Below, piece after piece: positions 1 through 64,000 of a DNA stretch of 64,000 nucleotides. Location of the stretch: contig NZ_QCXQ01000001.1 of assembly GCF_003124125.1 (NCBI RefSeq), positions 354,855 to 418,854 of the forward strand, written 5' to 3'. Position 1 is the first letter of the stretch; every line of letters starts with the position of its first letter. Origin of the DNA: Levilactobacillus bambusae (lineage in GTDB: Bacteria > Bacillota > Bacilli > Lactobacillales > Lactobacillaceae). A program made the translations under genes and the position numbers. Under the pieces are notes generated by a model. That model saw only the letters and a program-made list of their open reading frames with translations. It had not been told where the DNA came from and ran no database searches.

Positions 1-37
1 CATTTTCTGAACAACTATTTAGACTCATTTTTAATAA

Positions 38-81
38 CAAAAAACAAAGCAGCCCTCACGTCCTGTGAGAACCACTTTGTC
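38..81 (-). terminator. Terminator downstream of the last prophage late gene
   Basis: On the minus strand a hairpin (outer pairs AAAG/CTTT, inner CTCAC/GTGAG) is followed by a run of T. It lies about 100 bases beyond the stop of the BppU-like gene and probably ends the late transcript. The remaining bases up to 182 show no gene, and I could not identify an attachment site there. Confidence 0.6.
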
Positions 82-182
82 CTATAACCATCAACATGAA
101 AAGATAATCGATAAAACTTGGATTTCGCTTCCTAACAATAACATTCTATCTTTAATCTCTTGTGTCAGGCAAGCATATAGAC

Positions 183-1496
183 TTACTCTTTTTCAGCAGC
201 GCCTAAAGTGATAGCGTCTGCTTTAGTAATGGCGCCGATCTGGTACATCTTCATGACAAAGTCCGATGACGTACCGCCGACTGGTGCGCCAGTAGTAGCT
301 TGGCAACCGGTATAGTCTAGATCATCTCCAGGCCGCAACGGGTTACCGATAGTGATGTTTCCCCAGTTAGGTGTGACATCTACTGTCGAGGCCTTTAAAA
401 CGTTGATTTTTAGCGTTCCAATCGAAAGCATAAGCACTGTTTGAGGCCAACCTAGGCCATACGAAATCGGCTGACCACTGTAGACGTTATACCCACTACC
501 GTAGCCAAAACCACCTTCGCTTACCGTGTTGGCGGTATTTATAAGGGTTGCTCCATTATCAAAACGCGCTACCCATGGGTTACCACTTCGATCTAGTGAA
601 AAGGAGCTCGGCGCACGTGTTGGTTTGGTTGATGGTTTTAAACTATCCAGCCAGTCTTGCTCTGTACCTGTGAATCCGTTCGCTACGGCGATATCATACG
701 CTGACTTACCATCTTGTCCAGATATCCCTTGAGTTCCCTGAATACCCTGTAAGCCTTGGGGGCCTTGAAGTCCCGTTGCCCCAGAGAAGTCCGTCAAGAA
801 GTTAAAACTAGATCCGTTCCAACTAAAAAGCTTCGAGTTGTCAGTGTCCTCAACATCCGATGAGATCATGACGAGGTCGCCGTCTGTCAAGCCAGCACCA
901 GCGCTAGCCGTCATCTCTGCTATAGAAGAAAAGGTTTTAGTGATAGACATGGCCTTTCCTTGTGGCCCTTGTTCGCCTTGGATGCCTTGTGGGCCTTGAG
1001 CGCCTGTTTCACCCTTTGGCCCAGCATCCCCGGTGTCACCTTTCAGTCCGTGAACCGAGTTGGCAAGAAAATCTGCGACTGTTTGACTGGTTTCATTTTT
1101 CAGCTTCTCAAACTCTTGGATAAACGCTTCGAGGGTCAGTGACGAGATGACACTACCGCTGATCCCCATTGAGTTCGCATTGATACTAAGGGAGATAAAT
1201 CCCCGATCGGGAAAGATAGATTCACCGGTACGGCTAGTGATCCATAGCTCTAAGTCGTACATCCCCGGTGGTAGTTGGGTTAAGCTACCAGTGGAAAAAG
1301 TGAAGCTGTTGGATTTGTCATCAAAACTGGCCGGATACCGGCCCACAAAGCCATCGCTATTTTTGAGTTTTACCTCGGCAGACTGTCCATCAGTTAAAAC
1401 AACCTGCATTCCATTTTCGATTGCACTAAGTTCGATACTCGTCGCTGTGTCACCGAATTTAACGCTTTCGCCTGTAAGTAAGCTGAGAATTTTCAT
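183..1496 (-). CDS. BppU-like baseplate/receptor-binding protein with collagen-like repeats
   Basis: A 437-residue phage adhesion protein. The N-terminal ~130 residues look like the BppU N-terminal domain of lactic-acid-bacteria phages, which anchors to the baseplate. Two collagen-like Gly-X-Y tracts follow (around residues 148-180 and 240-265), then a KSAYDIAVANGF-type motif common in phage fibres and a distinct C-terminal domain likely to bind the host surface. I start it at the ATG at 1496 because AAGGGGGTGG lies just upstream; the open frame runs on to 1589 without a site. It overlaps the preceding gene by 38 bases. Its place after the lysis genes is unusual, since baseplate genes normally precede holin and lysin. 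Confidence 0.8.
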   Translation of the reverse strand: MKILSLLTGESVKFGDTATSIELSAIENGMQVVLTDGQSAEVKLKNSDGFVGRYPASFDDKSNSFTFSTGSLTQLPPGMYDLELWITSRTGESIFPDRGFISLSINANSMGISGSVISSLTLEAFIQEFEKLKNETSQTVADFLANSVHGLKGDTGDAGPKGETGAQGPQGIQGEQGPQGKAMSITKTFSSIAEMTASAGAGLTDGDLVMISSDVEDTDNSKLFSWNGSSFNFLTDFSGATGLQGPQGLQGIQGTQGISGQDGKSAYDIAVANGFTGTEQDWLDSLKPSTKPTRAPSSFSLDRSGNPWVARFDNGATLINTANTVSEGGFGYGSGYNVYSGQPISYGLGWPQTVLMLSIGTLKINVLKASTVDVTPNWGNITIGNPLRPGDDLDYTGCQATTGAPVGGTSSDFVMKMYQIGAITKADAITLGAAEKE

Positions 1497-1905
1497 CTCT
1501 ACCACCCCCTTTATTTTGTGTGTCCAGTTGCTCCAGTAGCTCGTTAATTCGACCCTTAAGCTCACCGATTTGCTTAGTAAGCTTGTCAATCACGCCGGAC
1601 TGCTCCTTTATGGTCTTGGATTGCTCCTTGATCTGCTGCGACTGGGCTGTGATCTGACTGGTTTGGATTTTGATTTGAGCCGACATAGTGGAGATTTTAG
1701 TATCCTTCTCCCCAATCAAGTCGAGGTTCTTACGTGCTTCATCCTGCATATCTTGCACGGTTTTAATCATATCTTGAAGCTGGCTAAAAATTAGGGACTG
1801 ATTGCTAGTATCAGCAGTTTGGCTCTTCTGTTCATAAGTAAACCAACCGGCAATTACACCACCGGCTACAGTCAAGAAGGTCGTGATGATACTAGTCCAC
1901 TCCAT
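1459..1905 (-). CDS. Small membrane-anchored coiled-coil protein in the lysis region
   Basis: 148 residues. One N-terminal membrane segment (about residues 5-22) is followed by a long heptad-like coiled coil rich in Gln, Lys and Ile, with repeats of the type QIKEQSKTI. The start at 1905 is set by AGGAGGTGAG just upstream. It overlaps the genes on both sides, which suggests translational coupling. The shape recalls spanin-like or holin-accessory proteins, but I do not recognise a family, and a virion or exclusion role is equally possible. Confidence 0.7.
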   Translation of the reverse strand: MEWTSIITTFLTVAGGVIAGWFTYEQKSQTADTSNQSLIFSQLQDMIKTVQDMQDEARKNLDLIGEKDTKISTMSAQIKIQTSQITAQSQQIKEQSKTIKEQSGVIDKLTKQIGELKGRINELLEQLDTQNKGGGRDENSQLTYRRKR

Positions 1906-2296
1906 CTGGCTCACCTCCTGCCCATGCTTCAAGTGCGATTCGAATCGTTACCACTAGCATGAGATACGTCAAAAGGTTTACATGACCATGAATTTCATAG
2001 TCTTGCAACCAAAATGACAACGTATAGATGAACCATACGCACTCACCTATCCCGTAGCACCATTTAGTCAGCGGTGCCAAGTCAAACAGCGCTACCAGAG
2101 CCATAAAGGTACCAATGATAATCAGGCCCACCGCAAAGGGCGGGTCGTCGATATGACTAGCAAGTGTATTTAGCAGGTCCGGCCGAGCAAATTGAAATGC
2201 GTTAGTGATGAAATAAGCTCCGAGCAGAATGGTTTCAAACCTAGTTACTAGTAAAAATCGATTGGCACGAATTGAAGCGATAAGCTGTTTCTTCAT
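1892..2296 (-). CDS. Four-helix membrane protein next to the endolysin
   Basis: 134 residues with about four hydrophobic segments and short loops, starting MKKQLIASIRANRF. The ATG at 2296 has AAGGGGTG upstream. A GTG at 2305 overlapping the endolysin stop is an alternative. Its position directly after the endolysin suggests a second holin or holin regulator. No specific family is recognised, so this is inference from position and topology. Confidence 0.7.
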   Translation of the reverse strand: MKKQLIASIRANRFLLVTRFETILLGAYFITNAFQFARPDLLNTLASHIDDPPFAVGLIIIGTFMALVALFDLAPLTKWCYGIGECVWFIYTLSFWLQDYEIHGHVNLLTYLMLVVTIRIALEAWAGGEPDGVD

Positions 2297-2301
2297 CTCG
2301 C

Positions 2302-3126
2302 TCACCCCTTGTACTCAACAAAATCCTTGTTTGCCGTTACGTAGGCTTCTTGCGCCTTGTCACTTCCTACGAGCGTCTTAAGCCGGTAGATGTCACCATA
2401 CTTAACTGGAACAGCGTAAAACTGCGATCCCTTTGCCCACCGGGTGTGTTTGCTTTGCTTAAAGGCTTTATCTTGGTAACCCCAGACCATCTTCGACTTC
2501 ACTTGATATAAGCCCGCCTTGCCCCAGTAGCTGTCACTTTCACTTGGGGACGGGGATGAAGTAGACGTGCCCATCAACGAACCATCAAAGTCATAGCTTG
2601 CGTCTACCCCGTAAAAGTTATCGGTAAATTGCCAGGCGTTTGCGTGGTCCACCCCCGGCTGGTCCACGCCGTAGGAAGCTACCCAGATATGTTTATCAGC
2701 AAGCAGGTTATAGTCAACTCGCTTACTCTGCAGCCAGCTAGATGAGGTATAAGTGATAACATGCTCATAGCCATTTTTCTTCAAAATAGCGATAAAAGCA
2801 TTGACTGAGCTAGTCGTGCTAGTTGGCAAGTCACTGGCCTCCACGTCAATCGCTAGCACCGTAGTCTTGTCGAGTCCAAAGGCTTGCACCTGCTTTAAAA
2901 AGTAGTTAGCTTCAGCCGTTGCTGCACCATGGAAGAAGTGATAAACGCCCACTGCCCCAAAGACTTTAAGGCCATTGGAAACCTGTGCCCCAGCCTTAGG
3001 ATTAAGATAGTTGGTTCCTTCCGTCAGCTTGACCATCAAGCCCCTAGCGCCGTTTTTATATAGGTTTTGGAAGAAAGATTGAGTTGAGTCTTGGTAGCTT
3101 GATACATCGATTACGATTTTTGACAT
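2302..3126 (-). CDS. Phage endolysin, GH25 lysozyme with C-terminal wall-binding domain
   Basis: 274 residues. The N-terminal ~190 residues are a glycoside hydrolase 25 (Chalaropsis-type) muramidase: VIDVSSYQD at the start, VKLTEGTNY, VGVYHFFHG and AIDVEAS carry the expected acidic active-site residues. The C-terminal ~80 residues (YWGKAGLYQVKSK to YVTANKDFVEYKG) look like a lactobacillar SH3-like or DUF5776 wall-binding module. It cuts peptidoglycan at the end of the lytic cycle. The ATG at 3126 is preceded by AAAGGGGGATG; two in-frame upstream Met codons are too close to or before that site. There is no signal peptide, so export must depend on the holin. Confidence 0.93.
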   Translation of the reverse strand: MSKIVIDVSSYQDSTQSFFQNLYKNGARGLMVKLTEGTNYLNPKAGAQVSNGLKVFGAVGVYHFFHGAATAEANYFLKQVQAFGLDKTTVLAIDVEASDLPTSTTSSVNAFIAILKKNGYEHVITYTSSSWLQSKRVDYNLLADKHIWVASYGVDQPGVDHANAWQFTDNFYGVDASYDFDGSLMGTSTSSPSPSESDSYWGKAGLYQVKSKMVWGYQDKAFKQSKHTRWAKGSQFYAVPVKYGDIYRLKTLVGSDKAQEAYVTANKDFVEYKG

Positions 3127-3127
3127 G

Positions 3128-3520
3128 CTAGTCATCCCCCTTTGCAGGTTCATCAGTGACAACTTCAATGGTCTTGTGGTTATCTCCTCCAGTGGTCTTG
3201 TAAGCCTGGTAGGCTTGCTCTACGAGGGCGCTAAGTGCTGATACATCCACTTTGTACCCGTTCTTTTGGAGCTGGTCGTTCACAAATCGAATAGCTTCTT
3301 TCTTGCGGTCACTACCCGATAGGTCTTGCATAACCGCCATTTCTGGCACGATAGCATCCGATAACTTCAATCCCAGTTCTAAAGCGTTCTTAGTCTTTTG
3401 GCTCGTGGCTGATTCTACCTTAGTGGTTACAATTGGGCGCACAAACTTATACAAGGCTGCAATTAGGGTAACTAAAAAGGCGACTAAGCTAGCCGCCGTG
3501 GTTCCATCAACAATATTCAC
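3128..3520 (-). CDS. Holin, phage LL-H family
   Basis: 130 residues with one N-terminal membrane segment (AASLVAFLVTLIAALYKFV), a charged middle and an acidic tail ending EPAKGDD, the layout of LLH-type holins of lactobacillus phages. The start is taken as the GTG at 3520, with GGAGG eight bases upstream. The longer open frame to 3568 would run through a terminator hairpin and has no ribosome site. It lies immediately upstream of the endolysin with a one-base gap. Confidence 0.8.
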   Translation of the reverse strand: MNIVDGTTAASLVAFLVTLIAALYKFVRPIVTTKVESATSQKTKNALELGLKLSDAIVPEMAVMQDLSGSDRKKEAIRFVNDQLQKNGYKVDVSALSALVEQAYQAYKTTGGDNHKTIEVVTDEPAKGDD

Positions 3521-3545
3521 AATAAATTCCTCCAATTTTATATAT

Positions 3546-3580
3546 AAAAAGGACAACTTCATTATCAAGTTGTCCTTTTC
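3546..3580 (-). terminator. Hairpin before the lysis cassette
   Basis: A 13-bp perfect inverted repeat (3547-3559 with 3567-3579, arm AAAAGGACAACTT) followed on the minus strand by five T. It works on paper in both directions and separates the tail genes from holin and endolysin, so it may set how much lysis mRNA is made. Confidence 0.75.
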
Positions 3581-3598
3581 GAGTATGTTATTTACACA

Positions 3599-3850
3599 TT
3601 ATTCCTTTGTTGTAGTAGACGCTTCAGCATCCAAACCATCCTGAATTTCATCTGCTTTATCTTGAAAATCATCTCGATCCTGTCGAACTGCCGGCTTATT
3701 TGTATCATAGACATCTGGGAGTAAAACGTTCATAGAAATATTTGCATAACTTTGATCAGCCGAAATATTCGTTGTGAAAGTTGCTACTCGTTGTCCATTG
3801 ATAAGCGATTCACCGTTAAGCGTAATTGATTGTGCCGTAGTTAAAGACAT
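3599..3850 (-). CDS. Small acidic phage protein of unknown function
   Basis: 83 residues, starting MSLTTAQSITLNGES and ending in an Asp/Glu/Thr-rich tail. The start at 3850 follows AAGGAAGGAAG. It lies between the tail fibre genes and holin, where siphophages carry small baseplate or XkdX-like accessory proteins. No family is recognised. Confidence 0.7.
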   Translation of the reverse strand: MSLTTAQSITLNGESLINGQRVATFTTNISADQSYANISMNVLLPDVYDTNKPAVRQDRDDFQDKADEIQDGLDAEASTTTKE

Positions 3851-3866
3851 AATATTCTTCCTTCCT

Positions 3867-4289
3867 TTATTGTTCTTCTTCAAAATCAACATCTAGTGCG
3901 TTACATAAAGCATCGTAAATAATTGCATCGTCGCCGGAAAGTTCAACTGAACAATTCATCAAAATTCGCTGAATATCACTTTGATGATCAGTATAAGTTG
4001 GTTGGTCAATTTCTACTTTTTCATTCAGTAATTTATTAGTTGCTACTTGAAACTGACCCATATCCGTAATCCGATATTGATCACCAGCCACAATAACTGG
4101 ATTGCCATTTTCATCCCGTGCTACATACTCCTCCAGAAGAGACTTTTGCGATTTTTCTAGGATTTTAATTGGACTTTTAAACATTTTGACAAAACGTGTC
4201 CGCGCAATAGACTCATACCCAGTTAACGGAATTTTTTGCATTAGTTCGACCGCTCCAGCTAAATATTGGTTCTGTAGAGTTAATTTCAT
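3867..4289 (-). CDS. DUF1617-like phage protein
   Basis: 140 residues beginning MKLTLQNQYLAGAVELMQ, with a RTRFVKMF segment and a very acidic C-terminus. The pattern resembles DUF1617 proteins found downstream of tail fibre genes in lactococcal and lactobacillar phages; the assignment is from memory of the family. Its ATG overlaps the stop of the preceding gene (TAATG), indicating translational coupling. Function unknown. Confidence 0.75.
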   Translation of the reverse strand: MKLTLQNQYLAGAVELMQKIPLTGYESIARTRFVKMFKSPIKILEKSQKSLLEEYVARDENGNPVIVAGDQYRITDMGQFQVATNKLLNEKVEIDQPTYTDHQSDIQRILMNCSVELSGDDAIIYDALCNALDVDFEEEQ

Positions 4290-4525
4290 TAGTCATCCTC
4301 CGTAATTTGATTGTTCTCTGCATTTATCTTGACTAGTACGGCATTGGGATAACCTGCGGCGCCCCCTTGAATCGAATTAAATTCTTCCTTAGTAAGTCGT
4401 ATCATCCCATGTTGATTTGTATGAGGAGTAGTTAGATTGTAGGAAATTGTATAAGGATCTCCATCGCTTTTAGGAAATACCACATTAATTACTGTAATTG
4501 CTTCGCTTACACTAATGGTTATCAC
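4289..4525 (-). CDS. Small phage protein with unclear start codon
   Basis: About 75-78 residues. The only ordinary start codon is the GTG at 4525, but it overlaps the ribosome site AAGGAG itself. An ATT lies eight bases after that site (4516), at ideal distance. It overlaps the end of the tail fibre gene and is coupled to the next gene by TAATG. No family is recognised. Confidence 0.65.
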   Translation of the reverse strand: MITISVSEAITVINVVFPKSDGDPYTISYNLTTPHTNQHGMIRLTKEEFNSIQGGAAGYPNAVLVKINAENNQITEDD

Positions 4526-7500
4526 TCCTTAATTCATAAACCTCTTTTTCTAGTTCCAAGACACGTCTAAAAAGCTCTTGGACATTTAAATGTTCAAGAG
4601 CAGAAATACGATCATAATTAATGCCTTCAAGCTGTCCATCTGCTCCGCGTTCAACTAGCATTTCTAACCCAGCATATGCAAGGTCCTCAGCAATAAAGCC
4701 TAGGTAAGGATTGAGCTGAGGTGTTCCAAAACTATCGGCCATCCCATTTGTCATTTCATCCACGATCGATTCTGTTTCTGCCTTATCATACCAAGTTTTA
4801 GCCTTAATATTTAATAACGCATGTGCCAGTTCGGAATCATTAAAATCAGAAATATTTATTTTATACTTTGATGCTGAACTGGACCTAACTAAGGCACCGT
4901 CTGCGGCCACATAAACATTTGCAGAACTACTTGCTGTTCGCGTATAGATCGACGTTGCATGAACGTAGTTACCGCGTAATTCTACTCGGTTTCCTCTGGA
5001 ATTTCCTTTTCCGTCCGTACCAACACGAATAGACGGTGAATCCTTCCAAAGACTAACTATAGAATCCATGGGTGTGCCACCGACCATAACAACACCCCTA
5101 TCAGCTCCGCCGACCCTTGTTTGACTCCACGTTCCATCATCATTTTGACCTGCTGAAATTCCGGCAAATGTTTCTTGTCCCATATCAAGTATAGAGGGTG
5201 GATTAGCACTGTTATACATTGCAATAAAATTACGCCCAATTAGACTAGAAGTGCTAAAGCTTCCACCTGTCACGGCGTTTTGAATAGCGAAATATGGTGA
5301 AGCTCGCAGACTAAAAATATTAGGATCTGTAAATTGAAGCTGTCCGCCCTGAAGTAACACACGTGAAGAACTATCTGCTACGGAAACATATTTGCTATCA
5401 ATATTGATATCAATACCATTATCTGCCGAGTGGATACGCCCCTTTTGAAAGGTTACAGTCCCTGTACTCAAATTAATGCTCAAATTTGCACCACTAATTG
5501 TTCCTGTAGTAATATTATTCGCATTTAAATTAATCAAGTTAATAGTTGCGGCATCAATGGTTCCAGCTGTTAACTTAGAGGCTGATAAATTACCAATTTG
5601 TGCATCCCCGATTGTTCCACTTTTAATAGAGACACTGCCATTTAAAATAATTTTGTTACTATCCAATAGAATGGTATTACCATTCATATCAAATATTGAA
5701 GTCGTCCCATCTGCATTGGAAACCCTCATTTGAATATCATCAATAGTTGCTAAAATATCCGTCTGACTTGCCGTATCAGGGTGATAAGCTACTGAAGACT
5801 TCCCATGATTGATAATCGGGTTAATCATGATAGCGTGCACATGGGTACCTCTTAACCAGTATTGTATACCCACATACTTTGCTCCACTAACCACTGCTAC
5901 GTCTTCAATAGTACTAGTAACCCACGCCTCTTTTGCAGAACTTAATGGTACTTGTATGTCCTTATTACCAATACGTGTACCCGCATCATTATAATAGGCA
6001 ACTGTAGCACCAACACTGGCATCACTTGTACTATCTGCATAAATTTTCAATGTAACTTGTGCTGAATAAGCATTATACGTAGCATCTACATCCGTACTAA
6101 TGAGTGGTAAATGTTTAGATTCCCCAAATTCAAGTCCTCCGGTATATGTTCCATTATAATTCACCGCAAATCCCGGTGATCCACTCCCTGTTGAAACAGC
6201 CGCCGTACTTAAATATGCTTTTCCAAACAAGTTCCACCCTTCGGCCTTATTCGCATAGGATGAATTATAAACATAATTACTACTGCCAGAATTAGCTATA
6301 GCAACTCTCCAAGCACTATCAATTTGTTCGACAGTACTTTCATTTGCCTTACCTGCAACGGTGTCTTTTAACACGCCCACAGAATCATTCGCTGATTCTG
6401 CAGTTTTGAAAGCATCCGCTGCAGAATTATAAGCGTCATCGGCTTTGTTCTTGGCATCCTGTGCATTTTGTGCTGCTTCATTTGCTATATTAGCTGCTTC
6501 TTCGCCACTAACATCTGAAGCCTTAAGTATCCATTCTCCATTCTCATAGATGTACATTTCGGTTTTCCCGTTAACATCTTTGTACCAAACATCATTTTCT
6601 TTAGGATTTGTAGGCGTTTCTGTGCCAGTAAAAACATAATTGCCTCCGCCAGCTGCCAAGTGTCCTTGAATATCGTTAATAACTTGATGAAGTGTACCCT
6701 GATAAGAATATCCAGATTCATTAGTAACCGTTTCTGATGTTGATGAGACTGCTGATAGTGAGCCGTCAAACGTCAGTACATAACTGTTATTTAATGTCAG
6801 GAAGGTGTTTCCTTTTGTGTCCTGTATCTTTAACCAATCTCCAGCCTCAACAGCTGGGTTACCAAACCAATTGAGAGTATAAGGATAAAAAGACAGTCCT
6901 TTAACCATGTTAAAAACATTGTCCAACAAATCTTGAGTCATGGAATTGTTCGTCAGAGCTACTTGAGACCCGGTTGTTACTCCAGATTGCAAAGTTGCTG
7001 TTGTGTCGCTTGCAGAAGCATCATCCCCAAGGACGGTTGTTGTTACGGAGCATGAGATTCCAGACAGATTATAAACCGACTCATTCTTGGTTAGTCCTTG
7101 AAATTCATAATTTTCTGGTGCGATCGCAAAAGTATCATCACTTAACGATCGTAGTTCTAATTCTCCTGAACGGTTAAAGGTAACGTACCCCGCAATAAAC
7201 TGGGCTAGCATCCCCAACGCATTACGATAAGTCTGACCAACAATCGGAGCAATATCATTGGTAGCTGGTAATCGTTCTACATTGTTTGTGTTAACAGATA
7301 CACCTGCTGCATTAGCAATTTCTAAAACCAGGTCTTTTACAGAATGTTTATTGATTCCGTCAATTGGGACGTAAGTACCTTCTAAGTAAGCCATTTTATC
7401 TACTGCAGTTAGTGTTGTTTGCTCAGCATTACGATCCTGCTGAATCTCATCCGAAATAATAAAAACCCCAAGTGGCGCATATTCAAACGTTCCATCAGAA

Positions 7501-7757
7501 AGTTGAATACCCACTTGAGGCTTTAAAACATCGTTCTGTTTTAGGCCTTCTTGAAGGTCAGCAAATACTATCTTGATTGTATTCTCAAAAGTTGATCCTA
7601 TTCCAAAGGCATCCCCTGTGAAGGCCGCGGAATCATACTCAAGACTAACCACATCTTCTGCTGTAAATGTAGTTTTATCATTAACGATTAATTTTAAGCT
7701 TAGTACCCGTGTATCTCCAGCAAACGCCTGATTAAACGCATCTGATTGTTTTAGCAC
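4512..7757 (-). CDS. Tail-associated fibre protein with C-terminal S74 chaperone
   Basis: 1081 residues. The N-terminal ~350 residues look like the tail hub/Tal region of siphophages (DKMAYLEGTYVPIDG, ISDEIQQDRN). A short coiled coil follows (ANEAAQNAQDAKNKADD), then a carbohydrate-binding-like and beta-helical fibre section (repeats of GTIDAATINLINLNANNITTGTISG type). The last ~110 residues match an intramolecular chaperone of the peptidase S74 type: SASKYKINI supplies the Ser-Lys pair, then YLGFIAEDLA and a final helix. S74 domains trimerise the fibre and then cut themselves off. It lies directly after the DUF6711-like gene, as expected for the distal tail. Confidence 0.85.
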   Translation of the reverse strand: MLKQSDAFNQAFAGDTRVLSLKLIVNDKTTFTAEDVVSLEYDSAAFTGDAFGIGSTFENTIKIVFADLQEGLKQNDVLKPQVGIQLSDGTFEYAPLGVFIISDEIQQDRNAEQTTLTAVDKMAYLEGTYVPIDGINKHSVKDLVLEIANAAGVSVNTNNVERLPATNDIAPIVGQTYRNALGMLAQFIAGYVTFNRSGELELRSLSDDTFAIAPENYEFQGLTKNESVYNLSGISCSVTTTVLGDDASASDTTATLQSGVTTGSQVALTNNSMTQDLLDNVFNMVKGLSFYPYTLNWFGNPAVEAGDWLKIQDTKGNTFLTLNNSYVLTFDGSLSAVSSTSETVTNESGYSYQGTLHQVINDIQGHLAAGGGNYVFTGTETPTNPKENDVWYKDVNGKTEMYIYENGEWILKASDVSGEEAANIANEAAQNAQDAKNKADDAYNSAADAFKTAESANDSVGVLKDTVAGKANESTVEQIDSAWRVAIANSGSSNYVYNSSYANKAEGWNLFGKAYLSTAAVSTGSGSPGFAVNYNGTYTGGLEFGESKHLPLISTDVDATYNAYSAQVTLKIYADSTSDASVGATVAYYNDAGTRIGNKDIQVPLSSAKEAWVTSTIEDVAVVSGAKYVGIQYWLRGTHVHAIMINPIINHGKSSVAYHPDTASQTDILATIDDIQMRVSNADGTTSIFDMNGNTILLDSNKIILNGSVSIKSGTIGDAQIGNLSASKLTAGTIDAATINLINLNANNITTGTISGANLSINLSTGTVTFQKGRIHSADNGIDINIDSKYVSVADSSSRVLLQGGQLQFTDPNIFSLRASPYFAIQNAVTGGSFSTSSLIGRNFIAMYNSANPPSILDMGQETFAGISAGQNDDGTWSQTRVGGADRGVVMVGGTPMDSIVSLWKDSPSIRVGTDGKGNSRGNRVELRGNYVHATSIYTRTASSSANVYVAADGALVRSSSASKYKINISDFNDSELAHALLNIKAKTWYDKAETESIVDEMTNGMADSFGTPQLNPYLGFIAEDLAYAGLEMLVERGADGQLEGINYDRISALEHLNVQELFRRVLELEKEVYELRSDNH

Positions 7758-7769
7758 TTTATCGCCTCC

Positions 7770-8132
7770 CTATTGTTCAATGAAGTCACACGATAAAGAT
7801 TGCCACGCCATTGATTTCATATTTTCATTCCACGAATAGGATGGCGATGTTCGATCACCAACATAGAACGTTTTTGTCACTTCTTTACCTTCTTGACCAT
7901 CTAAATAAGTACATTGAAAAAAGGGCTCCTTAATTGCCGTTAGAATCTGACTTAACTGTTCTATAGAAAGCGGACCCCATTGAATGGTCAACTTTCGTTT
8001 AACAGCAACACGGTCACGAGTTAATTTTCCCGCAGCATTCCGGGTTGATTTACCATCGATATCATTAACAATGAATTGATACTGCGTTGGGGTCGGCAAG
8101 GCGGTCCCGTTGACGGATAAAGCATAAGCCAT
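7770..8132 (-). CDS. DUF6711-like distal tail protein
   Basis: 120 residues, MAYALSVNGTALPTP at the N-terminus and RNAAGKLTRDRVAVKRKL further on, matching the small DUF6711 family that sits between tape measure and tail hub genes in Gram-positive siphophages. It probably belongs to the distal tail or baseplate hub. Strict synteny supports the call; the biochemical role is not known to me. Confidence 0.75.
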   Translation of the reverse strand: MAYALSVNGTALPTPTQYQFIVNDIDGKSTRNAAGKLTRDRVAVKRKLTIQWGPLSIEQLSQILTAIKEPFFQCTYLDGQEGKEVTKTFYVGDRTSPSYSWNENMKSMAWQSLSCDFIEQ

Positions 8133-8150
8133 CCTCTTTCATCTCCTGAT

Positions 8151-11100
8151 TTATAAATCTAGCATTTGACGTCCATTTTTACGATTAAATGAGTTAATTC
8201 CATTTACTGCATGTTTACCAAGGGTTTCATCGCCAAGCTTGACGGTAATCTCAATGGGTTGTTGAGAACCTTGATTCGTTTGATGATCCATTTGTTGATT
8301 AGCCATAGCCACGCTAATGGCACTCATTAACGCTTCCTGCAATCCAGCTGTCCCATTGCTGTGTAGCAATGCATCAGAATCCTGCGGGTTAGATTGAATA
8401 TCTGAGGGTGCAATTGTACTTGAGGTAACCATAGAATGCGGCATAGTAATTCCATCGCCAAAGTTCTGTTTCATATACCCCATGGCCTGTTGCATAAGTT
8501 CTAATGCCCGTGACGGTTGACTGAGTGGCAAAACAATTTCCGGTGTATTTTCTTCAGCTAAATTATAAGTACCAGCCTGATTAACAAATCCACCATTTTT
8601 AAATCCAAGATGTAACCCCTTGAGGGAATCAAGGATGTTAAACCCACTATTTTTACCATCAAACAATGAACCCGCCGCTTTTGAAGTAGCATCCGTAGCC
8701 TTCTTAGCAGCACTGTAGGCAGCCTCAGCGATTTTGCGTGCTTTTTCTTTGGCCTTATCAAATGCCTCTTTTAAGGCTTTATGCACCATGTTAACAGCAC
8801 CGTCTTCTAAAGAAGATACCCCACCCTTGGCAACTGCAGTTCCTAAGTCTGAACCATACCCTAAGTTAACAAATTGACCAACACCTTTTTTGATAACCTC
8901 CATTGGATGTGAAGCATCGTAGCTAATATTACCGGCAATCCCTCGAATACCATTGATAATATCCTTAATACGATCCTCAACCGACTCAACTGCACCGCCG
9001 ATAGCATTTGAAAATCCTGAACCAAGTCCACCAAGTATGTCTCCAAAGTTTGGCATAGAAAAATCAAAATTACCAAATAGCCCATTAGCATAGTGTGGCA
9101 ACTTAGCGGTTGCCTCACGATAGGTCTGTTGTGCATTCTTAATCCGCGTACCCTTAGGTAGATAAACCATCATGTTACGTTGTGCTGGGAAGATCCCTTG
9201 TTTACCATTTGGTAATTGATAGGCCTCACGGTAATGACTAGCATTTTCATCATTTACCATGGCAAGGCCACCCTGATGGTGTCCGCCCTGTGCAAAATGA
9301 GGGACATCCCAATAGGACATTCCATCAGCCATTCCATGGGCGCCAACCTTATCTAGAATCCATTTAATTCCTTTGATTACACCATTAACAGCTTTCCCAA
9401 TTGTACTTAGAATGCCGTTGGCAATATCGGCTGAGGCACGTTTGATAGCGTCTACCCCATTTTTAAGTCCACTGGCAATTTTTCCACCGAGACTACCGGC
9501 CCACCCAGTAATTTTCTTACTAACTGATGTAATACCTGAATGGACCCAACCACCAACCGTTTGTCCAGCCTTGGATGCCGCAGACTTGCCACTCGAAATA
9601 TGGGAACCAATATAAGAACCAAGTCCTTTAGACCAGGTCTGGATTTTTGAATTAATTCCCTTAATACCAGAATGAACCCAGCCACCCACACTGCTACCGG
9701 CCTTGGATGCTAAAGATTTTGCACCCGACGAAGCTGTATGAATTAGCGAACCTAATCCTTTAGACCAAGATTTCACTTTGGAATTTACGGTAGTGACTCC
9801 GGTATGGACCCAACCACCAATTGTTTTACCAGTCTTAGAGGCCAATGTCTTAGCTCCTGAAGAAGCTTTATTAATAAGTGATCCTAAATCTTTAGACCAA
9901 CTCTTGATTTTGGAGTCAGCAGTTGTGACCCCTGTATGAACCCATCCGCCAACCGTTTTACCAGCCTTTGAGGCTAGTGACTTAGCACTCTTTGCAGCAT
10001 CGTTGATGTCCTTACCGAGGTTCTTAGACCACTTTTTAATAGTAGTTGAAGCATCTTTAACCTTATCAGATACCCATTTACCAACTTTACTTCCAGCATC
10101 TTGAGCAGCCTTCTTACCACTCTCAACTTTTTTACCAATATTTTTTCCAATATCTTTAGCCCAACTAACAGCATTATCAAGGGCCTTTTTACCCCATTTA
10201 AGGATGGCCTGCCCAGTTTTTGTGTCTTTTAGGAACCAGTTAGTTATGCCGGCTACAGGATTAATAATAAGTAAAGCAACGTCTTTCCAATTTTTCTTTA
10301 GCCAATCTAAGGCATTGCCAGCCCATTTAGAAACGTTTTTGCCTAGCTTAGTATCCTTTAAAAACCAATCAGCAATACTACCTACTGGATTAATAATAAA
10401 CTTGGCAACATTTTGCCAATTATTCTTAAGCCACTTGATGGCATCTCCCATCCATTTCGTAATGTTGGTATAAATACCATTAACAAAATCACGAAATTTC
10501 TTGTTGTGGGTATAAAGAACAACTAAACCAGCAACGACTGCGGCAATAGCAGTTGCAATCAGCCCAATTGGATTAGCGTCCATCGCTGCGTCTAGGATGA
10601 CCTGACCAGCAGCGGCGGCTTTACTCCAAATCGACCAATCTTTGAAACCTTTAACTAAATTAACGACGTTACCTGCAGCAGACTTTAACGATGACCATTT
10701 GACAGAAACAAGGTCACCAGCAACAGACGCACCGTCTTTTAGTTTAGTCCACGATGTAGAAGCTAATCCCTTGGCCGTTGATGCACCATCTTTCAACTTC
10801 CCCCAAGAAACACTAGCTAAATCACGTGAGTACCCCCAAAGATCCTTAACATTTTCCACACCATCTTTTAAATCGGAAATACCCGTTATCTTACCAAAGA
10901 ATTCCTTTAAAACACCCTTTTTACCGTCTAAACCTTTACTTTTAGTTAATAGATCTTCAACAAGGGATGTCCCTTTACTGAGTCCCTTAAAACTAGTTTT
11001 AATTACAAACATAGTCGCTAAAACCTTAGCAAACGTTTGAACGGCTTTTTGATGTTTATCAATCCATGATGATAATCCCTCTAAAGCATCCGCAATCCCT

Positions 11101-14100
11101 TTTAATGCACTAATACTTGATCCTCCAGTAAAACCCGCTATAGGTTTTAAGAAGGCATCAATAAGTGATTTACCTAATGGTGCTAATGCCTTTAGAACTG
11201 AATTGACTACCTTAATCGCACTTGAAAGCAACTTGAAAAAAGTAGGTAATGCGTCGGTAATAGTAAATTTAGCTAATGGCAAAAGAACATTTTTATATGC
11301 CCACTCTATTGCATCCCATACTGTCTTATCCAAGCCTTTAATCGACTTAAATAAACCTTCTATAGACTTTAAAAGTGGTGTAAAATCCAGTTTTTTAGCC
11401 CACTTTGCCGTTGCATCAGCCATATCGCTAAGATGATCAAATATATCCTTAAAAATTTCAAGAATAGTGTGTAAAATACTTTGTCCAGTCTTACCGGCAT
11501 CCCAAGCTTTTTTGAATTGGCCAGCTAAGTTTCCGATAGTCTTACCAACACTACCCGAAATTTTGAATATGTCTTTAAAGATCCCAGTTCCAACAGCGCC
11601 TTCTTTCCAAGCCGCTGTAAATGAACTTACAAAATCATCAATGACATCTAAGACTTTCTTAATAGCATCTAGCCAACTACCAAACATCTTGGTTCCAGTT
11701 TCGCCTTGATTCCATGCATCGTGAAACGAATCTGCAAAAGTTCCAATTAATTTACCAATCTGTTTAGCAATATCAATAATGTCAGAGAATATTTTTCTAC
11801 CAATATCTCCAGCGTCCCAGGCTTTCTTAAATGAAATAACAATATCATCCAAATCACGTAGTAACTTACCAATATCATTAAGCCACGTTTCAAAAAGCTT
11901 AGTGCCTGCATCTCCTTCATTCCACGCTTTACGGAACGAGTCTGCAAAATCGGCAATCGTGTTATTAATATCGGTAAATAGTTTTAACAGGTTTTGGGCG
12001 ATTCTTTCACCAGTTCCGTCGTTCCATGCCTTTCGGAATGATTCTGTAATACTGCCTAACAACTTTAAGATTGAATCCAGCATCACAAAGATGGATTTAA
12101 TATATTTATCACCGGTACCATGATCTTCCCATGCATCAGCAAACGCTTTGGCAACGTCACCCAGGATGTTGATAATATTAGCGAATAATTGTAATAAGTC
12201 TTCTAACGTTTGAACGCCAAGCTTGCTATCCCAGATTTTAAGGAAGGATTTTCCAATATCACCAATTAACCGTTTGATTTCATTGAAGGCATACTTCATA
12301 GCATCTAAAACAACTTTACCTTTAGCATCCCATGCTTCTTTAATTGGACGATATAGGTCAGCTAAGATATCCCGGAACTTTTTAGCCGCATCGCTTGCTC
12401 CACCAAAGGCTGGGCTAACATTGCCCAATGCCTGTTGAATTCCATCTAGATCTTTAGCTGCATCATCCAATGCATCAGAAAGTGATTTTGTTTCTTCTGG
12501 AGTAAAAGTCTTTAAGGCTTCGTCTTCTCCGCTATCAGAAATAGTATCTTTTGGTGTATATTCTTCCAGGTCTTGATGATGAGCTTCTTTAGGGGTGTAA
12601 TCAGGAATTTCTTTGGAAACGTCCAGCGTGTTAATTTCATCAAAGCCCATGAGATTATTCTTATAATCTTGGTACTTTTTCTTTAGTTCATCGATACGTT
12701 CCTTTTGCTTCTTGTTATATTCCGCAACCTCATCATCTGCACGTTTATTAGAAGCTCGGATAGCATCATTAGCCTGTTCAACAGCTTTCTTACGCTGCTC
12801 GTTAGCTGCTTTAATAGCCGCATTCTGTTCCTGAATAGCTTTCTTACGGGCAGAATTACGAGCTTTTATTTGCGCATTTTCTTCTTGAACTGCCTTTCGA
12901 CCCGCGTCATTTCGAGCTCGAATAGCGGCATTTTCAGCTTGAACGGCTTTCTTAGCAGCTTCGTTAGATGCACTACTAGATCCGGAATCATCTCCTAAGG
13001 CCTTAGCCTGTGTGTACATTTTATTTGCACCAGCTCGGGCCGTAGCATCACTCATACCAAATAACGAGGCACTGAACTTTGCTAACCATCCAGTCGCTTT
13101 TTCCAAGACCTGCATAAATTGATTAATCCATGGCATTACTGTGGAATATAGTGGATAAAAAGCCGCAATTAAGTTTGCCTTAATTTGGTTCAGACTGTTA
13201 CTAAACTGCTTGTTAGTCTTAAATGCATTAGCAAAACCTTCAGAAAGCTTAGTTAATGCTTCAAATCCCACCCCCCATACCAAAAATTGAGCAGGTAATG
13301 ACTTAATTCCACGAGCCAGTTCCGATAATTGACTATCAGATTTCTTAATCCCTTTGTTCATTTTATTTAACGAACTGTTGGAACGAGATCCTAAAGAGGC
13401 CATAGTGCTAGATAGACTACGGGCTTTATGACCCATATCATTCATGCCACTAGAACCACGCTTCAGCATGTAAGAAATTCCAGATAATTTTCCAATAGCA
13501 GTGGCAACTCCTTTAAGAGCTGTCTTAGTTTTGCTTGTAGATCCGTCTAGCAAACTAAATGCTTCCCGTGATCGCTTAGCAACCGTAGCGCTTTCGGACA
13601 AATCCGTATTGACTTTTGGAATTGCCTTACCGAGTTCCCCATAACGATCCTGTAATTTGGCGTACGCTTTATTTAGAGAATCAGAAGAATTAATCGCTTT
13701 GCTAACCTTTTTCTGTACCTTCTCAATTTCTTCGCCAATTTTTCGAGAATCATCGGTTTGAACATTTTGTTTGGCCCCAAACCCCTTACCGGATTCAAAC
13801 TTCATCGCATCTTTTTGTTGGGCCTGAAGTTCTTTAATTTTTCGTTGGTAACTGCCAATTTCGGCTTCATTATGATCCATTTGCTGAGCAATCTTTTGAA
13901 GCTCTGCTGGAATCTCCTTATACTCGTCCTTCATAGAACGAGCTAGATCCTTAGCCGCATTCAGGCTCCGGACCATTTTAGCTTGCTCACTAGCGGCCTG
14001 TTCGTTGGTTCGTGTCGATGTCTTATAATCTCCACGATCGGCAGCTAATCCACCAAGGCTCTTGAGGTTCGCCATCCGTTCCTGTGCAGCCTTTGCCTGT

Positions 14101-14456
14101 TCCATTTTGGCATTGATATCAGATACCATTGAATCCACGTCTTTACCCACGCTTACGCGCATCTTGTGCATGTTTTTGGTAATGCTATCTGTTCCACTCT
14201 CAGATCCTTGATTCATAGATTTCTCGAATTTCTCAAAAAAACCAGCCGTTTGATCCTGCATTTTAGTGAATGATTCAGAGAACTTTTCAGTTAATCCAGA
14301 TAAATCAATACTATTAGTTGCATTATTAGATTCTTCCTGTACGGTCTGTCCTAAACCACCTAATGTCTTATTAAATTTCTCTTTTAATGCGTCTAACTTG
14401 GGCTGGATAAGTTCAGTATTCATATCAAATACTACTTGTAGCGTCTCTAAATCCAT
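8151..14456 (-). CDS. Tape measure protein
   Basis: 2101 residues, the longest gene of the window, so by the usual rule the tail should be roughly 300 nm long. The N-terminal ~400 residues are coiled coil. Four to five ~18-residue repeats of AVQEENAQIKARN type lie near residues 500-575. A run of ~50-residue units with SFRKAWN motifs spans about 730-1030, and four ~40-residue units with GGWVHTG motifs span about 1460-1650. A strongly hydrophobic stretch ANPIGLIATAIAAVVAGLVV could cross the membrane during DNA entry. The C-terminal part holds the typical HFAQGGHHQGGLAMV and EIVLPLS segments. No muralytic domain is visible. The internal repeats suggest that tail length evolves by repeat gain and loss. 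Confidence 0.95.
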   Translation of the reverse strand: MDLETLQVVFDMNTELIQPKLDALKEKFNKTLGGLGQTVQEESNNATNSIDLSGLTEKFSESFTKMQDQTAGFFEKFEKSMNQGSESGTDSITKNMHKMRVSVGKDVDSMVSDINAKMEQAKAAQERMANLKSLGGLAADRGDYKTSTRTNEQAASEQAKMVRSLNAAKDLARSMKDEYKEIPAELQKIAQQMDHNEAEIGSYQRKIKELQAQQKDAMKFESGKGFGAKQNVQTDDSRKIGEEIEKVQKKVSKAINSSDSLNKAYAKLQDRYGELGKAIPKVNTDLSESATVAKRSREAFSLLDGSTSKTKTALKGVATAIGKLSGISYMLKRGSSGMNDMGHKARSLSSTMASLGSRSNSSLNKMNKGIKKSDSQLSELARGIKSLPAQFLVWGVGFEALTKLSEGFANAFKTNKQFSNSLNQIKANLIAAFYPLYSTVMPWINQFMQVLEKATGWLAKFSASLFGMSDATARAGANKMYTQAKALGDDSGSSSASNEAAKKAVQAENAAIRARNDAGRKAVQEENAQIKARNSARKKAIQEQNAAIKAANEQRKKAVEQANDAIRASNKRADDEVAEYNKKQKERIDELKKKYQDYKNNLMGFDEINTLDVSKEIPDYTPKEAHHQDLEEYTPKDTISDSGEDEALKTFTPEETKSLSDALDDAAKDLDGIQQALGNVSPAFGGASDAAKKFRDILADLYRPIKEAWDAKGKVVLDAMKYAFNEIKRLIGDIGKSFLKIWDSKLGVQTLEDLLQLFANIINILGDVAKAFADAWEDHGTGDKYIKSIFVMLDSILKLLGSITESFRKAWNDGTGERIAQNLLKLFTDINNTIADFADSFRKAWNEGDAGTKLFETWLNDIGKLLRDLDDIVISFKKAWDAGDIGRKIFSDIIDIAKQIGKLIGTFADSFHDAWNQGETGTKMFGSWLDAIKKVLDVIDDFVSSFTAAWKEGAVGTGIFKDIFKISGSVGKTIGNLAGQFKKAWDAGKTGQSILHTILEIFKDIFDHLSDMADATAKWAKKLDFTPLLKSIEGLFKSIKGLDKTVWDAIEWAYKNVLLPLAKFTITDALPTFFKLLSSAIKVVNSVLKALAPLGKSLIDAFLKPIAGFTGGSSISALKGIADALEGLSSWIDKHQKAVQTFAKVLATMFVIKTSFKGLSKGTSLVEDLLTKSKGLDGKKGVLKEFFGKITGISDLKDGVENVKDLWGYSRDLASVSWGKLKDGASTAKGLASTSWTKLKDGASVAGDLVSVKWSSLKSAAGNVVNLVKGFKDWSIWSKAAAAGQVILDAAMDANPIGLIATAIAAVVAGLVVLYTHNKKFRDFVNGIYTNITKWMGDAIKWLKNNWQNVAKFIINPVGSIADWFLKDTKLGKNVSKWAGNALDWLKKNWKDVALLIINPVAGITNWFLKDTKTGQAILKWGKKALDNAVSWAKDIGKNIGKKVESGKKAAQDAGSKVGKWVSDKVKDASTTIKKWSKNLGKDINDAAKSAKSLASKAGKTVGGWVHTGVTTADSKIKSWSKDLGSLINKASSGAKTLASKTGKTIGGWVHTGVTTVNSKVKSWSKGLGSLIHTASSGAKSLASKAGSSVGGWVHSGIKGINSKIQTWSKGLGSYIGSHISSGKSAASKAGQTVGGWVHSGITSVSKKITGWAGSLGGKIASGLKNGVDAIKRASADIANGILSTIGKAVNGVIKGIKWILDKVGAHGMADGMSYWDVPHFAQGGHHQGGLAMVNDENASHYREAYQLPNGKQGIFPAQRNMMVYLPKGTRIKNAQQTYREATAKLPHYANGLFGNFDFSMPNFGDILGGLGSGFSNAIGGAVESVEDRIKDIINGIRGIAGNISYDASHPMEVIKKGVGQFVNLGYGSDLGTAVAKGGVSSLEDGAVNMVHKALKEAFDKAKEKARKIAEAAYSAAKKATDATSKAAGSLFDGKNSGFNILDSLKGLHLGFKNGGFVNQAGTYNLAEENTPEIVLPLSQPSRALELMQQAMGYMKQNFGDGITMPHSMVTSSTIAPSDIQSNPQDSDALLHSNGTAGLQEALMSAISVAMANQQMDHQTNQGSQQPIEITVKLGDETLGKHAVNGINSFNRKNGRQMLDL

Positions 14457-14458
14457 GA

Positions 14459-14929
14459 TTACTCACCCCCCTGTGCCCTCTTGGCATTATTAATTTGTTT
14501 AATGGCTAGCGCCTGCTTAATAAACTCAGCCTGATCTTTTTTCCATTCAGGTGTGGGTTCGGCAATCTCTTTTTTGGTGGTAGCATCGTTCAAAAATCCA
14601 TACATCTTATCAACGGATGGCATTTTATTAGGCTCATTAAAAGCAAACGCTAATAGCTGCGACAACCGATGGTCCATTACAGCTCGTTCCTTCAATGCAT
14701 CCTGATGCTGTTTTTTTATGGCAGCTGATTGGATGGTGATTTCATCAAGCGTCATATCCCAATACTCTGTTGCAGGGATGCCTGCATTAACTGCTAGTGG
14801 ATAGAGATCCCTCAACATTTCCGATACGGTATCATATCGCTTGTTGCTTAGATCAGACTGTCCTCGTCCGGATCGTCGTTGTCCAATGTCACTGGTTCTT
14901 CCTTCTGGTCGTCCGAACTCTTCTTCCCG
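14459..14929 (-). CDS. Tail assembly chaperone gpT part, expressed as gpGT by -1 frameshift
   Basis: This frame is open without a stop from the slippery site at 14935-14929 to 14459, although its first ATG (14818) has no ribosome site upstream. Read as a -1 fusion from gpG codon 106 it adds 156 residues, giving a 262-residue gpGT. The C-terminal part (MLRDLYPLAVNAGIP to NNAKRAQGGE, helical and charged) is what one expects of a tape-measure chaperone. The gene lies just before the tape measure gene. The gpG/gpGT arrangement is well known from lambda and most long-tailed phages; here it is deduced from the frame layout. Confidence 0.8.
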   Translation of the reverse strand, partial: REEEFGRPEGRTSDIGQRRSGRGQSDLSNKRYDTVSEMLRDLYPLAVNAGIPATEYWDMTLDEITIQSAAIKKQHQDALKERAVMDHRLSQLLAFAFNEPNKMPSVDKMYGFLNDATTKKEIAEPTPEWKKDQAEFIKQALAIKQINNAKRAQGGE

Positions 14930-15246
14930 AAAAAACCTGCTTCGGTTACCAGGTCTGTTAATGTAGTAAATAATTCAAGCGTTGTGTTGCCCTCGTCTAA
15001 CCAAGCTTGAAAATCATCCACTAGCATAGTATCTGTCACACCGTGCGTTTGATTAGCGCCTTGAAGTACAACCAAAATTTCATTAGTAGGTGGAAGTTGG
15101 ATTTGCCCATTACCACTCATAAACAGTGACATAATGGACTTCTTTAAGCGCTTTTCAATGTTAAGAATGGCCTTCCCGTCAAGCCTTAACTCTAGTTCGT
15201 GCTTGCCAAATTGAAATTTCATTCCTGCTGTTTTCTTAGATGTCAT
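14848..15246 (-). CDS. Tail assembly chaperone gpG
   Basis: 132 residues, MTSKKTAGMKFQFGKHELEL at the N-terminus and an acidic tail DNDDPDEDSLI. Position between major tail protein and tape measure, and the frameshift into the next frame, identify it as the gpG-type chaperone that coats the tape measure during tail assembly. The ATG at 15246 is set by GGAGG upstream; the frame extends to 15312 without a site. Most ribosomes should stop at 14848 and a few shift to make gpGT. Confidence 0.8.
   Translation of the reverse strand: MTSKKTAGMKFQFGKHELELRLDGKAILNIEKRLKKSIMSLFMSGNGQIQLPPTNEILVVLQGANQTHGVTDTMLVDDFQAWLDEGNTTLELFTTLTDLVTEAGFFGKKSSDDQKEEPVTLDNDDPDEDSLI
14929..14935 (-). promoter_or_regulatory. 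Slippery heptamer T TTT TTC for -1 frameshifting
   Basis: In the gpG frame the codons are GGT TTT TTC (codons 104-106), giving a canonical X XXY YYZ heptamer. Both tRNAs can re-pair after a one-base slip back. The -1 frame is then open for 157 codons through the gpT part. Confidence 0.78.
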
Positions 15247-15277
15247 AGTTAAAATTCCTCCATGTAATTTCTGCACA

Positions 15278-15320
15278 TAAAAAGCCGCCCCATTCGGTAT
15301 TGTGTATTTCATTGGCGACT
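15278..15320 (-). terminator. Attenuating terminator between major tail and gpG genes
   Basis: On the minus strand AGTCGCC pairs with GGCGGCT and is followed by TTTTTAT. It lies after the extended major tail frame and before gpG, a sensible place to lower expression of chaperone and tape measure relative to the tail tube protein. Confidence 0.6.
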
Positions 15321-15332
15321 AAAGATTGCTTA

Positions 15333-15449
15333 CTATTTAGTTGTTTTTGAATTATGGACCTTGGTTAATACATTAACCGTATCTAAATCGGCTGCCTTTA
15401 ATTCGGCCTTAGCGGCTGAAATCGGTGCTTCAGATTCTGAACTAGGAGG
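15333..15449 (-). other. Putative +1 frameshift extension of the major tail protein
   Basis: After the tail gene codons AAT CCC TCC TAG, a slip forward by one base at CCC gives CCT CCT AGT and opens a frame that adds 37 residues (PSSESEAPISAAKAE to VHNSKTTK) ending at TAG 15335-15333. The peptide is lysine- and alanine-rich with ordinary codons and fills what would otherwise be a gap. +1 shifting near the ends of structural genes at proline codons has been described in Listeria phage PSA. Here it is inferred from the frame only. Confidence 0.55.
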
Positions 15450-15954
15450 GATTACTCGCTCCAGTTGTTGGTGACTGGCTGAAATCCGGCCCATCTGATA
15501 CTGACACCGTCAGCGTATAGGTAAGCGCCGCATTAGTTGCTAAGGCAGCTACCTGAATGGAGAATGATCCCGTAAAGGTGGCAGTCATTCCATCTGGGTA
15601 AGTAATTCGCCAGTTATATTGCTTTCGGTCATTGGCCTTAGGCTGAATAGCATTCCATGATGGCCCTTTATACTGCACAGTAAAGGCCATAGATGAAGCA
15701 GCCTGGATCCCTTCCAATTGCTTAGCCCGTGTATCCGCTAATGTCGTTACATCAATTTCCTGTGGCGCTCCACCTACAGCAGGTAACGCCTTGACATCAG
15801 CAACTACCGTGTAACTCGTTGTGTTCCCTGGTTCAGCAATTTCTAGCTTTGATCCTGTACCTACTAATCCTGGTGTAGAGTCAACATAAGTATCTGCAAA
15901 CCGCTGTAATACCATAGGTACACGATAAATAGTATTGCTTAATAAAGATTTCAT
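15442..15954 (-). CDS. Major tail tube protein
   Basis: 170 residues in the zero frame. The beta-rich sequence with ALPAVGGAPQEIDVTTLADTRAKQLEG is typical of major tail proteins of phages infecting low-GC Gram-positives, and its place after the tail terminator gene fits. The N-terminus carries VLQRFADTYVD, a motif shared with capsid and scaffold that resembles the Prp cleavage site of ribosomal protein L27; processing would leave a protein starting ADTYVD. A longer form of about 206 residues may be made by +1 frameshifting at 15450-15448. AGGGGGA precedes the ATG at 15954. Confidence 0.85.
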   Translation of the reverse strand: MKSLLSNTIYRVPMVLQRFADTYVDSTPGLVGTGSKLEIAEPGNTTSYTVVADVKALPAVGGAPQEIDVTTLADTRAKQLEGIQAASSMAFTVQYKGPSWNAIQPKANDRKQYNWRITYPDGMTATFTGSFSIQVAALATNAALTYTLTVSVSDGPDFSQSPTTGASNPS

Positions 15955-15975
15955 AATTAAATATTCCCCCTAATT

Positions 15976-16341
15976 TTAATGAGCTTGATAAACATGATTA
16001 TTTGTATTATCAACCACGCCTATCAACGTAATAATGGCACGGTTAAAGCCTGCCTGATTGGCTTGCTGAACTGTCGCCTCAAATCCGATTTGAGCAAACT
16101 TATCAGTAACTTCATCCACAATGAAAGTTAAACTACCCTCTTGAATAAAGATATCAATAACAATTTGCCAGTTTGTATCTGTCTCCACATTGTCTCCCGT
16201 TCTTACATACGTTGAACGCCGTGTTTGATAAACAGCCATGGGAAACACGGTTATTTCATCCGGATAGGCCGAACGAACGGATCTTAAAGCTGAAATAGAC
16301 TTTAGAATCCGATTCACGTCAACATTCACGTTATAAACCAT
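15976..16341 (-). CDS. Tail terminator/completion protein
   Basis: 121 residues. Its place between the gp10-like protein and the major tail protein, its size and the segments SAYPDEITVFPMAVYQTRRS and TFIVDEVTDKFAQIGF fit the tail terminator proteins that stop tail growth and dock the tail to the head. It overlaps the preceding gene by 11 bases. Confidence 0.72.
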   Translation of the reverse strand: MVYNVNVDVNRILKSISALRSVRSAYPDEITVFPMAVYQTRRSTYVRTGDNVETDTNWQIVIDIFIQEGSLTFIVDEVTDKFAQIGFEATVQQANQAGFNRAIITLIGVVDNTNNHVYQAH

Positions 16342-16885
16342 CGGTTAATTCACCTAACTTCTTATGAACACGATCCTTAATGATTTCTGGTGCCTCTTTA
16401 CCTGCTTCTTGAATGGCCGGAGTCATAAATTGGCGAGCTGGTTGCCCGTTCGTTCGATAGTACTTCTTACCATTAATCTTAATGATTGGCATACCATAAA
16501 TAGCATTAAGATCACTATCAACGGCATTCACTGGAATGAACCACGGATGTTGTGTATAAACAGGATTAATACCGTCTGGTAAGACTTTTTCAGAAGCCTG
16601 TCCCACCAATCCAGTACCAAACTCACGATAAGTGGCTACTGGATCATTTGAAAAAAGGCGGCCACGTATATGACCGTCTTCGTCTTTAACTACTTCATAA
16701 TGTAACGATCCTGCTAACTCTCCTGTGCTGTGTTTCATGGACGATTGCAGCTCTCTGACTACGATTTGATCGGCTTCTTCTACAACATCAAAATTTGCAT
16801 CCCATAAGGCATCATCCAGCTCATCCGGAAGTAATTCCAACTTGCGCATCAATCGATCCAGACCTTCTACCTTAATTTCCGGCAT
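16331..16885 (-). CDS. HK97 gp10-like head-tail joining protein
   Basis: 184 residues starting MPEIKVEGLDRLMRKLELLP, the usual opening of the HK97 gp10 family (a minor tail or joining protein), with the family's STGELAGSLHYEV and YREFGTG segments. It overlaps its neighbours by 14 and 11 bases. Confidence 0.85.
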   Translation of the reverse strand: MPEIKVEGLDRLMRKLELLPDELDDALWDANFDVVEEADQIVVRELQSSMKHSTGELAGSLHYEVVKDEDGHIRGRLFSNDPVATYREFGTGLVGQASEKVLPDGINPVYTQHPWFIPVNAVDSDLNAIYGMPIIKINGKKYYRTNGQPARQFMTPAIQEAGKEAPEIIKDRVHKKLGELTDGL

Positions 16886-17225
16886 GTGTATCTACCTTCT
16901 TAATTAAGACGTTCAAGTGATCTGAGTAAGTTGAAATAGAGATAATCTTATAATCAGGATCGTCAGCATCCTTACTAACCATTACACAAATCCCATCATT
17001 CTCATTGATTCCTTCAATAATCTGTTTACCTTGATACATAAGGCTTTTCATATACGTTAAGTCATTACCATAAATAGCCGCATTAACAGATCCACCAGCA
17101 GGCTGCATAGTTACTTGTAGAGGAACAGCGCTCCCCCATGAATGAATAGAATTCCCTTCATCATCTGTTCTCAAGATTCGGCGACGTAAATAAACAGTCC
17201 GCTGGCCGCGCCTTGCTAGTTTCAT
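16872..17225 (-). CDS. Head closure protein (head-tail adaptor)
   Basis: 117 residues, basic N-terminus MKLARRGQRTVYLRRR, then GSAVPLQVTMQPAGGSVNAAIYG. Size and position (second gene of the connector set) fit a SPP1 gp16-like head-tail adaptor. The ATG overlaps the stop of the previous gene as TAATG. Confidence 0.7.
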   Translation of the reverse strand: MKLARRGQRTVYLRRRILRTDDEGNSIHSWGSAVPLQVTMQPAGGSVNAAIYGNDLTYMKSLMYQGKQIIEGINENDGICVMVSKDADDPDYKIISISTYSDHLNVLIKKVDTHAGN

Positions 17226-17539
17226 TAGTGAATCTCCTTAAACTTAGTCACACGATAATGGTTCAATGACTGTTTAATGTTTTGAGGGATGCCAATCTCG
17301 AAGTAACGATTGACGTTTCCCTCATTACGTTGGGTTTCACCCTCGGTATCTAATCGATTATAAGCAACGACGGCTAGTTGTTTTGCATAAACAGTCATAC
17401 TGCCAATTGGTTTGTCACGATTCGTATAATCAAGAACTTGCGCTAAGGCATCAGTAAAAAGGTCTTGAATTAACAGGAAATTGTTTGAGTCTAATGGTAT
17501 ACCTAAGCGCATTGCCAATGTCTTAACCTGATCATCCAT
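17225..17539 (-). CDS. Head-tail connector protein (gp6-like)
   Basis: 104 residues and mostly helical, with DALAQVLDYTNRDKPIGSM and YNRLDTEGETQRNEGN, the pattern of phage gp6-like connectors that join portal ring and adaptor. Start at 17539 after AAGGAGGAAAAGG. It follows the major capsid gene directly. Confidence 0.82.
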   Translation of the reverse strand: MDDQVKTLAMRLGIPLDSNNFLLIQDLFTDALAQVLDYTNRDKPIGSMTVYAKQLAVVAYNRLDTEGETQRNEGNVNRYFEIGIPQNIKQSLNHYRVTKFKEIH

Positions 17540-17551
17540 TCCTTTTCCTCC

Positions 17552-18628
17552 TTAATTAGACGCTTTAATCGGAGTTGCTTGGAAGACTTCATTAGCCCCT
17601 GGGAATGATGGTAGAGCAACCGCAGTAGCCTTTTCCCAGGTGCCAACTGGATCTTTTGTATCCGTATAAATGGTAGCGAAGACATTCCCATGAGCACTTT
17701 TTTGCACTGCAGGGTCGCCCGCCAATCCAATTTCTTCTGGCGTTGGTCCATAAAGTTTTTCACCAAGGATGTCGTCTCCCATTAAGACCAACTTATCTTC
17801 TGGGAAATAACGCTTAGTAGTGAGTACACCTTTGGAATCTTCTTCACGATACTTACTATCATAAGTCCGAATAACTGGTAATCCTTGTGCCTCCATGAAA
17901 GCATCTAAGTCACCTTGACCTAATGCACGGGTTGACGTACCGTATACGGCCTTTAAGACATTAGCATTTTGAGTAAATAGACGGTAAATCTTGCGTGAAG
18001 TAAGAATTCGCGTTGCGGAGACATCCATAGAATCGACCCACTTGATTAAATCATTAATTGGGTCAGCGGAAGCATTATCCCAAGTTGTCCCATCTTTACC
18101 CGTCAAGTCGGCTTGATGTGACTCAGGAACCTGATAGTCAAAGTCGTATTGTTCTTGTGTATCAGGATTGATTACAGATACCTTTCCTGTAGCTAAGGCA
18201 TCCATGGTCATCTTTTCAACTTGTGCGTACACACCTTGAACCAACTCATCAATATCATCATAAACACGGTTCTTAAGATAGTCTGCTTCCTCAGCGGTAC
18301 GAGGGTTTTGTAATGCAATTAAGTCATCTTCTTTGATTTGCATCTTCCGCTTAATCAGTGCCAACTCAAGAGTGCTTTTACTTGCTTGGCGACTGCCGAT
18401 TTCGGCTTCAGCATCAAATGCGGCAACATGTGCAATTACCGGTGTCCGGTTTCCCGCATATACTTGATCCAACTTTAAACTATTTACCCGTCGTGCTGGA
18501 AACAAGCTATCGCCCAAAAATGTTGGGAATTGACGATCGCGTACATAATCTAATACTTGTGGTGTCGAAAACATGTTAGCAATCGATGCAAATCGTTGAA
18601 GATTCATTGAAACTTGCTTTTTCATCAT
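17552..18628 (-). CDS. Major capsid protein, family E
   Basis: 358 residues. LGDSLFPARRVNSLKLDQVY, LIKRKMQIKEDDLIAL and the DPVGTWEKATAVALPSFPG end correspond to the capsid protein E family of HK97-fold shells. The N-terminus MNLQRFASIANMF contains the LQRFA motif, so the mature protein may begin at the Ala after cleavage by the phage Prp-type protease. AGGAGG precedes ATG 18628. It is followed within 12 bases by the connector gene. Confidence 0.9.
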   Translation of the reverse strand: MMKKQVSMNLQRFASIANMFSTPQVLDYVRDRQFPTFLGDSLFPARRVNSLKLDQVYAGNRTPVIAHVAAFDAEAEIGSRQASKSTLELALIKRKMQIKEDDLIALQNPRTAEEADYLKNRVYDDIDELVQGVYAQVEKMTMDALATGKVSVINPDTQEQYDFDYQVPESHQADLTGKDGTTWDNASADPINDLIKWVDSMDVSATRILTSRKIYRLFTQNANVLKAVYGTSTRALGQGDLDAFMEAQGLPVIRTYDSKYREEDSKGVLTTKRYFPEDKLVLMGDDILGEKLYGPTPEEIGLAGDPAVQKSAHGNVFATIYTDTKDPVGTWEKATAVALPSFPGANEVFQATPIKASN

Positions 18629-18645
18629 TAATTTTTTCCTCCTAA

Positions 18646-19065
18646 TTATTTTGCTTTAGATGCATTATCAGTAGCAGCTGCCTTTTCCGTCTGCATAGCT
18701 GCACTAGATGCACCAGACCCATCATCGCCAGAGTCACTAGTGGTATCATCCACAAAATGAATTTCTGTCATGGCAGTCTTGGCCTCAGCTGACACTTCAA
18801 CTGGTAGGCGTTGTCCAAGAACCCATGCAGAACGTAAAACGGCAACGTTAGCTGGGCCATTAGTTAAATCAACATCATTATATAAAAGCCCCTTTGCGGT
18901 ACCATCATTTGCGGGTACAGGAGTACCTGCAGGGATGATCTTATGACCTTGGTCATCAATACTTGCTAGCGCATTATCTGGATCGAGCATCATAGGCAAG
19001 CTAACCACATGTGCGGATGCTAAGAAATTAACTTCTTTAACGTCCATTCTTTTTCCTACAAACAT
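18646..19065 (-). CDS. Head decoration-like protein
   Basis: 139 residues. IPAGTPVPANDGTAKGLLYNDVDLTNG and NVAVLRSAWVL resemble the decoration protein fold (lambda gpD type) that stabilises capsids; the C-terminal 35 residues are Ser/Ala/Asp-rich and probably disordered. It lies between scaffold and capsid genes, the usual place. The family assignment is moderate. Confidence 0.65.
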   Translation of the reverse strand: MFVGKRMDVKEVNFLASAHVVSLPMMLDPDNALASIDDQGHKIIPAGTPVPANDGTAKGLLYNDVDLTNGPANVAVLRSAWVLGQRLPVEVSAEAKTAMTEIHFVDDTTSDSGDDGSGASSAAMQTEKAAATDNASKAK

Positions 19066-19077
19066 AATTGTTCCTCC

Positions 19078-19698
19078 TTAGTGAGTCTCCCAAAGGTTTT
19101 GACCCTTAGGAGCACGATTACCATTACGTCGTTCAGCAGCAGTTTCACCCGCAGTTTTGCGAGTTCCATCACCACCAATGCTTGGAGCATGTGCGGATAA
19201 AGCTAATTGCCGATCCACGCCCTCTTTAACGGCCTGACGATAGGTACCAGTGACAGCTTGATAAACGTCAGGTAAGGTGCTCTCATCCTTAAGCGCCGCA
19301 CTAAATACATCAGCTAAACCAACTGGTAACCCATCCTTGGCTAACTTGTTAACGACCTTAACGTGGTTCTCAGAGACCGTAAGCTTTTCTTCTCGGTCAG
19401 TGAGTTCCTTTTCACGTTGGGTAACATCATATTCATGCTTCTCATCGTCCGTCATCTCGTCATACGACTTTTGGGTGTCCAATTCCTTCTGCCATTTAGT
19501 GTGCAGGGTATCAGTCACCTTATTCATCTTTTTATCAAACCAACTGTCTAACTCTGACTGGTCCTTAAAAACAATTTGATGAGGATCATTTTCCTGTTCA
19601 CTTTGATTTTCTTGCTCTGCATCAATACCCGCACCATCAGCACCATCATTACCCTCGTCAGCAAACCGTTGAAGCCATAAACCTACAATTTTCTTCAT
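19078..19698 (-). CDS. Capsid scaffolding protein (DUF4355-like)
   Basis: 206 residues, strongly charged and helical, with QNLWETH at the C-terminus, as in DUF4355-type scaffolds. The start at 19698 follows AGGAGG; the open frame to 19770 has no site. The first residues, MKKIVGLWLQRFADEG, contain the LQRFA motif shared with the capsid and tail proteins, which suggests N-terminal trimming by Prp. Scaffold is expected to leave the procapsid before DNA packaging. Confidence 0.82.
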   Translation of the reverse strand: MKKIVGLWLQRFADEGNDGADGAGIDAEQENQSEQENDPHQIVFKDQSELDSWFDKKMNKVTDTLHTKWQKELDTQKSYDEMTDDEKHEYDVTQREKELTDREEKLTVSENHVKVVNKLAKDGLPVGLADVFSAALKDESTLPDVYQAVTGTYRQAVKEGVDRQLALSAHAPSIGGDGTRKTAGETAAERRNGNRAPKGQNLWETH

Positions 19699-19746
19699 TA
19701 CATTTCCTCCTAATACCCATATACATCCCCAAATCGAAAGCAAATG

Positions 19747-19794
19747 AAAAGGGCACCCCACATACGCCATTACGGCTCACGAACAGTGCCCTTT
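19747..19794 (-). terminator. Hairpin upstream of the scaffold gene
   Basis: Minus strand AAAGGGCA pairs with TGCCCTTT around a ~30-base loop and is followed by TC. It could be a weak terminator or an RNA-processing site just ahead of the scaffold ribosome site. Confidence 0.45.
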
Positions 19795-19862
19795 GTTTAC
19801 TTTCAGGGAATCCATACACGTATTTAATTTAGGTATATTTAATGACCTCCACAGGTCAAACA

Positions 19863-20039
19863 TCACTTAGCCATTATCAATAATGTCACTAGAACAACTG
19901 CCCAACTAATAATTGAAGCGATACACACCGCTGCGAGTTGTTCGTACTTTTGCCGATCACCCAATACATCCCTACCAAATAGTGATAGGAAAGACAGAAT
20001 TGCAATAATACCAACAATCCAAACAAACGCTAAAATCAT
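19863..20039 (-). CDS. Small two-helix membrane protein in the head operon
   Basis: 58 residues, MILAFVWIVGIIAILSFLS at the start and a second hydrophobic segment ending VLVTLLIMAK, joined by a charged loop. AAAGAGGTGAG precedes ATG 20039. It lies between two hairpins, separate from its neighbours, so it may have its own expression. No known head gene has this form; a moron or second immunity factor is possible. Confidence 0.7.
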   Translation of the reverse strand: MILAFVWIVGIIAILSFLSLFGRDVLGDRQKYEQLAAVCIASIISWAVVLVTLLIMAK

Positions 20040-20060
20040 TTATCTCACCTCTTTCAGGGT

Positions 20061-20092
20061 AAATAAAAAGCGCTAGCCACAGTGGTTAACGC
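20061..20092 (-). terminator. Terminator after the MuF and small acidic gene pair
   Basis: Minus strand GCGTTAACCA pairs with TGGCTAGCGC (one mismatch) and is followed by TTTTTATTT. It closes the transcript that carries the MuF gene and the 89-residue gene. Confidence 0.6.
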
Positions 20093-20104
20093 GAAATACA
20101 ATCA

Positions 20105-20374
20105 TTATTCATCTAATTCAACTTCCATGGCACCGTCATACAACTTCTGAAGGCGAATACCAGTCATCGTTAGGTTCTCTTGTTCAGCATCCATTCCCTT
20201 AGTTGCCTCTAACTCATCAACATGAGCCATGAACTCATCAAGCTCATCATAGTTTGCGAAAGTCAGTTTAACCTGGTCACCATTTTGTTCAGCTTTCATA
20301 TGCCAAACAAATATCGTTTTTCCTAACTTCATAATTAAATCATAATCTGCTTTTGAAATGATATAAGTTCCCAT
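20105..20374 (-). CDS. Small acidic protein, candidate immunity to the MuF toxin domain
   Basis: 89 residues, acidic (YDELDEFMAHVDELEATKG, ending EVELDE), with no membrane segment. It starts one base after the MuF stop and ends just before a terminator, so the two genes form a tight pair. In temperate phages of Gram-positives, MuF proteins with C-terminal toxin domains are often followed by an immunity gene. Size, charge and position fit that role, but no family match is recognised, so this is inference. Confidence 0.6.
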   Translation of the reverse strand: MGTYIISKADYDLIMKLGKTIFVWHMKAEQNGDQVKLTFANYDELDEFMAHVDELEATKGMDAEQENLTMTGIRLQKLYDGAMEVELDE

Positions 20375-20375
20375 C

Positions 20376-22082
20376 TTATTTTCCCCGCTTCCGACTAGGA
20401 TTTACTTGGATGATATTACCGGTATTGATGTTCAACGTAACACGAGCCTTATCCCCATAGTATAACTGAACCGTTTTATCTGAACTACTAGCTCGTACTC
20501 GATTACTCTGTAAGGCATTCTCAACATCAGATAAATGAACGCCATTTCGAATCTTTGCATGCTGAACCTCTTTACTTGGCCCAATGAGTCGTTCCATAAA
20601 ATGTTGGCTGAAAGATTTCACTTCGTGTCCATCTGAAGTCTTGGTACCAATTAAAGTATTCAAGGCTAATTTACGTAGCTTTTGATAATCTTCAAAACTC
20701 ATTAATGGCGACAAGGTTCCTTGAACACGTTGTTTACGATAGATATTCAGTTCCTTCCAATCCTTATCATTACGATACTTCATGTTCTGATAATTATCAA
20801 AGGATACTGGCATATTCTCATCGCCTAAATCTGATTGCATTCCACGATATTGTTTTAGGTCTCGAGTGTAGTTCTTAACCTTCTTTTGCATGAGATTAAC
20901 TTCAGGCTGTCCATGTTTATCTACAAGCATTTGTTCCCACTGTTGATAGGTTGAAAAGCGCGGGATTTTCATCGTCTCATCTGCTATTGGGTCTCGTGCC
21001 GTTCGGTAACCACCTCGCTTCGTGGCCGTGAAATAGGCAACCGCTACCGTCCTACAGAATGGATGAAACGGTGGGTAGTTTCCTGCAAATCCAGCACAAC
21101 GGGCAAGCTTAACGTCGTATACTTTCCCATCATGCGCCCGACAAAATTGGGATGTCCGAAAGTCCAAGACCGCAACCAGTGAGTATTGTTTCACCCCATG
21201 ATCCTGCCATGCCTTTAATTTAGCTTGATGAGCCATGTAACTTGATTCAGTCCGAATTAATCTACGGGCCTTATATGAATTTACACCAAACTCCTTCATC
21301 AGAGCCTGTTCCATATCATGGTCAGTCATTCCCGTCATACGTTGTACAGTAAACAATTCCTGTAACCGCTTGGCTAACTCATCCGTATTCTTCCAAATTC
21401 GCTCCGAATAGCTTTCACCAAACCATGGTGTTTCCAGTTGTTGTTTAACCTCGGTAGTCGTTAACTCTTTCAGTTTAGTAACTGGTTTAACCGACGTAAC
21501 ATTTACCTTATGAATAGGTTCATCTGATTCCGGATTCGTGAATAGGATAACGTCATGTTTAACTTCAGGGATTGCTTCACCCTGATAAACGTTAAACTCC
21601 TTTTGCGTATTACCAATAATAGATTCTGCTGAGGCATTCAAATATGCATCCTGAATCGCTTTAATATAGTAATCAGTCGATTCTGACAGTTGAACGTCTG
21701 CAATGCGTTTAGCGACCACATACGCCTTAGTTCGCAGTAATTCAATGCGACTAATCCGACTCTTAACAGATAGTCCATCTAAATACGCCTTAATCTGTTT
21801 TTGAATCTTTTTATCCTTAGTTTCTTTCAACATTTGTTGTAGGATAACCAATTGATCAGGAGTGATGGCGGTATTAAGAACTTTGGCAACCTCTTCCTCG
21901 GTTAGATTCGACTTGCTAAGATACCTCTCATAGAGTTTGTCGGCTTCTCCCGTTAGATATTGCACTGCTGCAGCATATGCTTGAACTAAAATTTCAACAA
22001 CTTCATCACCAGCATCATGATGTGCCTGCTCCAAACGAACTGCTCGTAGTTCCCAGTAGTTTAGCTTATTCTTGTCTGCCAT
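20376..22082 (-). CDS. MuF-type minor head protein with C-terminal toxin-like nuclease domain
   Basis: 568 residues. The first ~370 residues are the phage head morphogenesis (SPP1 gp7/MuF) domain: ARRLIRTESSYMAHQAKL, FRTSQFCRAHDGKVYD and YPPFHPFCRTVAV, with the conserved Cys/His set. After a linker, the last ~95 residues (SFSQHFMERLIG, RNGVHLSDVENAL, VQLYYGDKARVTLNI, NTGNIIQVNPS) look like a BECR-fold nuclease of the kind found at the end of MuF and polyvalent phage proteins. MuF proteins are packaged in the head and may enter the cell with the DNA. ATG 22082 has GGAG eight bases upstream; it overlaps the protease gene. Confidence 0.82.
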   Translation of the reverse strand: MADKNKLNYWELRAVRLEQAHHDAGDEVVEILVQAYAAAVQYLTGEADKLYERYLSKSNLTEEEVAKVLNTAITPDQLVILQQMLKETKDKKIQKQIKAYLDGLSVKSRISRIELLRTKAYVVAKRIADVQLSESTDYYIKAIQDAYLNASAESIIGNTQKEFNVYQGEAIPEVKHDVILFTNPESDEPIHKVNVTSVKPVTKLKELTTTEVKQQLETPWFGESYSERIWKNTDELAKRLQELFTVQRMTGMTDHDMEQALMKEFGVNSYKARRLIRTESSYMAHQAKLKAWQDHGVKQYSLVAVLDFRTSQFCRAHDGKVYDVKLARCAGFAGNYPPFHPFCRTVAVAYFTATKRGGYRTARDPIADETMKIPRFSTYQQWEQMLVDKHGQPEVNLMQKKVKNYTRDLKQYRGMQSDLGDENMPVSFDNYQNMKYRNDKDWKELNIYRKQRVQGTLSPLMSFEDYQKLRKLALNTLIGTKTSDGHEVKSFSQHFMERLIGPSKEVQHAKIRNGVHLSDVENALQSNRVRASSSDKTVQLYYGDKARVTLNINTGNIIQVNPSRKRGK

Positions 22083-22380
22083 CCCCATCACTCCAAGTCC
22101 ACAGCTCTACGTTGTTAGGATATGCCATAGCAATTTCGGCCACTGTTTCTCTAAACATTGATAGTAGCCGCTCATCACCAGCATCTAAATCCACCGCTGT
22201 CACGATAGATTCATTAGGGTGAAGGTCTGCGGTCGCATGACTTAAGTAGTTAGCTACACCCGTAAAAAGTGTTGATATACCTGCACAGACAATATCGTTC
22301 CCGTAAGGTGCCTGCATAGCATGGCCATAAATACTAATCCTTGCTTGGGTTTCAGTTCGGTCCATCTTGACGTGAATCAC
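22066..22380 (-). CDS. Phage-encoded Prp-type cysteine protease
   Basis: 104 residues. YGHAMQAPYGNDIVCAGIST carries the His (20) and Cys (32) of the ribosomal-processing cysteine protease Prp (YsxB/DUF464), with the same 12-residue spacing as in Staphylococcus aureus Prp, which trims the N-terminal extension of ribosomal protein L27. The GTG at 22380 with AGGAGGG six bases upstream gives the length of the family. It lies between portal and MuF. The scaffold, capsid and tail proteins of this phage carry LQRFA near the N-terminus, close to the LQFFA site of L27, so it is probably a virion maturation protease. Host Prp is known to cut phage 80alpha structural proteins. Confidence 0.85.
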   Translation of the reverse strand: MIHVKMDRTETQARISIYGHAMQAPYGNDIVCAGISTLFTGVANYLSHATADLHPNESIVTAVDLDAGDERLLSMFRETVAEIAMAYPNNVELWTWSDGDGRQE

Positions 22381-23781
22381 GGTATCCCTCCTGTTCATCC
22401 TGATCAACGTTAGTATTAAATTCATTACCACCTAATGCGGTTTTCTGAGTCTTAACCTGTTTAGCAGTTTGTTCATCCATTAATTCAATAACCTTTTGTG
22501 GCTCATATCCATCTGGTAACCAACTGTACGTGATATCACGTGGAATAATACCATCCGCTGTCTTAATGTTACTGATAGTATCGGTCATATTAACGGGGAT
22601 GTTCGGTGTCAGTTGAATACGAACATCGGTAATATCAACATCTTGTTGTTTTACCAGCATCATGTTTTGCATCAGCTGTAAACGACGATGAAGTCCACGC
22701 TTCAGATATTGGCTTTTAACTGAAATTAGGTTCAATAACCCAAAAAGCTTGTATTTCATTGCCTCTCCCGAAATATTGCCTGCAAAGTCCTTATCAGTCA
22801 TATTAGGAACATTGGCCATTTCATGTAAGTCGTTCTTAATCGAATCAGCTAAGGTTTGAACATCGCCCTCTTCTAATGATTTTGTGAGCCATTCAATCTT
22901 GGCATCACTTGGTAAACCATCTAGCATTTGCCCTTTAGATAGTTCACCATCAATATCAGTTCCATACGCTAGCAAGATGGCATCCACAAATTCATCCTTA
23001 TCTGTAATACGGTCAGACTGTAATGAGTTATAGGCGTCAATCAAGGGAATTAATTGTTCAAAGTCTCCCTGCCGTTGTCCATTGTTATAAAATTCTGTAA
23101 TGGGTTCGGAACCCCAGCGATGAGGTGTTACCGTCGCTTCATTCATCAAGTTACTATCACTTAAATTATGGCCTGCTCGTGTGCGATACTGAATCAAATT
23201 AATAGGCGTATAAACTGAAATTAAATAACCATTATCTGTACCATCTAGCTTCCGCTTAGGTTGCAGATAAATCCCAATTAATTCCGTTTCGTCTTCAGTA
23301 TCATCAGTGATTACAATGGTATGACGTGGATCTAAAGCAGCAATATGTTCCTCAGTAGTTTTCTCGTCTAATTTCTTCAAGTATGCCAGCTCATAGGCAA
23401 CACCATAAATTGATAATTGTTGTTCTAGATCCGTATCATGTCATGAGCCATTACATTCATATGATTAAATGCCTCCGTGATAGCTTCAATACTATTACCC
23501 TCTTGAGGAACATAAGTAATTGGATTTCCTGTCATCATACCGGTAATCATATCCGTAAAGTATTTGGCATGGTTCACAACTACATGAGAATCTTTATCCT
23601 GACTGTACGGTGTACCAAGCATTCGACTAAGGATACCTTGTTTGCCACAGTAGTAGCTATAAAGCTTATCGTATTTCTCCCGCTTCCGGTCCAACTCATT
23701 CAGGGCATAATTTAATAACTCATAAGGCGGGTTATCAATATCCTCAATTAGGGATGCATCTACCTTTAACCCCATTTTCAT
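22352..23781 (-). pseudogene. Portal protein, frameshifted by a 5-bp tandem duplication
   Basis: SPP1-type portal. The first part (23781-23425) reads MKMGLKVDASLIEDIDNPPY to MNVMAHD and then runs into a stop. The second part (from 23380, only a TTG start without a site) continues with KKLDEKTTEEH to SRQDGPN. TCATG occurs twice in a row at 23436-23445. Removing one copy joins the parts through DTDLEQQLSIYGVAYELAYL, a normal portal segment, and gives 474 residues, the usual length. The portal is essential for packaging, so the prophage is probably unable to make virions unless this is a sequencing error. Confidence 0.88.
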
Positions 23782-23786
23782 CCCTC

Positions 23787-25061
23787 CTATCTAAATAATT
23801 TAGGTTTAACTTTTGGCTTGACCTTACCGTTAATACCAAGTGCACGTACTACAAAGTAACGGACAGCATCACACGCGTGGTCATGTTGTTTAATAACTTT
23901 ATCTTCACCTCGTTCAGAGGCTTTTTGGTCCCATGCATAGGATGCCAGCTCCTTAAACAAATTTGTTAGCCTAGGTGTAAACATAACCTTACCCGTATTC
24001 ATAGCCGTCTGAGTCAATCTGATGCCATCTAAGACATCGTTTTTGGCTTTCTCTACATGTACCCCTCGTGACCGTAAAACAGCAATAAAGGATGCCGCAG
24101 ACGGATCGACAATTACAGTGCATTTAAGGTTGCCCATGAACTTCAAGAAGTCATCGGCATACTGCTCATCTGTCTTCTGCTTTGGTGAGTGACGTCCATC
24201 ATAGTAATACTCTTTTAGGCACCACCAAACACCATCATAAAGACCCCACAGTAGAAATACCGTGGGGTTTTGAGTACCATAATCGACCGAAATACAATAC
24301 CTTTTTGCAATACCTTCTGGGGCGTCAGCAACCATCGTCTGCTTATCAAAGTTATCGTAAACAATACCATCTGCAAGTACCCATTCACCGAGGATATACC
24401 GCTGATAAAACACACCATCGTACAGACGTTGATAATCAGCCAGTGTTTGTGCTGAATTCGCTGGATTATCCTCCATCGTGAAGTGGATGTGCAGAGCACG
24501 TTTATCCTCTAACTGATCTACCCATCCCGTTTTAAACCAGTGGAATGGACCAGCAGGGTTGCAGTTAAACCAATACTTGGAGCCTTCAATATTACAACGA
24601 GCCAATGCCTGATTTACGAAGGATTCTGGCATGAGGGCTACCTCATCGAAGAAGAAGCCGGCAGCAGTTAACCCTTGGACCAAATCCTGACTAGACTCAT
24701 CTTTCCCACCAAACAGGTAGTAGCGATTAGTAGTATTACCATACGTAATCGTCAGCATATTATCCGTTCGAGAATCTTTAACATTATATCCTCTACCTTC
24801 TAACATCGTAACCAATGTCCGGATAACGTTCCGACGCAGAGAGCCAATGGTTTTACCCGCAATGCCAAACTGCTGATGATTAAACTTTGTCATAGACCAA
24901 AGGACATAAGACATAGACATAATTAACGTCTTACCTGCACGCACAGAACCATCACAGATTAGTGCCTTATTGTCAGCTGTAGCCGGATCTTGCCACCAGC
25001 TTAAAACCTGCAACTGCTTAATAGAAAACGGCTTAAACGGAAACTGCCTGCGTTGCAACAT
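23787..25061 (-). CDS. terL: Terminase large subunit
   Basis: 424 residues. Walker A is GSVRAGKT (38-45) and Walker B with catalytic Glu is GFFFDE (to residue 140); the C-terminal nuclease domain begins near ISVDYGTQN and includes VDPSAASF and HDHACDAVRY. It drives DNA into the head and cuts it. The ATG overlaps the small subunit stop as TAATG. The subfamily resembles PBSX/SPP1-like terminases. Confidence 0.95.
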   Translation of the reverse strand: MLQRRQFPFKPFSIKQLQVLSWWQDPATADNKALICDGSVRAGKTLIMSMSYVLWSMTKFNHQQFGIAGKTIGSLRRNVIRTLVTMLEGRGYNVKDSRTDNMLTITYGNTTNRYYLFGGKDESSQDLVQGLTAAGFFFDEVALMPESFVNQALARCNIEGSKYWFNCNPAGPFHWFKTGWVDQLEDKRALHIHFTMEDNPANSAQTLADYQRLYDGVFYQRYILGEWVLADGIVYDNFDKQTMVADAPEGIAKRYCISVDYGTQNPTVFLLWGLYDGVWWCLKEYYYDGRHSPKQKTDEQYADDFLKFMGNLKCTVIVDPSAASFIAVLRSRGVHVEKAKNDVLDGIRLTQTAMNTGKVMFTPRLTNLFKELASYAWDQKASERGEDKVIKQHDHACDAVRYFVVRALGINGKVKPKVKPKLFR

Positions 25062-25846
25062 TAATCATCTTCTCCTTTAATCTGATGGACTGAGTCACGA
25101 ATCGCCTTAAGGAAGGTATCTTCCTCAACATCCTCATTAACCGGCTTAGGTAAGCGATCTACCAACTCATGCAGGGCCTTCTGTTTGTCATATAGTTTAA
25201 CGATCAAGCCATCCTTACCAACATGTAGATCTTGAATGACGCTCCAATCAATCTCATCACTAGGTTTTAGAAATACATCTGCTTGATGTCGCTTAATGGG
25301 ATTACCATCAGTATCCAGAAAAGGCATCCCTTCTTCATCTGTCAGTACCTCTTCATAAACCTTGTAATCTAAAACATCCCCAAGGGACGCAGTGGCTTGC
25401 TTTGCGTACTCTTTGAGGATGTCATTGGCGTCTAAATACAGGTCAACAGCCTGCTGTTGTTTGAGTACATCGAGTTCTTTTTTCACCTTAACATTTCTTA
25501 ACAAGCGGCTCCCGGCTACCTCAGCTGTTCGTTGGTCAACTTGATAAGCTTTTTGGTAGGCCCAGGTAGCATTGAAACGTTGTAAGTAGTACATACAAAA
25601 AAGTTTTTGCTTTTCAGTAAGTGTCGAATCTTCGAGTTCTTGGATAGTATTTAGGGGTGCACCCTTTTCTTCAATAGGTGCACCCCTTGCCTTCATTTGC
25701 GTTTTTTTCTTAGAACCACGTTGCCAATCATAACGACGCTTCCAAGATTTTAATGTGTTAAGTGGAATATTATACTTAGTGGAAATATCCCTGTACTTCA
25801 TCCCCGCCATATAATCTCGTTTAGCCTGTTCGACTTCTTTTTTCAT
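25061..25846 (-). CDS. terS: Terminase small subunit
   Basis: 261 residues. The N-terminus is a helix-turn-helix (MKYRDISTKYNIPLNTLKSWKRRYDW), as in PBSX-type TerS. The middle part LTEKQKLFCMYYLQRFNATWAYQKAYQ is the terminase_2 signature. It recognises the packaging site and hands DNA to TerL. AGGTGA precedes ATG 25846. It is separated from upstream late genes by about 3 kb of cargo, so it may need its own promoter. Confidence 0.92.
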   Translation of the reverse strand: MKKEVEQAKRDYMAGMKYRDISTKYNIPLNTLKSWKRRYDWQRGSKKKTQMKARGAPIEEKGAPLNTIQELEDSTLTEKQKLFCMYYLQRFNATWAYQKAYQVDQRTAEVAGSRLLRNVKVKKELDVLKQQQAVDLYLDANDILKEYAKQATASLGDVLDYKVYEEVLTDEEGMPFLDTDGNPIKRHQADVFLKPSDEIDWSVIQDLHVGKDGLIVKLYDKQKALHELVDRLPKPVNEDVEEDTFLKAIRDSVHQIKGEDD

Positions 25847-25886
25847 CGCATGTCACCTGTCACCCCCATTTATTTAAATGTAACTT

Positions 25887-25938
25887 AACTACCCCAACAG
25901 TCCGACCTAGTTAATTAGATCGAATAGTTGGGGTAGTT
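25887..25938. repeat. 12-bp perfect inverted repeat at the cargo/terminase border
   Basis: AACTACCCCAAC (25887-25898) and its exact complement (25927-25938) are separated by 28 bases, in the gap between the hydrolase stop and the terminase start. There is no T run on either strand at the right place, so it is not an ordinary terminator. It may be an operator, a packaging-site structure or a scar of cargo insertion. Confidence 0.6.
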
Positions 25939-25965
25939 ATACTATATCTACAATTTTTTTAAATC

Positions 25966-26604
25966 CTACTTAACTTTTAAAAACGAACCAGCATTTGACA
26001 GAATTTCAGAGAATCCAGGTACAGTTGCTTTATTGGTATCATAATTCCGTTGCCATTCACAGGCTAATTGTGGAATTGAAGTCATTTGGGCACCCTTAGT
26101 TTCCATTCGCTTAATGGCAGCATCACTAGCATCCTTCGATGATCCACCTACACAGTCTAAAACGGGATACACTTCATACCCTTCGTTTAAGGCATCCAGA
26201 GTTGGAAATGATAAACATGCCTCTGTCCATAAAGCAGCAATAACTAACTTCTTTCGTCCAGTTTTATGAACAGCATCGTAAAAGTTCTGATCTTCCCAAG
26301 CGTTAATGGTCATTCGATCATAAACGTCCATTCCATCAAATTCTTGACGTAAGGCTGGAAAAGTTGGTTCATTAGCCCCTGAAGTCACATTAACCGTTGA
26401 GGCTACAATAGGAATGTTATATAGCTTAGCCAGCTTTGCCAAATCAACAACGTTCCGCATAATTTTAGCCGTATTGGCTGTTTCTTCTGTAAGTAATTGC
26501 GTTGGTTGATAATCAATAATTGCTACTACTGTATTTCCAGGATCCAATAAATTGTCATCCGCCGGTTTACGTGGTGCCATGCTCTTAGGCTTAATAAGTG
26601 CCAT
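25966..26604 (-). CDS. Isochorismatase-family cysteine hydrolase (cargo gene)
   Basis: 212 residues. AIIDYQP (Asp31) and LWTEACLSFP (Cys130) are the catalytic Asp and Cys of the isochorismatase-like fold; the sequence is closest in style to YcaC-type hydrolases of unknown substrate (INAWEDQNFYDAV). GGGGGA precedes ATG 26604. It is divergent from the MFS exporter gene across a 200-base control region, so the pair looks like a small metabolic or resistance module carried by the phage between its late regulator and terminase genes. It is not a phage structural gene. Confidence 0.87.
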   Translation of the reverse strand: MALIKPKSMAPRKPADDNLLDPGNTVVAIIDYQPTQLLTEETANTAKIMRNVVDLAKLAKLYNIPIVASTVNVTSGANEPTFPALRQEFDGMDVYDRMTINAWEDQNFYDAVHKTGRKKLVIAALWTEACLSFPTLDALNEGYEVYPVLDCVGGSSKDASDAAIKRMETKGAQMTSIPQLACEWQRNYDTNKATVPGFSEILSNAGSFLKVK

Positions 26605-26805
26605 AGTAAAATCCCCCTAGAATATTTTTGTTTGTTCGACACAAGACTACGGTTTTAACTATTAAGAGTCAAAAACAACGACTTACGATTTTATGAAATT
26701 GAGTTTAGTGTGCAAGATAACAACCTCAATTCAACATAGTTGCCTTTTACTTTAAAAAGTTAGTAAATAAGATTGATCTATAACTTACAGTAAGGAGAAT
26801 TTCTT

Positions 26806-28191
26806 ATGGGGAATAAAACAAAAAACATATGGGCAATAATCGCAACGGGCCTATTAAGCTTTCTTGGTACAAATCTTTTAACTGGCCTTAGTATTGCAAT
26901 TCCTACGATTATTAAGACTGATCATGTTAGTACTGATGTAGGACAATTAATTAACTCTGGGTATTCAATGATGGTTGGTATCTGTATCTTGATGTCAACC
27001 TACTTGCTGTCTCGTTTCTCTACCAAACAACTTTTTCAAAATTCGATTTTACTCTTTATCCTTGGCCTATTATTGAGTGGGTTTGCACCAAACTTCTGGG
27101 TGCTCTTGATTGGTCGTTTAATCACTGGTATTGCTTCAGGACTTTCTATCCCACTCATGTTTAATATCATCTTGGCTAAAGTTCCTGAGAACAACCGTGG
27201 TGTTATGATCGGCATAGGAACATTATTGGTTACTATGGGACCGGCTCTCGGTCCAGTATATGGTAGTTTAGTTATGAAAGCGTTTGGAATTCCAGCTTTA
27301 TTTCTATTTATGCTGATTATCGTTGCAATCAGTTGGTTCTTAGGCTTTTCAACGGTGGAACCAATCTCTACAATCAAGTCCATTAAATTAGACTGGCCGA
27401 GCACCATTCTATTAGTACTTACCTTGTTAAGCTTTACTTTTGGTTTATCCTTTCTTGGAAGTCATCAAATAAATGCCTTCATCCCTATTACTAGTGTCAT
27501 TTTAGCTGTTGTTTTCACAGTATTCTTTTTTAAACGGTCCACTCAGATTTCCAATCCCTTGTTGGATGTAAAAGTCTTCAGGAACTCAAATTTTCGAAAT
27601 CAAAATATAGCCTTCTTTCTGAGTCAAGTCACTGCTCCTGCCGTAGGATTCTTGCTCTCCATTTATATACAATCAGTAGATTTAAAATCCGCTTTTATCG
27701 CATCTATGGTAATCTTCCCCGGTTCTCTAATTTCTGCTTTCTTAGCGCCCGTGGGAGGTAAATTACTTGATAAATTTGGAGCCGCTAAAATTATTGGACT
27801 TGGTGCCTCCTTTTTCACGATTGGCTTACTTATGTTTTGGTTAGTATCACGAGGAGAAATGAATGCCATGACCGCATTATCGATTGACATCATATTTATG
27901 ATTGGGATGGGACTCTCTACCGGTAACCTTCAAACAAGCGGAGTAAACACATTACCTAACAACGAACAGAGTGATGGGGATGCTTTTTTTAATGCCTCAC
28001 AACAGTACTCAGGGGGAGTTGGTACAGCACTTGCCGGTACTATCCTTTCAGCATTTCAAGGTAGTGCGCATGGGAGCGCCTTATTAACTGGCACCCACTC
28101 AGGTACCTCGTGGGCCTTTTGTGCTCTTTTCATTTTGGCTGTAATAAGTGACTGGTTATTAATTAGGGGATTTAAATCTCAAGGAGCCTAA
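26806..28191 (+). CDS. MFS drug/solute exporter, DHA2-like (cargo gene)
   Basis: 461 residues, almost wholly hydrophobic, with about 14 predicted membrane segments. GRLITGIASGLSIPLMFNIIL and GTLLVTMGPALGPVYG resemble motif C and neighbouring motifs of the DHA2 (EmrB/QacA/LmrB) drug:proton antiporters. GTAAGGAG precedes ATG 26806. It runs against the direction of the phage late genes, unlike anything around it, and shares a divergent promoter region with the hydrolase. The substrate cannot be told from sequence. Confidence 0.88.
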   Translation: MGNKTKNIWAIIATGLLSFLGTNLLTGLSIAIPTIIKTDHVSTDVGQLINSGYSMMVGICILMSTYLLSRFSTKQLFQNSILLFILGLLLSGFAPNFWVLLIGRLITGIASGLSIPLMFNIILAKVPENNRGVMIGIGTLLVTMGPALGPVYGSLVMKAFGIPALFLFMLIIVAISWFLGFSTVEPISTIKSIKLDWPSTILLVLTLLSFTFGLSFLGSHQINAFIPITSVILAVVFTVFFFKRSTQISNPLLDVKVFRNSNFRNQNIAFFLSQVTAPAVGFLLSIYIQSVDLKSAFIASMVIFPGSLISAFLAPVGGKLLDKFGAAKIIGLGASFFTIGLLMFWLVSRGEMNAMTALSIDIIFMIGMGLSTGNLQTSGVNTLPNNEQSDGDAFFNASQQYSGGVGTALAGTILSAFQGSAHGSALLTGTHSGTSWAFCALFILAVISDWLLIRGFKSQGA

Positions 28192-28201
28192 CCAAACTCA
28201 G

Positions 28202-28372
28202 CTAAATTAAACTATCAATCGAACGGTCTTGGCCATCCTTCGAAGTTGATTGTTTTTTCGAAGACTCGTTTTTCTCTTTGGTCTTCTCTTGTTTTAGCCA
28301 CTTCTCCAGCCGTGCATCCGCGTTAACGAATGCTCTAGGCTCGTAGCCAAATTTACTGTGAATCATGTCCAT
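28202..28372 (-). CDS. Small charged phage protein
   Basis: 56 residues, starting MDMIHSKFGYEPRAFVNADA, then a Lys/Glu/Ser-rich tail. AAGGAG lies eight bases before ATG 28372. It follows the terminator of the tRNA-like cluster and ends ten bases from the MFS stop (convergent). No function is known to me. Confidence 0.7.
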   Translation of the reverse strand: MDMIHSKFGYEPRAFVNADARLEKWLKQEKTKEKNESSKKQSTSKDGQDRSIDSLI

Positions 28373-28395
28373 ATTGATTACTCCTTAATTTGCGT

Positions 28396-28429
28396 ACAAA
28401 AATAGCCCAATCGCATGAACGATTGAGCT
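28396..28429 (-). terminator. Terminator of the tRNA-like cluster transcript
   Basis: Minus strand AGCTCAATCG pairs fully with CGATTGGGCT (one G-U) around a six-base loop and is followed by ATTTTTGT. A second hairpin (28431-28467, CTATCCA/TGGATAG with an inner GAGT/ACTC) stands directly before it. Confidence 0.75.
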
Positions 28430-28472
28430 TCTATCCATCGAGTTGTCGCACTCTATTTTTTGGATAGTTAAC

Positions 28473-28513
28473 ACCGTGCGTTGGAATCGAACCAACTGAA
28501 ACCATTACACGGT
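28473..28513 (-). ncRNA. tRNA-like minihelix 1 (acceptor plus T-arm)
   Basis: Minus strand: ACCGTGT pairs with GCACGGT (7 bp, one G-U), enclosing ten bases and a perfect T-arm, GTTGG-TTCGATT-CCAAC. There is no D-arm or anticodon arm. It cannot be an ordinary tRNA. Confidence 0.55.
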
Positions 28514-28559
28514 ACTGCGATACACATCAAGCTGTCGATTTGCCTCTAACAGAGGCTAA

Positions 28560-28590
28560 ACCTACTGGCGGATTCGCACCGTCAGCAGGT
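28560..28590 (-). ncRNA. tRNA-like minihelix 2
   Basis: Minus strand: ACCTGCT pairs with AGTAGGT (7 bp, one G-U), stacked directly on GACGG-TGCGAAT-CCGCC (one mismatch), making a 12-bp helix with a seven-base T-like loop, the geometry of a tRNA minihelix. A GCCTCT/AGAGGC hairpin lies next to it (28542-28556). Confidence 0.45.
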
Positions 28591-28709
28591 ACATATAAAT
28601 GAGATGGTTAGAGTAAATGGCTAAATTTATCTCAGTGGCCAACTCATCTCTATTATGAGGTCATCGCATACCCTAGCCGTCATCTTGCTAATAATGGTTG
28701 CTCGCTCAA

Positions 28710-28770
28710 TACCATGTAGTGGAGTCGAACCACTAACTAAGGCCTAGCCTGTCGCACACTGGTCATGGCA
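28710..28770 (-). ncRNA. tRNA-like element 3
   Basis: Minus strand: TGCCATG pairs with CATGGTA (7 bp, one G-U), and the T-arm AGTGG-TTCGACT-CCACT is perfect. The 28 bases between do not fold into proper D and anticodon arms. Total 61 bases, so shorter than a tRNA. Confidence 0.5.
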
Positions 28771-28833
28771 CCTCATCATGAAAGGAGGTAGATAAAGGAA
28801 CCTAAGTTTGCGTAGCCTACTTAACTACGCAAC

Positions 28834-28893
28834 TGGGACAGACGGACTCGAACCGTCGACAACTAATCGCTCTACCAACTGAGCTATGTCCCA
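28834..28893 (-). ncRNA. tRNA-like element 4: D-arm and T-arm present, anticodon arm deleted
   Basis: Minus strand: TGGGACA/TGTCCCA acceptor (7 of 7 pairs), D-arm GCTC-AGTTGGTA-GAGC and T-arm GACGG-TTCGAGT-CCGTC are all intact, but only 11 bases separate the D- and T-arms where about 23 are needed. It therefore has no anticodon stem-loop and looks like a tRNA that lost 12 bases. Confidence 0.65.
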
Positions 28894-28993
28894 ATGATGA
28901 AAAATAGCGAGCTCATCAAGTTAAACAATCCAGTAATAAGTGTTTCTCGCTATCTTTCGATACTATTAATATATGCCGATTTAAGTACAGAAA

Positions 28994-29053
28994 CGGACGG
29001 ATTCGGACGAAATTGGACGGATTTGTCCGGATTTGGACGAAAACGGACGGATT
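28994..29053. repeat. Six tandem 10-bp repeats, likely late-activator binding sites
   Basis: Plus-strand units of exactly ten bases: CGGACGGATT, CGGACGAAAT, TGGACGGATT, TGTCCGGATT, TGGACGAAAA, CGGACGGATT. The 10-bp period puts every copy on the same face of the helix. They lie between the end of the ArpU-like activator gene and the start of late transcription on the minus strand, where an AT-rich -10-like stretch (CATATATTAATAG) follows. This suggests an activator array; a packaging site is an alternative. Confidence 0.7.
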
Positions 29054-29538
29054 TAGTGCGAACTTTTTTGTAGCACCTTACGAAACACCAAAATTGAGGT
29101 GTCTGGCCACGTTAAAGCGAATTGGAAGGCGGCTTCTTTCCGATAATCGTTAAACGTCGATTTGGGGATAGAATAGTCGGCCTCGTACTTCTTTGCCAAT
29201 TCATGCCGACAACGCTGATTTGAGTAGTTTTTAACGTACCTGAGCCACAACAGCGCCGAACGTTTCTCCGATTGCTCATCAATACCCGCTATGGCTTGAA
29301 TCACATTTTCAATCATCTTGAGTTCAGCTTCGATCTCATCCATCTCAATCAAGCGGTTATCTGCCTGTGCTAACGCCCCATTAACGTTAGAGGCAGATTT
29401 TGGCATCCCATCATAGACAATCCCTGATAAGTGCACCATCTTCAACTGCGCCAATTTCTGTTTTAACTCGTGATAACTCTTCAAAATATTTTCTGCATTG
29501 ACGCGGGTTGCGTCCTTATCAAGGCTTCCAAAATGCAA
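29053..29538 (-). CDS. ArpU-family late transcription regulator
   Basis: 161 residues, helical. The C-terminal half (LLWLRYVKNYSNQRCRHELAKKY, IPKSTFNDYRKEAAFQFA) is the sigma-like helix-turn-helix region of ArpU/RinA regulators that switch on phage late genes. The start codon is TTG 29538 with AGGGAGAGG upstream. It is the last early gene before the late operon, the usual position, and its stop overlaps the phased repeat array that it may bind. Confidence 0.83.
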   Translation of the reverse strand: MHFGSLDKDATRVNAENILKSYHELKQKLAQLKMVHLSGIVYDGMPKSASNVNGALAQADNRLIEMDEIEAELKMIENVIQAIAGIDEQSEKRSALLWLRYVKNYSNQRCRHELAKKYEADYSIPKSTFNDYRKEAAFQFALTWPDTSILVFRKVLQKSSH

Positions 29539-29597
29539 TGCTAATCAACCTCTCCCTATGATATAATTAGTTTTGTCGGAATTAATCATACATAGGA

Positions 29598-29626
29598 GAT
29601 CGTCCAGAAATGGGCGGTCTTTTTTG
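29598..29626 (+). terminator. Plus-strand terminator between early genes
   Basis: GATCGTCC pairs with GGGCGGTC around a six-base loop and is followed by TTTTTT on the plus strand. A GATATAAT -10-like sequence lies about 40 bases upstream, so a short antisense RNA over the ArpU leader is possible. Confidence 0.5.
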
Positions 29627-29629
29627 TAT

Positions 29630-29707
29630 CTATTGCCTAAAATAATCGAGTGAAACATCCAATGTGTCAAAATATTCCGGACAGATCTTTAAATCATGAA
29701 ATTTCAT
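29630..29707 (-). pseudogene. Truncated DUF3850-like fragment
   Basis: 25 codons: MKFHDLKICPEYFDTLDVSLDYFRQ-like start matches the conserved opening of DUF3850 (ASCH-like) phage proteins, HxLKILPEYF, then stops where the family continues for about 50 more residues. GGGAG lies before ATG 29707. Probably a remnant, though a tiny functional peptide cannot be excluded. Confidence 0.45.
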
Positions 29708-29709
29708 TG

Positions 29710-29895
29710 CTAGGTCTCCCGATATACCCGCTTTTTCCGGATCTTTATCGCTTCTGGATAAATCGGATCATTCACTCTATCTCGTATCCCGCTTTTATAG
29801 AAAGTAGGATATTTTGTGTATAGCTCTTTAAAAACGTCAGCGTGCGTCCCCTCAACATATACTATTTGGGTGAGCTGCCCGACTGCTTCCCACAT
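29710..29895 (-). CDS. Small phage protein
   Basis: 61 residues with a basic C-terminus (KIRKKRVYRET). AGAAGG lies ten bases before ATG 29895, inside the end of the rusA gene. No family recognised. Confidence 0.6.
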   Translation of the reverse strand: MWEAVGQLTQIVYVEGTHADVFKELYTKYPTFYKSGIRDRVNDPIYPEAIKIRKKRVYRET

Positions 29896-29900
29896 ATGGC

Positions 29901-30326
29901 TTAGCCTTCTTTCTTCGGTGGCTGATAGTCACGGACAAGCACTTCGATCCGTGGCAGCTCTGAATAGAATTTATATGCGTCGATGTGACAGATGATGTTG
30001 TCATCGGCCCATATAACACCCGTGAGGGCGTCCAAGATACTTTTGACATAGTTATCCGTGTCTGGCTTTTGCAGCGGTACATGAAGCTTGTCTTCACGTC
30101 TTGCACGCTCTATCTTGCTCGTGTTCTTCTGATTGCTACGATAGGCAGCGATGTACACCTCAATCGGCTTATCAGCTAGCAACTCGCCATTAAACTGCTT
30201 AGTGGCTTCAATAGCCACTACTTCCTTAAATTTTCGAGACTTACCGGGATCATAAGCATGGCCCGTACGAGTGAAACGTGGCCTACCTGCTGCAACGGGT
30301 TCCCCATAAATAGTCAGGCTAATCAT
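29901..30326 (-). CDS. rusA: RusA-family Holliday junction resolvase
   Basis: 141 residues. The start MISLTIYGEPVAAGRPRFTR and the block KPDTDNYVKSILDALTGVIWADD with its aspartates match RusA/YqaN endodeoxyribonucleases, which cut four-way junctions made during phage replication and recombination. It overlaps the preceding 57-residue gene by eight bases and fits with RecT and exonuclease upstream. Confidence 0.93.
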   Translation of the reverse strand: MISLTIYGEPVAAGRPRFTRTGHAYDPGKSRKFKEVVAIEATKQFNGELLADKPIEVYIAAYRSNQKNTSKIERARREDKLHVPLQKPDTDNYVKSILDALTGVIWADDNIICHIDAYKFYSELPRIEVLVRDYQPPKKEG

Positions 30327-30492
30327 CCACCGGTACCTTCACTCCCTCACACTTCTCACGCAAGCGTCTCATATGCTCACGGCGTTCCTCATCTGTCAGA
30401 GGCTTACATACTGGGCAAGGTTCACTGGTCATGATGCCACCTGGATAAGTACGCCAGTGTACTCTAGTACCATTACATAGCTCACAAGTCAT
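30319..30492 (-). CDS. Small CxxC zinc-binding phage protein
   Basis: 57 residues. MTCELCNGTR and SEPCPVCKP give two CxxC pairs 25 residues apart, a zinc-ribbon or rubredoxin-like knuckle, then a charged helix DEERREHMRRLREK. It overlaps the loader stop (ATGA) and the rusA start, so it belongs to the replication operon. Confidence 0.75.
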   Translation of the reverse strand: MTCELCNGTRVHWRTYPGGIMTSEPCPVCKPLTDEERREHMRRLREKCEGVKVPVDD

Positions 30493-31277
30493 ACGTTTCG
30501 CACTCCTTCCATGCTGCTAAAAACTAGTTGGTGTTCCGGATTACCCGTAAGTACCCGGTTAATGAATTTGGGGTTGTACATCTGTTTGAGTTCATCAGCC
30601 GTGCTATTGGTCGTGATGATAGTACATCCCTTAGACGTGTTGTTTTTGAAGTCTACCCGAGCGTTGGAAACCCGGTACATCATATCCTGCATATCTTTAT
30701 GGACAGGTTTAAGATTGCCGGTCATACCGCCTTCTGTGCCGAAGTCATCTAGCACCAGCACGTCCGCTTCCTTCATGGTCCGCTCGATGGCATTTAGCTT
30801 AGCCTGTACACTTGGATCGGTATACTTACCGTTGATAAGCCCTAGCAGTTCGGCGGTGGAGATAAAGACCCCACTTTTCTCCTGCTTTATCAGGCTATCT
30901 AGCATAGCGAGCGCCAGTGACGTCTTCCCAACCCCTCGCTCGCCCAGCATAGCCACGTTGAAGTCCCGCTGTTCAAGTTGCCTTACCAGCTTATAAGCCC
31001 GGTTACCCAGCAACCTAGCTGCTTCAACATCAGCTTGCTTATCTGGCTGCCAGTCGGCAAAGGTAAAGGCCAGCTCCATGCCACCGCTCCATAGCGAATG
31101 ACGGTAGCACTGCAGGCGTTCGTACCGTTCGTTGGCCTTCGTTGCCTTGATTGACGTCTGGCGATTGAGTCGCTCGACCTCTTCACGGGGGTTAGCGCTC
31201 ATCTGCACCCCGTGCTTTTTAGCTAGGGCTGCCATCTGTACAGGATCAAACGCTACTCGTTGAAAGTCATTAGTCAT
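30489..31277 (-). CDS. DnaC-like helicase loader (AAA+ ATPase)
   Basis: 262 residues. Walker A GERGVGKTSLAL, Walker B VLVLDDFGTEGG and TIITTNSTADEL (sensor 1) mark a DnaC/IstB-type AAA+ protein, which loads the host replicative helicase at the phage origin. Start taken at ATG 31277, sharing bases with the initiator stop (TGATG). Further in-frame codons up to 31322 lie inside the initiator gene. Confidence 0.9.
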   Translation of the reverse strand: MTNDFQRVAFDPVQMAALAKKHGVQMSANPREEVERLNRQTSIKATKANERYERLQCYRHSLWSGGMELAFTFADWQPDKQADVEAARLLGNRAYKLVRQLEQRDFNVAMLGERGVGKTSLALAMLDSLIKQEKSGVFISTAELLGLINGKYTDPSVQAKLNAIERTMKEADVLVLDDFGTEGGMTGNLKPVHKDMQDMMYRVSNARVDFKNNTSKGCTIITTNSTADELKQMYNPKFINRVLTGNPEHQLVFSSMEGVRNV

Positions 31278-32068
31278 CAAATCCACTTTCTTTCCGTTGG
31301 CTGTTCCTCTGTTTTCACCCAATCCTCGGCCTCTTTGGGTCGACTAATACGCCCAGTAGTTTGCTTCATTTTGGGCTCTAACTGGTCAAATTGCTTTCGA
31401 AGCTTGGCTGGCGACAAAATATTGAATTTCCAGAAGTCGTCTGCCTGACACCAGTCAATTACTTGCCCAACTTCCACGTGAGTACGGTGATCGCGGTCAA
31501 ATATCAAATGAAACTGAGCAGCCCATTTTTGATAGTCTGGTGCTTTAGCCTTAGGGTTATTTGCTTTGACCTTCGTAAACAAATACCTAGCGGCCTTTAT
31601 CTCCGGAGAATCACTAGCATATAATTTTGTTTTCCGGGTCGAGCCGGTTTTTGGCTTCGACAAAGATTCTTTGTTTTGTTTAGTCTTGTTTTGTTTAGTT
31701 AATGCTACACGGTTGTCTACAGAGTTCCCTACACGGTTGTCTACTGTGTTGTCTACACTATTTGTAGACAAGTGTTCGTAAAGGTTGATAATACGGTATT
31801 TTGCAGATTGCTGACCTTTGCGTGATTCCCACTCGACATATCCTTTTTGTACCAATCCGTTACGAACGCTATAGAATGAAGACGACTTACTTGTGTCTTT
31901 TAGTCCAGCCTTTTGGCACAGCACCGATGAAGCTACCGTAAACGTATCCGACCATGCTGTTTTATTGTTTATGGACATCAATGCATGCCATAAAGCAATT
32001 TCAGATGAATTCAGTGGGTTTATTTCGAGCCGATCATAGAATGCCTTAATCTGGAGTAAATAGTTCAA
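31277..32068 (-). CDS. Phage replication initiation protein
   Basis: 263 residues. The N-terminal winged-helix part (LNSSEIALWHALMSINNKTAW, LVQKGYVEWESRKG) is typical of phage initiators. The middle (SVDNTVDNRVGNSVDNRV) is low-complexity because the DNA there consists of repeats, and the C-terminal DnaD-like part (QKWAAQFHLIFDRD, WCQADDFWKFNILSPAKLRKQFDQL) probably contacts the loader. Start TTG 32068 with AAGGAGG upstream. It is followed by the coupled loader gene. Confidence 0.87.
   Translation of the reverse strand: MNYLLQIKAFYDRLEINPLNSSEIALWHALMSINNKTAWSDTFTVASSVLCQKAGLKDTSKSSSFYSVRNGLVQKGYVEWESRKGQQSAKYRIINLYEHLSTNSVDNTVDNRVGNSVDNRVALTKQNKTKQNKESLSKPKTGSTRKTKLYASDSPEIKAARYLFTKVKANNPKAKAPDYQKWAAQFHLIFDRDHRTHVEVGQVIDWCQADDFWKFNILSPAKLRKQFDQLEPKMKQTTGRISRPKEAEDWVKTEEQPTERKWI
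31671..31769. other. Candidate replication origin inside the initiator gene
   Basis: CTACACGGTTGTCTAC occurs exactly at 31705-31720 and 31729-31744 (24 bases apart), with a third GTTGTCTAC at 31748-31756. GTCTAC/GTAGAC forms an inverted repeat at 31751-31769. Next to them lies an AT-rich tandem repeat, TTGTTTTGTTTAGT at 31671 and 31686. Iterons plus an AT-rich tract within the initiator gene is the usual layout of lactic phage origins. Confidence 0.65.
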
Positions 32069-32080
32069 GTCGTCACCTCC

Positions 32081-32875
32081 TTAGTACAATTCGATTTCAT
32101 CAATGGGGATTACTTCATCTAGCGTTTTGGTCAATCGACAGTAATCACAGTGTTCACAGCGAATCGGTTCTTCTTCGTGATGGATTACCGATTCAATTCG
32201 GGGTTGATCCATCTCGACCTGTCCCAATCGCTCTTGCATGAGGTAATCCGGGATACTGTAAATGCCTTTGTCAGGTACGACTTGCTTAGACACGGCAATG
32301 ATATAGGGATCACACCAAACATCAAATTGCTGGTGAATCAGTTCTCGGTAAATCGCCATTTGTAAGTCATAGCTTCTATCTAGTGGAAAACTGACATACT
32401 GGTGACTGTCGACGTCCCAATGCTTCTTGTGGATATCATCGACCGTCTTAAGGTCCATAAACATCCCACGGTCTAAGTTGAGGCAATCAATCTTGCCTTT
32501 CCACTGCACGCCGTATAGCTCGCCTTTGACGACGACTTCCTTCTCGCCTTGATAAAGCCGATTGAAGTTAGCGTCAGCTTCTAAGGCGTCAATCATTGAA
32601 TCGGCTTGCCGAAATGAACTCTTGATGCCTTTTTCAGGTTTGCCATACTTATAGATAGCCTTGCTGTTCTCTTCTAGGAAGCGTTGATGGGCCTCTTTGC
32701 TCTCAAAGTAAGAATGAAGGTAATTGCCTACCAGCAACACTTCAACGTTACTATCTGGATTCCAGCGTCCTTCTAGCTGGGCTAGTGCCGCTGCTTCGCA
32801 ATCTTCGAACTCTCGGAAGCGAGTCTTGGACTGCCAGACTCGGTCAGACTCCAACGAGTAGTAATTTTCAGTCGT
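32081..32875 (-). CDS. PD-(D/E)XK exonuclease partner of RecT
   Basis: About 265 residues. GNYLHSYFE, WKGKIDCLNLDRGMFMDLKTV (the D-x(n)-D/ExK core) and the cysteines near the C-terminus (CEHCDYCRLT) identify a RecE/YqaJ/Cas4-like nuclease that resects DNA ends for RecT. The homology begins near TENYYSLES, but no ATG, GTG or TTG stands there; ACG at 32875 is where a start ATG overlapping the recT stop would lie. The first regular upstream start lies deep inside recT. Its expression may therefore be weak or need an unusual start. Confidence 0.83.
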   Translation of the reverse strand, partial: TTENYYSLESDRVWQSKTRFREFEDCEAAALAQLEGRWNPDSNVEVLLVGNYLHSYFESKEAHQRFLEENSKAIYKYGKPEKGIKSSFRQADSMIDALEADANFNRLYQGEKEVVVKGELYGVQWKGKIDCLNLDRGMFMDLKTVDDIHKKHWDVDSHQYVSFPLDRSYDLQMAIYRELIHQQFDVWCDPYIIAVSKQVVPDKGIYSIPDYLMQERLGQVEMDQPRIESVIHHEEEPIRCEHCDYCRLTKTLDEVIPIDEIELY

Positions 32876-33776
32876 TAGGGTTGCCGAAGTGGTCGAGGAG
32901 TTCTTCTTGTTTTGGTTCTTCGTAGTTGTCAATTTCGTCACCTTCGATCGGTTGTTCATCGGGTTCAATAAAGTTATCAACATCATTCTCCACAGGTTCA
33001 AGAGTGGACTGTTCATCAGTCGTAGAGTCACCAATCAAGTCGGTTATCGACTTATGCTCCTTGGGAGTGACGTCCTTTGGCTCATCATCGTAAGCTCCAT
33101 CAGTCGTGTCATTAATGGCCTGCACGAACAAATCGTTATCGTTTGAACCATTGATGAAGAACTTGGCTGCCCGATTGATAATCGTCCGCTGGGCCATTTC
33201 CTGACTAAACTTTTGCTGAACGTTATGCATCTTAGATTGTGACCAGCTAGAATCAATTTCCTTTTTTGTCATCACTGTCCAAACCTTTTGACCATCAACC
33301 TGTTCGATGTAAGCGAAGGCACCCACAATCGGATTATCCCGATTTTCAAACTTCGGTACATACTTCTTAACGACTAAGTTCATCTGATCATCTGAACCGA
33401 TCTCAAATTCATCGCCTTTAAAAACTGCTTGAGCCTTGATATCCTTAACGTTGGTGAGGTTCTTTAAAACGGTGATAGAGCCAAAGTAAGACCGCAGCAT
33501 AGTGCATTGATCGCCATAAGGGATAAAGTAGCATTGATTCTTGGCGGGGCTTAGTCCCTGAATAACCATATCCAGCAAGGCTTTTTGAACCGATCCGGTA
33601 TCACATCGTTGCAAAATCGGGCGTGTGTCCTTGCCCTGCTGCGGAGCGGATAATTTCAGCCATGCCATTTGTAGGGCGTTCCCGGCTGAATAATTTGGTG
33701 GCAGCTTTAGTCCTTGTTCTTCCTTCATCTTGGCAACAGTCGATTGTACTTGTGCGATTACACTGTAGTCTGCCAT
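32868..33776 (-). CDS. recT: RecT-family single-strand annealing protein
   Basis: 302 residues. LQRCDTGSVQKALLDMVIQGLSPAKNQCYFIPYG and MLRSYFGSITVLKNL are hallmark RecT segments; the C-terminal 80 residues are acidic and variable. It anneals single strands in phage recombination with the adjacent exonuclease. AAGGAGG precedes ATG 33776. Confidence 0.95.
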   Translation of the reverse strand: MADYSVIAQVQSTVAKMKEEQGLKLPPNYSAGNALQMAWLKLSAPQQGKDTRPILQRCDTGSVQKALLDMVIQGLSPAKNQCYFIPYGDQCTMLRSYFGSITVLKNLTNVKDIKAQAVFKGDEFEIGSDDQMNLVVKKYVPKFENRDNPIVGAFAYIEQVDGQKVWTVMTKKEIDSSWSQSKMHNVQQKFSQEMAQRTIINRAAKFFINGSNDNDLFVQAINDTTDGAYDDEPKDVTPKEHKSITDLIGDSTTDEQSTLEPVENDVDNFIEPDEQPIEGDEIDNYEEPKQEELLDHFGNPND

Positions 33777-33967
33777 GGTAAAACCTCCTTAAATTCCGGT
33801 TTCCAGTCCACTAATCGACTTTTAATATCTGAAAGCCGATCATAAGTTACTTGTGGGATTTCTGTATCTTGCTCTAGTAAGTCATCAAGCTCGCTGATAG
33901 CTTCTTGTAACTCGCTGTGGTTCGCTAGGATAATACGTGATTTCGAGTCGTATGCTGGTTCGCTCAT
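33758..33967 (-). CDS. Small acidic early phage protein
   Basis: 69 residues, MSEPAYDSKSRIILANHSEL with an acidic helix SELDDLLEQDTE. GAGGAGAG precedes ATG 33967. It overlaps recT by 19 bases and the next upstream gene by 83. No family recognised. Confidence 0.7.
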   Translation of the reverse strand: MSEPAYDSKSRIILANHSELQEAISELDDLLEQDTEIPQVTYDRLSDIKSRLVDWKPEFKEVLPWQTTV

Positions 33968-34106
33968 GCTTTCTCTCCTCGATTCTCAACTCATTTTCGA
34001 TATTTTTAATCTCTTGGATTCGCCGTAGTTCGCCTAGCTCGGTCGTCCCGTGTTGACGCTTGAGTTTAGCTAGCTTATCCATTTTTGCCTGTAAATACTT
34101 ATCCAT
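33885..34106 (-). CDS. Small coiled-coil early phage protein
   Basis: 73 residues, basic and helical (DKYLQAKMDKLAKLKRQHG, IKNIENELRIEERKHER). AAAGGG lies before ATG 34106. The long overlap with the next gene is unusual, but both have good ribosome sites, so I keep both with modest confidence. Confidence 0.6.
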   Translation of the reverse strand: MDKYLQAKMDKLAKLKRQHGTTELGELRRIQEIKNIENELRIEERKHERTSIRLEITYYPSEPQRVTRSYQRA

Positions 34107-34119
34107 ACCGGTCACCCTT

Positions 34120-34464
34120 TTAAAGGATCGTGTGCCACTGTCCACTGGTGTCTCGCCAGCGTTCTGTTCCATAATCGTCAAACTTTACCGGGTAAGCCTC
34201 AAACACATCAAGCAGCTCGTCATGAAGCTCTACGATGGCTAACGCTGGTTCAATTCCCCGCTCAATGAAGTAATCCTTCATAGCTTCTGGATTATCAGGT
34301 ACGTAGTCAAAACCGTTTCCACCAGGCGAATCAATTTTCCAGTAGATATAACTTGGGTTGATTGATTCGCCTAAGGTATCCTCTGGAAAGTCAGCACCCG
34401 TTAAGTTGGGATCGAAGGCTTCTGATTTGTCTTCGTAATATCGGTCTTCGTTCGAGATCATCAT
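34120..34464 (-). CDS. Early phage protein of unknown function
   Basis: 114 residues, acidic, starting MMISNEDRYYEDKSEAFD and containing SPGGNGFDYVPDNPEAMKDYF. AAAGGGTGAG precedes the start, which overlaps the previous stop (ATGA). No family recognised. Confidence 0.72.
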   Translation of the reverse strand: MMISNEDRYYEDKSEAFDPNLTGADFPEDTLGESINPSYIYWKIDSPGGNGFDYVPDNPEAMKDYFIERGIEPALAIVELHDELLDVFEAYPVKFDDYGTERWRDTSGQWHTIL

Positions 34465-34604
34465 TTGCGCTCACCCTTTTTCGTGGTAGAATGAGAGGTA
34501 TAAATGATATTTGAAACCACCGATTCAAGCATTGCTGTGCTTAGATCATCGAAGCCTTTTGGTGTTGCTGCACCGAACGGCTTTTTTTGTGCGCTATTTT
34601 CCAT
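34461..34604 (-). CDS. Very small early phage protein
   Basis: 47 residues: MENSAQKKPFGAATPKGFDD, then a helix and a basic tail. GGGAGG lies before ATG 34604. It overlaps the genes on both sides, consistent with a coupled early operon. Confidence 0.65.
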   Translation of the reverse strand: MENSAQKKPFGAATPKGFDDLSTAMLESVVSNIIYTSHSTTKKGERK

Positions 34605-34680
34605 GTTTATCGTTCCTCCCTACATAGTTAAGTGGTATGCCAATGGCGAAAATAATGACTAAAATGACTACACTCATCAT
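34594..34680 (-). CDS. Tiny membrane peptide
   Basis: 28 residues, MMSVVILVIIFAIGIPL then a short basic tail: one membrane helix. AAGGAG lies eight bases before the paired ATG codons. It overlaps neighbouring small genes at both ends. Confidence 0.5.
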   Translation of the reverse strand: MMSVVILVIIFAIGIPLNYVGRNDKHGK

Positions 34681-34817
34681 TCGAAAAACTCCTTCAAGTA
34701 AGCGGTAAAGTTTCCTGCCCGTTCCTTGCTCTCGCCGGCTCTAAATGCCAAGTACAGCATGAAAGCAATGATGACTGTGAGTGGGAACCAATTTACAAAT
34801 AATGCTGTTAAATTCAT
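34677..34817 (-). CDS. Small membrane protein
   Basis: 46 residues with one membrane helix (WFPLTVIIAFMLYLAF) and a charged cytoplasmic tail. AGGAGG precedes ATG 34817; its stop overlaps the next start (ATGATG). No function known. Confidence 0.62.
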   Translation of the reverse strand: MNLTALFVNWFPLTVIIAFMLYLAFRAGESKERAGNFTAYLKEFFE

Positions 34818-34829
34818 GCTTTCGGCCTC

Positions 34830-35189
34830 CTATTTATTGATAGCTAGTTCCCAACGTTCTTGAATCTTACGTGCTGCTTCACGAAACTTTTCCGGTTCGT
34901 AGTAAGGCTTATTGCTAACCTCGCCCGTTTCCGGATTAGTTGGGTAAAATTCCACCAATCTCATTTCTGGTGTATGTCGAATATATTTATCGAAGAACGA
35001 CCGTTTCATACTTGTTTGTTTCATAGCCTCCGCAATATCCCACCAAATAGTTGGTTCATCTTCTGGTTTAGAGCCAGACTTAAAATCTTCGCCCTTAGTT
35101 AAATCAGCAAGCTGTTGGATAACGGCAGACTTTACCAGTTCACTAAATTGATCTTGTGGGCTCATTGGTGCTGCATCCATGCGATTCAT
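34830..35189 (-). CDS. DUF771-like early phage protein
   Basis: 119 residues. TIWWDIAEAMKQTSMKRSFFDKYIRHTPEMRLVEFYP resembles the excisionase-like DUF771 family of lactic phages. GGAAAGG precedes ATG 35189. Its start lies one base after the preceding gene's stop. Confidence 0.7.
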   Translation of the reverse strand: MNRMDAAPMSPQDQFSELVKSAVIQQLADLTKGEDFKSGSKPEDEPTIWWDIAEAMKQTSMKRSFFDKYIRHTPEMRLVEFYPTNPETGEVSNKPYYEPEKFREAARKIQERWELAINK

Positions 35190-35744
35190 CTACCTTTCCA
35201 TATACTTAGCCATTGTCCAGGTCTTCTCACGTTCTTGTTCTAGAAATTGGGCATCTACTTGATACTTAGGATCCCCATCAATCATGGCAATCCATGAAAA
35301 TGCAAAGAACATCACATCGAGAACCTGATTAACAGCATTTACAACATCTCGAGAATCAATTTCATCATTCGATCGAAGTTCATCCATTGCCCCTTTGAGT
35401 GAATCAACCGACTCCTCTAACTCATCAATAATTTGACTAGCATACGTATCTGGCTCATGCCTTAATCTTGGCCCATTAGCTAGTGGCGGGATTAAGTGTG
35501 TGGTTTGATTCATATACGCCACAACCAGCATCATGGGATGCTTAAACTGATCCAGTAAGTTCAGAAAATCTTTTTCCTTTAATCCCGCTGGCTTATCTAC
35601 TCGCAGCCATTGTGATATTCGGGCGGGGGTATAATGCATTTCCTCAGCCAGTGTCTTTTGCTTAACCGCCTCGTTATCAATCATTTGCCGAAACACTTCA
35701 GGCACTTGAGCCTCAAACGTCACTACACTCTGCAATTTCAACAC
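35190..35744 (-). CDS. XRE-type helix-turn-helix phage protein
   Basis: 184 residues. Residues ~25-55 (VKQKTLAEEMHYTPARISQWLR) form a helix-turn-helix; the rest is helical and acidic. AAAGGAT precedes a GTG/TTG start. It may regulate the early operon or replication. It belongs to no repressor family that I recognise. Confidence 0.75.
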   Translation of the reverse strand: MLKLQSVVTFEAQVPEVFRQMIDNEAVKQKTLAEEMHYTPARISQWLRVDKPAGLKEKDFLNLLDQFKHPMMLVVAYMNQTTHLIPPLANGPRLRHEPDTYASQIIDELEESVDSLKGAMDELRSNDEIDSRDVVNAVNQVLDVMFFAFSWIAMIDGDPKYQVDAQFLEQEREKTWTMAKYMER

Positions 35745-35795
35745 ATCCTTTAATTCAAGTTATTTAAGTTAAGTGTCTTGAGCCCTATTATTTAA

Positions 35796-35963
35796 TTAAT
35801 GAAATGTTCCATGTTCTCGAACATTCATTTGCATCTCATTGGCGATGTTAAAAAATTCAATTCGTAACGTTTCAGTTGGCATTGCCTCATAAAACGCCCG
35901 GGGTGCATTTGGATTAGTTTCAGATAGTGCATTAATTAAAGTGACACGTGATAAATCTGACAT
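35796..35963 (-). CDS. Small early phage protein
   Basis: 55 residues: MSDLSRVTLINALSETNPNA, then a helix EAMPTETLRIEFFNIANEM. GAGGAGGTGAC precedes ATG 35963. No family recognised. Confidence 0.65.
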   Translation of the reverse strand: MSDLSRVTLINALSETNPNAPRAFYEAMPTETLRIEFFNIANEMQMNVREHGTFH

Positions 35964-36037
35964 GTTGTCACCTCCTCTCGCTCTTTGAAATTTTAATAGT
36001 TCACCTCTGTTAAAATGGAATAAAGGAGGTGAATAAT

Positions 36038-36157
36038 ATGAACGAAGTTAGTCAAGTAGCTCTTGAATGGTTAAAGCAACAAGATTTATCTGATAAAACG
36101 CCTGTCGAAGCATATCAGATGTATATTGATGCTCGTAATCAGATTCAACTGAGTTAA
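36038..36157 (+). CDS. Tiny plus-strand gene within the minus-strand early operon
   Basis: 39 residues, MNEVSQVALEWLKQQDLSD onward, with a strong AAGGAGGTG site. It has its own terminator (36165-36195), and its stop overlaps that of the opposing 53-residue gene. It is therefore a separate antisense unit, possibly a small regulator or antitoxin-like protein; no family recognised. Confidence 0.6.
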   Translation: MNEVSQVALEWLKQQDLSDKTPVEAYQMYIDARNQIQLS

Positions 36158-36315
36158 TTTGTAGAGCTAGGTGATGAATAATCACTTAGCTTTTTGTTCC
36201 TCATGCTGTGATTAATTCCCGTAACGATTAAATCTAAATCATTCATTGAAATTTCTCGTTCAATCAAAAGTTCAACGATTTCATCAACAATGGGCTGTAA
36301 AGATTTCGTTTCCAC
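36154..36315 (-). CDS. Small early phage protein, convergent with the plus-strand minigene
   Basis: 53 residues starting at GTG 36315 with AGGAGGTGAC upstream; two helices (VDEIVELLIEREIS, LDLIVTGINHSMRNKK). Its last codons lie within the terminator of the opposing gene, so the two genes may interfere. Confidence 0.62.
   Translation of the reverse strand: METKSLQPIVDEIVELLIEREISMNDLDLIVTGINHSMRNKKLSDYSSPSSTN
36165..36195 (+). terminator. Terminator of the plus-strand minigene
   Basis: AGCTAGGTGAT pairs with ATCACTTAGCT and is followed by TTTTT on the plus strand. Confidence 0.7.
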
Positions 36316-36350
36316 GTTGTCACCTCCTTTCGCTCTTTGAAATTTAAATA

Positions 36351-36620
36351 CTACCCAATCAGCTTCTTTAACATTTCAAATGTTTCTCGGGCCTGATCAA
36401 TATTAGTGCTGTTAATCCCATTAATATTAGGAAGATTAAGGTTATATCGCAGTACTGTATAAATGGCATTTTGCAAAGGCCATGATTTATCCTTACCCAA
36501 ACAGTATTGTCGAATTTCCTCTCGTAGCACGGGCCAAACAGGAATCTTTTGTGATTCATCTAGTCGGGCCCTTAACTCGGCATTTTCCTGCTTAAGCCGT
36601 TCTAATTCACTTACTGGCAT
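36351..36620 (-). CDS. Coiled-coil phage protein coupled to the inner repressor gene
   Basis: 89 residues: an N-terminal coiled coil (ELERLKQENAELRARLDES), then WPVLREEIRQYCLGKDKSWPL and a helical C-terminus. ATG 36620 overlaps the preceding stop (TGATG) with AGGAGG upstream. The C-terminal part recalls antirepressor tails (ORF6C-like), but this is weak. Confidence 0.68.
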   Translation of the reverse strand: MPVSELERLKQENAELRARLDESQKIPVWPVLREEIRQYCLGKDKSWPLQNAIYTVLRYNLNLPNINGINSTNIDQARETFEMLKKLIG

Positions 36621-36826
36621 CACTTGGCCACCTCCTGTGGTAAAAGATCCTCCGCATGAATCTGGAAAACTTTTGCTAATTTAGCTGCGTTTTTTAGCCC
36701 CGGAGTTTTTCCATCATTTTCAATACCAGAAATTGTAGTTTGAGGAACTCCACTTAAATCTGATAATTGAAATTGACTCAGTCCCCGTTCTTTTCGCAAC
36801 TTCACTAATACTTCACCTGCATTCAT
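36620..36826 (-). CDS. XRE-family regulator of the inner switch
   Basis: 68 residues, one helix-turn-helix (VLVKLRKERGLSQFQLSDLSGVPQTTIS). AAAGAGGTG precedes ATG 36826; the open frame to 36898 has no site. It is divergent from a second XRE gene across a region with four palindromes, so it probably plays the Cro role of a small switch. Confidence 0.85.
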   Translation of the reverse strand: MNAGEVLVKLRKERGLSQFQLSDLSGVPQTTISGIENDGKTPGLKNAAKLAKVFQIHAEDLLPQEVAK

Positions 36827-36844
36827 AGGTTCACCTCTTTCTTG

Positions 36845-36961
36845 ACCCTTTTGGGTATATCGATAATATATACCCGTTTGGATATATTGTAAACCCATTT
36901 GGGTAAATCAATTTAAAGTTTAGTTTGCTACGCTGTAATTAGTAAACGAACCCTAATGGGT
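36845..36961. promoter_or_regulatory. Operator region of the inner switch: four ACCC-N4-GGGT palindromes
   Basis: ACCCTTTTGGGT (36845-36856), ACCCGTTTGGAT (36872-36883, imperfect), ACCCATTTGGGT (36893-36904) and ACCCTAATGGGT (36950-36961) lie between two divergent XRE genes, as expected for repressor operators of a bistable switch. Confidence 0.78.
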
Positions 36962-36979
36962 TAAAGGAGCATAGCAAAC

Positions 36980-37216
36980 TTGGAAATTAATGATGGAGCA
37001 CTTTTTAAACAACGTTTGTATGAATATATGAAACAAGAAAACATCACATTGAATCGAGTTGCTACGTTATCAGATATTACGGCATCTACATTGAATAACA
37101 TCGTTAACAGAGGATCGGCCCCGCGAATCGATACCATTCGTAAAATTTGTAATGGACTTAACATCTCAGTTCATGACTTCTTCGACTTTCCGCCATACAA
37201 CGAGGTAGAAAAATAA
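36980..37216 (+). CDS. XRE-family repressor of the inner switch
   Basis: 78 residues with a helix-turn-helix (NITLNRVATLSDITASTLNNIVN). The start is TTG 36980, eleven bases after AAAGGAG. It is translationally coupled (TAATG) to the DUF4145 gene, so repressor and DUF4145 protein are made together. It lacks the C-terminal domain of full CI repressors. Confidence 0.83.
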   Translation: MEINDGALFKQRLYEYMKQENITLNRVATLSDITASTLNNIVNRGSAPRIDTIRKICNGLNISVHDFFDFPPYNEVEK

Positions 37217-37914
37217 TGACTAATATATCCAACGCTTTTACATGTCCATTCTGTAACGTAACTTATAAGTTAGAAGAACCAAATTATGGTGCTCTTGTTC
37301 TGTACTTTGATGGCGGCGAACTCAAAAGCGCATCAGAGTATTGGTATAGTAGAGATGTCAATTTTGATGATGCCCTAAAAGTCATGTTTAAAAAATGCCC
37401 ATCATGTAATAAAACAGTAATTGAGACATTAGGTAAGGGCGATCAACTAAAAGATGAATTTACTCACATACATCCAAAATCATTGGCTAAACAATTTCCT
37501 GAATATATTCCTTCGTCTATTCGCCAGGATTATGAAGAAGCATATGCAATTCTTCATTTAAGTCCAAAAGCCTCAGCAACATTGTCACGCCGAGCAATGC
37601 AGGGAATGATTAGAGATTTCTTTGAAGTAAAGCCAGACACTCTGTATAAAGAAATTGATCAGATAGAAAATCAAATTTCTCCAACAGTTAAAAAGACTTT
37701 GAATGCTGCTAGGAAAATTGGCAATATTGGTGCGCACATGGAAAACGATATTAATACAATCGTGGAAATTTCTGATGGCGAGGCGGAAAAGCTCATTAAG
37801 TTAAACGAATACCTAATTAAAAATTGGTATATTGAGCGCCACGATTCAGACACGCTGATGAAAGAGATTCAAGACATCAATACTAATAAACAAGATAATA
37901 AAAAAAAACATTAG
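37216..37914 (+). CDS. DUF4145 protein with zinc knuckle, candidate defence effector
   Basis: 232 residues. The N-terminus has two CxxC pairs (CPFCNVTY and CPSCNKTV) forming a zinc site. The C-terminal ~110 residues fit DUF4145 (SPKASATLSRRAMQGMIRDFF, ARKIGNIGAHMEND), a HEPN-related family often found with restriction or defence genes. It is coupled to an XRE repressor and expressed in the lysogenic direction. A role in excluding other phages is inferred from family and context. Confidence 0.75.
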   Translation: MTNISNAFTCPFCNVTYKLEEPNYGALVLYFDGGELKSASEYWYSRDVNFDDALKVMFKKCPSCNKTVIETLGKGDQLKDEFTHIHPKSLAKQFPEYIPSSIRQDYEEAYAILHLSPKASATLSRRAMQGMIRDFFEVKPDTLYKEIDQIENQISPTVKKTLNAARKIGNIGAHMENDINTIVEISDGEAEKLIKLNEYLIKNWYIERHDSDTLMKEIQDINTNKQDNKKKH

Positions 37915-37928
37915 TTCTGTTTTGAATG

Positions 37929-38111
37929 CTAATCGTTTAAAGTATCATGTTTAGCTAATAAATTTCCCTCTAAATCGAAGTACTCTTTTAAATGTCTAAC
38001 TACCGATTCCTCTGTACCTTCGCCAATCAATGACTGCACCTCAATAACTTTAATTACTTCTACAGATTTGACTACAGATTTTTCTGCAAGTTCTCTTTTA
38101 CTAATTAACAT
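37929..38111 (-). CDS. Small early phage protein
   Basis: 60 residues, MLISKRELAEKSVVKSVEV, Val/Lys-rich, acidic toward the end. AGGAGG precedes ATG 38111. It is convergent with the DUF4145 gene. No family recognised. Confidence 0.65.
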   Translation of the reverse strand: MLISKRELAEKSVVKSVEVIKVIEVQSLIGEGTEESVVRHLKEYFDLEGNLLAKHDTLND

Positions 38112-38144
38112 TATTTTCCTCCTGACCATTCTCTATAAACGATT

Positions 38145-38303
38145 CTATAATTTGGTTTCGGAAATTAATGACGGCAAATAATTGATCGTTAATTCAACAT
38201 CATATTTTTTCTCAAGGGCGGCTATGTCAAGTAGCAGCTCTTTTATTTGTTCTAAATCTTGCAACTCCGCTTCAACTTTTAGAACAGGTTTTTCGTTATT
38301 CAT
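38145..38303 (-). CDS. Small acidic early phage protein
   Basis: 52 residues, MNNEKPVLKVEAELQDLEQI, mostly helical and acidic. AGGAGGTGAG precedes ATG 38303. It lies between the Cro-like gene and the 60-residue gene. No family recognised. Confidence 0.65.
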   Translation of the reverse strand: MNNEKPVLKVEAELQDLEQIKELLLDIAALEKKYDVELTINYLPSLISETKL

Positions 38304-38319
38304 TCCTCTCACCTCCTAA

Positions 38320-38556
38320 CTAAATGACTTTTCGTTGAGATTTTATCAACGATTTAACGAAAATTTTTTCCATGTCAATTCCCAAAATTTGACACAATAA
38401 AGGTATTTCAGAAGATTTAAACTTTGTATCCCCATTTTCACGTTTATAGTATTGCGACTTTCCACTTAGGCTAAGCTTATCAGCCATTTGTTGATAGGTA
38501 TAACCTACTAATTTTCTTTTATTCTGAATAAGTTTCAAATCAACTTGATAATTCAT
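38320..38556 (-). CDS. Cro-like XRE regulator of the main switch
   Basis: 78 residues; helix-turn-helix near residues 18-45 (LVGYTYQQMADKLSLSGKSQYYKRENG). AGGAGGTGAG precedes ATG 38556. It is the first gene of the leftward early operon and divergent from the ImmR-like repressor, the standard Cro position. Confidence 0.85.
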   Translation of the reverse strand: MNYQVDLKLIQNKRKLVGYTYQQMADKLSLSGKSQYYKRENGDTKFKSSEIPLLCQILGIDMEKIFVKSLIKSQRKVI

Positions 38557-38715
38557 ATACTCACCTCCTGTTTCGTTTATCTCAACTAACAAAATTTATT
38601 ATACGTTGATATTTTAGAAACGTCAATATTTTTTGTTTCTTTTTTTTCAACAAACCGTGTTTTTTTTAGAAACTTTGCTAGAATTTAGTTGCAATATTAG
38701 AAACGAGGGAATTCA
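38557..38715. promoter_or_regulatory. Divergent control region of the main lysis-lysogeny switch
   Basis: A very AT-rich 159-base gap between cro-like and repressor genes with five AGAAAC/GTTTC motifs: GTTTC near 38571 and 38635, AGAAAC near 38613, 38667 and 38691. They are probably half-sites of repressor operators. A TAGAAT -10-like sequence precedes the repressor gene. Confidence 0.6.
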
Positions 38716-39054
38716 ATGTCAAACAATATATTAGCAAATAACATTATTGATTTACGCGAATCCCATAATATGTCACAAACTGAACTTGCTAGACGACTAG
38801 AAATTGATAAGTCGTCTATGAGTAAGATTGAGAGTGGGAATCGAAAGGTATCGAGTGATGAATTAAAGCATATATCAGATATTTTTAATGTTTCAACAGA
38901 TTACTTACTAGGCAAAAAAAGTTTTGCTGCTAGGAATGAGCCAATTGATTTAGGTAAATCAATTGATGATGATGATTTAATGACATTCGATGGTAAACCG
39001 TTAACCGATGACGACAAGGAAATTATTAAACGGCTACTCCGAGGTAAAGAATAA
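38716..39054 (+). CDS. ImmR-type phage repressor
   Basis: 112 residues. Helix-turn-helix NMSQTELARRLEIDKSSMSKIESG, then a linker and a short acidic C-terminus, but no LexA-like self-cleavage domain. Paired by TAATG overlap with a HEXXH metallopeptidase, as in ImmR/ImmA of ICEBs1 and related phages, in which the peptidase destroys the repressor on induction. ACGAGGGAA precedes ATG 38716. Confidence 0.88.
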   Translation: MSNNILANNIIDLRESHNMSQTELARRLEIDKSSMSKIESGNRKVSSDELKHISDIFNVSTDYLLGKKSFAARNEPIDLGKSIDDDDLMTFDGKPLTDDDKEIIKRLLRGKE

Positions 39055-39473
39055 TGATGGAGCAAATCATGACTGACCTCATGAATTATGCGTTTGATCA
39101 TCAGATCAATGTAATTCTTACCAAAGATTTGCCAGTAACAACCGTTTCAATAACTAAGGTTAAGTTGCGTACAGTCATCATTAATACGCGTTACTACATT
39201 CCAGAACAAATTCCACTACAGTTTGCGCATGAAATTGGTCACGTCATCCATAATGACGATGCAGCTCGTCCCTTAGCTTTTACCTCGATTTACTCGGACA
39301 GTAAATTAGAAAAAAGTGCCCATACTTGGGCAATAAAAAAGCTCCTACCCTATTATCTTGAAGATAAGGAGCCAGAATATATAAACGCTTATGACTTCAT
39401 GGAAAGTTTTGCTATACCAGGACACCTATACCCTGTTGTAGTTAATGCAATTCATGAAGCCTACTGTTCATAG
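39054..39473 (+). CDS. ImmA/IrrE-family metallopeptidase
   Basis: 139 residues. FAHEIGHVIHND is the zinc-binding HEXXH helix of the ImmA/IrrE family; AHTWAIKKLLP follows. Expected to cleave the adjacent repressor when the SOS response or another signal triggers induction. Start ATG overlaps the repressor stop. Confidence 0.9.
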   Translation: MMEQIMTDLMNYAFDHQINVILTKDLPVTTVSITKVKLRTVIINTRYYIPEQIPLQFAHEIGHVIHNDDAARPLAFTSIYSDSKLEKSAHTWAIKKLLPYYLEDKEPEYINAYDFMESFAIPGHLYPVVVNAIHEAYCS

Positions 39474-39542
39474 TGAAATAGTTTCAATTTATAAAAAAAT
39501 TCGTCCAATAAAAGAATAAAAAATTAAGAGGGAAATCTATTT

Positions 39543-39815
39543 ATGTTTGGTAAAAAATTGGTGTGTCCAAAATGTAAAAGCGCAAACGTTACTGTATCGG
39601 AAATAAATACCAAGACAACAGCAAAAACATCATTAAATCTTAATCCTACACATCCACTTACCGTATTTAATACTAAAGAAAAGAAAAAGGCTAAGAAATC
39701 TAAAGCCAAAGTAGCTTTGGGGTTTGCTACAGTCGGTACTTCACTTTTGGCTACTGGTGTACATAAAAAGACAACGGAGTATCGTTGTCTTTCATGTGGA
39801 CATATTTGGCATTAA
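39543..39815 (+). CDS. Zinc-ribbon protein with one membrane segment
   Basis: 90 residues. CPKCKSANV at the start and CLSCGHIWH at the end form a split zinc ribbon; between them lie a Lys-rich stretch and a hydrophobic segment VALGFATVGTSLLATGV. GAGGGAAA precedes ATG 39543. It is the first gene of the accessory block after the immunity genes, where exclusion genes are common. Function unknown. Confidence 0.72.
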   Translation: MFGKKLVCPKCKSANVTVSEINTKTTAKTSLNLNPTHPLTVFNTKEKKKAKKSKAKVALGFATVGTSLLATGVHKKTTEYRCLSCGHIWH

Positions 39816-39827
39816 ATAAATTACTAT

Positions 39828-40877
39828 TTGATAGGGAGAATCATTATAATTAACAAAAAAAATCATCATTACATTATTTACTTAATAGCAGGATTAGTTA
39901 TCTGGGCTATTATTGAATACATCATTTGGATATACTCAGAACGGTATGGATCAAACATCGCAAATGTAATTGCTGGAGTTTCATTTGCCAGTACCATCAT
40001 TATTGGTTTACTGGCTTATATACTGTCTGACACATCGAACAAACTTGCTAGACTTAGTAACGTAGTTTCGTCTAGTAGTATCATTCTTGCAAAACAAGCA
40101 TTGCCATTAGAGATCTTACCGAATTCCATAAAAATCACTCTTCGAACTGGTGATAATTATGGAGTAAATATTAATCAAAAAGAAGACTCTGTACATTCTA
40201 ATGTTTTCCATAGTACTGGAATAATAACCTTTCGTTTAAAATTAAATAGTGGCCATGTAAAAGCCACTTATCTCGCTATTCCTAAAAATAATTCGTCTGC
40301 CTCAACAAACTTTTTGTATCAGAAATTAAAAGTAAATGTTGAATCAACGACAACTGCTTCAAGTAGTGAACAAGAAAAAATTATAACAGTTGATAATAAA
40401 ATTTTTGAATTCACTTTTACAAATGCTATTAAATTTTTTAAAATGCGTGGAGACCCTACTATTTGCAAACCAGTTTTTAACTTATCCAACGAGGAAATCA
40501 ATGCATTTACAACTCAAAAGGGACATCCGCACTTTGGATACTTTTATGTTGTCATTCAAGAAGATAATAATCAGCTCAAATTTGTACTTGTTAAATTAGG
40601 TCAAAGTGTATTAACCACAGATCAGTTTACCTTGAAGGATATTTCCAAAGATCATCAGGATCCAAATTTTCCCGAACTGATGTGGGAAATATCTACGGAC
40701 GATGAACTTTTTGAAAAATATAATTTTGCTGATAATGGCTCAGATACCTTATGGAAACAATACTTCACCGAACAAGAATTAACGCTCTACTCTGATCTTG
40801 ATATTTTAACTGATAAAACAATCAAGAAACAGTTTGCCACGATACGCACAGATTTCCATGATTATTTCGGATCATAA
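39828..40877 (+). CDS. Membrane-anchored protein with large soluble domain
   Basis: About 345 residues. Two N-terminal membrane segments (IIYLIAGLVIWAIIEYIIWIY and VIAGVSFASTIIIGLLAYI) precede a ~270-residue hydrophilic domain. The only ordinary start, TTG 39828, has no ribosome site; AGGGAG lies downstream of it and about ten bases before an ATT codon, so the true start is uncertain. It lies in the lysogenic accessory block and has low GC. No family recognised; superinfection exclusion is a guess from position. Confidence 0.72.
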   Translation: MIGRIIIINKKNHHYIIYLIAGLVIWAIIEYIIWIYSERYGSNIANVIAGVSFASTIIIGLLAYILSDTSNKLARLSNVVSSSSIILAKQALPLEILPNSIKITLRTGDNYGVNINQKEDSVHSNVFHSTGIITFRLKLNSGHVKATYLAIPKNNSSASTNFLYQKLKVNVESTTTASSSEQEKIITVDNKIFEFTFTNAIKFFKMRGDPTICKPVFNLSNEEINAFTTQKGHPHFGYFYVVIQEDNNQLKFVLVKLGQSVLTTDQFTLKDISKDHQDPNFPELMWEISTDDELFEKYNFADNGSDTLWKQYFTEQELTLYSDLDILTDKTIKKQFATIRTDFHDYFGS

Positions 40878-40879
40878 TA

Positions 40880-40923
40880 TCCTATGTCTGGTGATCATCA
40901 GCGGTTCGATTCCGCTGGTGGGA
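40880..40923 (+). ncRNA. tRNA-like minihelix 5 (or terminator derived from it)
   Basis: TCCTATG pairs with GGTGGGA (six of seven counting G-U), 13 bases intervene, and the T-arm AGCGG-TTCGATT-CCGCT is perfect. TTTTT follows closely, so it could also work as a terminator of the gene before it. Confidence 0.45.
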
Positions 40924-40950
40924 ATTTTTCAAAAATTGATAGGATAAGGA

Positions 40951-41481
40951 GTGTTTTATATTTTTAAAAATATAAATGTTCAAAATATAACTATTGCTAT
41001 ATCGGCCATTGGTTTGATAATTTCGCTTGTTGCCTTCCTTATTCGGTTACTTACCGGCTTAGATGTATGGAATAAACTAAGCCCTGTTGAAAAACGTTTA
41101 ATTTCTAAGACAGAGCGAGCTAAATTACATTTATACTCATTTATTTCGTTAATGTTAGTAGCTCTATTTTGTATTTTTTGTTCTCTGGTACCGCTCTGGA
41201 TCGAACATAACCCCTATGTATTCATAGGTACCATAATTGCCATCATCTTTGGGGGAATTGCTTTTCTTGTTGTCGAATACAAAGATTCAAAAAGTGAGCA
41301 ACAAATATACCTCAATGGATATGATGAAAATTTATACAATGGTTTTGAGTTGCTTACAAAAATCGATGATAGTCACTATACCATTAGAAAAAAATGGACT
41401 GAAGATTACGAAACCAACATTATCTCTACTGAGCAACTTGGAAAGTATACATTAAGTACCAAAAACCCGAAAAATAACTAG
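40951..41481 (+). CDS. Three-helix membrane protein
   Basis: About 170 residues with membrane segments near residues 12-33, 63-85 and 90-108, then a cytoplasmic-like tail (DENLYNGFELLTKIDDSHY). The GTG at 40951 overlaps the ribosome site AAGGAG; an ATT stands eight bases after that site and may be the true start. Accessory lysogeny gene, function unknown. Confidence 0.7.
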   Translation: MFYIFKNINVQNITIAISAIGLIISLVAFLIRLLTGLDVWNKLSPVEKRLISKTERAKLHLYSFISLMLVALFCIFCSLVPLWIEHNPYVFIGTIIAIIFGGIAFLVVEYKDSKSEQQIYLNGYDENLYNGFELLTKIDDSHYTIRKKWTEDYETNIISTEQLGKYTLSTKNPKNN

Positions 41482-41483
41482 TT

Positions 41484-41523
41484 CCCCACCCCGGTATGCG
41501 ATGGTTCGACTCCACTGGAGGGC
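41484..41523 (+). ncRNA. tRNA-like minihelix 6, imperfect
   Basis: CCCCACC/GGAGGGC (five of seven pairs) encloses nine bases and a T-arm-like hairpin GATGG-TTCGACT-CCACT with one mismatch and one G-U. The sequence motif GGTTCGACTCC is the tRNA B-box. It may be a decayed tRNA end. Confidence 0.35.
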
Positions 41524-41559
41524 TTTGCTCCATTAATGAATATTCAGGGAGGAAACATC

Positions 41560-41916
41560 ATGAAGATCAATCACATCATTACATCAACTGCTGTCCTGGC
41601 ACTCTTAACACTTAGCGCACCTACAGTGACCCAAGCCAGCAGCTACCTCAGCGGTAAGTCATACGCCAGTCAAGCCACCCACTACGTCAAAACGACTAAG
41701 CGAGTCAAAGTTTATCGTATCCACACAGGTAAGTATGAAGCAGCTAATCGCATCAGTTCTCACAAAATCATCAAAAAAGGCACCAGACTATACCGTTCAA
41801 GCAACATCATGAGTACTGGTGGCTGGATCGTAAAGTCCGGCTCATTAAAGCACAGCCATCGTTACTTCTACATGGTACCAAGCGGCACCAAGCACTGGTA
41901 CAAGGCTGCAAGATAA
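41560..41916 (+). CDS. Small secreted basic protein
   Basis: 118 residues. MKINHIITSTAVLALLTLSAP-like signal peptide with likely cleavage near TQASS (residue ~27); the mature part is rich in Lys, His, Tyr and Ser and resembles lactobacillar surface or SLAP-type modules (VKVYRIHTGKY, KKGTRLYRSSN, KHWYKAAR end). GGGAGG precedes ATG 41560. A secreted prophage protein may alter the cell surface and block phage adsorption. Confidence 0.78.
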   Translation: MKINHIITSTAVLALLTLSAPTVTQASSYLSGKSYASQATHYVKTTKRVKVYRIHTGKYEAANRISSHKIIKKGTRLYRSSNIMSTGGWIVKSGSLKHSHRYFYMVPSGTKHWYKAAR

Positions 41917-41967
41917 GCGGACCGACCCCTCACCGGGTTAAATTAACTAAATAAAAGGGGTTTAAAC

Positions 41968-42840
41968 ATGGCACAGAATCAGCGAACCAAGACTATTAAA
42001 GAGTTCATTTATATCGATGAAATTGAATTAAATTCCATATTGGCTCAATTAGATAATGGATTAACCACAGTAATACATGATATGCAACAAGCTCTATCAG
42101 GCAACACGGAATCAAATTCAAAAACTAAAACACATCAAGGATCTGGCGGAATAAGCACATTTATTAAGGCTGAAGGCGGTTATACCGAATCCGCTCAGAA
42201 TAGTATCCAGGATATTAATCAAAGCATTAGTCAAGAAGCCGCAGATACCGTTTACAATGATTACGCCGTGGATATTATTTTGAAAGAATTAAGGGCTTCT
42301 GGTCAACTATATGCTGATAAAAGGGGCGTAAATCATCCAGCTGGAAGTTTTATACTTGTGGATTCGCCTTATAAAATCTTTGATTTTGAGGAAACACAAG
42401 CGTTAACAAGCAATCCAGATTTTAAAAAACTTATTGAAGATCAGGGCGGTGATATTTCGCCTACAGAATTACAGGACCAATTAGACTCACTTGATAAAAT
42501 TTCCAGTATTGCCAATGTCTATAGAGAGGTTACGAAAGGAACTGATCTTTTATCTATTGAGGATGGTGTCGTATTTGCCGAGTCGAAAAATTTCAGAATG
42601 AATTCAACCCAACGAAAAATGCTTTCTTTACGAAAATCAAAAATAAAGGTTTTTGGTATTGTGGAAGCCAGAGTTAGCGAATCAGATATGGACATGGACT
42701 CTTTTACCGAACATGATGACTTGTCAGGCATTACAGACTTCGCAGCTAAATCTAATTTTTTCTTATTGAGTGTACTGGGTGAAAAATTCATAAAAAATAA
42801 CGACCGGTTAATAAAACCAGTCGCTATCTATTTCGAATAA
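41968..42840 (+). CDS. DUF6414-like protein, candidate phage-defence gene
   Basis: 290 residues. The start TIKEFIYIDEIELNSILAQLDNGL resembles DUF6414 proteins (IKEFIYLD at the N-terminus), seen next to integrases and defence genes. A Ser/Thr/Gln-rich linker (residues 45-80) is followed by a mixed alpha/beta part. AAAGGGG precedes ATG 41968. Codon use is AT-rich like the accessory block. It lies directly before the integrase module, a known site for swapping defence genes. Confidence 0.72.
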   Translation: MAQNQRTKTIKEFIYIDEIELNSILAQLDNGLTTVIHDMQQALSGNTESNSKTKTHQGSGGISTFIKAEGGYTESAQNSIQDINQSISQEAADTVYNDYAVDIILKELRASGQLYADKRGVNHPAGSFILVDSPYKIFDFEETQALTSNPDFKKLIEDQGGDISPTELQDQLDSLDKISSIANVYREVTKGTDLLSIEDGVVFAESKNFRMNSTQRKMLSLRKSKIKVFGIVEARVSESDMDMDSFTEHDDLSGITDFAAKSNFFLLSVLGEKFIKNNDRLIKPVAIYFE

Positions 42841-43000
42841 CATTCATTCGTTTCTCAACCTGAGATTGAATTAGGTCATTGTGTTGTAAGATTTCTTTTT
42901 GCTTTGATTTACTTTGGTGAAAGTGCCCGTCTACTTCAGCTGTGAACTTATTAAATTTCTCAGCGTCACGATTTCTTTGTTTGCCTCTAAAAAGATGCAT
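42824..43000 (-). CDS. Small basic phage protein, convergent with the DUF6414 gene
   Basis: 58 residues, MHLFRGKQRNRDAEKFNKFT, highly charged and helical. GAGGGGG lies seven bases before ATG 43000. It overlaps the 3' end of the DUF6414 gene by 17 bases on the opposite strand. No family recognised; a basic excisionase-like role near the integrase is conceivable. Confidence 0.6.
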   Translation of the reverse strand: MHLFRGKQRNRDAEKFNKFTAEVDGHFHQSKSKQKEILQHNDLIQSQVEKRMNVIRNR

Positions 43001-43187
43001 AGAAAGACCCCCTCTTAATTAGTATATAGCTTAACTTACCAATTGAACAGTTTTTAGTAGCCAGTAATGGCTCTTTTTTTTGAAAGCTAAACAAACATAC
43101 GTTCTTTAATGTCAAGCACCTACATTAACATAATCCTTTTTATCAGATAGATCTGTCATCAATTTTTAGCAAAGGAGTTAACCTACA

Positions 43188-44327
43188 ATGGCTAAATTAA
43201 ATTATTCTAGAAAGTACCCTCACGTATTTAACTATCAATCGCATTCTAAGACGTTTTGGGGATTTCGTTATAACTATTACGATGAGATTGGTAAACGCCA
43301 CGAGAAACAATTACGAGGCTTCACAACGGCTAAGATAGCTAACGAAGAACTGCTAAAGATACAGCTTAAAATATCTGAGAATAATGCAACCATTATCGAG
43401 AACTCAGAAGTCACCATGAAAAGCTATGCCCAACTATGGTTTAAAGCTCATCTACCAAAGTGGCGTCCTAACACCATTATCTCAAATCGTGAAGCCATCA
43501 ATCACTATATACTTCCCTATATAGGCCAATACAAGCTTCGAACACTAACTATGAATATATATCTTCGAACATTCATTAACCCATTATCTGAAAAGGTATC
43601 TCCCTCTACTGTTCGGGTTATTCATTCAAAGGTAATGCAAATCATAAATGATGCAGTCAATAACGACATCATCCCTCGTAATCGACTTCAGAACATCTCT
43701 TTGCCAGCTTCGCATACCCGACAGGCTTTTACACCTGAGGATCTAAAAAAATTTAATGATGCACTGCATGTTGTCGAGATTGACTTCCGTGTTTTCTTTC
43801 TGACGATCGAATACACCGGTATGCGTCGTGGCGAAGCATTAGGGTTAGAGTGGGATGATATTGATTTTAACAGGCACACCATTAGTATTCGCCGAAGCCG
43901 AATCAAAGTGGACGGACCAACCAAGACCCCTCATAGCGTGAGAACTATCAGTATTTCACAATCCTTAGTTGACCTTTTAAAAAAATATCATATTCACCAG
44001 CAGAAAAAGAACTTAAAGTCTAAGGGTCCACATCCCATCAAAGTTTTTACGGGGTTGCGAAACCATCCATTGATAGCTGACCACTGTAATAAAAAAATGA
44101 AGGCAGTTCTTAAAGAAGCTGGTCTAACAGACAAGCACTATGTTATCCATTCATTTCGTCATACTCAAGCTAGCATTTTAATGAATGATGGAATGAACCC
44201 TGTTGATATTGCTAAACGACTTGGTCACTCATCGGTTAAAACTACATTGGATATTTACTCCCACGCAGTAGATGATAACGACCAAAAACTAGCTGATACT
44301 TTCGAGAAAAACATCAACAACCTCTAA
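43188..44327 (+). CDS. int: Prophage tyrosine recombinase (integrase)
   Basis: 379 residues. An arm-binding N-terminal domain, a SAM-like core-binding domain (TMKSYAQLWFKAHLPKW), and a catalytic domain with Arg213 (GMRRGEALGLEW), His321-x-x-Arg324 (HSFRHTQAS), His347 (LGHSSVKTT) and nucleophile Tyr357 (LDIYSHAV). AAAGGAG precedes ATG 43188. It lies at the prophage edge, next to glnA, and inserts and excises the phage genome. Confidence 0.96.
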   Translation: MAKLNYSRKYPHVFNYQSHSKTFWGFRYNYYDEIGKRHEKQLRGFTTAKIANEELLKIQLKISENNATIIENSEVTMKSYAQLWFKAHLPKWRPNTIISNREAINHYILPYIGQYKLRTLTMNIYLRTFINPLSEKVSPSTVRVIHSKVMQIINDAVNNDIIPRNRLQNISLPASHTRQAFTPEDLKKFNDALHVVEIDFRVFFLTIEYTGMRRGEALGLEWDDIDFNRHTISIRRSRIKVDGPTKTPHSVRTISISQSLVDLLKKYHIHQQKKNLKSKGPHPIKVFTGLRNHPLIADHCNKKMKAVLKEAGLTDKHYVIHSFRHTQASILMNDGMNPVDIAKRLGHSSVKTTLDIYSHAVDDNDQKLADTFEKNINNL

Positions 44328-44352
44328 TTTGTGGGAAGTTTTGTGGGAAGTT
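44328..44352 (+). repeat. Tandem 12-bp repeats after int, likely integrase arm sites
   Basis: TTTGTGGGAAGTT occurs twice, starting at 44328 and 44340, directly after the integrase stop. Such short direct repeats beside int commonly serve as arm-type binding sites, so attR should lie within the next ~60 bases, before the glnA terminator. Confidence 0.6.
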
Positions 44353-44411
44353 CTAAAAAGCACCTATTATTTTCGCTATTAGTTACCCCAAATCATGCCT
44401 AAAATGGGGCA

Positions 44412-44462
44412 TAAAAAAAGAAGCCTTGATACAGCTGGAATCCAGTTGTATCAAGGCTTCTA
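44412..44462 (-). terminator. glnA terminator
   Basis: Minus strand AGAAGCCTTGATACA pairs with its complement around an interrupted loop and is followed by seven T. It ends the glnR-glnA transcript and marks the host side of the prophage junction. Confidence 0.9.
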
Positions 44463-44474
44463 TCGATTTATATG

Positions 44475-45815
44475 TTAATACAATTCCAAATACTGATCCC
44501 GTTCCCACTGGGAAACTTGGGTGCGGTACGAGTTGTATTCCATGTTTTTGGCGGAAATAAAGCTTTCGTATAGGTGTTCACCCATTGCTTCCTTCATCAC
44601 ATCATCCGCAGCCAGATCTTTTAGTGCGTTATGCAAGGTATCTGGCAGGTTCAAAATATGATTTTCCCGGCGTTCTGCTTCGTTCATCCGGTAAATATTC
44701 CGATCAATACTATCCTCCGGTTGAATTTCATTCTTCAACCCATCTAGGCCTGCTTCCAAAACGGAAGCAATGGCTAGGTATGGGTTCGCCGTTGGGTCAA
44801 CCGACCGGAGTTCCAGCCGGGTTGAGTTACCCCGGTCGCTTGGGACCCGAATTAACGGTGACCGGTTGGACCCGGACCAGGAAACGTACACGGGCGCCTC
44901 AAAACCTGGAACTAACCGTTTGTAGGAATTAACGGTTGGGTTACAGATTGCGGTGAAACTCCGGGCGTGTTTCAGCAGCCCGCCTAAGAAAAAGTAGGCC
45001 GTTTCAGATAACTGTAAGTCACCCGTCTCATCATAGAAGGCATCTTGGTCGTTATTAAATAGCGACATATTTAAGTGCATCCCAGAGCCGTTGATTCCAC
45101 TCAGCGGTTTAGCCATGAAGGAGGCAAACAGCCCATACTTTCGGGCAACCGTCTTAACCACTAGCTTGAAGGTTTGAATGTTATCAGCCGCTTCCAACGC
45201 ATCGGCATACTTAAAGTCAATTTCGTGTTGGCCAGGCGCCACTTCATGGTGGGCTGCTTCGACGTCAAAGCCCATTTCTTCAAGGGTTAATACAATATCA
45301 CGCCGGCAATTTTCACCAAGGTCGAGGGGTGCCATATCAAAGTAGCTTCCCTTATCGTTTAATTCAAGGGTAGGTTTACCATCGGCATCCATTTTAAAGA
45401 GAAAGAATTCTGGTTCTGGTCCAATATCAAACGATGTAAATCCGGCTTTCTTCATGTCATCTAGAACCCGAATTAAGTTGTTTCGGGGGTCCCCCTCAAA
45501 CATTTCACCGTCGGACTTTCTTACTTCACAAATGACCCGGGCGATTTTGCCCCGTTCACTACTCCATGGGAAGACCATCCACGTTGATAGATCAGGAATG
45601 AGGTACATATCACTTTCTTCAATCCGGACAAAACCGTCGATTGAAGAGCCATCAAACATAATTTCGTTATCAAGTAGTTTTGCTAGCTGACTGATTGGGA
45701 CTTCCACGTTTTTGATGGTTCCAAATAAATCCGTGAACATTAGACGTAAAAACTTAACGTCGTCATCAATCGCCATTTGCCGAATATCTTCTTTAGTATA
45801 GTTCTTTCTTGCCAT
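44475..45815 (-). CDS. glnA: Glutamine synthetase, type I-alpha
   Basis: 446 residues, full length. FDGSSIDGF, the metal-binding [27 protein letters not shown] and [25 protein letters not shown]-type segments are all present. It makes glutamine from glutamate, ammonia and ATP as a dodecamer. The adenylylation loop insert is absent, as in Firmicutes, where control is by feedback and by GlnR. It follows glnR in tandem with a 36-base gap, so the two form an operon. Confidence 0.98.
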
Positions 45816-45851
45816 GCCAATTCACGCTCCCTCAATGTGCCAGCCAGTCGA

Positions 45852-46229
45852 TTAACTTCCTGGGTGCAGCTGGTCGTAGTCACCCAATCCGCCCAAATTC
45901 ATCAATTCATCCCGCAAAATCCGGCGGACATCGGGATCCGTTAACTGTCGTTCCCGTTCCGATTGACGTTTTTGTCTTTCTCGTTTCTGCTGCTCATAGA
46001 TTTTCTTAATGCCGGCTATATTAATGCCCTCATCTAAGTAATCCTTAATTTCTAGCAGCCGATCAATATCATTAAGAGAATACATGCGCCGATTACCATC
46101 ATTTCGCTGCGGGAAAACTAAGTCCTGCTGCTCGTAATAGCGGATCTGTCGGGCGGTCAAATCCGTTAATTTCATAACGGTTCCGATCGGCAAGACAGAT
46201 AAGGAACGGCGTAATTCCTTTTCACTCAT
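45852..46229 (-). CDS. glnR: GlnR, MerR-family nitrogen regulator
   Basis: 125 residues. LSVLPIGTVMKLTDLTARQIRYYEQQDLV is the MerR helix-turn-helix with GlnR-specific sequence. The C-terminal tail (LMNLGGLGDYDQLHPGS) is the part that senses feedback-inhibited GlnA in Bacillus. A GlnR box overlies its own promoter region, so it probably represses itself and glnA when glutamine is plentiful. Confidence 0.96.
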   Translation of the reverse strand: MSEKELRRSLSVLPIGTVMKLTDLTARQIRYYEQQDLVFPQRNDGNRRMYSLNDIDRLLEIKDYLDEGINIAGIKKIYEQQKRERQKRQSERERQLTDPDVRRILRDELMNLGGLGDYDQLHPGS

Positions 46230-46254
46230 CTATGTAGCCCCCTTAACGTTTTTC

Positions 46255-46307
46255 ATCATACCACTTGTCCATTGAATGTCAATCTTCTCATGTCATGTTT
46301 TATAACA
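46255..46307 (-). promoter_or_regulatory. glnR promoter with upstream GlnR box
   Basis: On the minus strand TTGACA (46282-46277) and TATGAT (46260-46255) are 16 bases apart. Just upstream lies TGTTATAAAACATGACA (46307-46291), which fits the TGTNA-N7-TNACA core of GlnR/TnrA sites. Confidence 0.82.
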
Positions 46308-46318
46308 TGAACCGCATT

Positions 46319-47233
46319 TTAGTCTAACCAGTGGGAAACCAGCGCTTCAATTTCCGTCACCGTTTCCGGCTGCTGGACCAGGTCAAACCACGTTGCCGCC
46401 GTTTTGTTGCGAAACCAAGTTAACTGCCGCTTGGCATAGTGCCGGGAGTCCAATTTGATTTTTTCTACCACGTCGTTAAGCTCACCATGCCCTTCAAAGT
46501 AATCTTGAAATTCACGGTACCCAATGCCCTTGCCTGCCGGGAGCGCGACGCCGCCTTGGTCGTAAAGCCATTTTGCTTCCTGAAGGAGACCATTTCGAAA
46601 CATCATCTCGACTCGCTCGTTAATTCGGGAATAAAGCCGGGCACGATCGGTATTTAACCCAATAATCAAGCTATCATATGCTCCCGCTTCATCTTGTTGA
46701 TCAGAAAATAAGTGGCCCGTCGTTTCAATGACTTCAAGCGCCCGAACGGTCCGTCGCACATTTTTAACCGGAATTTTAGTTGCGGCCACGGGATCCAGAC
46801 TGTTCAACCGATTCCAAACCATTTGATTCCCCTCCCGGCGGGCAACATTCAGCCATTTCTCGCGAACCGCGCCGTCCGTATAAGCGTCGCCGCCCAATTG
46901 CATCCCATCTAATAGTGCCTGCAAATAAAATCCGGTGCCCCCCGCAATAATCGGGAGCTTACCACGGTTCGTAATATCCGAAATTTTATCAGCTGCCTGA
47001 GTAGTAAAATCCGCCGCAGAATAACGGTCGTGAACGTCCGCAATGTCAATTAGCCAGTGTTTGGCGGCCGCTTGTTCTTCACTCGTTGCTTTAGCCGTTC
47101 CAATATCGAGCCCCCGGTAAATTTGCATTGAGTCGCCCGAAATAATTTCACCGTTGAATTTATTGGCGATTTGGATGGCAAGGCCGGTTTTCCCCACCGC
47201 GGTTGGACCAACAACTGCCAAAACTTTAGTCAT
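46319..47233 (-). CDS. miaA: tRNA dimethylallyltransferase
   Basis: 304 residues. VVGPTAVGKTGLA (P-loop), GEIISGDSMQIYRGLDIGTAK and the KLPIIAGGTGFYLQALLDG block are diagnostic of MiaA, which adds the isopentenyl group to A37 of tRNAs reading UNN codons. ATG 47233 has CAGGGGG upstream; the open frame to 47302 lies within the preceding gene, which it overlaps by eight bases. Confidence 0.96.
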   Translation of the reverse strand: MTKVLAVVGPTAVGKTGLAIQIANKFNGEIISGDSMQIYRGLDIGTAKATSEEQAAAKHWLIDIADVHDRYSAADFTTQAADKISDITNRGKLPIIAGGTGFYLQALLDGMQLGGDAYTDGAVREKWLNVARREGNQMVWNRLNSLDPVAATKIPVKNVRRTVRALEVIETTGHLFSDQQDEAGAYDSLIIGLNTDRARLYSRINERVEMMFRNGLLQEAKWLYDQGGVALPAGKGIGYREFQDYFEGHGELNDVVEKIKLDSRHYAKRQLTWFRNKTAATWFDLVQQPETVTEIEALVSHWLD

Positions 47234-47981
47234 GAAAATCCCCCTGTATTTGTTGGCGTAGGGCAACTGCCCGACCGGGATAATCCGTAATAATCCCAGC
47301 AAAGTGCCGTTTAAAACAATACGTCATGTCCCGATTGGAATTAACCGTCCACGGGCGCATTTGCATATGAGGCAAGAAAAACCGGTGTTCTCGTACCCAG
47401 CGAATGTCCGGATGTAATCCATCAGCTTCATGTTGGCGAACCATTCGTTCCGCTTGGCGGCCGTTAGTAGAAAACAGCTTTGCGTACTGGGCATTCGGCA
47501 TTAACGCATGCATCGTCAGCACCGATTTCTTATTAAAACTGGAAAAGACCAATCGAAACGGAACCGGTGTCCGTTTGAAAAAATCTCCCACCAATTGTTC
47601 AATCCCATCGTAGTGAATTTTATTGGTTTTTAATTCAAGGTTGAAAATCCCGGTAAAGTGATTGTCAATCAATAACTGAACCACTTCAGCCAGTGTTGGC
47701 ACCCGGGTTCCCCGGTACCTTTTAGAATACCAGCTGCCCGCATCTAATGCCTTAATTTGCGCCAGCGTAAGATCCTTAACGTACCCGGAACCATCAGTCG
47801 TTCGGTCAACCTTCTCATCATGAATAACAATTAAGTGGCCGTCCATTGACAGGTGCACATCCGTTTCAATTCCGTCCGCCCCGTCGTCTATGGCAGTTTG
47901 AAACGCCGGCAACGTATTTTCCGGCCGGGTTCCCTTACTTCCGCGGTGGGCAATCACCATCGTTTTTTGTCGGTTAAACAT
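47226..47981 (-). CDS. Glycerophosphodiester phosphodiesterase
   Basis: 251 residues. VIAHRGSKGTRPENTLPAF, GADGIETDVHLSMDGHLIVIHDE and the C-terminal FAGIITDYPGRA give the GDPD catalytic His, Glu and Asp residues. It releases glycerol-3-phosphate from phospholipid head groups or lipoteichoic acid breakdown products. No signal peptide, so it is cytosolic (UgpQ-like). AGAGAGG precedes ATG 47981. Confidence 0.94.
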   Translation of the reverse strand: MFNRQKTMVIAHRGSKGTRPENTLPAFQTAIDDGADGIETDVHLSMDGHLIVIHDEKVDRTTDGSGYVKDLTLAQIKALDAGSWYSKRYRGTRVPTLAEVVQLLIDNHFTGIFNLELKTNKIHYDGIEQLVGDFFKRTPVPFRLVFSSFNKKSVLTMHALMPNAQYAKLFSTNGRQAERMVRQHEADGLHPDIRWVREHRFFLPHMQMRPWTVNSNRDMTYCFKRHFAGIITDYPGRAVALRQQIQGDFHD

Positions 47982-48106
47982 CCTTTAAGACCTCTCTCAC
48001 TAATGCCTTAATAAATTAATCCTGCATCAAACTGGATATCTGGCGTTAAAACAAGCATAATAGATATGAAGCATTTTATCCACCAAATTTATTTAGGAGG
48101 TGCACA

Positions 48107-48283
48107 ATGAATAAATTCGTAAAGGGTTTCTTATTTGGCACCGTTGCTACTGCCGGTGCAGTAGCGGGGGCATTATTCTCATTCAAGAAAACGGTTGTTG
48201 AGCCAATCGAAGAGGAAGAAGATCGTTTCGATCAAAACCGAATTAAAGCTCAGCGCAAAGCTCATTCTGCTCATAATGGATAA
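48107..48283 (+). CDS. DUF3042 family small membrane protein
   Basis: 58 residues: MNKFVKGFLFGTVATAGAVA begins with a glycine/alanine-rich membrane segment, then a charged tail EEEEDRFDQNRIKAQRKAH. This is the DUF3042 family of lactobacilli and relatives, of unknown function. TTAGGAGG precedes ATG 48107. It is a single gene on the plus strand with its own terminator. Confidence 0.88.
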   Translation: MNKFVKGFLFGTVATAGAVAGALFSFKKTVVEPIEEEEDRFDQNRIKAQRKAHSAHNG

Positions 48284-48284
48284 T

Positions 48285-48314
48285 AAAAAGCGAAGCCAGT
48301 CGGCTTCGCTTTTT
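48285..48314. terminator. Bidirectional terminator between DUF3042 and rhodanese genes
   Basis: AAAAAGCGAAGCC pairs with its complement around a three-base loop, with T runs on both strands; serves two convergent genes. Confidence 0.9.
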
Positions 48315-48316
48315 AT

Positions 48317-48730
48317 TTATTTAGCGGCCTTGGTTTTACCGTCCCACCGCACAAAACCATGGTTTAAAATGTAAATCTCCGTAAAGCCGTTCTTCTTTAG
48401 TAATACAGCTGCCCGACGACTTAAACTCTTCCCCTGATCATATAAGTACACTGGCATGTCCTGGCGAAGTTGCTGATATGACGTCTTGAACATAGAATAC
48501 GGCATACTACGGGCACCCAAAACGTGTCCCGCATTAAAATCTTTACGTTCCCGCAAATCAACAATCTGGCCATCGTGCAGGCCCTTGCTAAATTCATCGT
48601 TGTTCAAGTACTTCGCTGCTCGGCGGGCCTGAAAATCAGTCCATAACCGCCAGCCAGCCCATGCAACTAATACGATCAAAATGATGTAGTAATACACCGT
48701 CATCGTAGACATTCCTAAAATCAACCTCAT
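48317..48730 (-). CDS. Membrane-anchored rhodanese-domain protein
   Basis: 137 residues. One N-terminal membrane segment (YYYIILIVLVAWAGWRLW), then a rhodanese domain (GQIVDLRERKDFNAGHVLGARSMPY). The loop that should hold the catalytic Cys reads VYLYDQGKSLSRRAAVLL, with Asp-Gln in place of Cys, so it is probably not an active sulfurtransferase. AAGGATAG precedes ATG 48730. It is a common neighbour of glucokinase in this group. Confidence 0.9.
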   Translation of the reverse strand: MRLILGMSTMTVYYYIILIVLVAWAGWRLWTDFQARRAAKYLNNDEFSKGLHDGQIVDLRERKDFNAGHVLGARSMPYSMFKTSYQQLRQDMPVYLYDQGKSLSRRAAVLLKKNGFTEIYILNHGFVRWDGKTKAAK

Positions 48731-48769
48731 CTATCCTTCCAAATGTTGTTACAAAATATAATTAACCAT

Positions 48770-49744
48770 TTAGTTCATTTTATTAGCGTATTGAAGTGCC
48801 AACGAAGCGGCCCCAATGGCTCCAGCATCATTACCTAGTTGAGCTAACCGTAGCTTAGTCGAGTCACGGACTGACTTAAACGCAGTTTCTTGGAAGTACC
48901 GGGTTGTTGGTTGGAGTAACGTGTTTCCGGCGTTTGAAACCCCACCCCCAATAATAATGTTCGCTGGGTTAATGGTGTTTGCTACGTTTCCAAGCGCCAA
49001 CCCTAAGTACCGGGTTACCCGGTCAACAATTTGATTAGCTAAAATATCACCGTTATCCGCTAAGTAAAAGACAATCTTAGACGTAATGTCTTCGCCGCTA
49101 TCTTCCATTTCCTTTAACCGTGAAGTTCCGGTAAATTCGGCTGCCATGTCTGAAGCAACGTGTACGACACCCGTTGCGGAAGCGTAGGTCTCTAAACAAC
49201 CCTTTTTACCACAGGTACATTGATACCCATCTTGTTCAACCGTTACGTGACCAATTTCACCGGCGCCCCCATTAATACCGTGGATGAGATGGCCACCAAG
49301 GATGACCCCGCCACCGACACCTGTTCCAAGGGTAACGAACACCACGTCGTTATCCCGTTCACCAGCGCCCTTCCAGTATTCACCTAAGGCTGCCACATTA
49401 GCATCGTTTTCTAATACAAATGGTAATCCCAAGGCACCCTGAATTTGGTCCCGGACGTTCTGCTTCTTTACCCAGTTTAAATTATAGGCCCCGATCACAG
49501 TACCAGCATCGATATTCACGGCACCAGGAGTTCCCATTCCAATTCCAGTAAAGTCATCAATGGAAAAGTTAGAATCTTTGATCTCCTGCTGAATTGAATC
49601 AATGATATTAGGAACAATGTGGCCACCTTCGTCACTAATGTCCGTTGGAATTTTCCACTTGTTCATAATGTCACCGTCTGGTGAAACAAAGGCCATTTTT
49701 GTTGTCGTACCGCCCAAATCGATACCGATTAAATTCTTGCTCAT
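48770..49744 (-). CDS. glcK: Glucokinase (ROK family)
   Basis: 324 residues. The ATP-binding IGIDLGGTTTKMAF, the catalytic FVLENDANVAALGEYW and the ROK zinc site CTCGKKGCLETYAS are present. It phosphorylates glucose released inside the cell. It is preceded by yqgQ and gluP, the conserved gluP-yqgQ-glcK order of Bacillus and lactobacilli. Confidence 0.96.
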   Translation of the reverse strand: MSKNLIGIDLGGTTTKMAFVSPDGDIMNKWKIPTDISDEGGHIVPNIIDSIQQEIKDSNFSIDDFTGIGMGTPGAVNIDAGTVIGAYNLNWVKKQNVRDQIQGALGLPFVLENDANVAALGEYWKGAGERDNDVVFVTLGTGVGGGVILGGHLIHGINGGAGEIGHVTVEQDGYQCTCGKKGCLETYASATGVVHVASDMAAEFTGTSRLKEMEDSGEDITSKIVFYLADNGDILANQIVDRVTRYLGLALGNVANTINPANIIIGGGVSNAGNTLLQPTTRYFQETAFKSVRDSTKLRLAQLGNDAGAIGAASLALQYANKMN

Positions 49745-49768
49745 GGGTTGATCCCTCCAGTAGGATAA

Positions 49769-49978
49769 TTAATTTTTTCTGGCCAGCTGTTCTTCAATTC
49801 GGTGTTCATGGGTTAACACGATTTTTGCTCGTGCAAACGTTTTATCATCGATCACTCGTGCCTGATGGAGATGATCTAATTCAAGGGCCATCACTTCAAT
49901 ATCCCACATCCGCTTACCCAGATAAACATAAATCCCGAACTGCTTTAGCAACTGCTGCACATCATATAACGTTTTCAT
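49769..49978 (-). CDS. yqgQ: YqgQ family (DUF910) small protein
   Basis: 69 residues, MKTLYDVQQLLKQFGIYVYLGKRMWDIEVMALEL-type sequence, the conserved YqgQ family of unknown function always found between gluP and glcK. GGAAGGA precedes ATG 49978. Confidence 0.9.
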   Translation of the reverse strand: MKTLYDVQQLLKQFGIYVYLGKRMWDIEVMALELDHLHQARVIDDKTFARAKIVLTHEHRIEEQLARKN

Positions 49979-50017
49979 TGTCCCACATCCTTCCGAAAAA
50001 TGCACGAACCTTATGAC

Positions 50018-50689
50018 TTAAAATCCGTTCATCCCGCGTAAATACAGCCATACCAATCCAATAATCAGTACGATAGACGCCGTAATTCTCTTATATATAC
50101 TAATTGGACCAGTTTTAGGATTTTCCACTGAATACGCTACCAAAAATCCGGCAGTTAGCCCCCCTAAGTGGCCCATGAGGTCGACCCCGGGAATGAAAAT
50201 ATCCGTTACCAGATTCATTCCAATGAAAAGCAGAAACGTTTTCGTCATCTGGCGAATGTAGGCGTTCTCCCAAAAGGATTCCCCTAACATTAAGTAGGCC
50301 CCAAACAACCCAAAGATTGCCGTACTGGCACCCGCAGAAATGGCGTTTGAGAAGGCAAAACTGGCTAGATTACCGCCAATTGCCGACACTAAGAAAATGA
50401 CCGTGAACCGCCAATGCCCAAAGAGGCGTTCAATTTCAGAGCCCAGGTAATAAAAAGTAATCCCGTTAATCAGCAAGTGGGTAAACCCGATATGCAAAAA
50501 GGCTGCAGTAATTAATCGCCACCACTCACCCGCTTGAATTAAGGGGTTAACCTTGGCCCCTAACATGATCAATACAGAGGTACTCTCACTTCCGCCGGCA
50601 AGGGTTTCAATAATAAACATCACGACCATTGCGACCAGTAAAAGTTCGGTGACCCAAGGCTGGCGGTTTAATCTGTTTAGCTGCTGCAT
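50018..50689 (-). CDS. gluP: Rhomboid intramembrane serine protease
   Basis: 223 residues with about six membrane helices. GASTAIFGLFGA contains the active-site Ser and GHLGGLTAGF the His; LLINGITFYYLGSEIERLFG is the usual HN-containing helix pattern. It lacks the C-terminal TPR part of Bacillus GluP. Start ATG 50689, just after fthC. Confidence 0.94.
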   Translation of the reverse strand: MQQLNRLNRQPWVTELLLVAMVVMFIIETLAGGSESTSVLIMLGAKVNPLIQAGEWWRLITAAFLHIGFTHLLINGITFYYLGSEIERLFGHWRFTVIFLVSAIGGNLASFAFSNAISAGASTAIFGLFGAYLMLGESFWENAYIRQMTKTFLLFIGMNLVTDIFIPGVDLMGHLGGLTAGFLVAYSVENPKTGPISIYKRITASIVLIIGLVWLYLRGMNGF

Positions 50690-50704
50690 TTTGTCACCCC
50701 CAGT

Positions 50705-51256
50705 CTAATTCGTGATAATCCGTTTTAGTTTAACATCAAACGATTCAACGGGCCACTCAGCCGTCAAGTAAATTTGGGGTGAGCGTGCCAGTGCAATCGT
50801 CGATCCTGAATACGTCGCTAGGTAACGATCGTAGTATCCCGCTCCAAAACCTAACCTCGTTCCGTCACTGGGAATAAACGCCAGTCCGGGGACGATAATT
50901 AAGTCAATGTCATCTGCGGGGACTTCCCGGCCATTTTCCGGTTCTAAAATGCCATAACTCGTCCGTTTCAGTGGAACGTGTCCGGCTTCATAGTCGATAA
51001 AAACCATTTTTCGGTTTGGTCGGGTTTGCGGGATCACAACCCGCTTGCCGGCGTTCAAAGCGGCAACAATCAGCGGCACCGTATCAAGCTCAATGGCTGT
51101 GCTCATCGTTAAGCCAACGGTGGCGGCTCGTTGCCACTCAGAGCTAGCCATTAATTGATCAATCAACCCCTGCTCTTCCAGACGCCGCTGCTGCTTAGGA
51201 AGGGACTTAAGTTGGGCAATAACTGTCTGTCGAACCGTTTTCTTATCTGTTATCAT
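50705..51256 (-). CDS. fthC: 5-formyltetrahydrofolate cyclo-ligase
   Basis: 183 residues. The block DLIIVPGLAFIPSDGTRLGFGAGYYDRYL-type region is the signature of the MTHFS/YgfA family, which returns 5-formyl-THF to the folate pool using ATP. First gene of the fthC-gluP-yqgQ-glcK run. Confidence 0.96.
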   Translation of the reverse strand: MITDKKTVRQTVIAQLKSLPKQQRRLEEQGLIDQLMASSEWQRAATVGLTMSTAIELDTVPLIVAALNAGKRVVIPQTRPNRKMVFIDYEAGHVPLKRTSYGILEPENGREVPADDIDLIIVPGLAFIPSDGTRLGFGAGYYDRYLATYSGSTIALARSPQIYLTAEWPVESFDVKLKRIITN

Positions 51257-51289
51257 TTTTAGCCTTCATTTCCCCCAAAATCATCAATA

Positions 51290-51341
51290 AAGGGCGAGTA
51301 GCCAACGAGCTTTTCACTCGCGGCTACTCGCCCTTTAAAAT
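51290..51341. terminator. Strong hairpin upstream of fthC
   Basis: GGGCGAGTAGCC pairs with GGCTACTCGCCC around ~25 bases, with short T runs on both sides. It lies between rpmG and fthC, so it may be a second terminator or a leader hairpin. Confidence 0.6.
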
Positions 51342-51369
51342 TGGGATTTCTGTTGTTCATTGTCCCATA

Positions 51370-51395
51370 AAAAAATAAGGCGCAGGTCTGCGCCT
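51370..51395 (-). terminator. rpmG terminator
   Basis: Minus strand GGCGCAG pairs with CTGCGCC around two bases and is followed by TTATTTTTTT, immediately after the rpmG stop. Confidence 0.85.
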
Positions 51396-51400
51396 AAGCC

Positions 51401-51550
51401 TTATTTTGTTTCGCGGTGCAAAGTAACCTTCCGTTCACGAGGACAGTACTTCTTCAATTCAAGACGGTCCGGGTTGTTACGACGGTTTTTGCTAGTTAGA
51501 TAATTGCGTTCGTGGCAATCAGTACATTCCATAGTAATGTTTACGCGCAT
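51401..51550 (-). CDS. rpmG: Ribosomal protein L33
   Basis: 49 residues, [20 protein letters not shown] with CxxC and a second Cys in KKYCPRERK: a bL33 with the zinc ligands only partly preserved (third Cys at 36, the fourth replaced by Arg). GGGAGG precedes ATG 51550. It lies downstream of the PBP gene, as in many lactobacilli. Confidence 0.95.
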
Positions 51551-51695
51551 AGTGGGTAAACCTCCCAACTGACTTTTAGAATTCGGGTCAAGACCCTTAA
51601 CTCGTAATATCTTATCATTTTTCAGATCGAATTACCAGTAATTCTGTAAATATGTTAAGGAAAATTACTTAACAGTCAGTTTAATTCCTATCCGC

Positions 51696-53795
51696 TTAAT
51701 CATCGTAGCTGGATGCCTGAGACTTTAAGTTTGAGCTGGATTGAACCATATCCCAGTAAGCACTGTAAATTTGTTTAGCGAGGGCCATATTGTTGGAATC
51801 ATCCTCGTCACTCATATTTGGCATGGCTAAGGCGACCACCACCTGTGGCTTAGTCGACGGTGCGTAGGATGCCAGCGAAAGGGTCGTCGTTGAATTTCCT
51901 TTATAGAAGGTTTCAGCCGTTCCCGTCTTACCGGATACCGATGGCGAAATTGACGACATTGATCCCCCCGTCTTATAGGTGTTCGTTCCATGGACCACGT
52001 CATAGAATCCATCCGTGACAACCTTTCTTTCGGCACTTGTCCAAGGAATGGTATTTAAGACCCGGGGAGAAACCGTTGAGACGGTTGACCCAAGTTGACC
52101 GTTAGACTGAGTACTCCGAATGCTTGAAAGGACGTGCGGTGCAATTCGATAACCCCCGTTGACGACCGTGGACATGTATTGAGCAACCTGCATCACGGTA
52201 TAAGCATCGTAGTTACCGAAAGATTCATCGAGGGCATGCCCAATGTTGGCAGCCCCACTGGCCCCTTCAATCCCCGTACTTTCTCCGGGAATATCAATCC
52301 CCGTTTGGACCCCCAGTCCGAACATATTGAAGTACTTCCGTTCCGTGTCAAACACGTTTGGGTTCATCGTTAATGCCCCACCAGGGGTGTAATTAAACTT
52401 GGCTTCCTTCATGGCAAGCTGCATCATATAGGAGTTAGACGAGACTTCAAGGGCTTCAGAGGCCGTAACGGCCATGTTAGCACTCCCCGTTTTATTAAAC
52501 CAGGATGCCTTTTTGGTTCCCCCAATATCGATTGGTTTATCCGTCAGGGTACTATTCGTTGGGGAGATCACGTTTTCCATGAGGGCACCGGAAACCATCG
52601 CCCCCTTCACAACGGACCCCATTACGATGGAATTATTAATTGTTCCGAGGGCATTATCCGTAATCTTGCCCGTTGACGGATTTTGATCCACTCCCGCAAT
52701 CCCAATGACGGCACCCGTATAAGGATTCATAACCACGGCATAGACCCCGGTATTCACCCCACCGGCACTTTCAGCAGCCGATCGGACAAGGGATTGCAAT
52801 TTATTTTGGAACTTGGCGTTAATGGAAAGTTCGAGGTTATCCCCCTTCTTACCACCATATTGAGTGACTTCCTTTTGGAGGGAACTATTTGCTTCGGTTG
52901 TCACTAACGTTTGCTTTTTAGTCCCCGCAAGAACGGATTGGTACTGTTCCTCAAGGTACGACTGCCCAACACTGTCGTCACGCGAATAACCGCTTGCTAA
53001 CAAGGTATTTACCTTGTCCGACGGTAACCCCGTTTTTTCGGAAGAAACCGTTCCGATAATTGATTTAATGGACTTCCCGTACGGGTAGTCTCTGGTATAG
53101 CTTGTCCCAACCTTAACCCCCGGCATTTCAGACAGATTTTCCCCAACTTCGGCAACTTCCTTTTGGGTCACATCTGAATCCTTAATATTGGTGGTCGATA
53201 GCGCATAGGATCCACTCATTTTAGCAAAAATTGCGGCGGCATTCTTTTGGGCGTGGGTTAACGGAATGCCAGCCTTCGAATCCATCAAATACTTTTCGGC
53301 TTTATCATATCGATCCGAGACGCTCATGTTGCTTGAAGTTGCCCCGGCCTTTTTTTCAACCGCCTTTAATCGACTTTCATCCGTGAGGTAATAATCTGCT
53401 TCCTGACGGGGAGTCAGCTTTTCCGTTGAAACTGAGACGTAGGTCCCCAGCTTGTTTGCAATTTTATACAGATCAGACGACAAAACGTTGGATCCCTTCG
53501 TATATGTAATTGCTTGGTGTGCTTTATTACCAACGAGGACCCGACCCGTTGAATCATAGATCATTCCCCGCTGAACGTTTGTAGTTTCAACGGTATTATC
53601 CGAAGAATTAACCTCGGCCTTAAACTTAGAACCATAAATAATTTGCAGATAAACTAATTGACCAATCAGTGCCGCAAATAAAATGGCGACAATAAAAAAG
53701 AGAATATTAAGCCGGAAGGGAATCCGAGACTTCGAATTTGGTTTTTTCGAGGTGGGCCGCTTCCGATTCACCTTTCGGTTATAAAAATTTTTCAC
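51696..53795 (-). CDS. pbp2b: Class B penicillin-binding protein 2B
   Basis: 699 residues. A basic cytosolic N-terminus, one membrane anchor (LNILFFIVAILFAALIGQLVYL), a dimerisation/pedestal domain, and a transpeptidase domain with SVVK (about residue 392), SSNSYM, and SGKTGTAETF (about 620). It cross-links septal peptidoglycan. The family name PBP2B is by layout; PBP2X-type PASTA domains are absent. Confidence 0.93.
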   Translation of the reverse strand: MKNFYNRKVNRKRPTSKKPNSKSRIPFRLNILFFIVAILFAALIGQLVYLQIIYGSKFKAEVNSSDNTVETTNVQRGMIYDSTGRVLVGNKAHQAITYTKGSNVLSSDLYKIANKLGTYVSVSTEKLTPRQEADYYLTDESRLKAVEKKAGATSSNMSVSDRYDKAEKYLMDSKAGIPLTHAQKNAAAIFAKMSGSYALSTTNIKDSDVTQKEVAEVGENLSEMPGVKVGTSYTRDYPYGKSIKSIIGTVSSEKTGLPSDKVNTLLASGYSRDDSVGQSYLEEQYQSVLAGTKKQTLVTTEANSSLQKEVTQYGGKKGDNLELSINAKFQNKLQSLVRSAAESAGGVNTGVYAVVMNPYTGAVIGIAGVDQNPSTGKITDNALGTINNSIVMGSVVKGAMVSGALMENVISPTNSTLTDKPIDIGGTKKASWFNKTGSANMAVTASEALEVSSNSYMMQLAMKEAKFNYTPGGALTMNPNVFDTERKYFNMFGLGVQTGIDIPGESTGIEGASGAANIGHALDESFGNYDAYTVMQVAQYMSTVVNGGYRIAPHVLSSIRSTQSNGQLGSTVSTVSPRVLNTIPWTSAERKVVTDGFYDVVHGTNTYKTGGSMSSISPSVSGKTGTAETFYKGNSTTTLSLASYAPSTKPQVVVALAMPNMSDEDDSNNMALAKQIYSAYWDMVQSSSNLKSQASSYDD

Positions 53796-53952
53796 AACGA
53801 CAAACGCTCCTTATTAATCTATTTCTATTTTACCAAATTTTTAGCTCGGTTACGTTTACTCAAGGAAATTTAAGTATTCTATGATATTCTAGATATTTGA
53901 AAGCAACTTGTACAGGTTTAAGACCTAATGTTTACTATATTTAAAGAATGAG

Positions 53953-56592
53953 GTGGCGCGTTTGCGTAAAATTTGGTTGAACCATGGTCATACAAAGCAG
54001 CAGTTTTTGACCCTGCTGGGAAGTTTTTTGTTACCCGCTTTACTGATGACCATTTACTTTGCATACCGTGGCATGGCTCCCTTTGGTAGTGATAGTCTGC
54101 TCACGGTAGATTTAGGTCAGCAATACGTTGATTTTTTCGCCTTTTTCCGGCGAACTATCTTACACCATCCAACCCAGTTTTTCTACTCCTTTGAGAAGGC
54201 TTTGGGTGGTGAATCCGTTGGGCTATACGCCTACTACTTAATGAGCCCCTTTAACTTGCTATTACTATTTTTTCCTAAAGCAACGCTAACCAGCGGCATC
54301 TTCCTCATTACCGTTCTTAAGTACGGGAGTGCTGGGCTCTCCTTTGCCTGGCTGTTGCAACAAGAAAAAATCCAACGCGGTCCACTGACTATCGCCTTTT
54401 CCACGGCCTACTCACTCATGGGCTGGGCCATTGCAAACCAGTTAAACGTGATGTGGTTGGATGCTTTGATCCTACTGCCATTAATTATCTTAGGGCTTGA
54501 CCGACTCATTGCAACGGGTCGTGTGAGACATTATGTTTTTTGGCTAACCCTCATGTTCATCATTAACTACTACATGGCCTACATGATTTGCCTATTTTCG
54601 ATTCTCTATTTCCTGTGGCGGACCGTCGATCAATTTGAAACGTGGCGCAACTGGTTTAAACGGTTATTTAAATTTGCTTGGTCGTCCATTTTAAGCGCTC
54701 TTCTGGCCGCTTGGATACTTCTGCCAACCTTCTATTCCTTGACGGAGGGAAAGACGACTTACACCGTTAAAACGTGGAAATGGACCGCCGAGTATAACGT
54801 CCCTAAGTTATTCGGTAAATTTTTCATGGGTAGCTTTAATTTCAATCAAATGCCCCACGGTACCCCCAACCTCTTTATTGGAGCGTTCGCGGTTCTAGGC
54901 TTTCTTTACTTCTTTTTTAACGGTTCCGCCAAGCTGGCATCAAGAATCGCTGCCGGGGTCGTTACCCTCGTGTTATTTCTCAGTGTCTTTTTGCAACCCC
55001 TCGACCTTCTATGGCACGCCGGTCAATTTCCGGTTTGGTACCCCTACCGGTTTTCATTTGTGATTAGCTTTTGGATGATTTTACTGGCGGCCAAAACGCT
55101 GCAACCCAATTTCATTCCAAATACGGCGGCCACTGCCATTGTAGCAGCTGTCGTGATTGCAATCACCCTATATGTCAGCCTTAACTTAAACCAGTTTGGC
55201 TACCTCAACCGTGATCATTTGATTTACGGAACGGTCGCCCTTGCCCTAGCATTCGCCTTAATTATTATTCCGCATCAACGGTTGGGTTATTACCCTTGGG
55301 TCGTTCTCGCCCTTGTTACCGTTGAAATGGGCATGAACGCATCACTATCCCTCAATAATATCAGTTACGTCAGTCAGACCCAGTACGGCCAGTATACTGA
55401 CGAACTGCAGAAAATAACCAATACCGTACAAGATCAAGACCAGGGACTATATCGGATTGGCAAAACCTTCCAAAGGGATAAAGTAGATCCCATGCAGGTT
55501 GGCTATAACGGCGGCTCCTTCTTTGGGTCAACCTTCGAAGCACAGGTCCCCACCTTCTACGGTCAAATGGGAAATCCCAATGGCGATGGATTCGTTGTTG
55601 ATTCTAACGGAACCTTAATTACAGATGCCTTGCTTAACTATAAGTACTACTTTGAACAAAAGGATAGTCCAATCACACACGATAACAGCGTATTAGTCTC
55701 AGACTCTACCCGGGCCGACTTGAAGAGCTATCCTGTCATTTCGACGGATACGATGTCCACAACCCATCAGAATCCGTACGCTCTTGCCTTCGGGTACGCG
55801 GCCAACGATGCGATTCTATCCCTAAAGAATACGACTCTTGATCCATCCCAGTACCAGGCTAACTGGTTGGCTGCTTTAACGGGTAAGAGCCGTGATAAGC
55901 AAAGTTACCTCGTTCAAAACTTTGATGAAGTCAACTTTAAAAACATCCCCCGCCAAACCAAACTCACCGGAACCATTCTAACGAAGCAGGATATTTTAAA
56001 ACCGGCAACGGTTGAGTTCAAGTTTACCCCTAAAACCAACAATTCTTATTACTTTACCTTTGGAGCTAGCCTAGTCCCAAGTAACGCCACCATTACGTTA
56101 AACGGTAAAAAGCTTCACCAGTATGATTATTGGCGAAATACCATTTTAGTCAACGTTGCTAACCAAGCCAAAGGGAAACCGCAAACCCTAACCATTACCC
56201 TTAAGAAAAATAATCTGTGGTTACAGAACTTCACCCTTTACGAGTTAAATAACCCTGCCGTTATTAACTCCCTCAAGGACTTAAAGCAGAATCAACTTAA
56301 GGTCACCCACTTTAATAGTCACACGGTTGAAGGAGACGTTACTGGAACCGATCGAAAATCGGTTCTCGCCACCTCGATTCCTTACTCAAAGGGATGGCAC
56401 GCCACTGTAAATGGAAAGCCCGTCAAGGTTTACCGAACCTTGCAGATGTTTAATGCCATCAAAATTAATAAGGGAAAGAACCACGTTAAATTCACCTACT
56501 GGCCACCATACATGACCCTTGGAATTTGTCTGAGTCTTTTAAGCCTGATCACCGTCTGTGGCACCATTCTTTGGCAAAAACGTCGTCGTTAA
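53953..56592 (+). CDS. yfhO: YfhO family membrane protein
   Basis: 879 residues. About 11-13 membrane helices in the first 520 residues, beginning FLTLLGSFLLPALLMTIYFAYRG, with the characteristic FGSDSLLTVDLGQQYVDFF motif, then a ~350-residue extracellular part and a last helix MTLGICLSLLSLITVCGTIL. YfhO proteins are GT-C-like enzymes; Bacillus YfhO glycosylates lipoteichoic acid. Start GTG 53953, or the TTG at 53962, which is better spaced from GAGGTGG. Only large host gene on the plus strand. Confidence 0.92.
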   Translation: MARLRKIWLNHGHTKQQFLTLLGSFLLPALLMTIYFAYRGMAPFGSDSLLTVDLGQQYVDFFAFFRRTILHHPTQFFYSFEKALGGESVGLYAYYLMSPFNLLLLFFPKATLTSGIFLITVLKYGSAGLSFAWLLQQEKIQRGPLTIAFSTAYSLMGWAIANQLNVMWLDALILLPLIILGLDRLIATGRVRHYVFWLTLMFIINYYMAYMICLFSILYFLWRTVDQFETWRNWFKRLFKFAWSSILSALLAAWILLPTFYSLTEGKTTYTVKTWKWTAEYNVPKLFGKFFMGSFNFNQMPHGTPNLFIGAFAVLGFLYFFFNGSAKLASRIAAGVVTLVLFLSVFLQPLDLLWHAGQFPVWYPYRFSFVISFWMILLAAKTLQPNFIPNTAATAIVAAVVIAITLYVSLNLNQFGYLNRDHLIYGTVALALAFALIIIPHQRLGYYPWVVLALVTVEMGMNASLSLNNISYVSQTQYGQYTDELQKITNTVQDQDQGLYRIGKTFQRDKVDPMQVGYNGGSFFGSTFEAQVPTFYGQMGNPNGDGFVVDSNGTLITDALLNYKYYFEQKDSPITHDNSVLVSDSTRADLKSYPVISTDTMSTTHQNPYALAFGYAANDAILSLKNTTLDPSQYQANWLAALTGKSRDKQSYLVQNFDEVNFKNIPRQTKLTGTILTKQDILKPATVEFKFTPKTNNSYYFTFGASLVPSNATITLNGKKLHQYDYWRNTILVNVANQAKGKPQTLTITLKKNNLWLQNFTLYELNNPAVINSLKDLKQNQLKVTHFNSHTVEGDVTGTDRKSVLATSIPYSKGWHATVNGKPVKVYRTLQMFNAIKINKGKNHVKFTYWPPYMTLGICLSLLSLITVCGTILWQKRRR

Positions 56593-56608
56593 CGACATTG
56601 AGTTCTAA

Positions 56609-56656
56609 CCTAAAAAGGATCCAGGAAATCAAACGATTTCCTGGATCCTTTTTAGG
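56609..56656. terminator. Bidirectional terminator between yfhO and greA
   Basis: CTAAAAAGGATCCAGGAAATC and its complement flank a four-base loop, with A/T runs on both strands; serves two convergent genes. Confidence 0.92.
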
Positions 56657-56669
56657 AACTTCAGTTAAT

Positions 56670-57143
56670 TTACTTCACATCAACAATTTTAACGGCCATA
56701 TCCCCAGAAGGAATATCAATTGTCACGTCTTCACCCTTATGGTGACCAAGGAGTCCCTTGGCAATTGGTGAGTCATTCGAGATTTTACCGTTCATTGGAT
56801 CAGCCTCTGCAGAACCTACAATCGTATAGGTTTCTGGTTCATCAGCACCCTCTTGGAAGGTCACGGTTTTACCAACGGAAACTTCATCTTCATCGGTTGC
56901 ACTATGATCAATCACTTCAGCAAATTGCAGCATGTGCTCAACCGTAGAGATCCGGCTTTCCAACATACTTTGTTCGTCCTTAGCTGACTCATACTCTGAG
57001 TTCTCAGATAAATCTCCGTAGGACCGGGCAATCTTAATCCGTTCAATTACCTTAGGTCGTTGAACCATTTTTAAGTCTTCTAATTCGTTTTCTAGCTTTA
57101 CTTTACCCTCTTCGGTCATCGGGTAAGTTTTTTCGTCTGCCAC
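56670..57143 (-). CDS. greA: Transcription elongation factor GreA
   Basis: 157 residues. The N-terminal coiled coil [43 protein letters not shown]-type region with the acidic tip (DLSENSEYE) is diagnostic. GreA stimulates cleavage of backtracked transcripts by RNA polymerase. GTG 57143, after AGGGG, gives the normal length ([13 protein letters not shown]). Confidence 0.96.
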
Positions 57144-57237
57144 AATGGACACCCCTGTTTCATAAAATTTCGTTTAAATCAGCAATACAAACAATACCAC
57201 TTGCCTGCAGTTCTGCCAATCATTTTTACCTTTTAAA

Positions 57238-57915
57238 TCAAATTGTTGTGTCAAAATTCTCAAAGTTCATTTGATCATGACCACTCTGCGCTAAAATTGT
57301 TCGGATCTTCGTCGTTAACAAATCAATTGCAACGTGATTTTCCGCACCCTCTGGGACGATAATGTCCGCGTATCGCTTGGTCGGTTCCACAAACTGATGG
57401 TACATGGGTTTAACCGACTGTAAGTACTGCGAAATAATGGATTCCAACGACCGCCCCCGCTCGTTCATATCCCGCTGAATCCGTCGAATGATGCGAATAT
57501 CGTCGTCCGTATCAACGAAAACCTTAATATCCATTAAATCCCTTAGCCGGGCATCATCTAGAATGAGGATTCCCTCTAAAATAATCACGTCCCGGGGTTC
57601 TTGGCGAACCGTCCGATCGCTTCGAGTGAGGGTAGTATAATCGTAAACCGGTTTTTCAATGGCCTTATACGCCAATAAATCGGTTAACTGTTCAATCAAC
57701 AGGTCCGTGTCAAAGGCCAACGGATGGTCGTAATTTACGGCCGCCCGTTCCTCCATCGTCATGTCGCTTTGATCGTTATAGTAGGAATCCTGTTGAAGAA
57801 TCATAATTGAATGTCCCGCCAACTGATCAAAGATTGCCCGACTGACGCTCGTTTTTCCGCTTCCTGAACCGCCCGTTACCCCAACAATAATCGGCCGTTG
57901 CTTTAAATCTGCCAT
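57238..57915 (-). CDS. udk: Uridine kinase
   Basis: 225 residues. [18 protein letters not shown] (P-loop), LQQDSYYND and [10 protein letters not shown] identify uridine/cytidine kinase of pyrimidine salvage. The start is ambiguous: ATG 57915 gives the family length, while ATG 57942 directly after the mltG stop adds nine residues; neither has a strong site. Confidence 0.95.
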
Positions 57916-57944
57916 ATCCGTTTGTCGCCGTCCTTTAGTCATGC

Positions 57945-59084
57945 TTACTTATTATCTTCTTCGTATTTCTTAGTCCACTTTTGGTGCTCAGCGTAGGTCT
58001 TTGAGAAGTGGACCTTCCCCGTTTTGGTATTCGCAATAAAGTAGTAGTACCCCTTCTTAACGTCACTCGGGTGAATAACATCTAAGATGGATTCCATACT
58101 TGGATTGTTAAACGGTCCCGGGCCAAATCCAGAGTTGACGTATAAATTATACGGCGAGTCCACCTTGAGATCCTTATAGGTAACCGTCTTCTTCGTCTTA
58201 TCCAGAGCGTACAAAATTGAAATATCTGATTGAAGTGGCATATTTGCGTTAATCCGGTTTAAGAACACTCCGGAAATTTTACGCCGATCGCTCTTTGTGA
58301 CCCCTTCGCGTTCAATTAAGGACCCAAGGGTCAGGACTTCTTGAACGGTCATGTCCTTCTTTTGAATGGTCTTAAAGTAGGGCTTCAGTTCCTCGTTCCG
58401 CTTAGCCACCATTTCAGTTACTAACTGTTTTAAGGTTCCCTTCTTTTCCACCGTGTAGGTCGCTGGAGCAAGATACCCCTCTAACCGGTACCGAACCCCT
58501 TCGGATTTCATTGCGGAACCCAGTAAATCAGGGTATTTAACGGCTAAAGAATTGATGAACTGTTTATTCTTCATCAGCGCTAAAAACTCATCCTTCGTAA
58601 AGTCGGTGGTAACCGGAATCCCGGCGGCAATATCTTTAATGCCTTCACCTTCCCGGACAAGAACCTTACCCTTAGTACTCTGGATTGGTTCGGCGGATCC
58701 GCCCCGTTCAAGCTGCTGGGCAACCGTTTTTAACGTCATCGAAGACTTAAGCTGGTAATATCCAGCGCGGAAATTACTGATGTTATTTGACTTAACGTAA
58801 TAGTTAAAAACCGTTCCGCTCTTAACAATTCCATCGTGTTGTAAAATTGACCCAATTTTGTTATTTGATGCTCCCAGCGGGATATAGACTTGGACGACCT
58901 TGTCGCTATCCTTATCTAGCGGTTGCAGGGATTCCTGAAAGTACCGGTACCCCACAATCCCTAAAACAACAACTAAAGCAATCAGTAGTCCAATCACCCA
59001 GAGAACCATGCGTTTCATTGGGCTTTTTTGCCCCTTCTGTGAACCACTGGAACGCGGTGGCGTAGGTTCCGTTCCATTATTCAA
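57945..59084 (-). CDS. mltG: Endolytic murein transglycosylase MltG
   Basis: 379 residues. Cytosolic N-terminus rich in Pro/Ser, a membrane helix ([21 protein letters not shown]), a LysM-like domain and the YceG catalytic domain with [23 protein letters not shown] (catalytic Glu) and [19 protein letters not shown]. It cuts nascent glycan strands. I prefer TTG 59084 because GGAGG stands seven bases before it; ATG 59120 has a TATAAT-like sequence but no ribosome site in front. Confidence 0.93.
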
Positions 59085-59178
59085 ATTATTTCCTCCGTTC
59101 TTTACCGTAATCTTTTTCATTATACTAAAAAAACATTCGCCTAGCACCGTCAGTTGTTGGATTTAACAAAAACATTCA

Positions 59179-59223
59179 CAAAAAGCGAGTCATCTGTCGA
59201 AACCACCGACAACTCGCTTTTTA
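59179..59223. terminator. pheT terminator
   Basis: AAAAAGCGAGT pairs with ACTCGCTTTTT around a structured loop containing GTCG/CGAC; T runs on both strands. Confidence 0.88.
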
Positions 59224-59236
59224 AACGGAACCTTAA

Positions 59237-61648
59237 CTACCGAATTTCGGCGTCTAATTCAGATTCCAAAAATTTCTCAACCTTTTCAAAGGCCTTCGTA
59301 ACATCCTCGTCAACTAAAGTCTTCGTTTTATCCTGATAGGTCAACGTATAAGCTAACGACTTTTTATCTGCCGGGAGCTTACTCCCCGTGTAAACATCAA
59401 ATAATTTCACCTGGGTAAGATGGGCCCCCCCACGCTTCTTAATAACCTCTAATACCTGTTGGTTAGTCACGTTAGCATCCACTAACATGGCAATGTCCCG
59501 GGTAATCGCCGGGTACTTAGAGATTGGGTTGTATTGATCGTCACTCTTTTGCATATCAATTAACATTTGAAGGTTCATCTCAAACGTGTAAGTTTCGCTA
59601 ATTTTCCACTGTTTTTCAACGCGCGGATGAACTTGACCGACGAACCCAACCCGGTGACCATGTACGAAAATGGCAGCTGTCCGGCCCGGATGCATATCTG
59701 GGTAGTCAGCAGTCGCTTCAAACTCAACGGGACCAACAACCGCTAAGTCCCTAAGCAAATGCTCCACAATTCCTTTCATCTGGTAGAAATCAACCTTAGC
59801 TTCATGATCGTTCCAAGTCGAATCGTTAAGGGTTCCGGTTAACACTCCGGCCACATGTTCTTCTTCCGTGGGCCGAATTTGATCATCCTCCCGGTAAAAG
59901 ACACGTCCCTGTTCGTACAGAGCCACGTTTTTTACCTTCCGGGCCTCATTGTAAGCCACATCATCAAGCAGTCCGCTGATTAGGCTGGTCCGCAAGAAGG
60001 CATGATCGGAACTCATCGGCCATGCTAACTTAGTTAACGCCGTAGGTTGGAGTGCAAACTGCGCCGCCTTCTTCTCCGTTGTTAACGAATATGAAATAGC
60101 CTGGTTTAATCCAGCCGCTTCTAAGGACGTTCGCGTAGCTCGAATTTGACGTTGAGCCGGTGACAGGACGCCTAACGTCATTTGTCCGGTTGGCAAGGTG
60201 GTTGGCAAATTGTCGTAACCATAAATTCGTGCCACCTCTTCAATTAAATCAGCATCAATCGTAATATCCCAGCGACGGGAAGGAATCGAAACGCTGTAAA
60301 GTCCGGCGTGTTCTTCAACTCCGAAACCTAACCGGGTAAAGATCGAGGTTACTTCCGCCACGCTTAGCTCCGTTCCGAGAACCTTATTAATTCGGTCGAT
60401 TGTGATATCAACTAGAACGGGTTGAACGTCTTGGTCACTCCCTGTTACTGTCCCTTGAGCCACCTGTCCATTTGCTTGATCGTGCATTAACTGGGCGGCA
60501 GCATCTAGGGCCTCTTGCACGCCACCGTGGTTAACCCCGCGTTCAAACCGTTGTGAAGCATCCGTATGCAAGTTCTGCCGTTGAGCCGTCTTCCGAACCC
60601 GAATCGGATCGAACACAGCTGCTTCAATGACAACGTTTTTAGTAGTGTCATCAATTTCAGTGTTTAAGCCCCCCATGACCCCAGCAAACATAATGGGTGC
60701 ATCCTCACTGGCAATTACAATATCATTCGGGTTCGTTTCGTGGTCGTTTCCGTCCAACGTTGTCAGCGTTTCATTCGGTTGAGCTAAACGAACGTTAACC
60801 TGTTTTCCATGAAATTTATCGAGATCAAAAGCATGAAGGGGTTGACCATACTTCAGCATGATGTAATTGGTTGCATCCACCACGTTATTAATCGGCCGAA
60901 TTCCAGCATCCCATAACTTAATTTGCATCCACATTGGGCTAGGTTTAATCTCAATGTTTTGAACGACCCGCAACTTATAAATTGCCGCTAGGTCCTTATC
61001 AACGTTAGCGGTAATGAGATCAGCTGCCTTTTGATCGGTATTTTCCGGCACGTCCGGGTGATTTAACCGTGGGGTTTGGTCATAAATTGCCGCTAATTCA
61101 TAGGTGGTACCATAAACACTAAGCATGTCACCCCGGTTTGGTGTCACATCAATGTCAATTAAATCGTCGTCCATTCCCAAGTACGGAAAAACGGAAGCGC
61201 CAGGAACGGCATCATCCGGCAAGAAGTAAATGCCATCAACATATTCCTTTGGAACAACGGATTCTGGGAACCCGATTTCTTGGAGGGCACATAGCATTCC
61301 GTTGCTTTGCACTCCCCGCATCTTGGACTTCTTAATCTTGATGTTATCCGCAATTCGGGCCCCTGATAAGGCAGCAATGACTTTCTTACCCACCTGAGCA
61401 TTAGGAGCGCCACAAACGATTTGCGTGGGTTCTGCCTCGCCAATATTCACCTGACAAATATTTAAATGGTCGGAATCTGGATGGGGTTCCATAGCGACAA
61501 TCTCCCCCACCACAACCTTCTTCATTCCGGCGCTTGGACTCGCTACTGAATCAACTTCAACGGCAGTCCGTTCAATCTTTTCACCAAGTTCGGCCGCTGA
61601 AACGTCCAAATCGAGGTATTCTTTAAGCCATTTATAAGGAATTTTCAC
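59237..61648 (-). CDS. pheT: Phenylalanyl-tRNA synthetase beta subunit
   Basis: 803 residues. MKIPYKWLKEYLDLD start, EMAP-like tRNA-binding domain (VVGEIVAMEPHPDSDHLNICQVN), B3/4 editing domain, B5, and the C-terminal anticodon-binding FDX domain (SKYPAITRDIAMLVDA). Forms the alpha2-beta2 enzyme with PheS, encoded just upstream, and is under the same T-box. Confidence 0.98.
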   Translation of the reverse strand: MKIPYKWLKEYLDLDVSAAELGEKIERTAVEVDSVASPSAGMKKVVVGEIVAMEPHPDSDHLNICQVNIGEAEPTQIVCGAPNAQVGKKVIAALSGARIADNIKIKKSKMRGVQSNGMLCALQEIGFPESVVPKEYVDGIYFLPDDAVPGASVFPYLGMDDDLIDIDVTPNRGDMLSVYGTTYELAAIYDQTPRLNHPDVPENTDQKAADLITANVDKDLAAIYKLRVVQNIEIKPSPMWMQIKLWDAGIRPINNVVDATNYIMLKYGQPLHAFDLDKFHGKQVNVRLAQPNETLTTLDGNDHETNPNDIVIASEDAPIMFAGVMGGLNTEIDDTTKNVVIEAAVFDPIRVRKTAQRQNLHTDASQRFERGVNHGGVQEALDAAAQLMHDQANGQVAQGTVTGSDQDVQPVLVDITIDRINKVLGTELSVAEVTSIFTRLGFGVEEHAGLYSVSIPSRRWDITIDADLIEEVARIYGYDNLPTTLPTGQMTLGVLSPAQRQIRATRTSLEAAGLNQAISYSLTTEKKAAQFALQPTALTKLAWPMSSDHAFLRTSLISGLLDDVAYNEARKVKNVALYEQGRVFYREDDQIRPTEEEHVAGVLTGTLNDSTWNDHEAKVDFYQMKGIVEHLLRDLAVVGPVEFEATADYPDMHPGRTAAIFVHGHRVGFVGQVHPRVEKQWKISETYTFEMNLQMLIDMQKSDDQYNPISKYPAITRDIAMLVDANVTNQQVLEVIKKRGGAHLTQVKLFDVYTGSKLPADKKSLAYTLTYQDKTKTLVDEDVTKAFEKVEKFLESELDAEIR

Positions 61649-61657
61649 GTTACTGAC

Positions 61658-62704
61658 CTAACCTTTCTTTGAAAACTGGGTTAAGAACCGGACATCATTT
61701 AGATAGAAGTCCCGGATATCATCAACCCCATATTTTAGCATCGCAAACCGGTCAGGACCGACCCCAAACGCAAAACCGCCGTAAACATCAGGATCAACTC
61801 CCGCCATTTTCAGCACGTTAGGATGGACCATTCCAGCCCCGAGGACTTCGATCCAACCGGAGTTTTTGCAAACACTGCAGCCCTTACCCGCGCAGTTCAT
61901 GCAGGTAATGTCGGCTTCAACGGAAGGTTCCGTAAACGGAAAGTAGCTTGGCCGTAAACGAACGTTGAACTTTTCACCAAAGAGTTCGTGCACCATCAAT
62001 AGGAGCGTCCCCTTTAAATCAGCCATGGTGATATGTTTATCAATCACTAGGCCTTCAACTTGATGGAATTGGTGGGAATGCGTTGGATCATCCGTATCCC
62101 GTCGGAAAACTACCCCTGGCGAAACCATCTTTAAAGGTCCCTGACTGAAGTCATGGGTCTCTAACGTCCGGGCTTGCATCGGCGAAGTTTGGGTCCGCAT
62201 TAAAATTTCTGATGACAGGTAGAAGGTATCCTGCATATCACGAGCGGGATGATCCTTAGGCAAGTTCATCATTTCAAAGTTATACCGCTCTTCTTCAACT
62301 TCCGGTCCGCTAAGAACCTGGTACCCCATGCCCATAAACAGATCACACATTTGATCAATAATCTGTTGAATGACGTGTGGTTCCCCCTCGGCTACCGGAG
62401 TACCTGGGAGCGTCACATCAATTGATTCCGCGTTTAACTTAGCGTCTAAAGCTAATTCCTCTAATTTTTCACGTTGACTAGTTAGTGCTTCGGTTAACGT
62501 ATCTCTGACAGTATTGGCAAACGCCCCCACCTTTGGCTTTTCTTCGGCGGGCAAATTCTTCATACCGTGCAGGACTTCCGTAATTTTCCCTTTTTTTCCT
62601 AAAAGGGCGACCCGGATGTCGTTTAACGACTTCAAATTATCCGTTGCTTTAATCTTAGCAAGGCCTTCATCGCGTAAGGCGTTTAAGTTATCTTGTAACG
62701 ACAT
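61658..62704 (-). CDS. pheS: Phenylalanyl-tRNA synthetase alpha subunit
   Basis: 348 residues. N-terminal coiled coil, then class II synthetase motifs: HPARDMQDTFYLSS (motif 1-2 region), VVFRRDTDDPTHSHQFHQVEG (motif 2) and GGFAFGVGPDRFAMLKYG (motif 3). Catalyses Phe activation and transfer. ATG 62704 follows GGAGGAG; further upstream codons lie in the T-box leader. Confidence 0.98.
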   Translation of the reverse strand: MSLQDNLNALRDEGLAKIKATDNLKSLNDIRVALLGKKGKITEVLHGMKNLPAEEKPKVGAFANTVRDTLTEALTSQREKLEELALDAKLNAESIDVTLPGTPVAEGEPHVIQQIIDQMCDLFMGMGYQVLSGPEVEEERYNFEMMNLPKDHPARDMQDTFYLSSEILMRTQTSPMQARTLETHDFSQGPLKMVSPGVVFRRDTDDPTHSHQFHQVEGLVIDKHITMADLKGTLLLMVHELFGEKFNVRLRPSYFPFTEPSVEADITCMNCAGKGCSVCKNSGWIEVLGAGMVHPNVLKMAGVDPDVYGGFAFGVGPDRFAMLKYGVDDIRDFYLNDVRFLTQFSKKG

Positions 62705-62738
62705 ACATTCTCCTCCATTATTTAACAAACGAACTAAT

Positions 62739-62996
62739 AAAAAATGCTCCATCCCTCATATTGAGGGACGAAGCATCGCGGTACCACCCTGATTTGGCCC
62801 TAGAGCCACACTCAGCAATGATAACGGTCATTGGTACCGGAAAGGTTATTCACCCAGGGGGATTCCAACCTTCAACTCAGGAAATGAATTCAACTAGCTG
62901 CTTACCGATCCCTTTCACCGGGGTGAGATCGTCTCTGATTAAGCCCACTAGCCTACTAATTTTCCGTCAACGTTTTATGTTTGTCATTTGTTTGAT
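62739..62996 (-). promoter_or_regulatory. T-box riboswitch controlling pheS-pheT
   Basis: The minus strand carries the T-box sequence AGGGTGGTACCGCG (62790-62777), followed by a terminator (GCTTCGTCCCTCA/TGAGGGATGGAGC, T run at 62744-62738). Upstream lies a long Stem I region with a GGTGAAAG element near 62920. Uncharged tRNA-Phe should stabilise the antiterminator and turn the operon on. The Phe specifier (TTC) is probably in the GAATTCATTTCC stretch near 62885, but I did not fold the whole leader. Confidence 0.92.
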
Positions 62997-63005
62997 GAAT
63001 TTAGT

Positions 63006-63386
63006 CTAACCGTTTTGTGGAACAGCGTCAAGCGTATCTTCATCCCACCATTTTTCAGACCACAGGTGAACTGCAGCCATAACATCCTTTAATTCACGAC
63101 CCTTTTCCGTCAAATCATACTGAATCAACGCAGAGTCAGGGAACGTTTGCCGGGTGATAATCCCCATTTGCTCTAATTCCTTTAATCGTTCTACTAGAAC
63201 CCGGTCACTGCATTTTGGTACGTGTCGGGCTAAATCCTTAAACCTTTGGGGCCCGTCATCTAAGATGACATCAATAATCAGCCCGTTCCATTTCTTCCCT
63301 AAGAATGAGAAGGTCTTGGTAAACCGGGGACATAAACAATAGTCATCGGTGGCTTCCGACTTCTTTAGGTCAACTGCTTCAGTCAT
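63006..63386 (-). CDS. HxlR-family transcriptional regulator
   Basis: 126 residues. CPRFTKTFSFLGKKWNGLIIDVIL and the winged helix RFKDLARHVPKCSDRVLVERLKELEQMGIITR are typical of HxlR. The N-terminal Cys residues (DYCLCPRF) could make it redox- or electrophile-responsive, as in several family members. Target unknown; it lies alone between the T-box and the HD gene. Confidence 0.93.
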   Translation of the reverse strand: MTEAVDLKKSEATDDYCLCPRFTKTFSFLGKKWNGLIIDVILDDGPQRFKDLARHVPKCSDRVLVERLKELEQMGIITRQTFPDSALIQYDLTEKGRELKDVMAAVHLWSEKWWDEDTLDAVPQNG

Positions 63387-63421
63387 TTAACATCCTCCTT
63401 CAGGCAAAACATTCTCTTGAT

Positions 63422-63919
63422 TTAAGCGTTTGGGGTAATTTTTTCCATCCACTGCTGAATGCGACCCCGAAACGGGCCCATAAACTCATGAATGGCCTCG
63501 TAGTCATCAACTAGCGAAACGATGTAGCTTTCCCGGTACTTCGGAAAAGCAGCCGTTGCCCCCCACATATGCTTCAGAATAATATCCTTTTCCTTAGGCG
63601 AAAGTGCGGTGAGTTTCTCTGCGTTTCTTAACGCTACCCGAGGGTGAATAAAAGCGTGGGAGCCTAAATCAAACTTAGTATTCCGCCAGTCATAGTAAAA
63701 TAAATCGTGAAGCAGCCCAGCTCGTGCAGTTGCCCGAACATCCAAATGATGTCGCTTAGCAATCTTATAGCTTTGATAAGAAACCGAAATTGAGTGATCT
63801 AATCGGGTAGAATGGTGATGCTGAACATAGTTGCCCAGTTGCTTAACTTCCGGCTTCTCTAACAGGTCAGCCACTAACGCCACGTATTCTTTATCATCTT
63901 TCCAAGAAGTTTCGGTCAT
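63422..63919 (-). CDS. HD-domain hydrolase
   Basis: 165 residues. RLDHSISVSYQSYKIAKRH, GLLHDLFYYDW and a later HMW supply the His and Asp ligands of an HD metal-dependent phosphohydrolase. Substrate unknown; members of this cytosolic group are often called HD-domain or YfbR-like proteins. The 80 bases beyond it to the window edge show no gene. Confidence 0.9.
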   Translation of the reverse strand: MTETSWKDDKEYVALVADLLEKPEVKQLGNYVQHHHSTRLDHSISVSYQSYKIAKRHHLDVRATARAGLLHDLFYYDWRNTKFDLGSHAFIHPRVALRNAEKLTALSPKEKDIILKHMWGATAAFPKYRESYIVSLVDDYEAIHEFMGPFRGRIQQWMEKITPNA

Positions 63920-64000
63920 AAATAGGCTCCTTTTTTCAACTGCTCACTTAACATATATTTGATGACTATAATAACCATTTTTCAAAAAAATGCAATTAAA

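Follow-up and report, generated by a model that had tools for sequence, protein, structure and literature searches.

A prophage of Levilactobacillus bambusae encodes its own Prp-family protease within its head operon, and the pentapeptide LQRFA lies near the N-termini of its scaffold, major capsid protein and major tail protein. It is likely that this self-supplied Prp matures head and tail at LQRF/A, with a shifted preference at P2 (in site sequences the slash marks the predicted cut). In the mechanism that we propose, the phage Prp would cut between F and A of LQRF/A in the course of head and tail assembly, and the scaffold, the major capsid protein and the major tail protein would lose short N-terminal leaders. 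The pocket of the enzyme would no longer need an aromatic residue (F or Y) at P2, such as host L27 and the lactobacillus phages that depend on host Prp have there, and would accept R, M, K, or L. Because nonaromatic residues would be accepted, the enzyme-site pair would be at least partly independent of host Prp. Positions given below are those of the window, the whole stretch of 64,000 nucleotides that was analyzed, and PMC numbers refer to passages of the articles concerned.

A Prp-family protease in the head operon

The genes and sites on which the argument turns are these.

22352..23781 (23425-23781 + 22352-23380), minus strand: portal gene of the SPP1 type (SPP1_portal), broken into two open reading frames (ORFs)
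22066..22380, minus strand: phage Prp, a cysteine protease of 104 amino acids with a GTG start and His20/Cys32 (PF04327, PHROG 4478)
20376..22091, minus strand: MuF-like minor head protein, directly downstream of Prp (PF04233, E 6.8e-11)
19078..19698, minus strand: scaffolding protein, DUF4355/Gp46, with the leader MKKIVGLWLQRF ahead of A (PF14265, E 9.4e-15; PHROG 172)
19660..19674, minus strand: LQRFA site in the scaffold, residues 9-13 (ORF start 19698)
18646..19065, minus strand: small head protein, between scaffold and capsid (no match in Pfam)
17552..18628, minus strand: major capsid protein, Phage_cap_E, with the leader MMKKQVSMNLQRF ahead of A (PF03864, E 1.2e-39)
18587..18601, minus strand: LQRFA site in the major capsid protein, residues 10-14 (ORF start 18628)
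15442..15954, minus strand: major tail (tube) protein, Phage_tail_3, with the leader MKSLLSNTIYRVPMVLQRF ahead of A (PF08813, E 2.1e-20; PHROG 158)
15895..15909, minus strand: LQRFA site in the major tail protein, residues 16-20 (ORF start 15954)

Sequence assigns the product of the minus-strand ORF 22066-22380 to the cysteine proteases of the Prp family. It matches PF04327 (Peptidase_Prp) with 54.4 bits against a cutoff of 27 (E 1.5e-14, Pfam), and its PHROG assignment is the PHROG 4478 peptidase. Its active-site loop contains Gly19, His20, Gly27, Asp29, Cys32 and Ser36, which are invariant in 25/25 aligned phage Prps and are equivalent to G21, H22, G29, D31, C34 and S38 of SaPrp. An AF2 model built on the alignment of 25 phage Prps has a mean pLDDT of 88.3 and the order ββαββαβ, which is a hallmark of the Prp family (PMC9405229). 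When this model is searched with Foldseek, all 11 PDB matches with an E value of ≤0.001 are Prp-family chains (among them 7jvs, 7kld, 2g0i/2g0j, 2idl and 1s12), and 7jvs and 7kld are SaPrp with substrate. Profile, dyad and fold place the enzyme in PF04327/MEROPS C108, and we infer that it is proteolytic at LQxF/A.

The gene order in the window is portal, Prp, MuF, scaffold, small head protein, capsid, other head-tail ORFs and tail tube. An earlier note on this DNA had placed a Prp-type protease with His20/Cys32 between portal and MuF genes, and both the PF04327 match and the Pfam assignments of the neighboring genes agree with it. The two portal ORFs cover positions 3-84 and 113-414 of the SPP1_portal profile; because the gene is broken, virions from this prophage copy may no longer form. 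Among the ten head and tail ORFs scanned with Pfam there is no prohead protease of another family (HK97/S78 type). The small head protein at 18646..19065 has no LQxFA site, and its counterpart at the same position in four related loci (L004, L005, L007 and L008) is annotated there as a major head protein. A Prp that serves the ribosome would be expected between rplU and rpmA, and the gene in the window is instead in the phage head operon. The same genome has a second PF04327 gene, the host chromosomal Prp, between the genes for L21 and L27 and about 6 kb outside the window. The phage therefore carries an enzyme of its own beside the chromosomal one, as had been proposed, in a gene order that is conserved in relatives.

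Predicted cleavage sites in the window and in relatives

The earlier note had pointed to LQRFA near the N-termini of scaffold, capsid and tail protein and had called for a check of enrichment at N-termini. The pentapeptide occurs exactly 3 times in the window (all six frames, 120,487 residues), each time within the first 20 residues of one of these proteins. In shuffled window ORFs (≥60 codons, 300 shuffles), the mean number of LQRFA occurrences is 0.017 and the maximum is 1. The looser pattern LQxF followed by A or S is found 5 times in the window; 3 of these are the LQRFA sites, and the other two fall in a frame of 30 codons and within the tape measure protein.

The order portal-Prp-MuF-scaffold-capsid-tail is conserved in phages of Oenococcus, Lactobacillus and Enterococcus, and is annotated in the Oenococcus phages Krappator149, phiS11 and phiS13, the Lactobacillus prophage Lj965 and the Enterococcus phage phiFL3A. 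The first four of these have LQRFA in scaffold, capsid and tail protein, and phiFL3A has LQFFA, LQIFA and LQLLA, with F at P2 on the scaffold. The finding that had been named as counting against the proposal, loss of the motif from relatives that keep the protease, was looked for, and the motif is present in relatives with Prp.

A larger set of loci was collected by scanning GTDB genomes and IMG/VR with capsid, Prp, scaffold and tail alignments, and collapsing identical Prp cores left 98 distinct Prp-positive loci. (A scan of viral contigs with the window's Prp as a single protein gave no match; the alignment queries did yield loci.) The scaffold and tail queries were built without the leader, so selection for the motif was impossible. 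The capsid query contained the leader, and the peptide patterns used for the search sat elsewhere; the phiFL3A capsid was excluded from this query because it aligns poorly (26% identity). In the site pattern, P4 could be I as well as L, P1 could be L or M as well as F, and P1' could be S, T or G as well as A; a few sites use these variant letters (e.g., DIQRFS and LQRFT).

Scaffold P2 in the 72 of 98 Prp-positive loci that have a scaffold match is R in 37, M in 16, L in 13, F in 4 and A in 2. Among 63 loci with a capsid match, P2 is R in 36, H in 7 and M in 1, and 19 capsids are leaderless. Among 63 loci with a tail match, P2 is R in 44, K in 11, L in 4, N in 2 and Q in 1, with one spurious match. 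That match, in L076, is to a spurious ORF and is the sole one of the 63 without a tail site. The inclusion of a tail protein among the proposed substrates is thus borne out, with a site in 62/63 distinct Prp-positive loci with a tail match, and after reduction to distinct tail proteins the site is present in 54/54. Distinct tail proteins from loci with no Prp in view have it in 4/6 cases (it is absent in L226 and L401), and the contigs of these four end before the expected Prp position. The same is true of nine Prp-less loci whose sites have R or M (L061, L074, L077, L078, L083, L086, L252, L283 and L307); these are broken-off contigs, which end at most about 3 kb upstream of the capsid gene or before the head genes, short of the expected Prp position. 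L226 and L243, whose flanks are complete, lack a Prp match, and their scaffolds have F and L at P2, respectively. The site pattern is enriched 9.5-fold at N-termini (256/89,600 versus 136/453,534 residues), in a count that also takes in hits on terminase and portal, which are no sites; one terminase pattern filtered from the later site count is still in it.

Protease source, P2 residue and competing explanations

The N-terminus of L27 in this host is MLMNMNLQFFSHHKGGG, with the site LQFF/S, i.e., F at P2 and S at P1'. We compared phages with and without their own Prp in a sample of 301 Lactobacillaceae genomes, of which 216 have a PF04327 match. Among the matches listed, sixteen genomes have more than one and four have a single match that lies inside a prophage. 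Prophages with their own Prp (the window, L175-L194 and L454), taken from genomes with multiple or prophage-only PF04327 among the matches listed, have a nonaromatic residue at P2 in 22/22 scaffold sites (R in 13, M in 8 and L in 1). For the scaffold family PF14265, all 301 genomes were searched; another 100 regions were then read, and nine weak rows after them. Prp-less phages in hosts labeled as having Prp have the site in 34/75 scaffolds, as LQYFA in 21, LQFFA in 12 and LQRFA in 1, so that P2 is F or Y in 33/34. Where neither phage nor host has Prp, the site is present in 0/31 scaffolds. Recognizable capsid homologues and one tail homologue of the Prp-less Lactobacillaceae loci are without the site.

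Before the nine weak rows were added, Fisher tests gave a P value of 2e-14 for aromatic P2 (32/33 in Prp-less phages versus 0/22 with their own Prp) and 2e-7 for presence of the site (33/68 in Prp-labeled hosts versus 0/31 with Prp in neither), values that overstate certainty because the own-Prp phages of lactobacilli are related and the P2 pattern is not fully independent. The nine weakest PF14265 rows, outside the first count, were later fetched and added; they gave one LQFFA in seven Prp-labeled hosts, a row from G181 with no site and a row from G095 that is unlike a scaffold. The label for a host with Prp means any PF04327 match in the genome, among the matches listed, and the four genomes with a prophage Prp only (G095, G134, G181 and G200) do not contribute to the 75 scaffolds. 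G035 and G078 were searched again, with the neighborhoods of their matches unread, and other single-match genomes were taken to have a chromosomal Prp. Start codons were assigned by a ribosome-site rule in the enrichment count and in part of the region reads, and the count of Prp-less scaffolds used the whole frame upstream. The sole LQRFA scaffold without Prp in this sample, L430, has a scaffold, a small head protein and a short MuF ORF, and capsid, portal and Prp ORFs are absent from its ORF list. It looks like a prophage remnant and was retained in the counts.

In this sample P2 splits by the source of Prp, with aromatic residues at all sites but that of L430 where only the host is labeled as having Prp, and R, M or L where the phage has its own; the supplier of the protease probably sets P2 in lactobacilli. 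Outside Lactobacillaceae the split is weaker, with F at P2 in 4/72 own-Prp scaffolds (phiFL3A and a few others). An aromatic P2 marks host-Prp sites in Lactobacillaceae only, because the Prp-less viral contig L243 has L at scaffold P2 and L27 of other Firmicutes often has L as well (PMC9405229, Table 2). The earlier note's claim of a site altered at P2 holds insofar as the own-Prp sites of Lactobacillaceae differ from those of the host type, but not for arginine as such. P2 in relatives is R, also M, K, L, H, N, Q and A, and rarely F, and we reject the idea that R is fixed.

The substrate pocket varies in a related way. In SaPrp, Phe42 is reported to touch the two Phe residues of the bound peptide at P1 and P2 and to vary between species (PMC9405229). 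Its equivalent is Ile in 15/15 Lactobacillaceae host Prps. Of the distinct phages, 33 have a capsid leader and only R at the sites found in them, and here the residue is T in 18, E in 8, S in 5, Q in 1 and D in 1, and is thus, unlike in host Prp, polar or acidic in 33/33. Three phages with R on scaffold and tail protein and a leaderless capsid (L047, L070 and L185) have I or V, as in hosts, and in the site-bearing phages outside the 33 it is Q in 17, I in 13, T in 3, V in 3, G in 2 and E in 1; most phages with other P2 residues have Q or I. The comparison of phage and host pockets that had been suggested shows a difference in most all-R phages, with these exceptions, and is a correlation within related sequences; the position may take part in the P2 change. 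In a tree, a branch (95/88) sets apart the 15 Lactobacillaceae host Prps, with no phage row on their side, and the phage Prp does not group with them as a ribosomal Prp would. Phage Prps fall in at least two lineages of this tree, which has few alignment columns and many unresolved forks.

Arginine at P2 could simply have been inherited within one phage lineage, unrelated to the protease, with both enzymes cutting either site. The all-R phage Prps do lie mostly in one tree group (89/88), where loci having F, M, Q, A and N are found as well, and P2 is tolerant in 80alpha, in which host SaPrp is reported to cut both LQFF/A and, on the capsid, LQHF/A (PMC9405229, PMC5744158). However, R at P2 is common to three unrelated proteins of one phage in 31/98 distinct Prp-positive loci, two phage Prp lineages are both without F or Y at P2 in the Lactobacillaceae sample, and the Phe42-equivalent residue differs in all-R phages other than L047, L070 and L185. 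We consider such inheritance unlikely to be the explanation.

We think it distinctly unlikely that the host chromosomal Prp does the trimming, as it does in 80alpha, with the phage Prp a redundant copy or one that spares the host enzyme. This host has its own Prp; 80alpha, which has no Prp in the 14 kb that were pattern-scanned, is reported to have its capsid and scaffold trimmed by host Prp (PMC9405229, PMC5744158); and nearly half of the scaffolds of Prp-less phages in Prp-labeled hosts have the site. The window prophage, however, does not have the features of a phage that depends on host Prp in the manner of 80alpha, namely no phage protease and a host-type P2, but has its own Prp and R at P2, and the sorting of P2 described above argues against the host enzyme. 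So do the genomes whose only detected Prp is that of a prophage and which yet keep the sites. In G095, the single PF04327 match is located in an Oenococcus phage-like prophage (67% DNA identity with phiS13 across 5.2 kb) whose scaffold, capsid and tail protein all have LQRFA; rplU adjoins rpmA in this genome, and the L27 N-terminus is MLEKLQNLIKLAHHKGGG. In G134, G181 and G200, the sole PF04327 match is likewise the prophage's, with LQRFA on scaffold and tail protein and a leaderless capsid.

A third observation against trimming by the host is that some phages couple the enzyme to a site in one reading frame. In 18/131 distinct Prp cores, mostly from viral contigs, the Prp frame runs on into a downstream protein, and LQxFA marks the junction. 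Four of these (L456, which is on the same contig as L160, L457, L458 and L465) have no ATG in the stretch that leads from the Prp domain to the site, which makes separate translation of the second part less likely; GTG codons are present in some. In 12 of the remaining 14, a Met lies no more than 2 residues from the site, and the second part may have its own start. The second part is probably the scaffold, since it immediately precedes the capsid gene in L135 and L160; the scaffold profile has no match to it in these two loci. A sequencing error is possible in single contigs, and the junction recurs across contigs. The fusions are confined to related viral records, and the Prp in the window is unfused. 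Given the P2 sorting, the genomes with no Prp of their own and the fusions, redundancy of the phage Prp with host Prp was set aside, and host Prp may cut LQRFA poorly or not at all.

In leaderless capsid homologues, a Met stands exactly at P1 of the predicted F/A bond in 25/30 distinct proteins and within one residue in 28/30, an agreement that leans on our choice of the Met nearest the predicted cut where several are possible. The capsid leader thus looks like an add-on ending at the predicted cut, and cleavage at F/A would be carried out by the phage Prp. Two points from 80alpha weigh against the proposed reading: SaPrp is reported to accept H at P2 on its capsid, and trimming of its capsid and scaffold is dispensable for viability (PMC9405229, PMC5744158). 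We give little credence to the alternative that the leaders stay uncut and that Prp or some other factor binds LQxFA as a signal for docking or chaperoning. The 80alpha scaffold requires its leader and not leader cleavage (PMC5744158), and Prp has been proposed as an L27 chaperone (PMC9405229), but a catalytic dyad invariant in 25 aligned phage Prps and the Met at the predicted cut both speak for proteolysis. It is scarcely credible that the phage Prp, although it belongs to the same family as the L27 protease, mainly serves host L27 by supplying the ribosomal protease during infection, since host L27 has F at P2 and S at P1', the phage gene sits in the head operon, and L27 leaders are similar across the g15 genomes compared, three of which have a prophage Prp and two of which lack one.

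Relation to known systems and significance

Host-Prp trimming of phage proteins, and a tail protein with a Prp motif (in phi13), are already in print (PMC5744158). The window enzyme is like host Prp/YsxB (MEROPS C108, PF04327) in family, dyad, fold, N-terminal LQx(F)/A sites and scaffold and capsid substrates; unlike it, the enzyme is encoded in a phage head operon and has a tail protein regularly among its putative substrates. Phage-Prp sites mostly have R, M, K or L at P2, unlike the F or Y of Lactobacillaceae host-Prp sites. Phage 80 has the Prp motif on its capsid and phi13 on its major tail protein (PMC5744158, Kizziah et al. 2017), so that nonhomologous structural proteins including a tail protein bear the motif there too, but these are S. 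aureus phages, discussed there with a Prp that the host encodes. A homologous gene of PHROG 4478 occupies the same place in Krappator, and Krappator27 is matched by the window Prp. This gene, X27_gp4, has been described as a "putative maturation head protease" (PMC12403621); the passages of that article covered here do not describe its site, its substrates, a P2 shift or its relation to host Prp.

Protease and scaffold also share a frame in phages with other protease families. In lambda, C/Nu3 are protease and scaffold in one reading frame. Phage P2 has a protease-scaffold fusion (PMC6893505). The Prp fusions resemble both in this respect, but the protease families differ and, unlike in P2 and lambda, LQxFA stands between the two parts.

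In our searches of open-licence PMC papers, we found no account of a phage-encoded Prp with its own sites, of the P2 shift and its link to the source of Prp, or of Prp-LQxFA fusions; in the passages of PMC8987985, Prp refers only to the spliceosomal Prp8. That the window prophage supplies its own Prp with a changed predicted cut site appears, from the comparisons made here, to be well supported and little described. A broader reading, to which we give about even weight, is that phage Prps form a separate branch of the family whose cut sites follow rules of their own. Enzyme and substrates would be uncoupled at P2 from the ribosomal Prp of the host, could serve phages whose hosts have no Prp, and would extend to the tail tube. 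The putative self-cutting Prp-LQxFA-scaffold fusion, which some gut phages would have, is part of this reading and is weighed jointly with it.

These phages offer a natural experiment on protease specificity, in which one family has two P2 grammars that are sorted in lactobacilli by the supplier of the enzyme. This makes it testable why Prp trims both head and tail proteins, how phages free themselves of the need for an essential enzyme of the host, and what the origin of the L27-processing Prp is. Prp has come under discussion as a target for antibiotics (PMC9405229), and a branch of the family with an altered P2 preference would inform the selectivity of such a target. If the separate-branch reading is true, the protease that processes L27 in Firmicutes may be a domesticated relative of phage Prps.

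Cleavage sites in phages that lack Prp

In L226, a relative with full flanks and no Prp match, the scaffold is the only protein that carries the site, which has the sequence LQFFA, and the capsid and tail protein are both without leaders. Phages that lack Prp but reside in Prp-positive lactobacilli (scaffold regions L356 to L455) also have the site on the scaffold, where it is chiefly LQYFA. Among the other ORFs of at least 90 amino acids in these phages, we found no convincing second site at an N-terminus.

Additional features of the window prophage

12194, minus strand: LQLFA within the tape measure protein
about 15336-15444: open stretch of ~35 codons directly after the tail protein stop
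22352-23781, minus strand: portal gene, split into two ORFs

The LQLFA in the 2,101-residue tape measure protein is internal, distant from the N-terminus, and is probably a chance match. The open stretch that follows the tail protein is in another frame and has no obvious start; judging from the sequence, the tail protein could be extended into it by frameshifting. The two portal ORFs align to separate segments of the profile for the SPP1 portal. Because the portal gene is split, the prophage may be defective, or there may be an assembly error at this gene.

L27 in Lactobacillaceae genomes without Prp

According to PMC9405229, all species with a long L27 encode Prp. We read the L27 loci of 20 of the 85 Prp-less Lactobacillaceae genomes in our sample (L010 to L012, L014, L015, L017 to L019, L021 to L023, and L027 to L035). 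In 20/20, L27 comes immediately after L21, with no Prp gene between them, and the L27 frame retains an N-terminal extension. A looser profile search found no convincing Prp (best E value, 0.06). In two of these genomes, a Met immediately ahead of AHHK could be the L27 start. The extension frequently contains a degenerate site (e.g., NLQMFAHHKGGG and NLTMLAHHKGGG).
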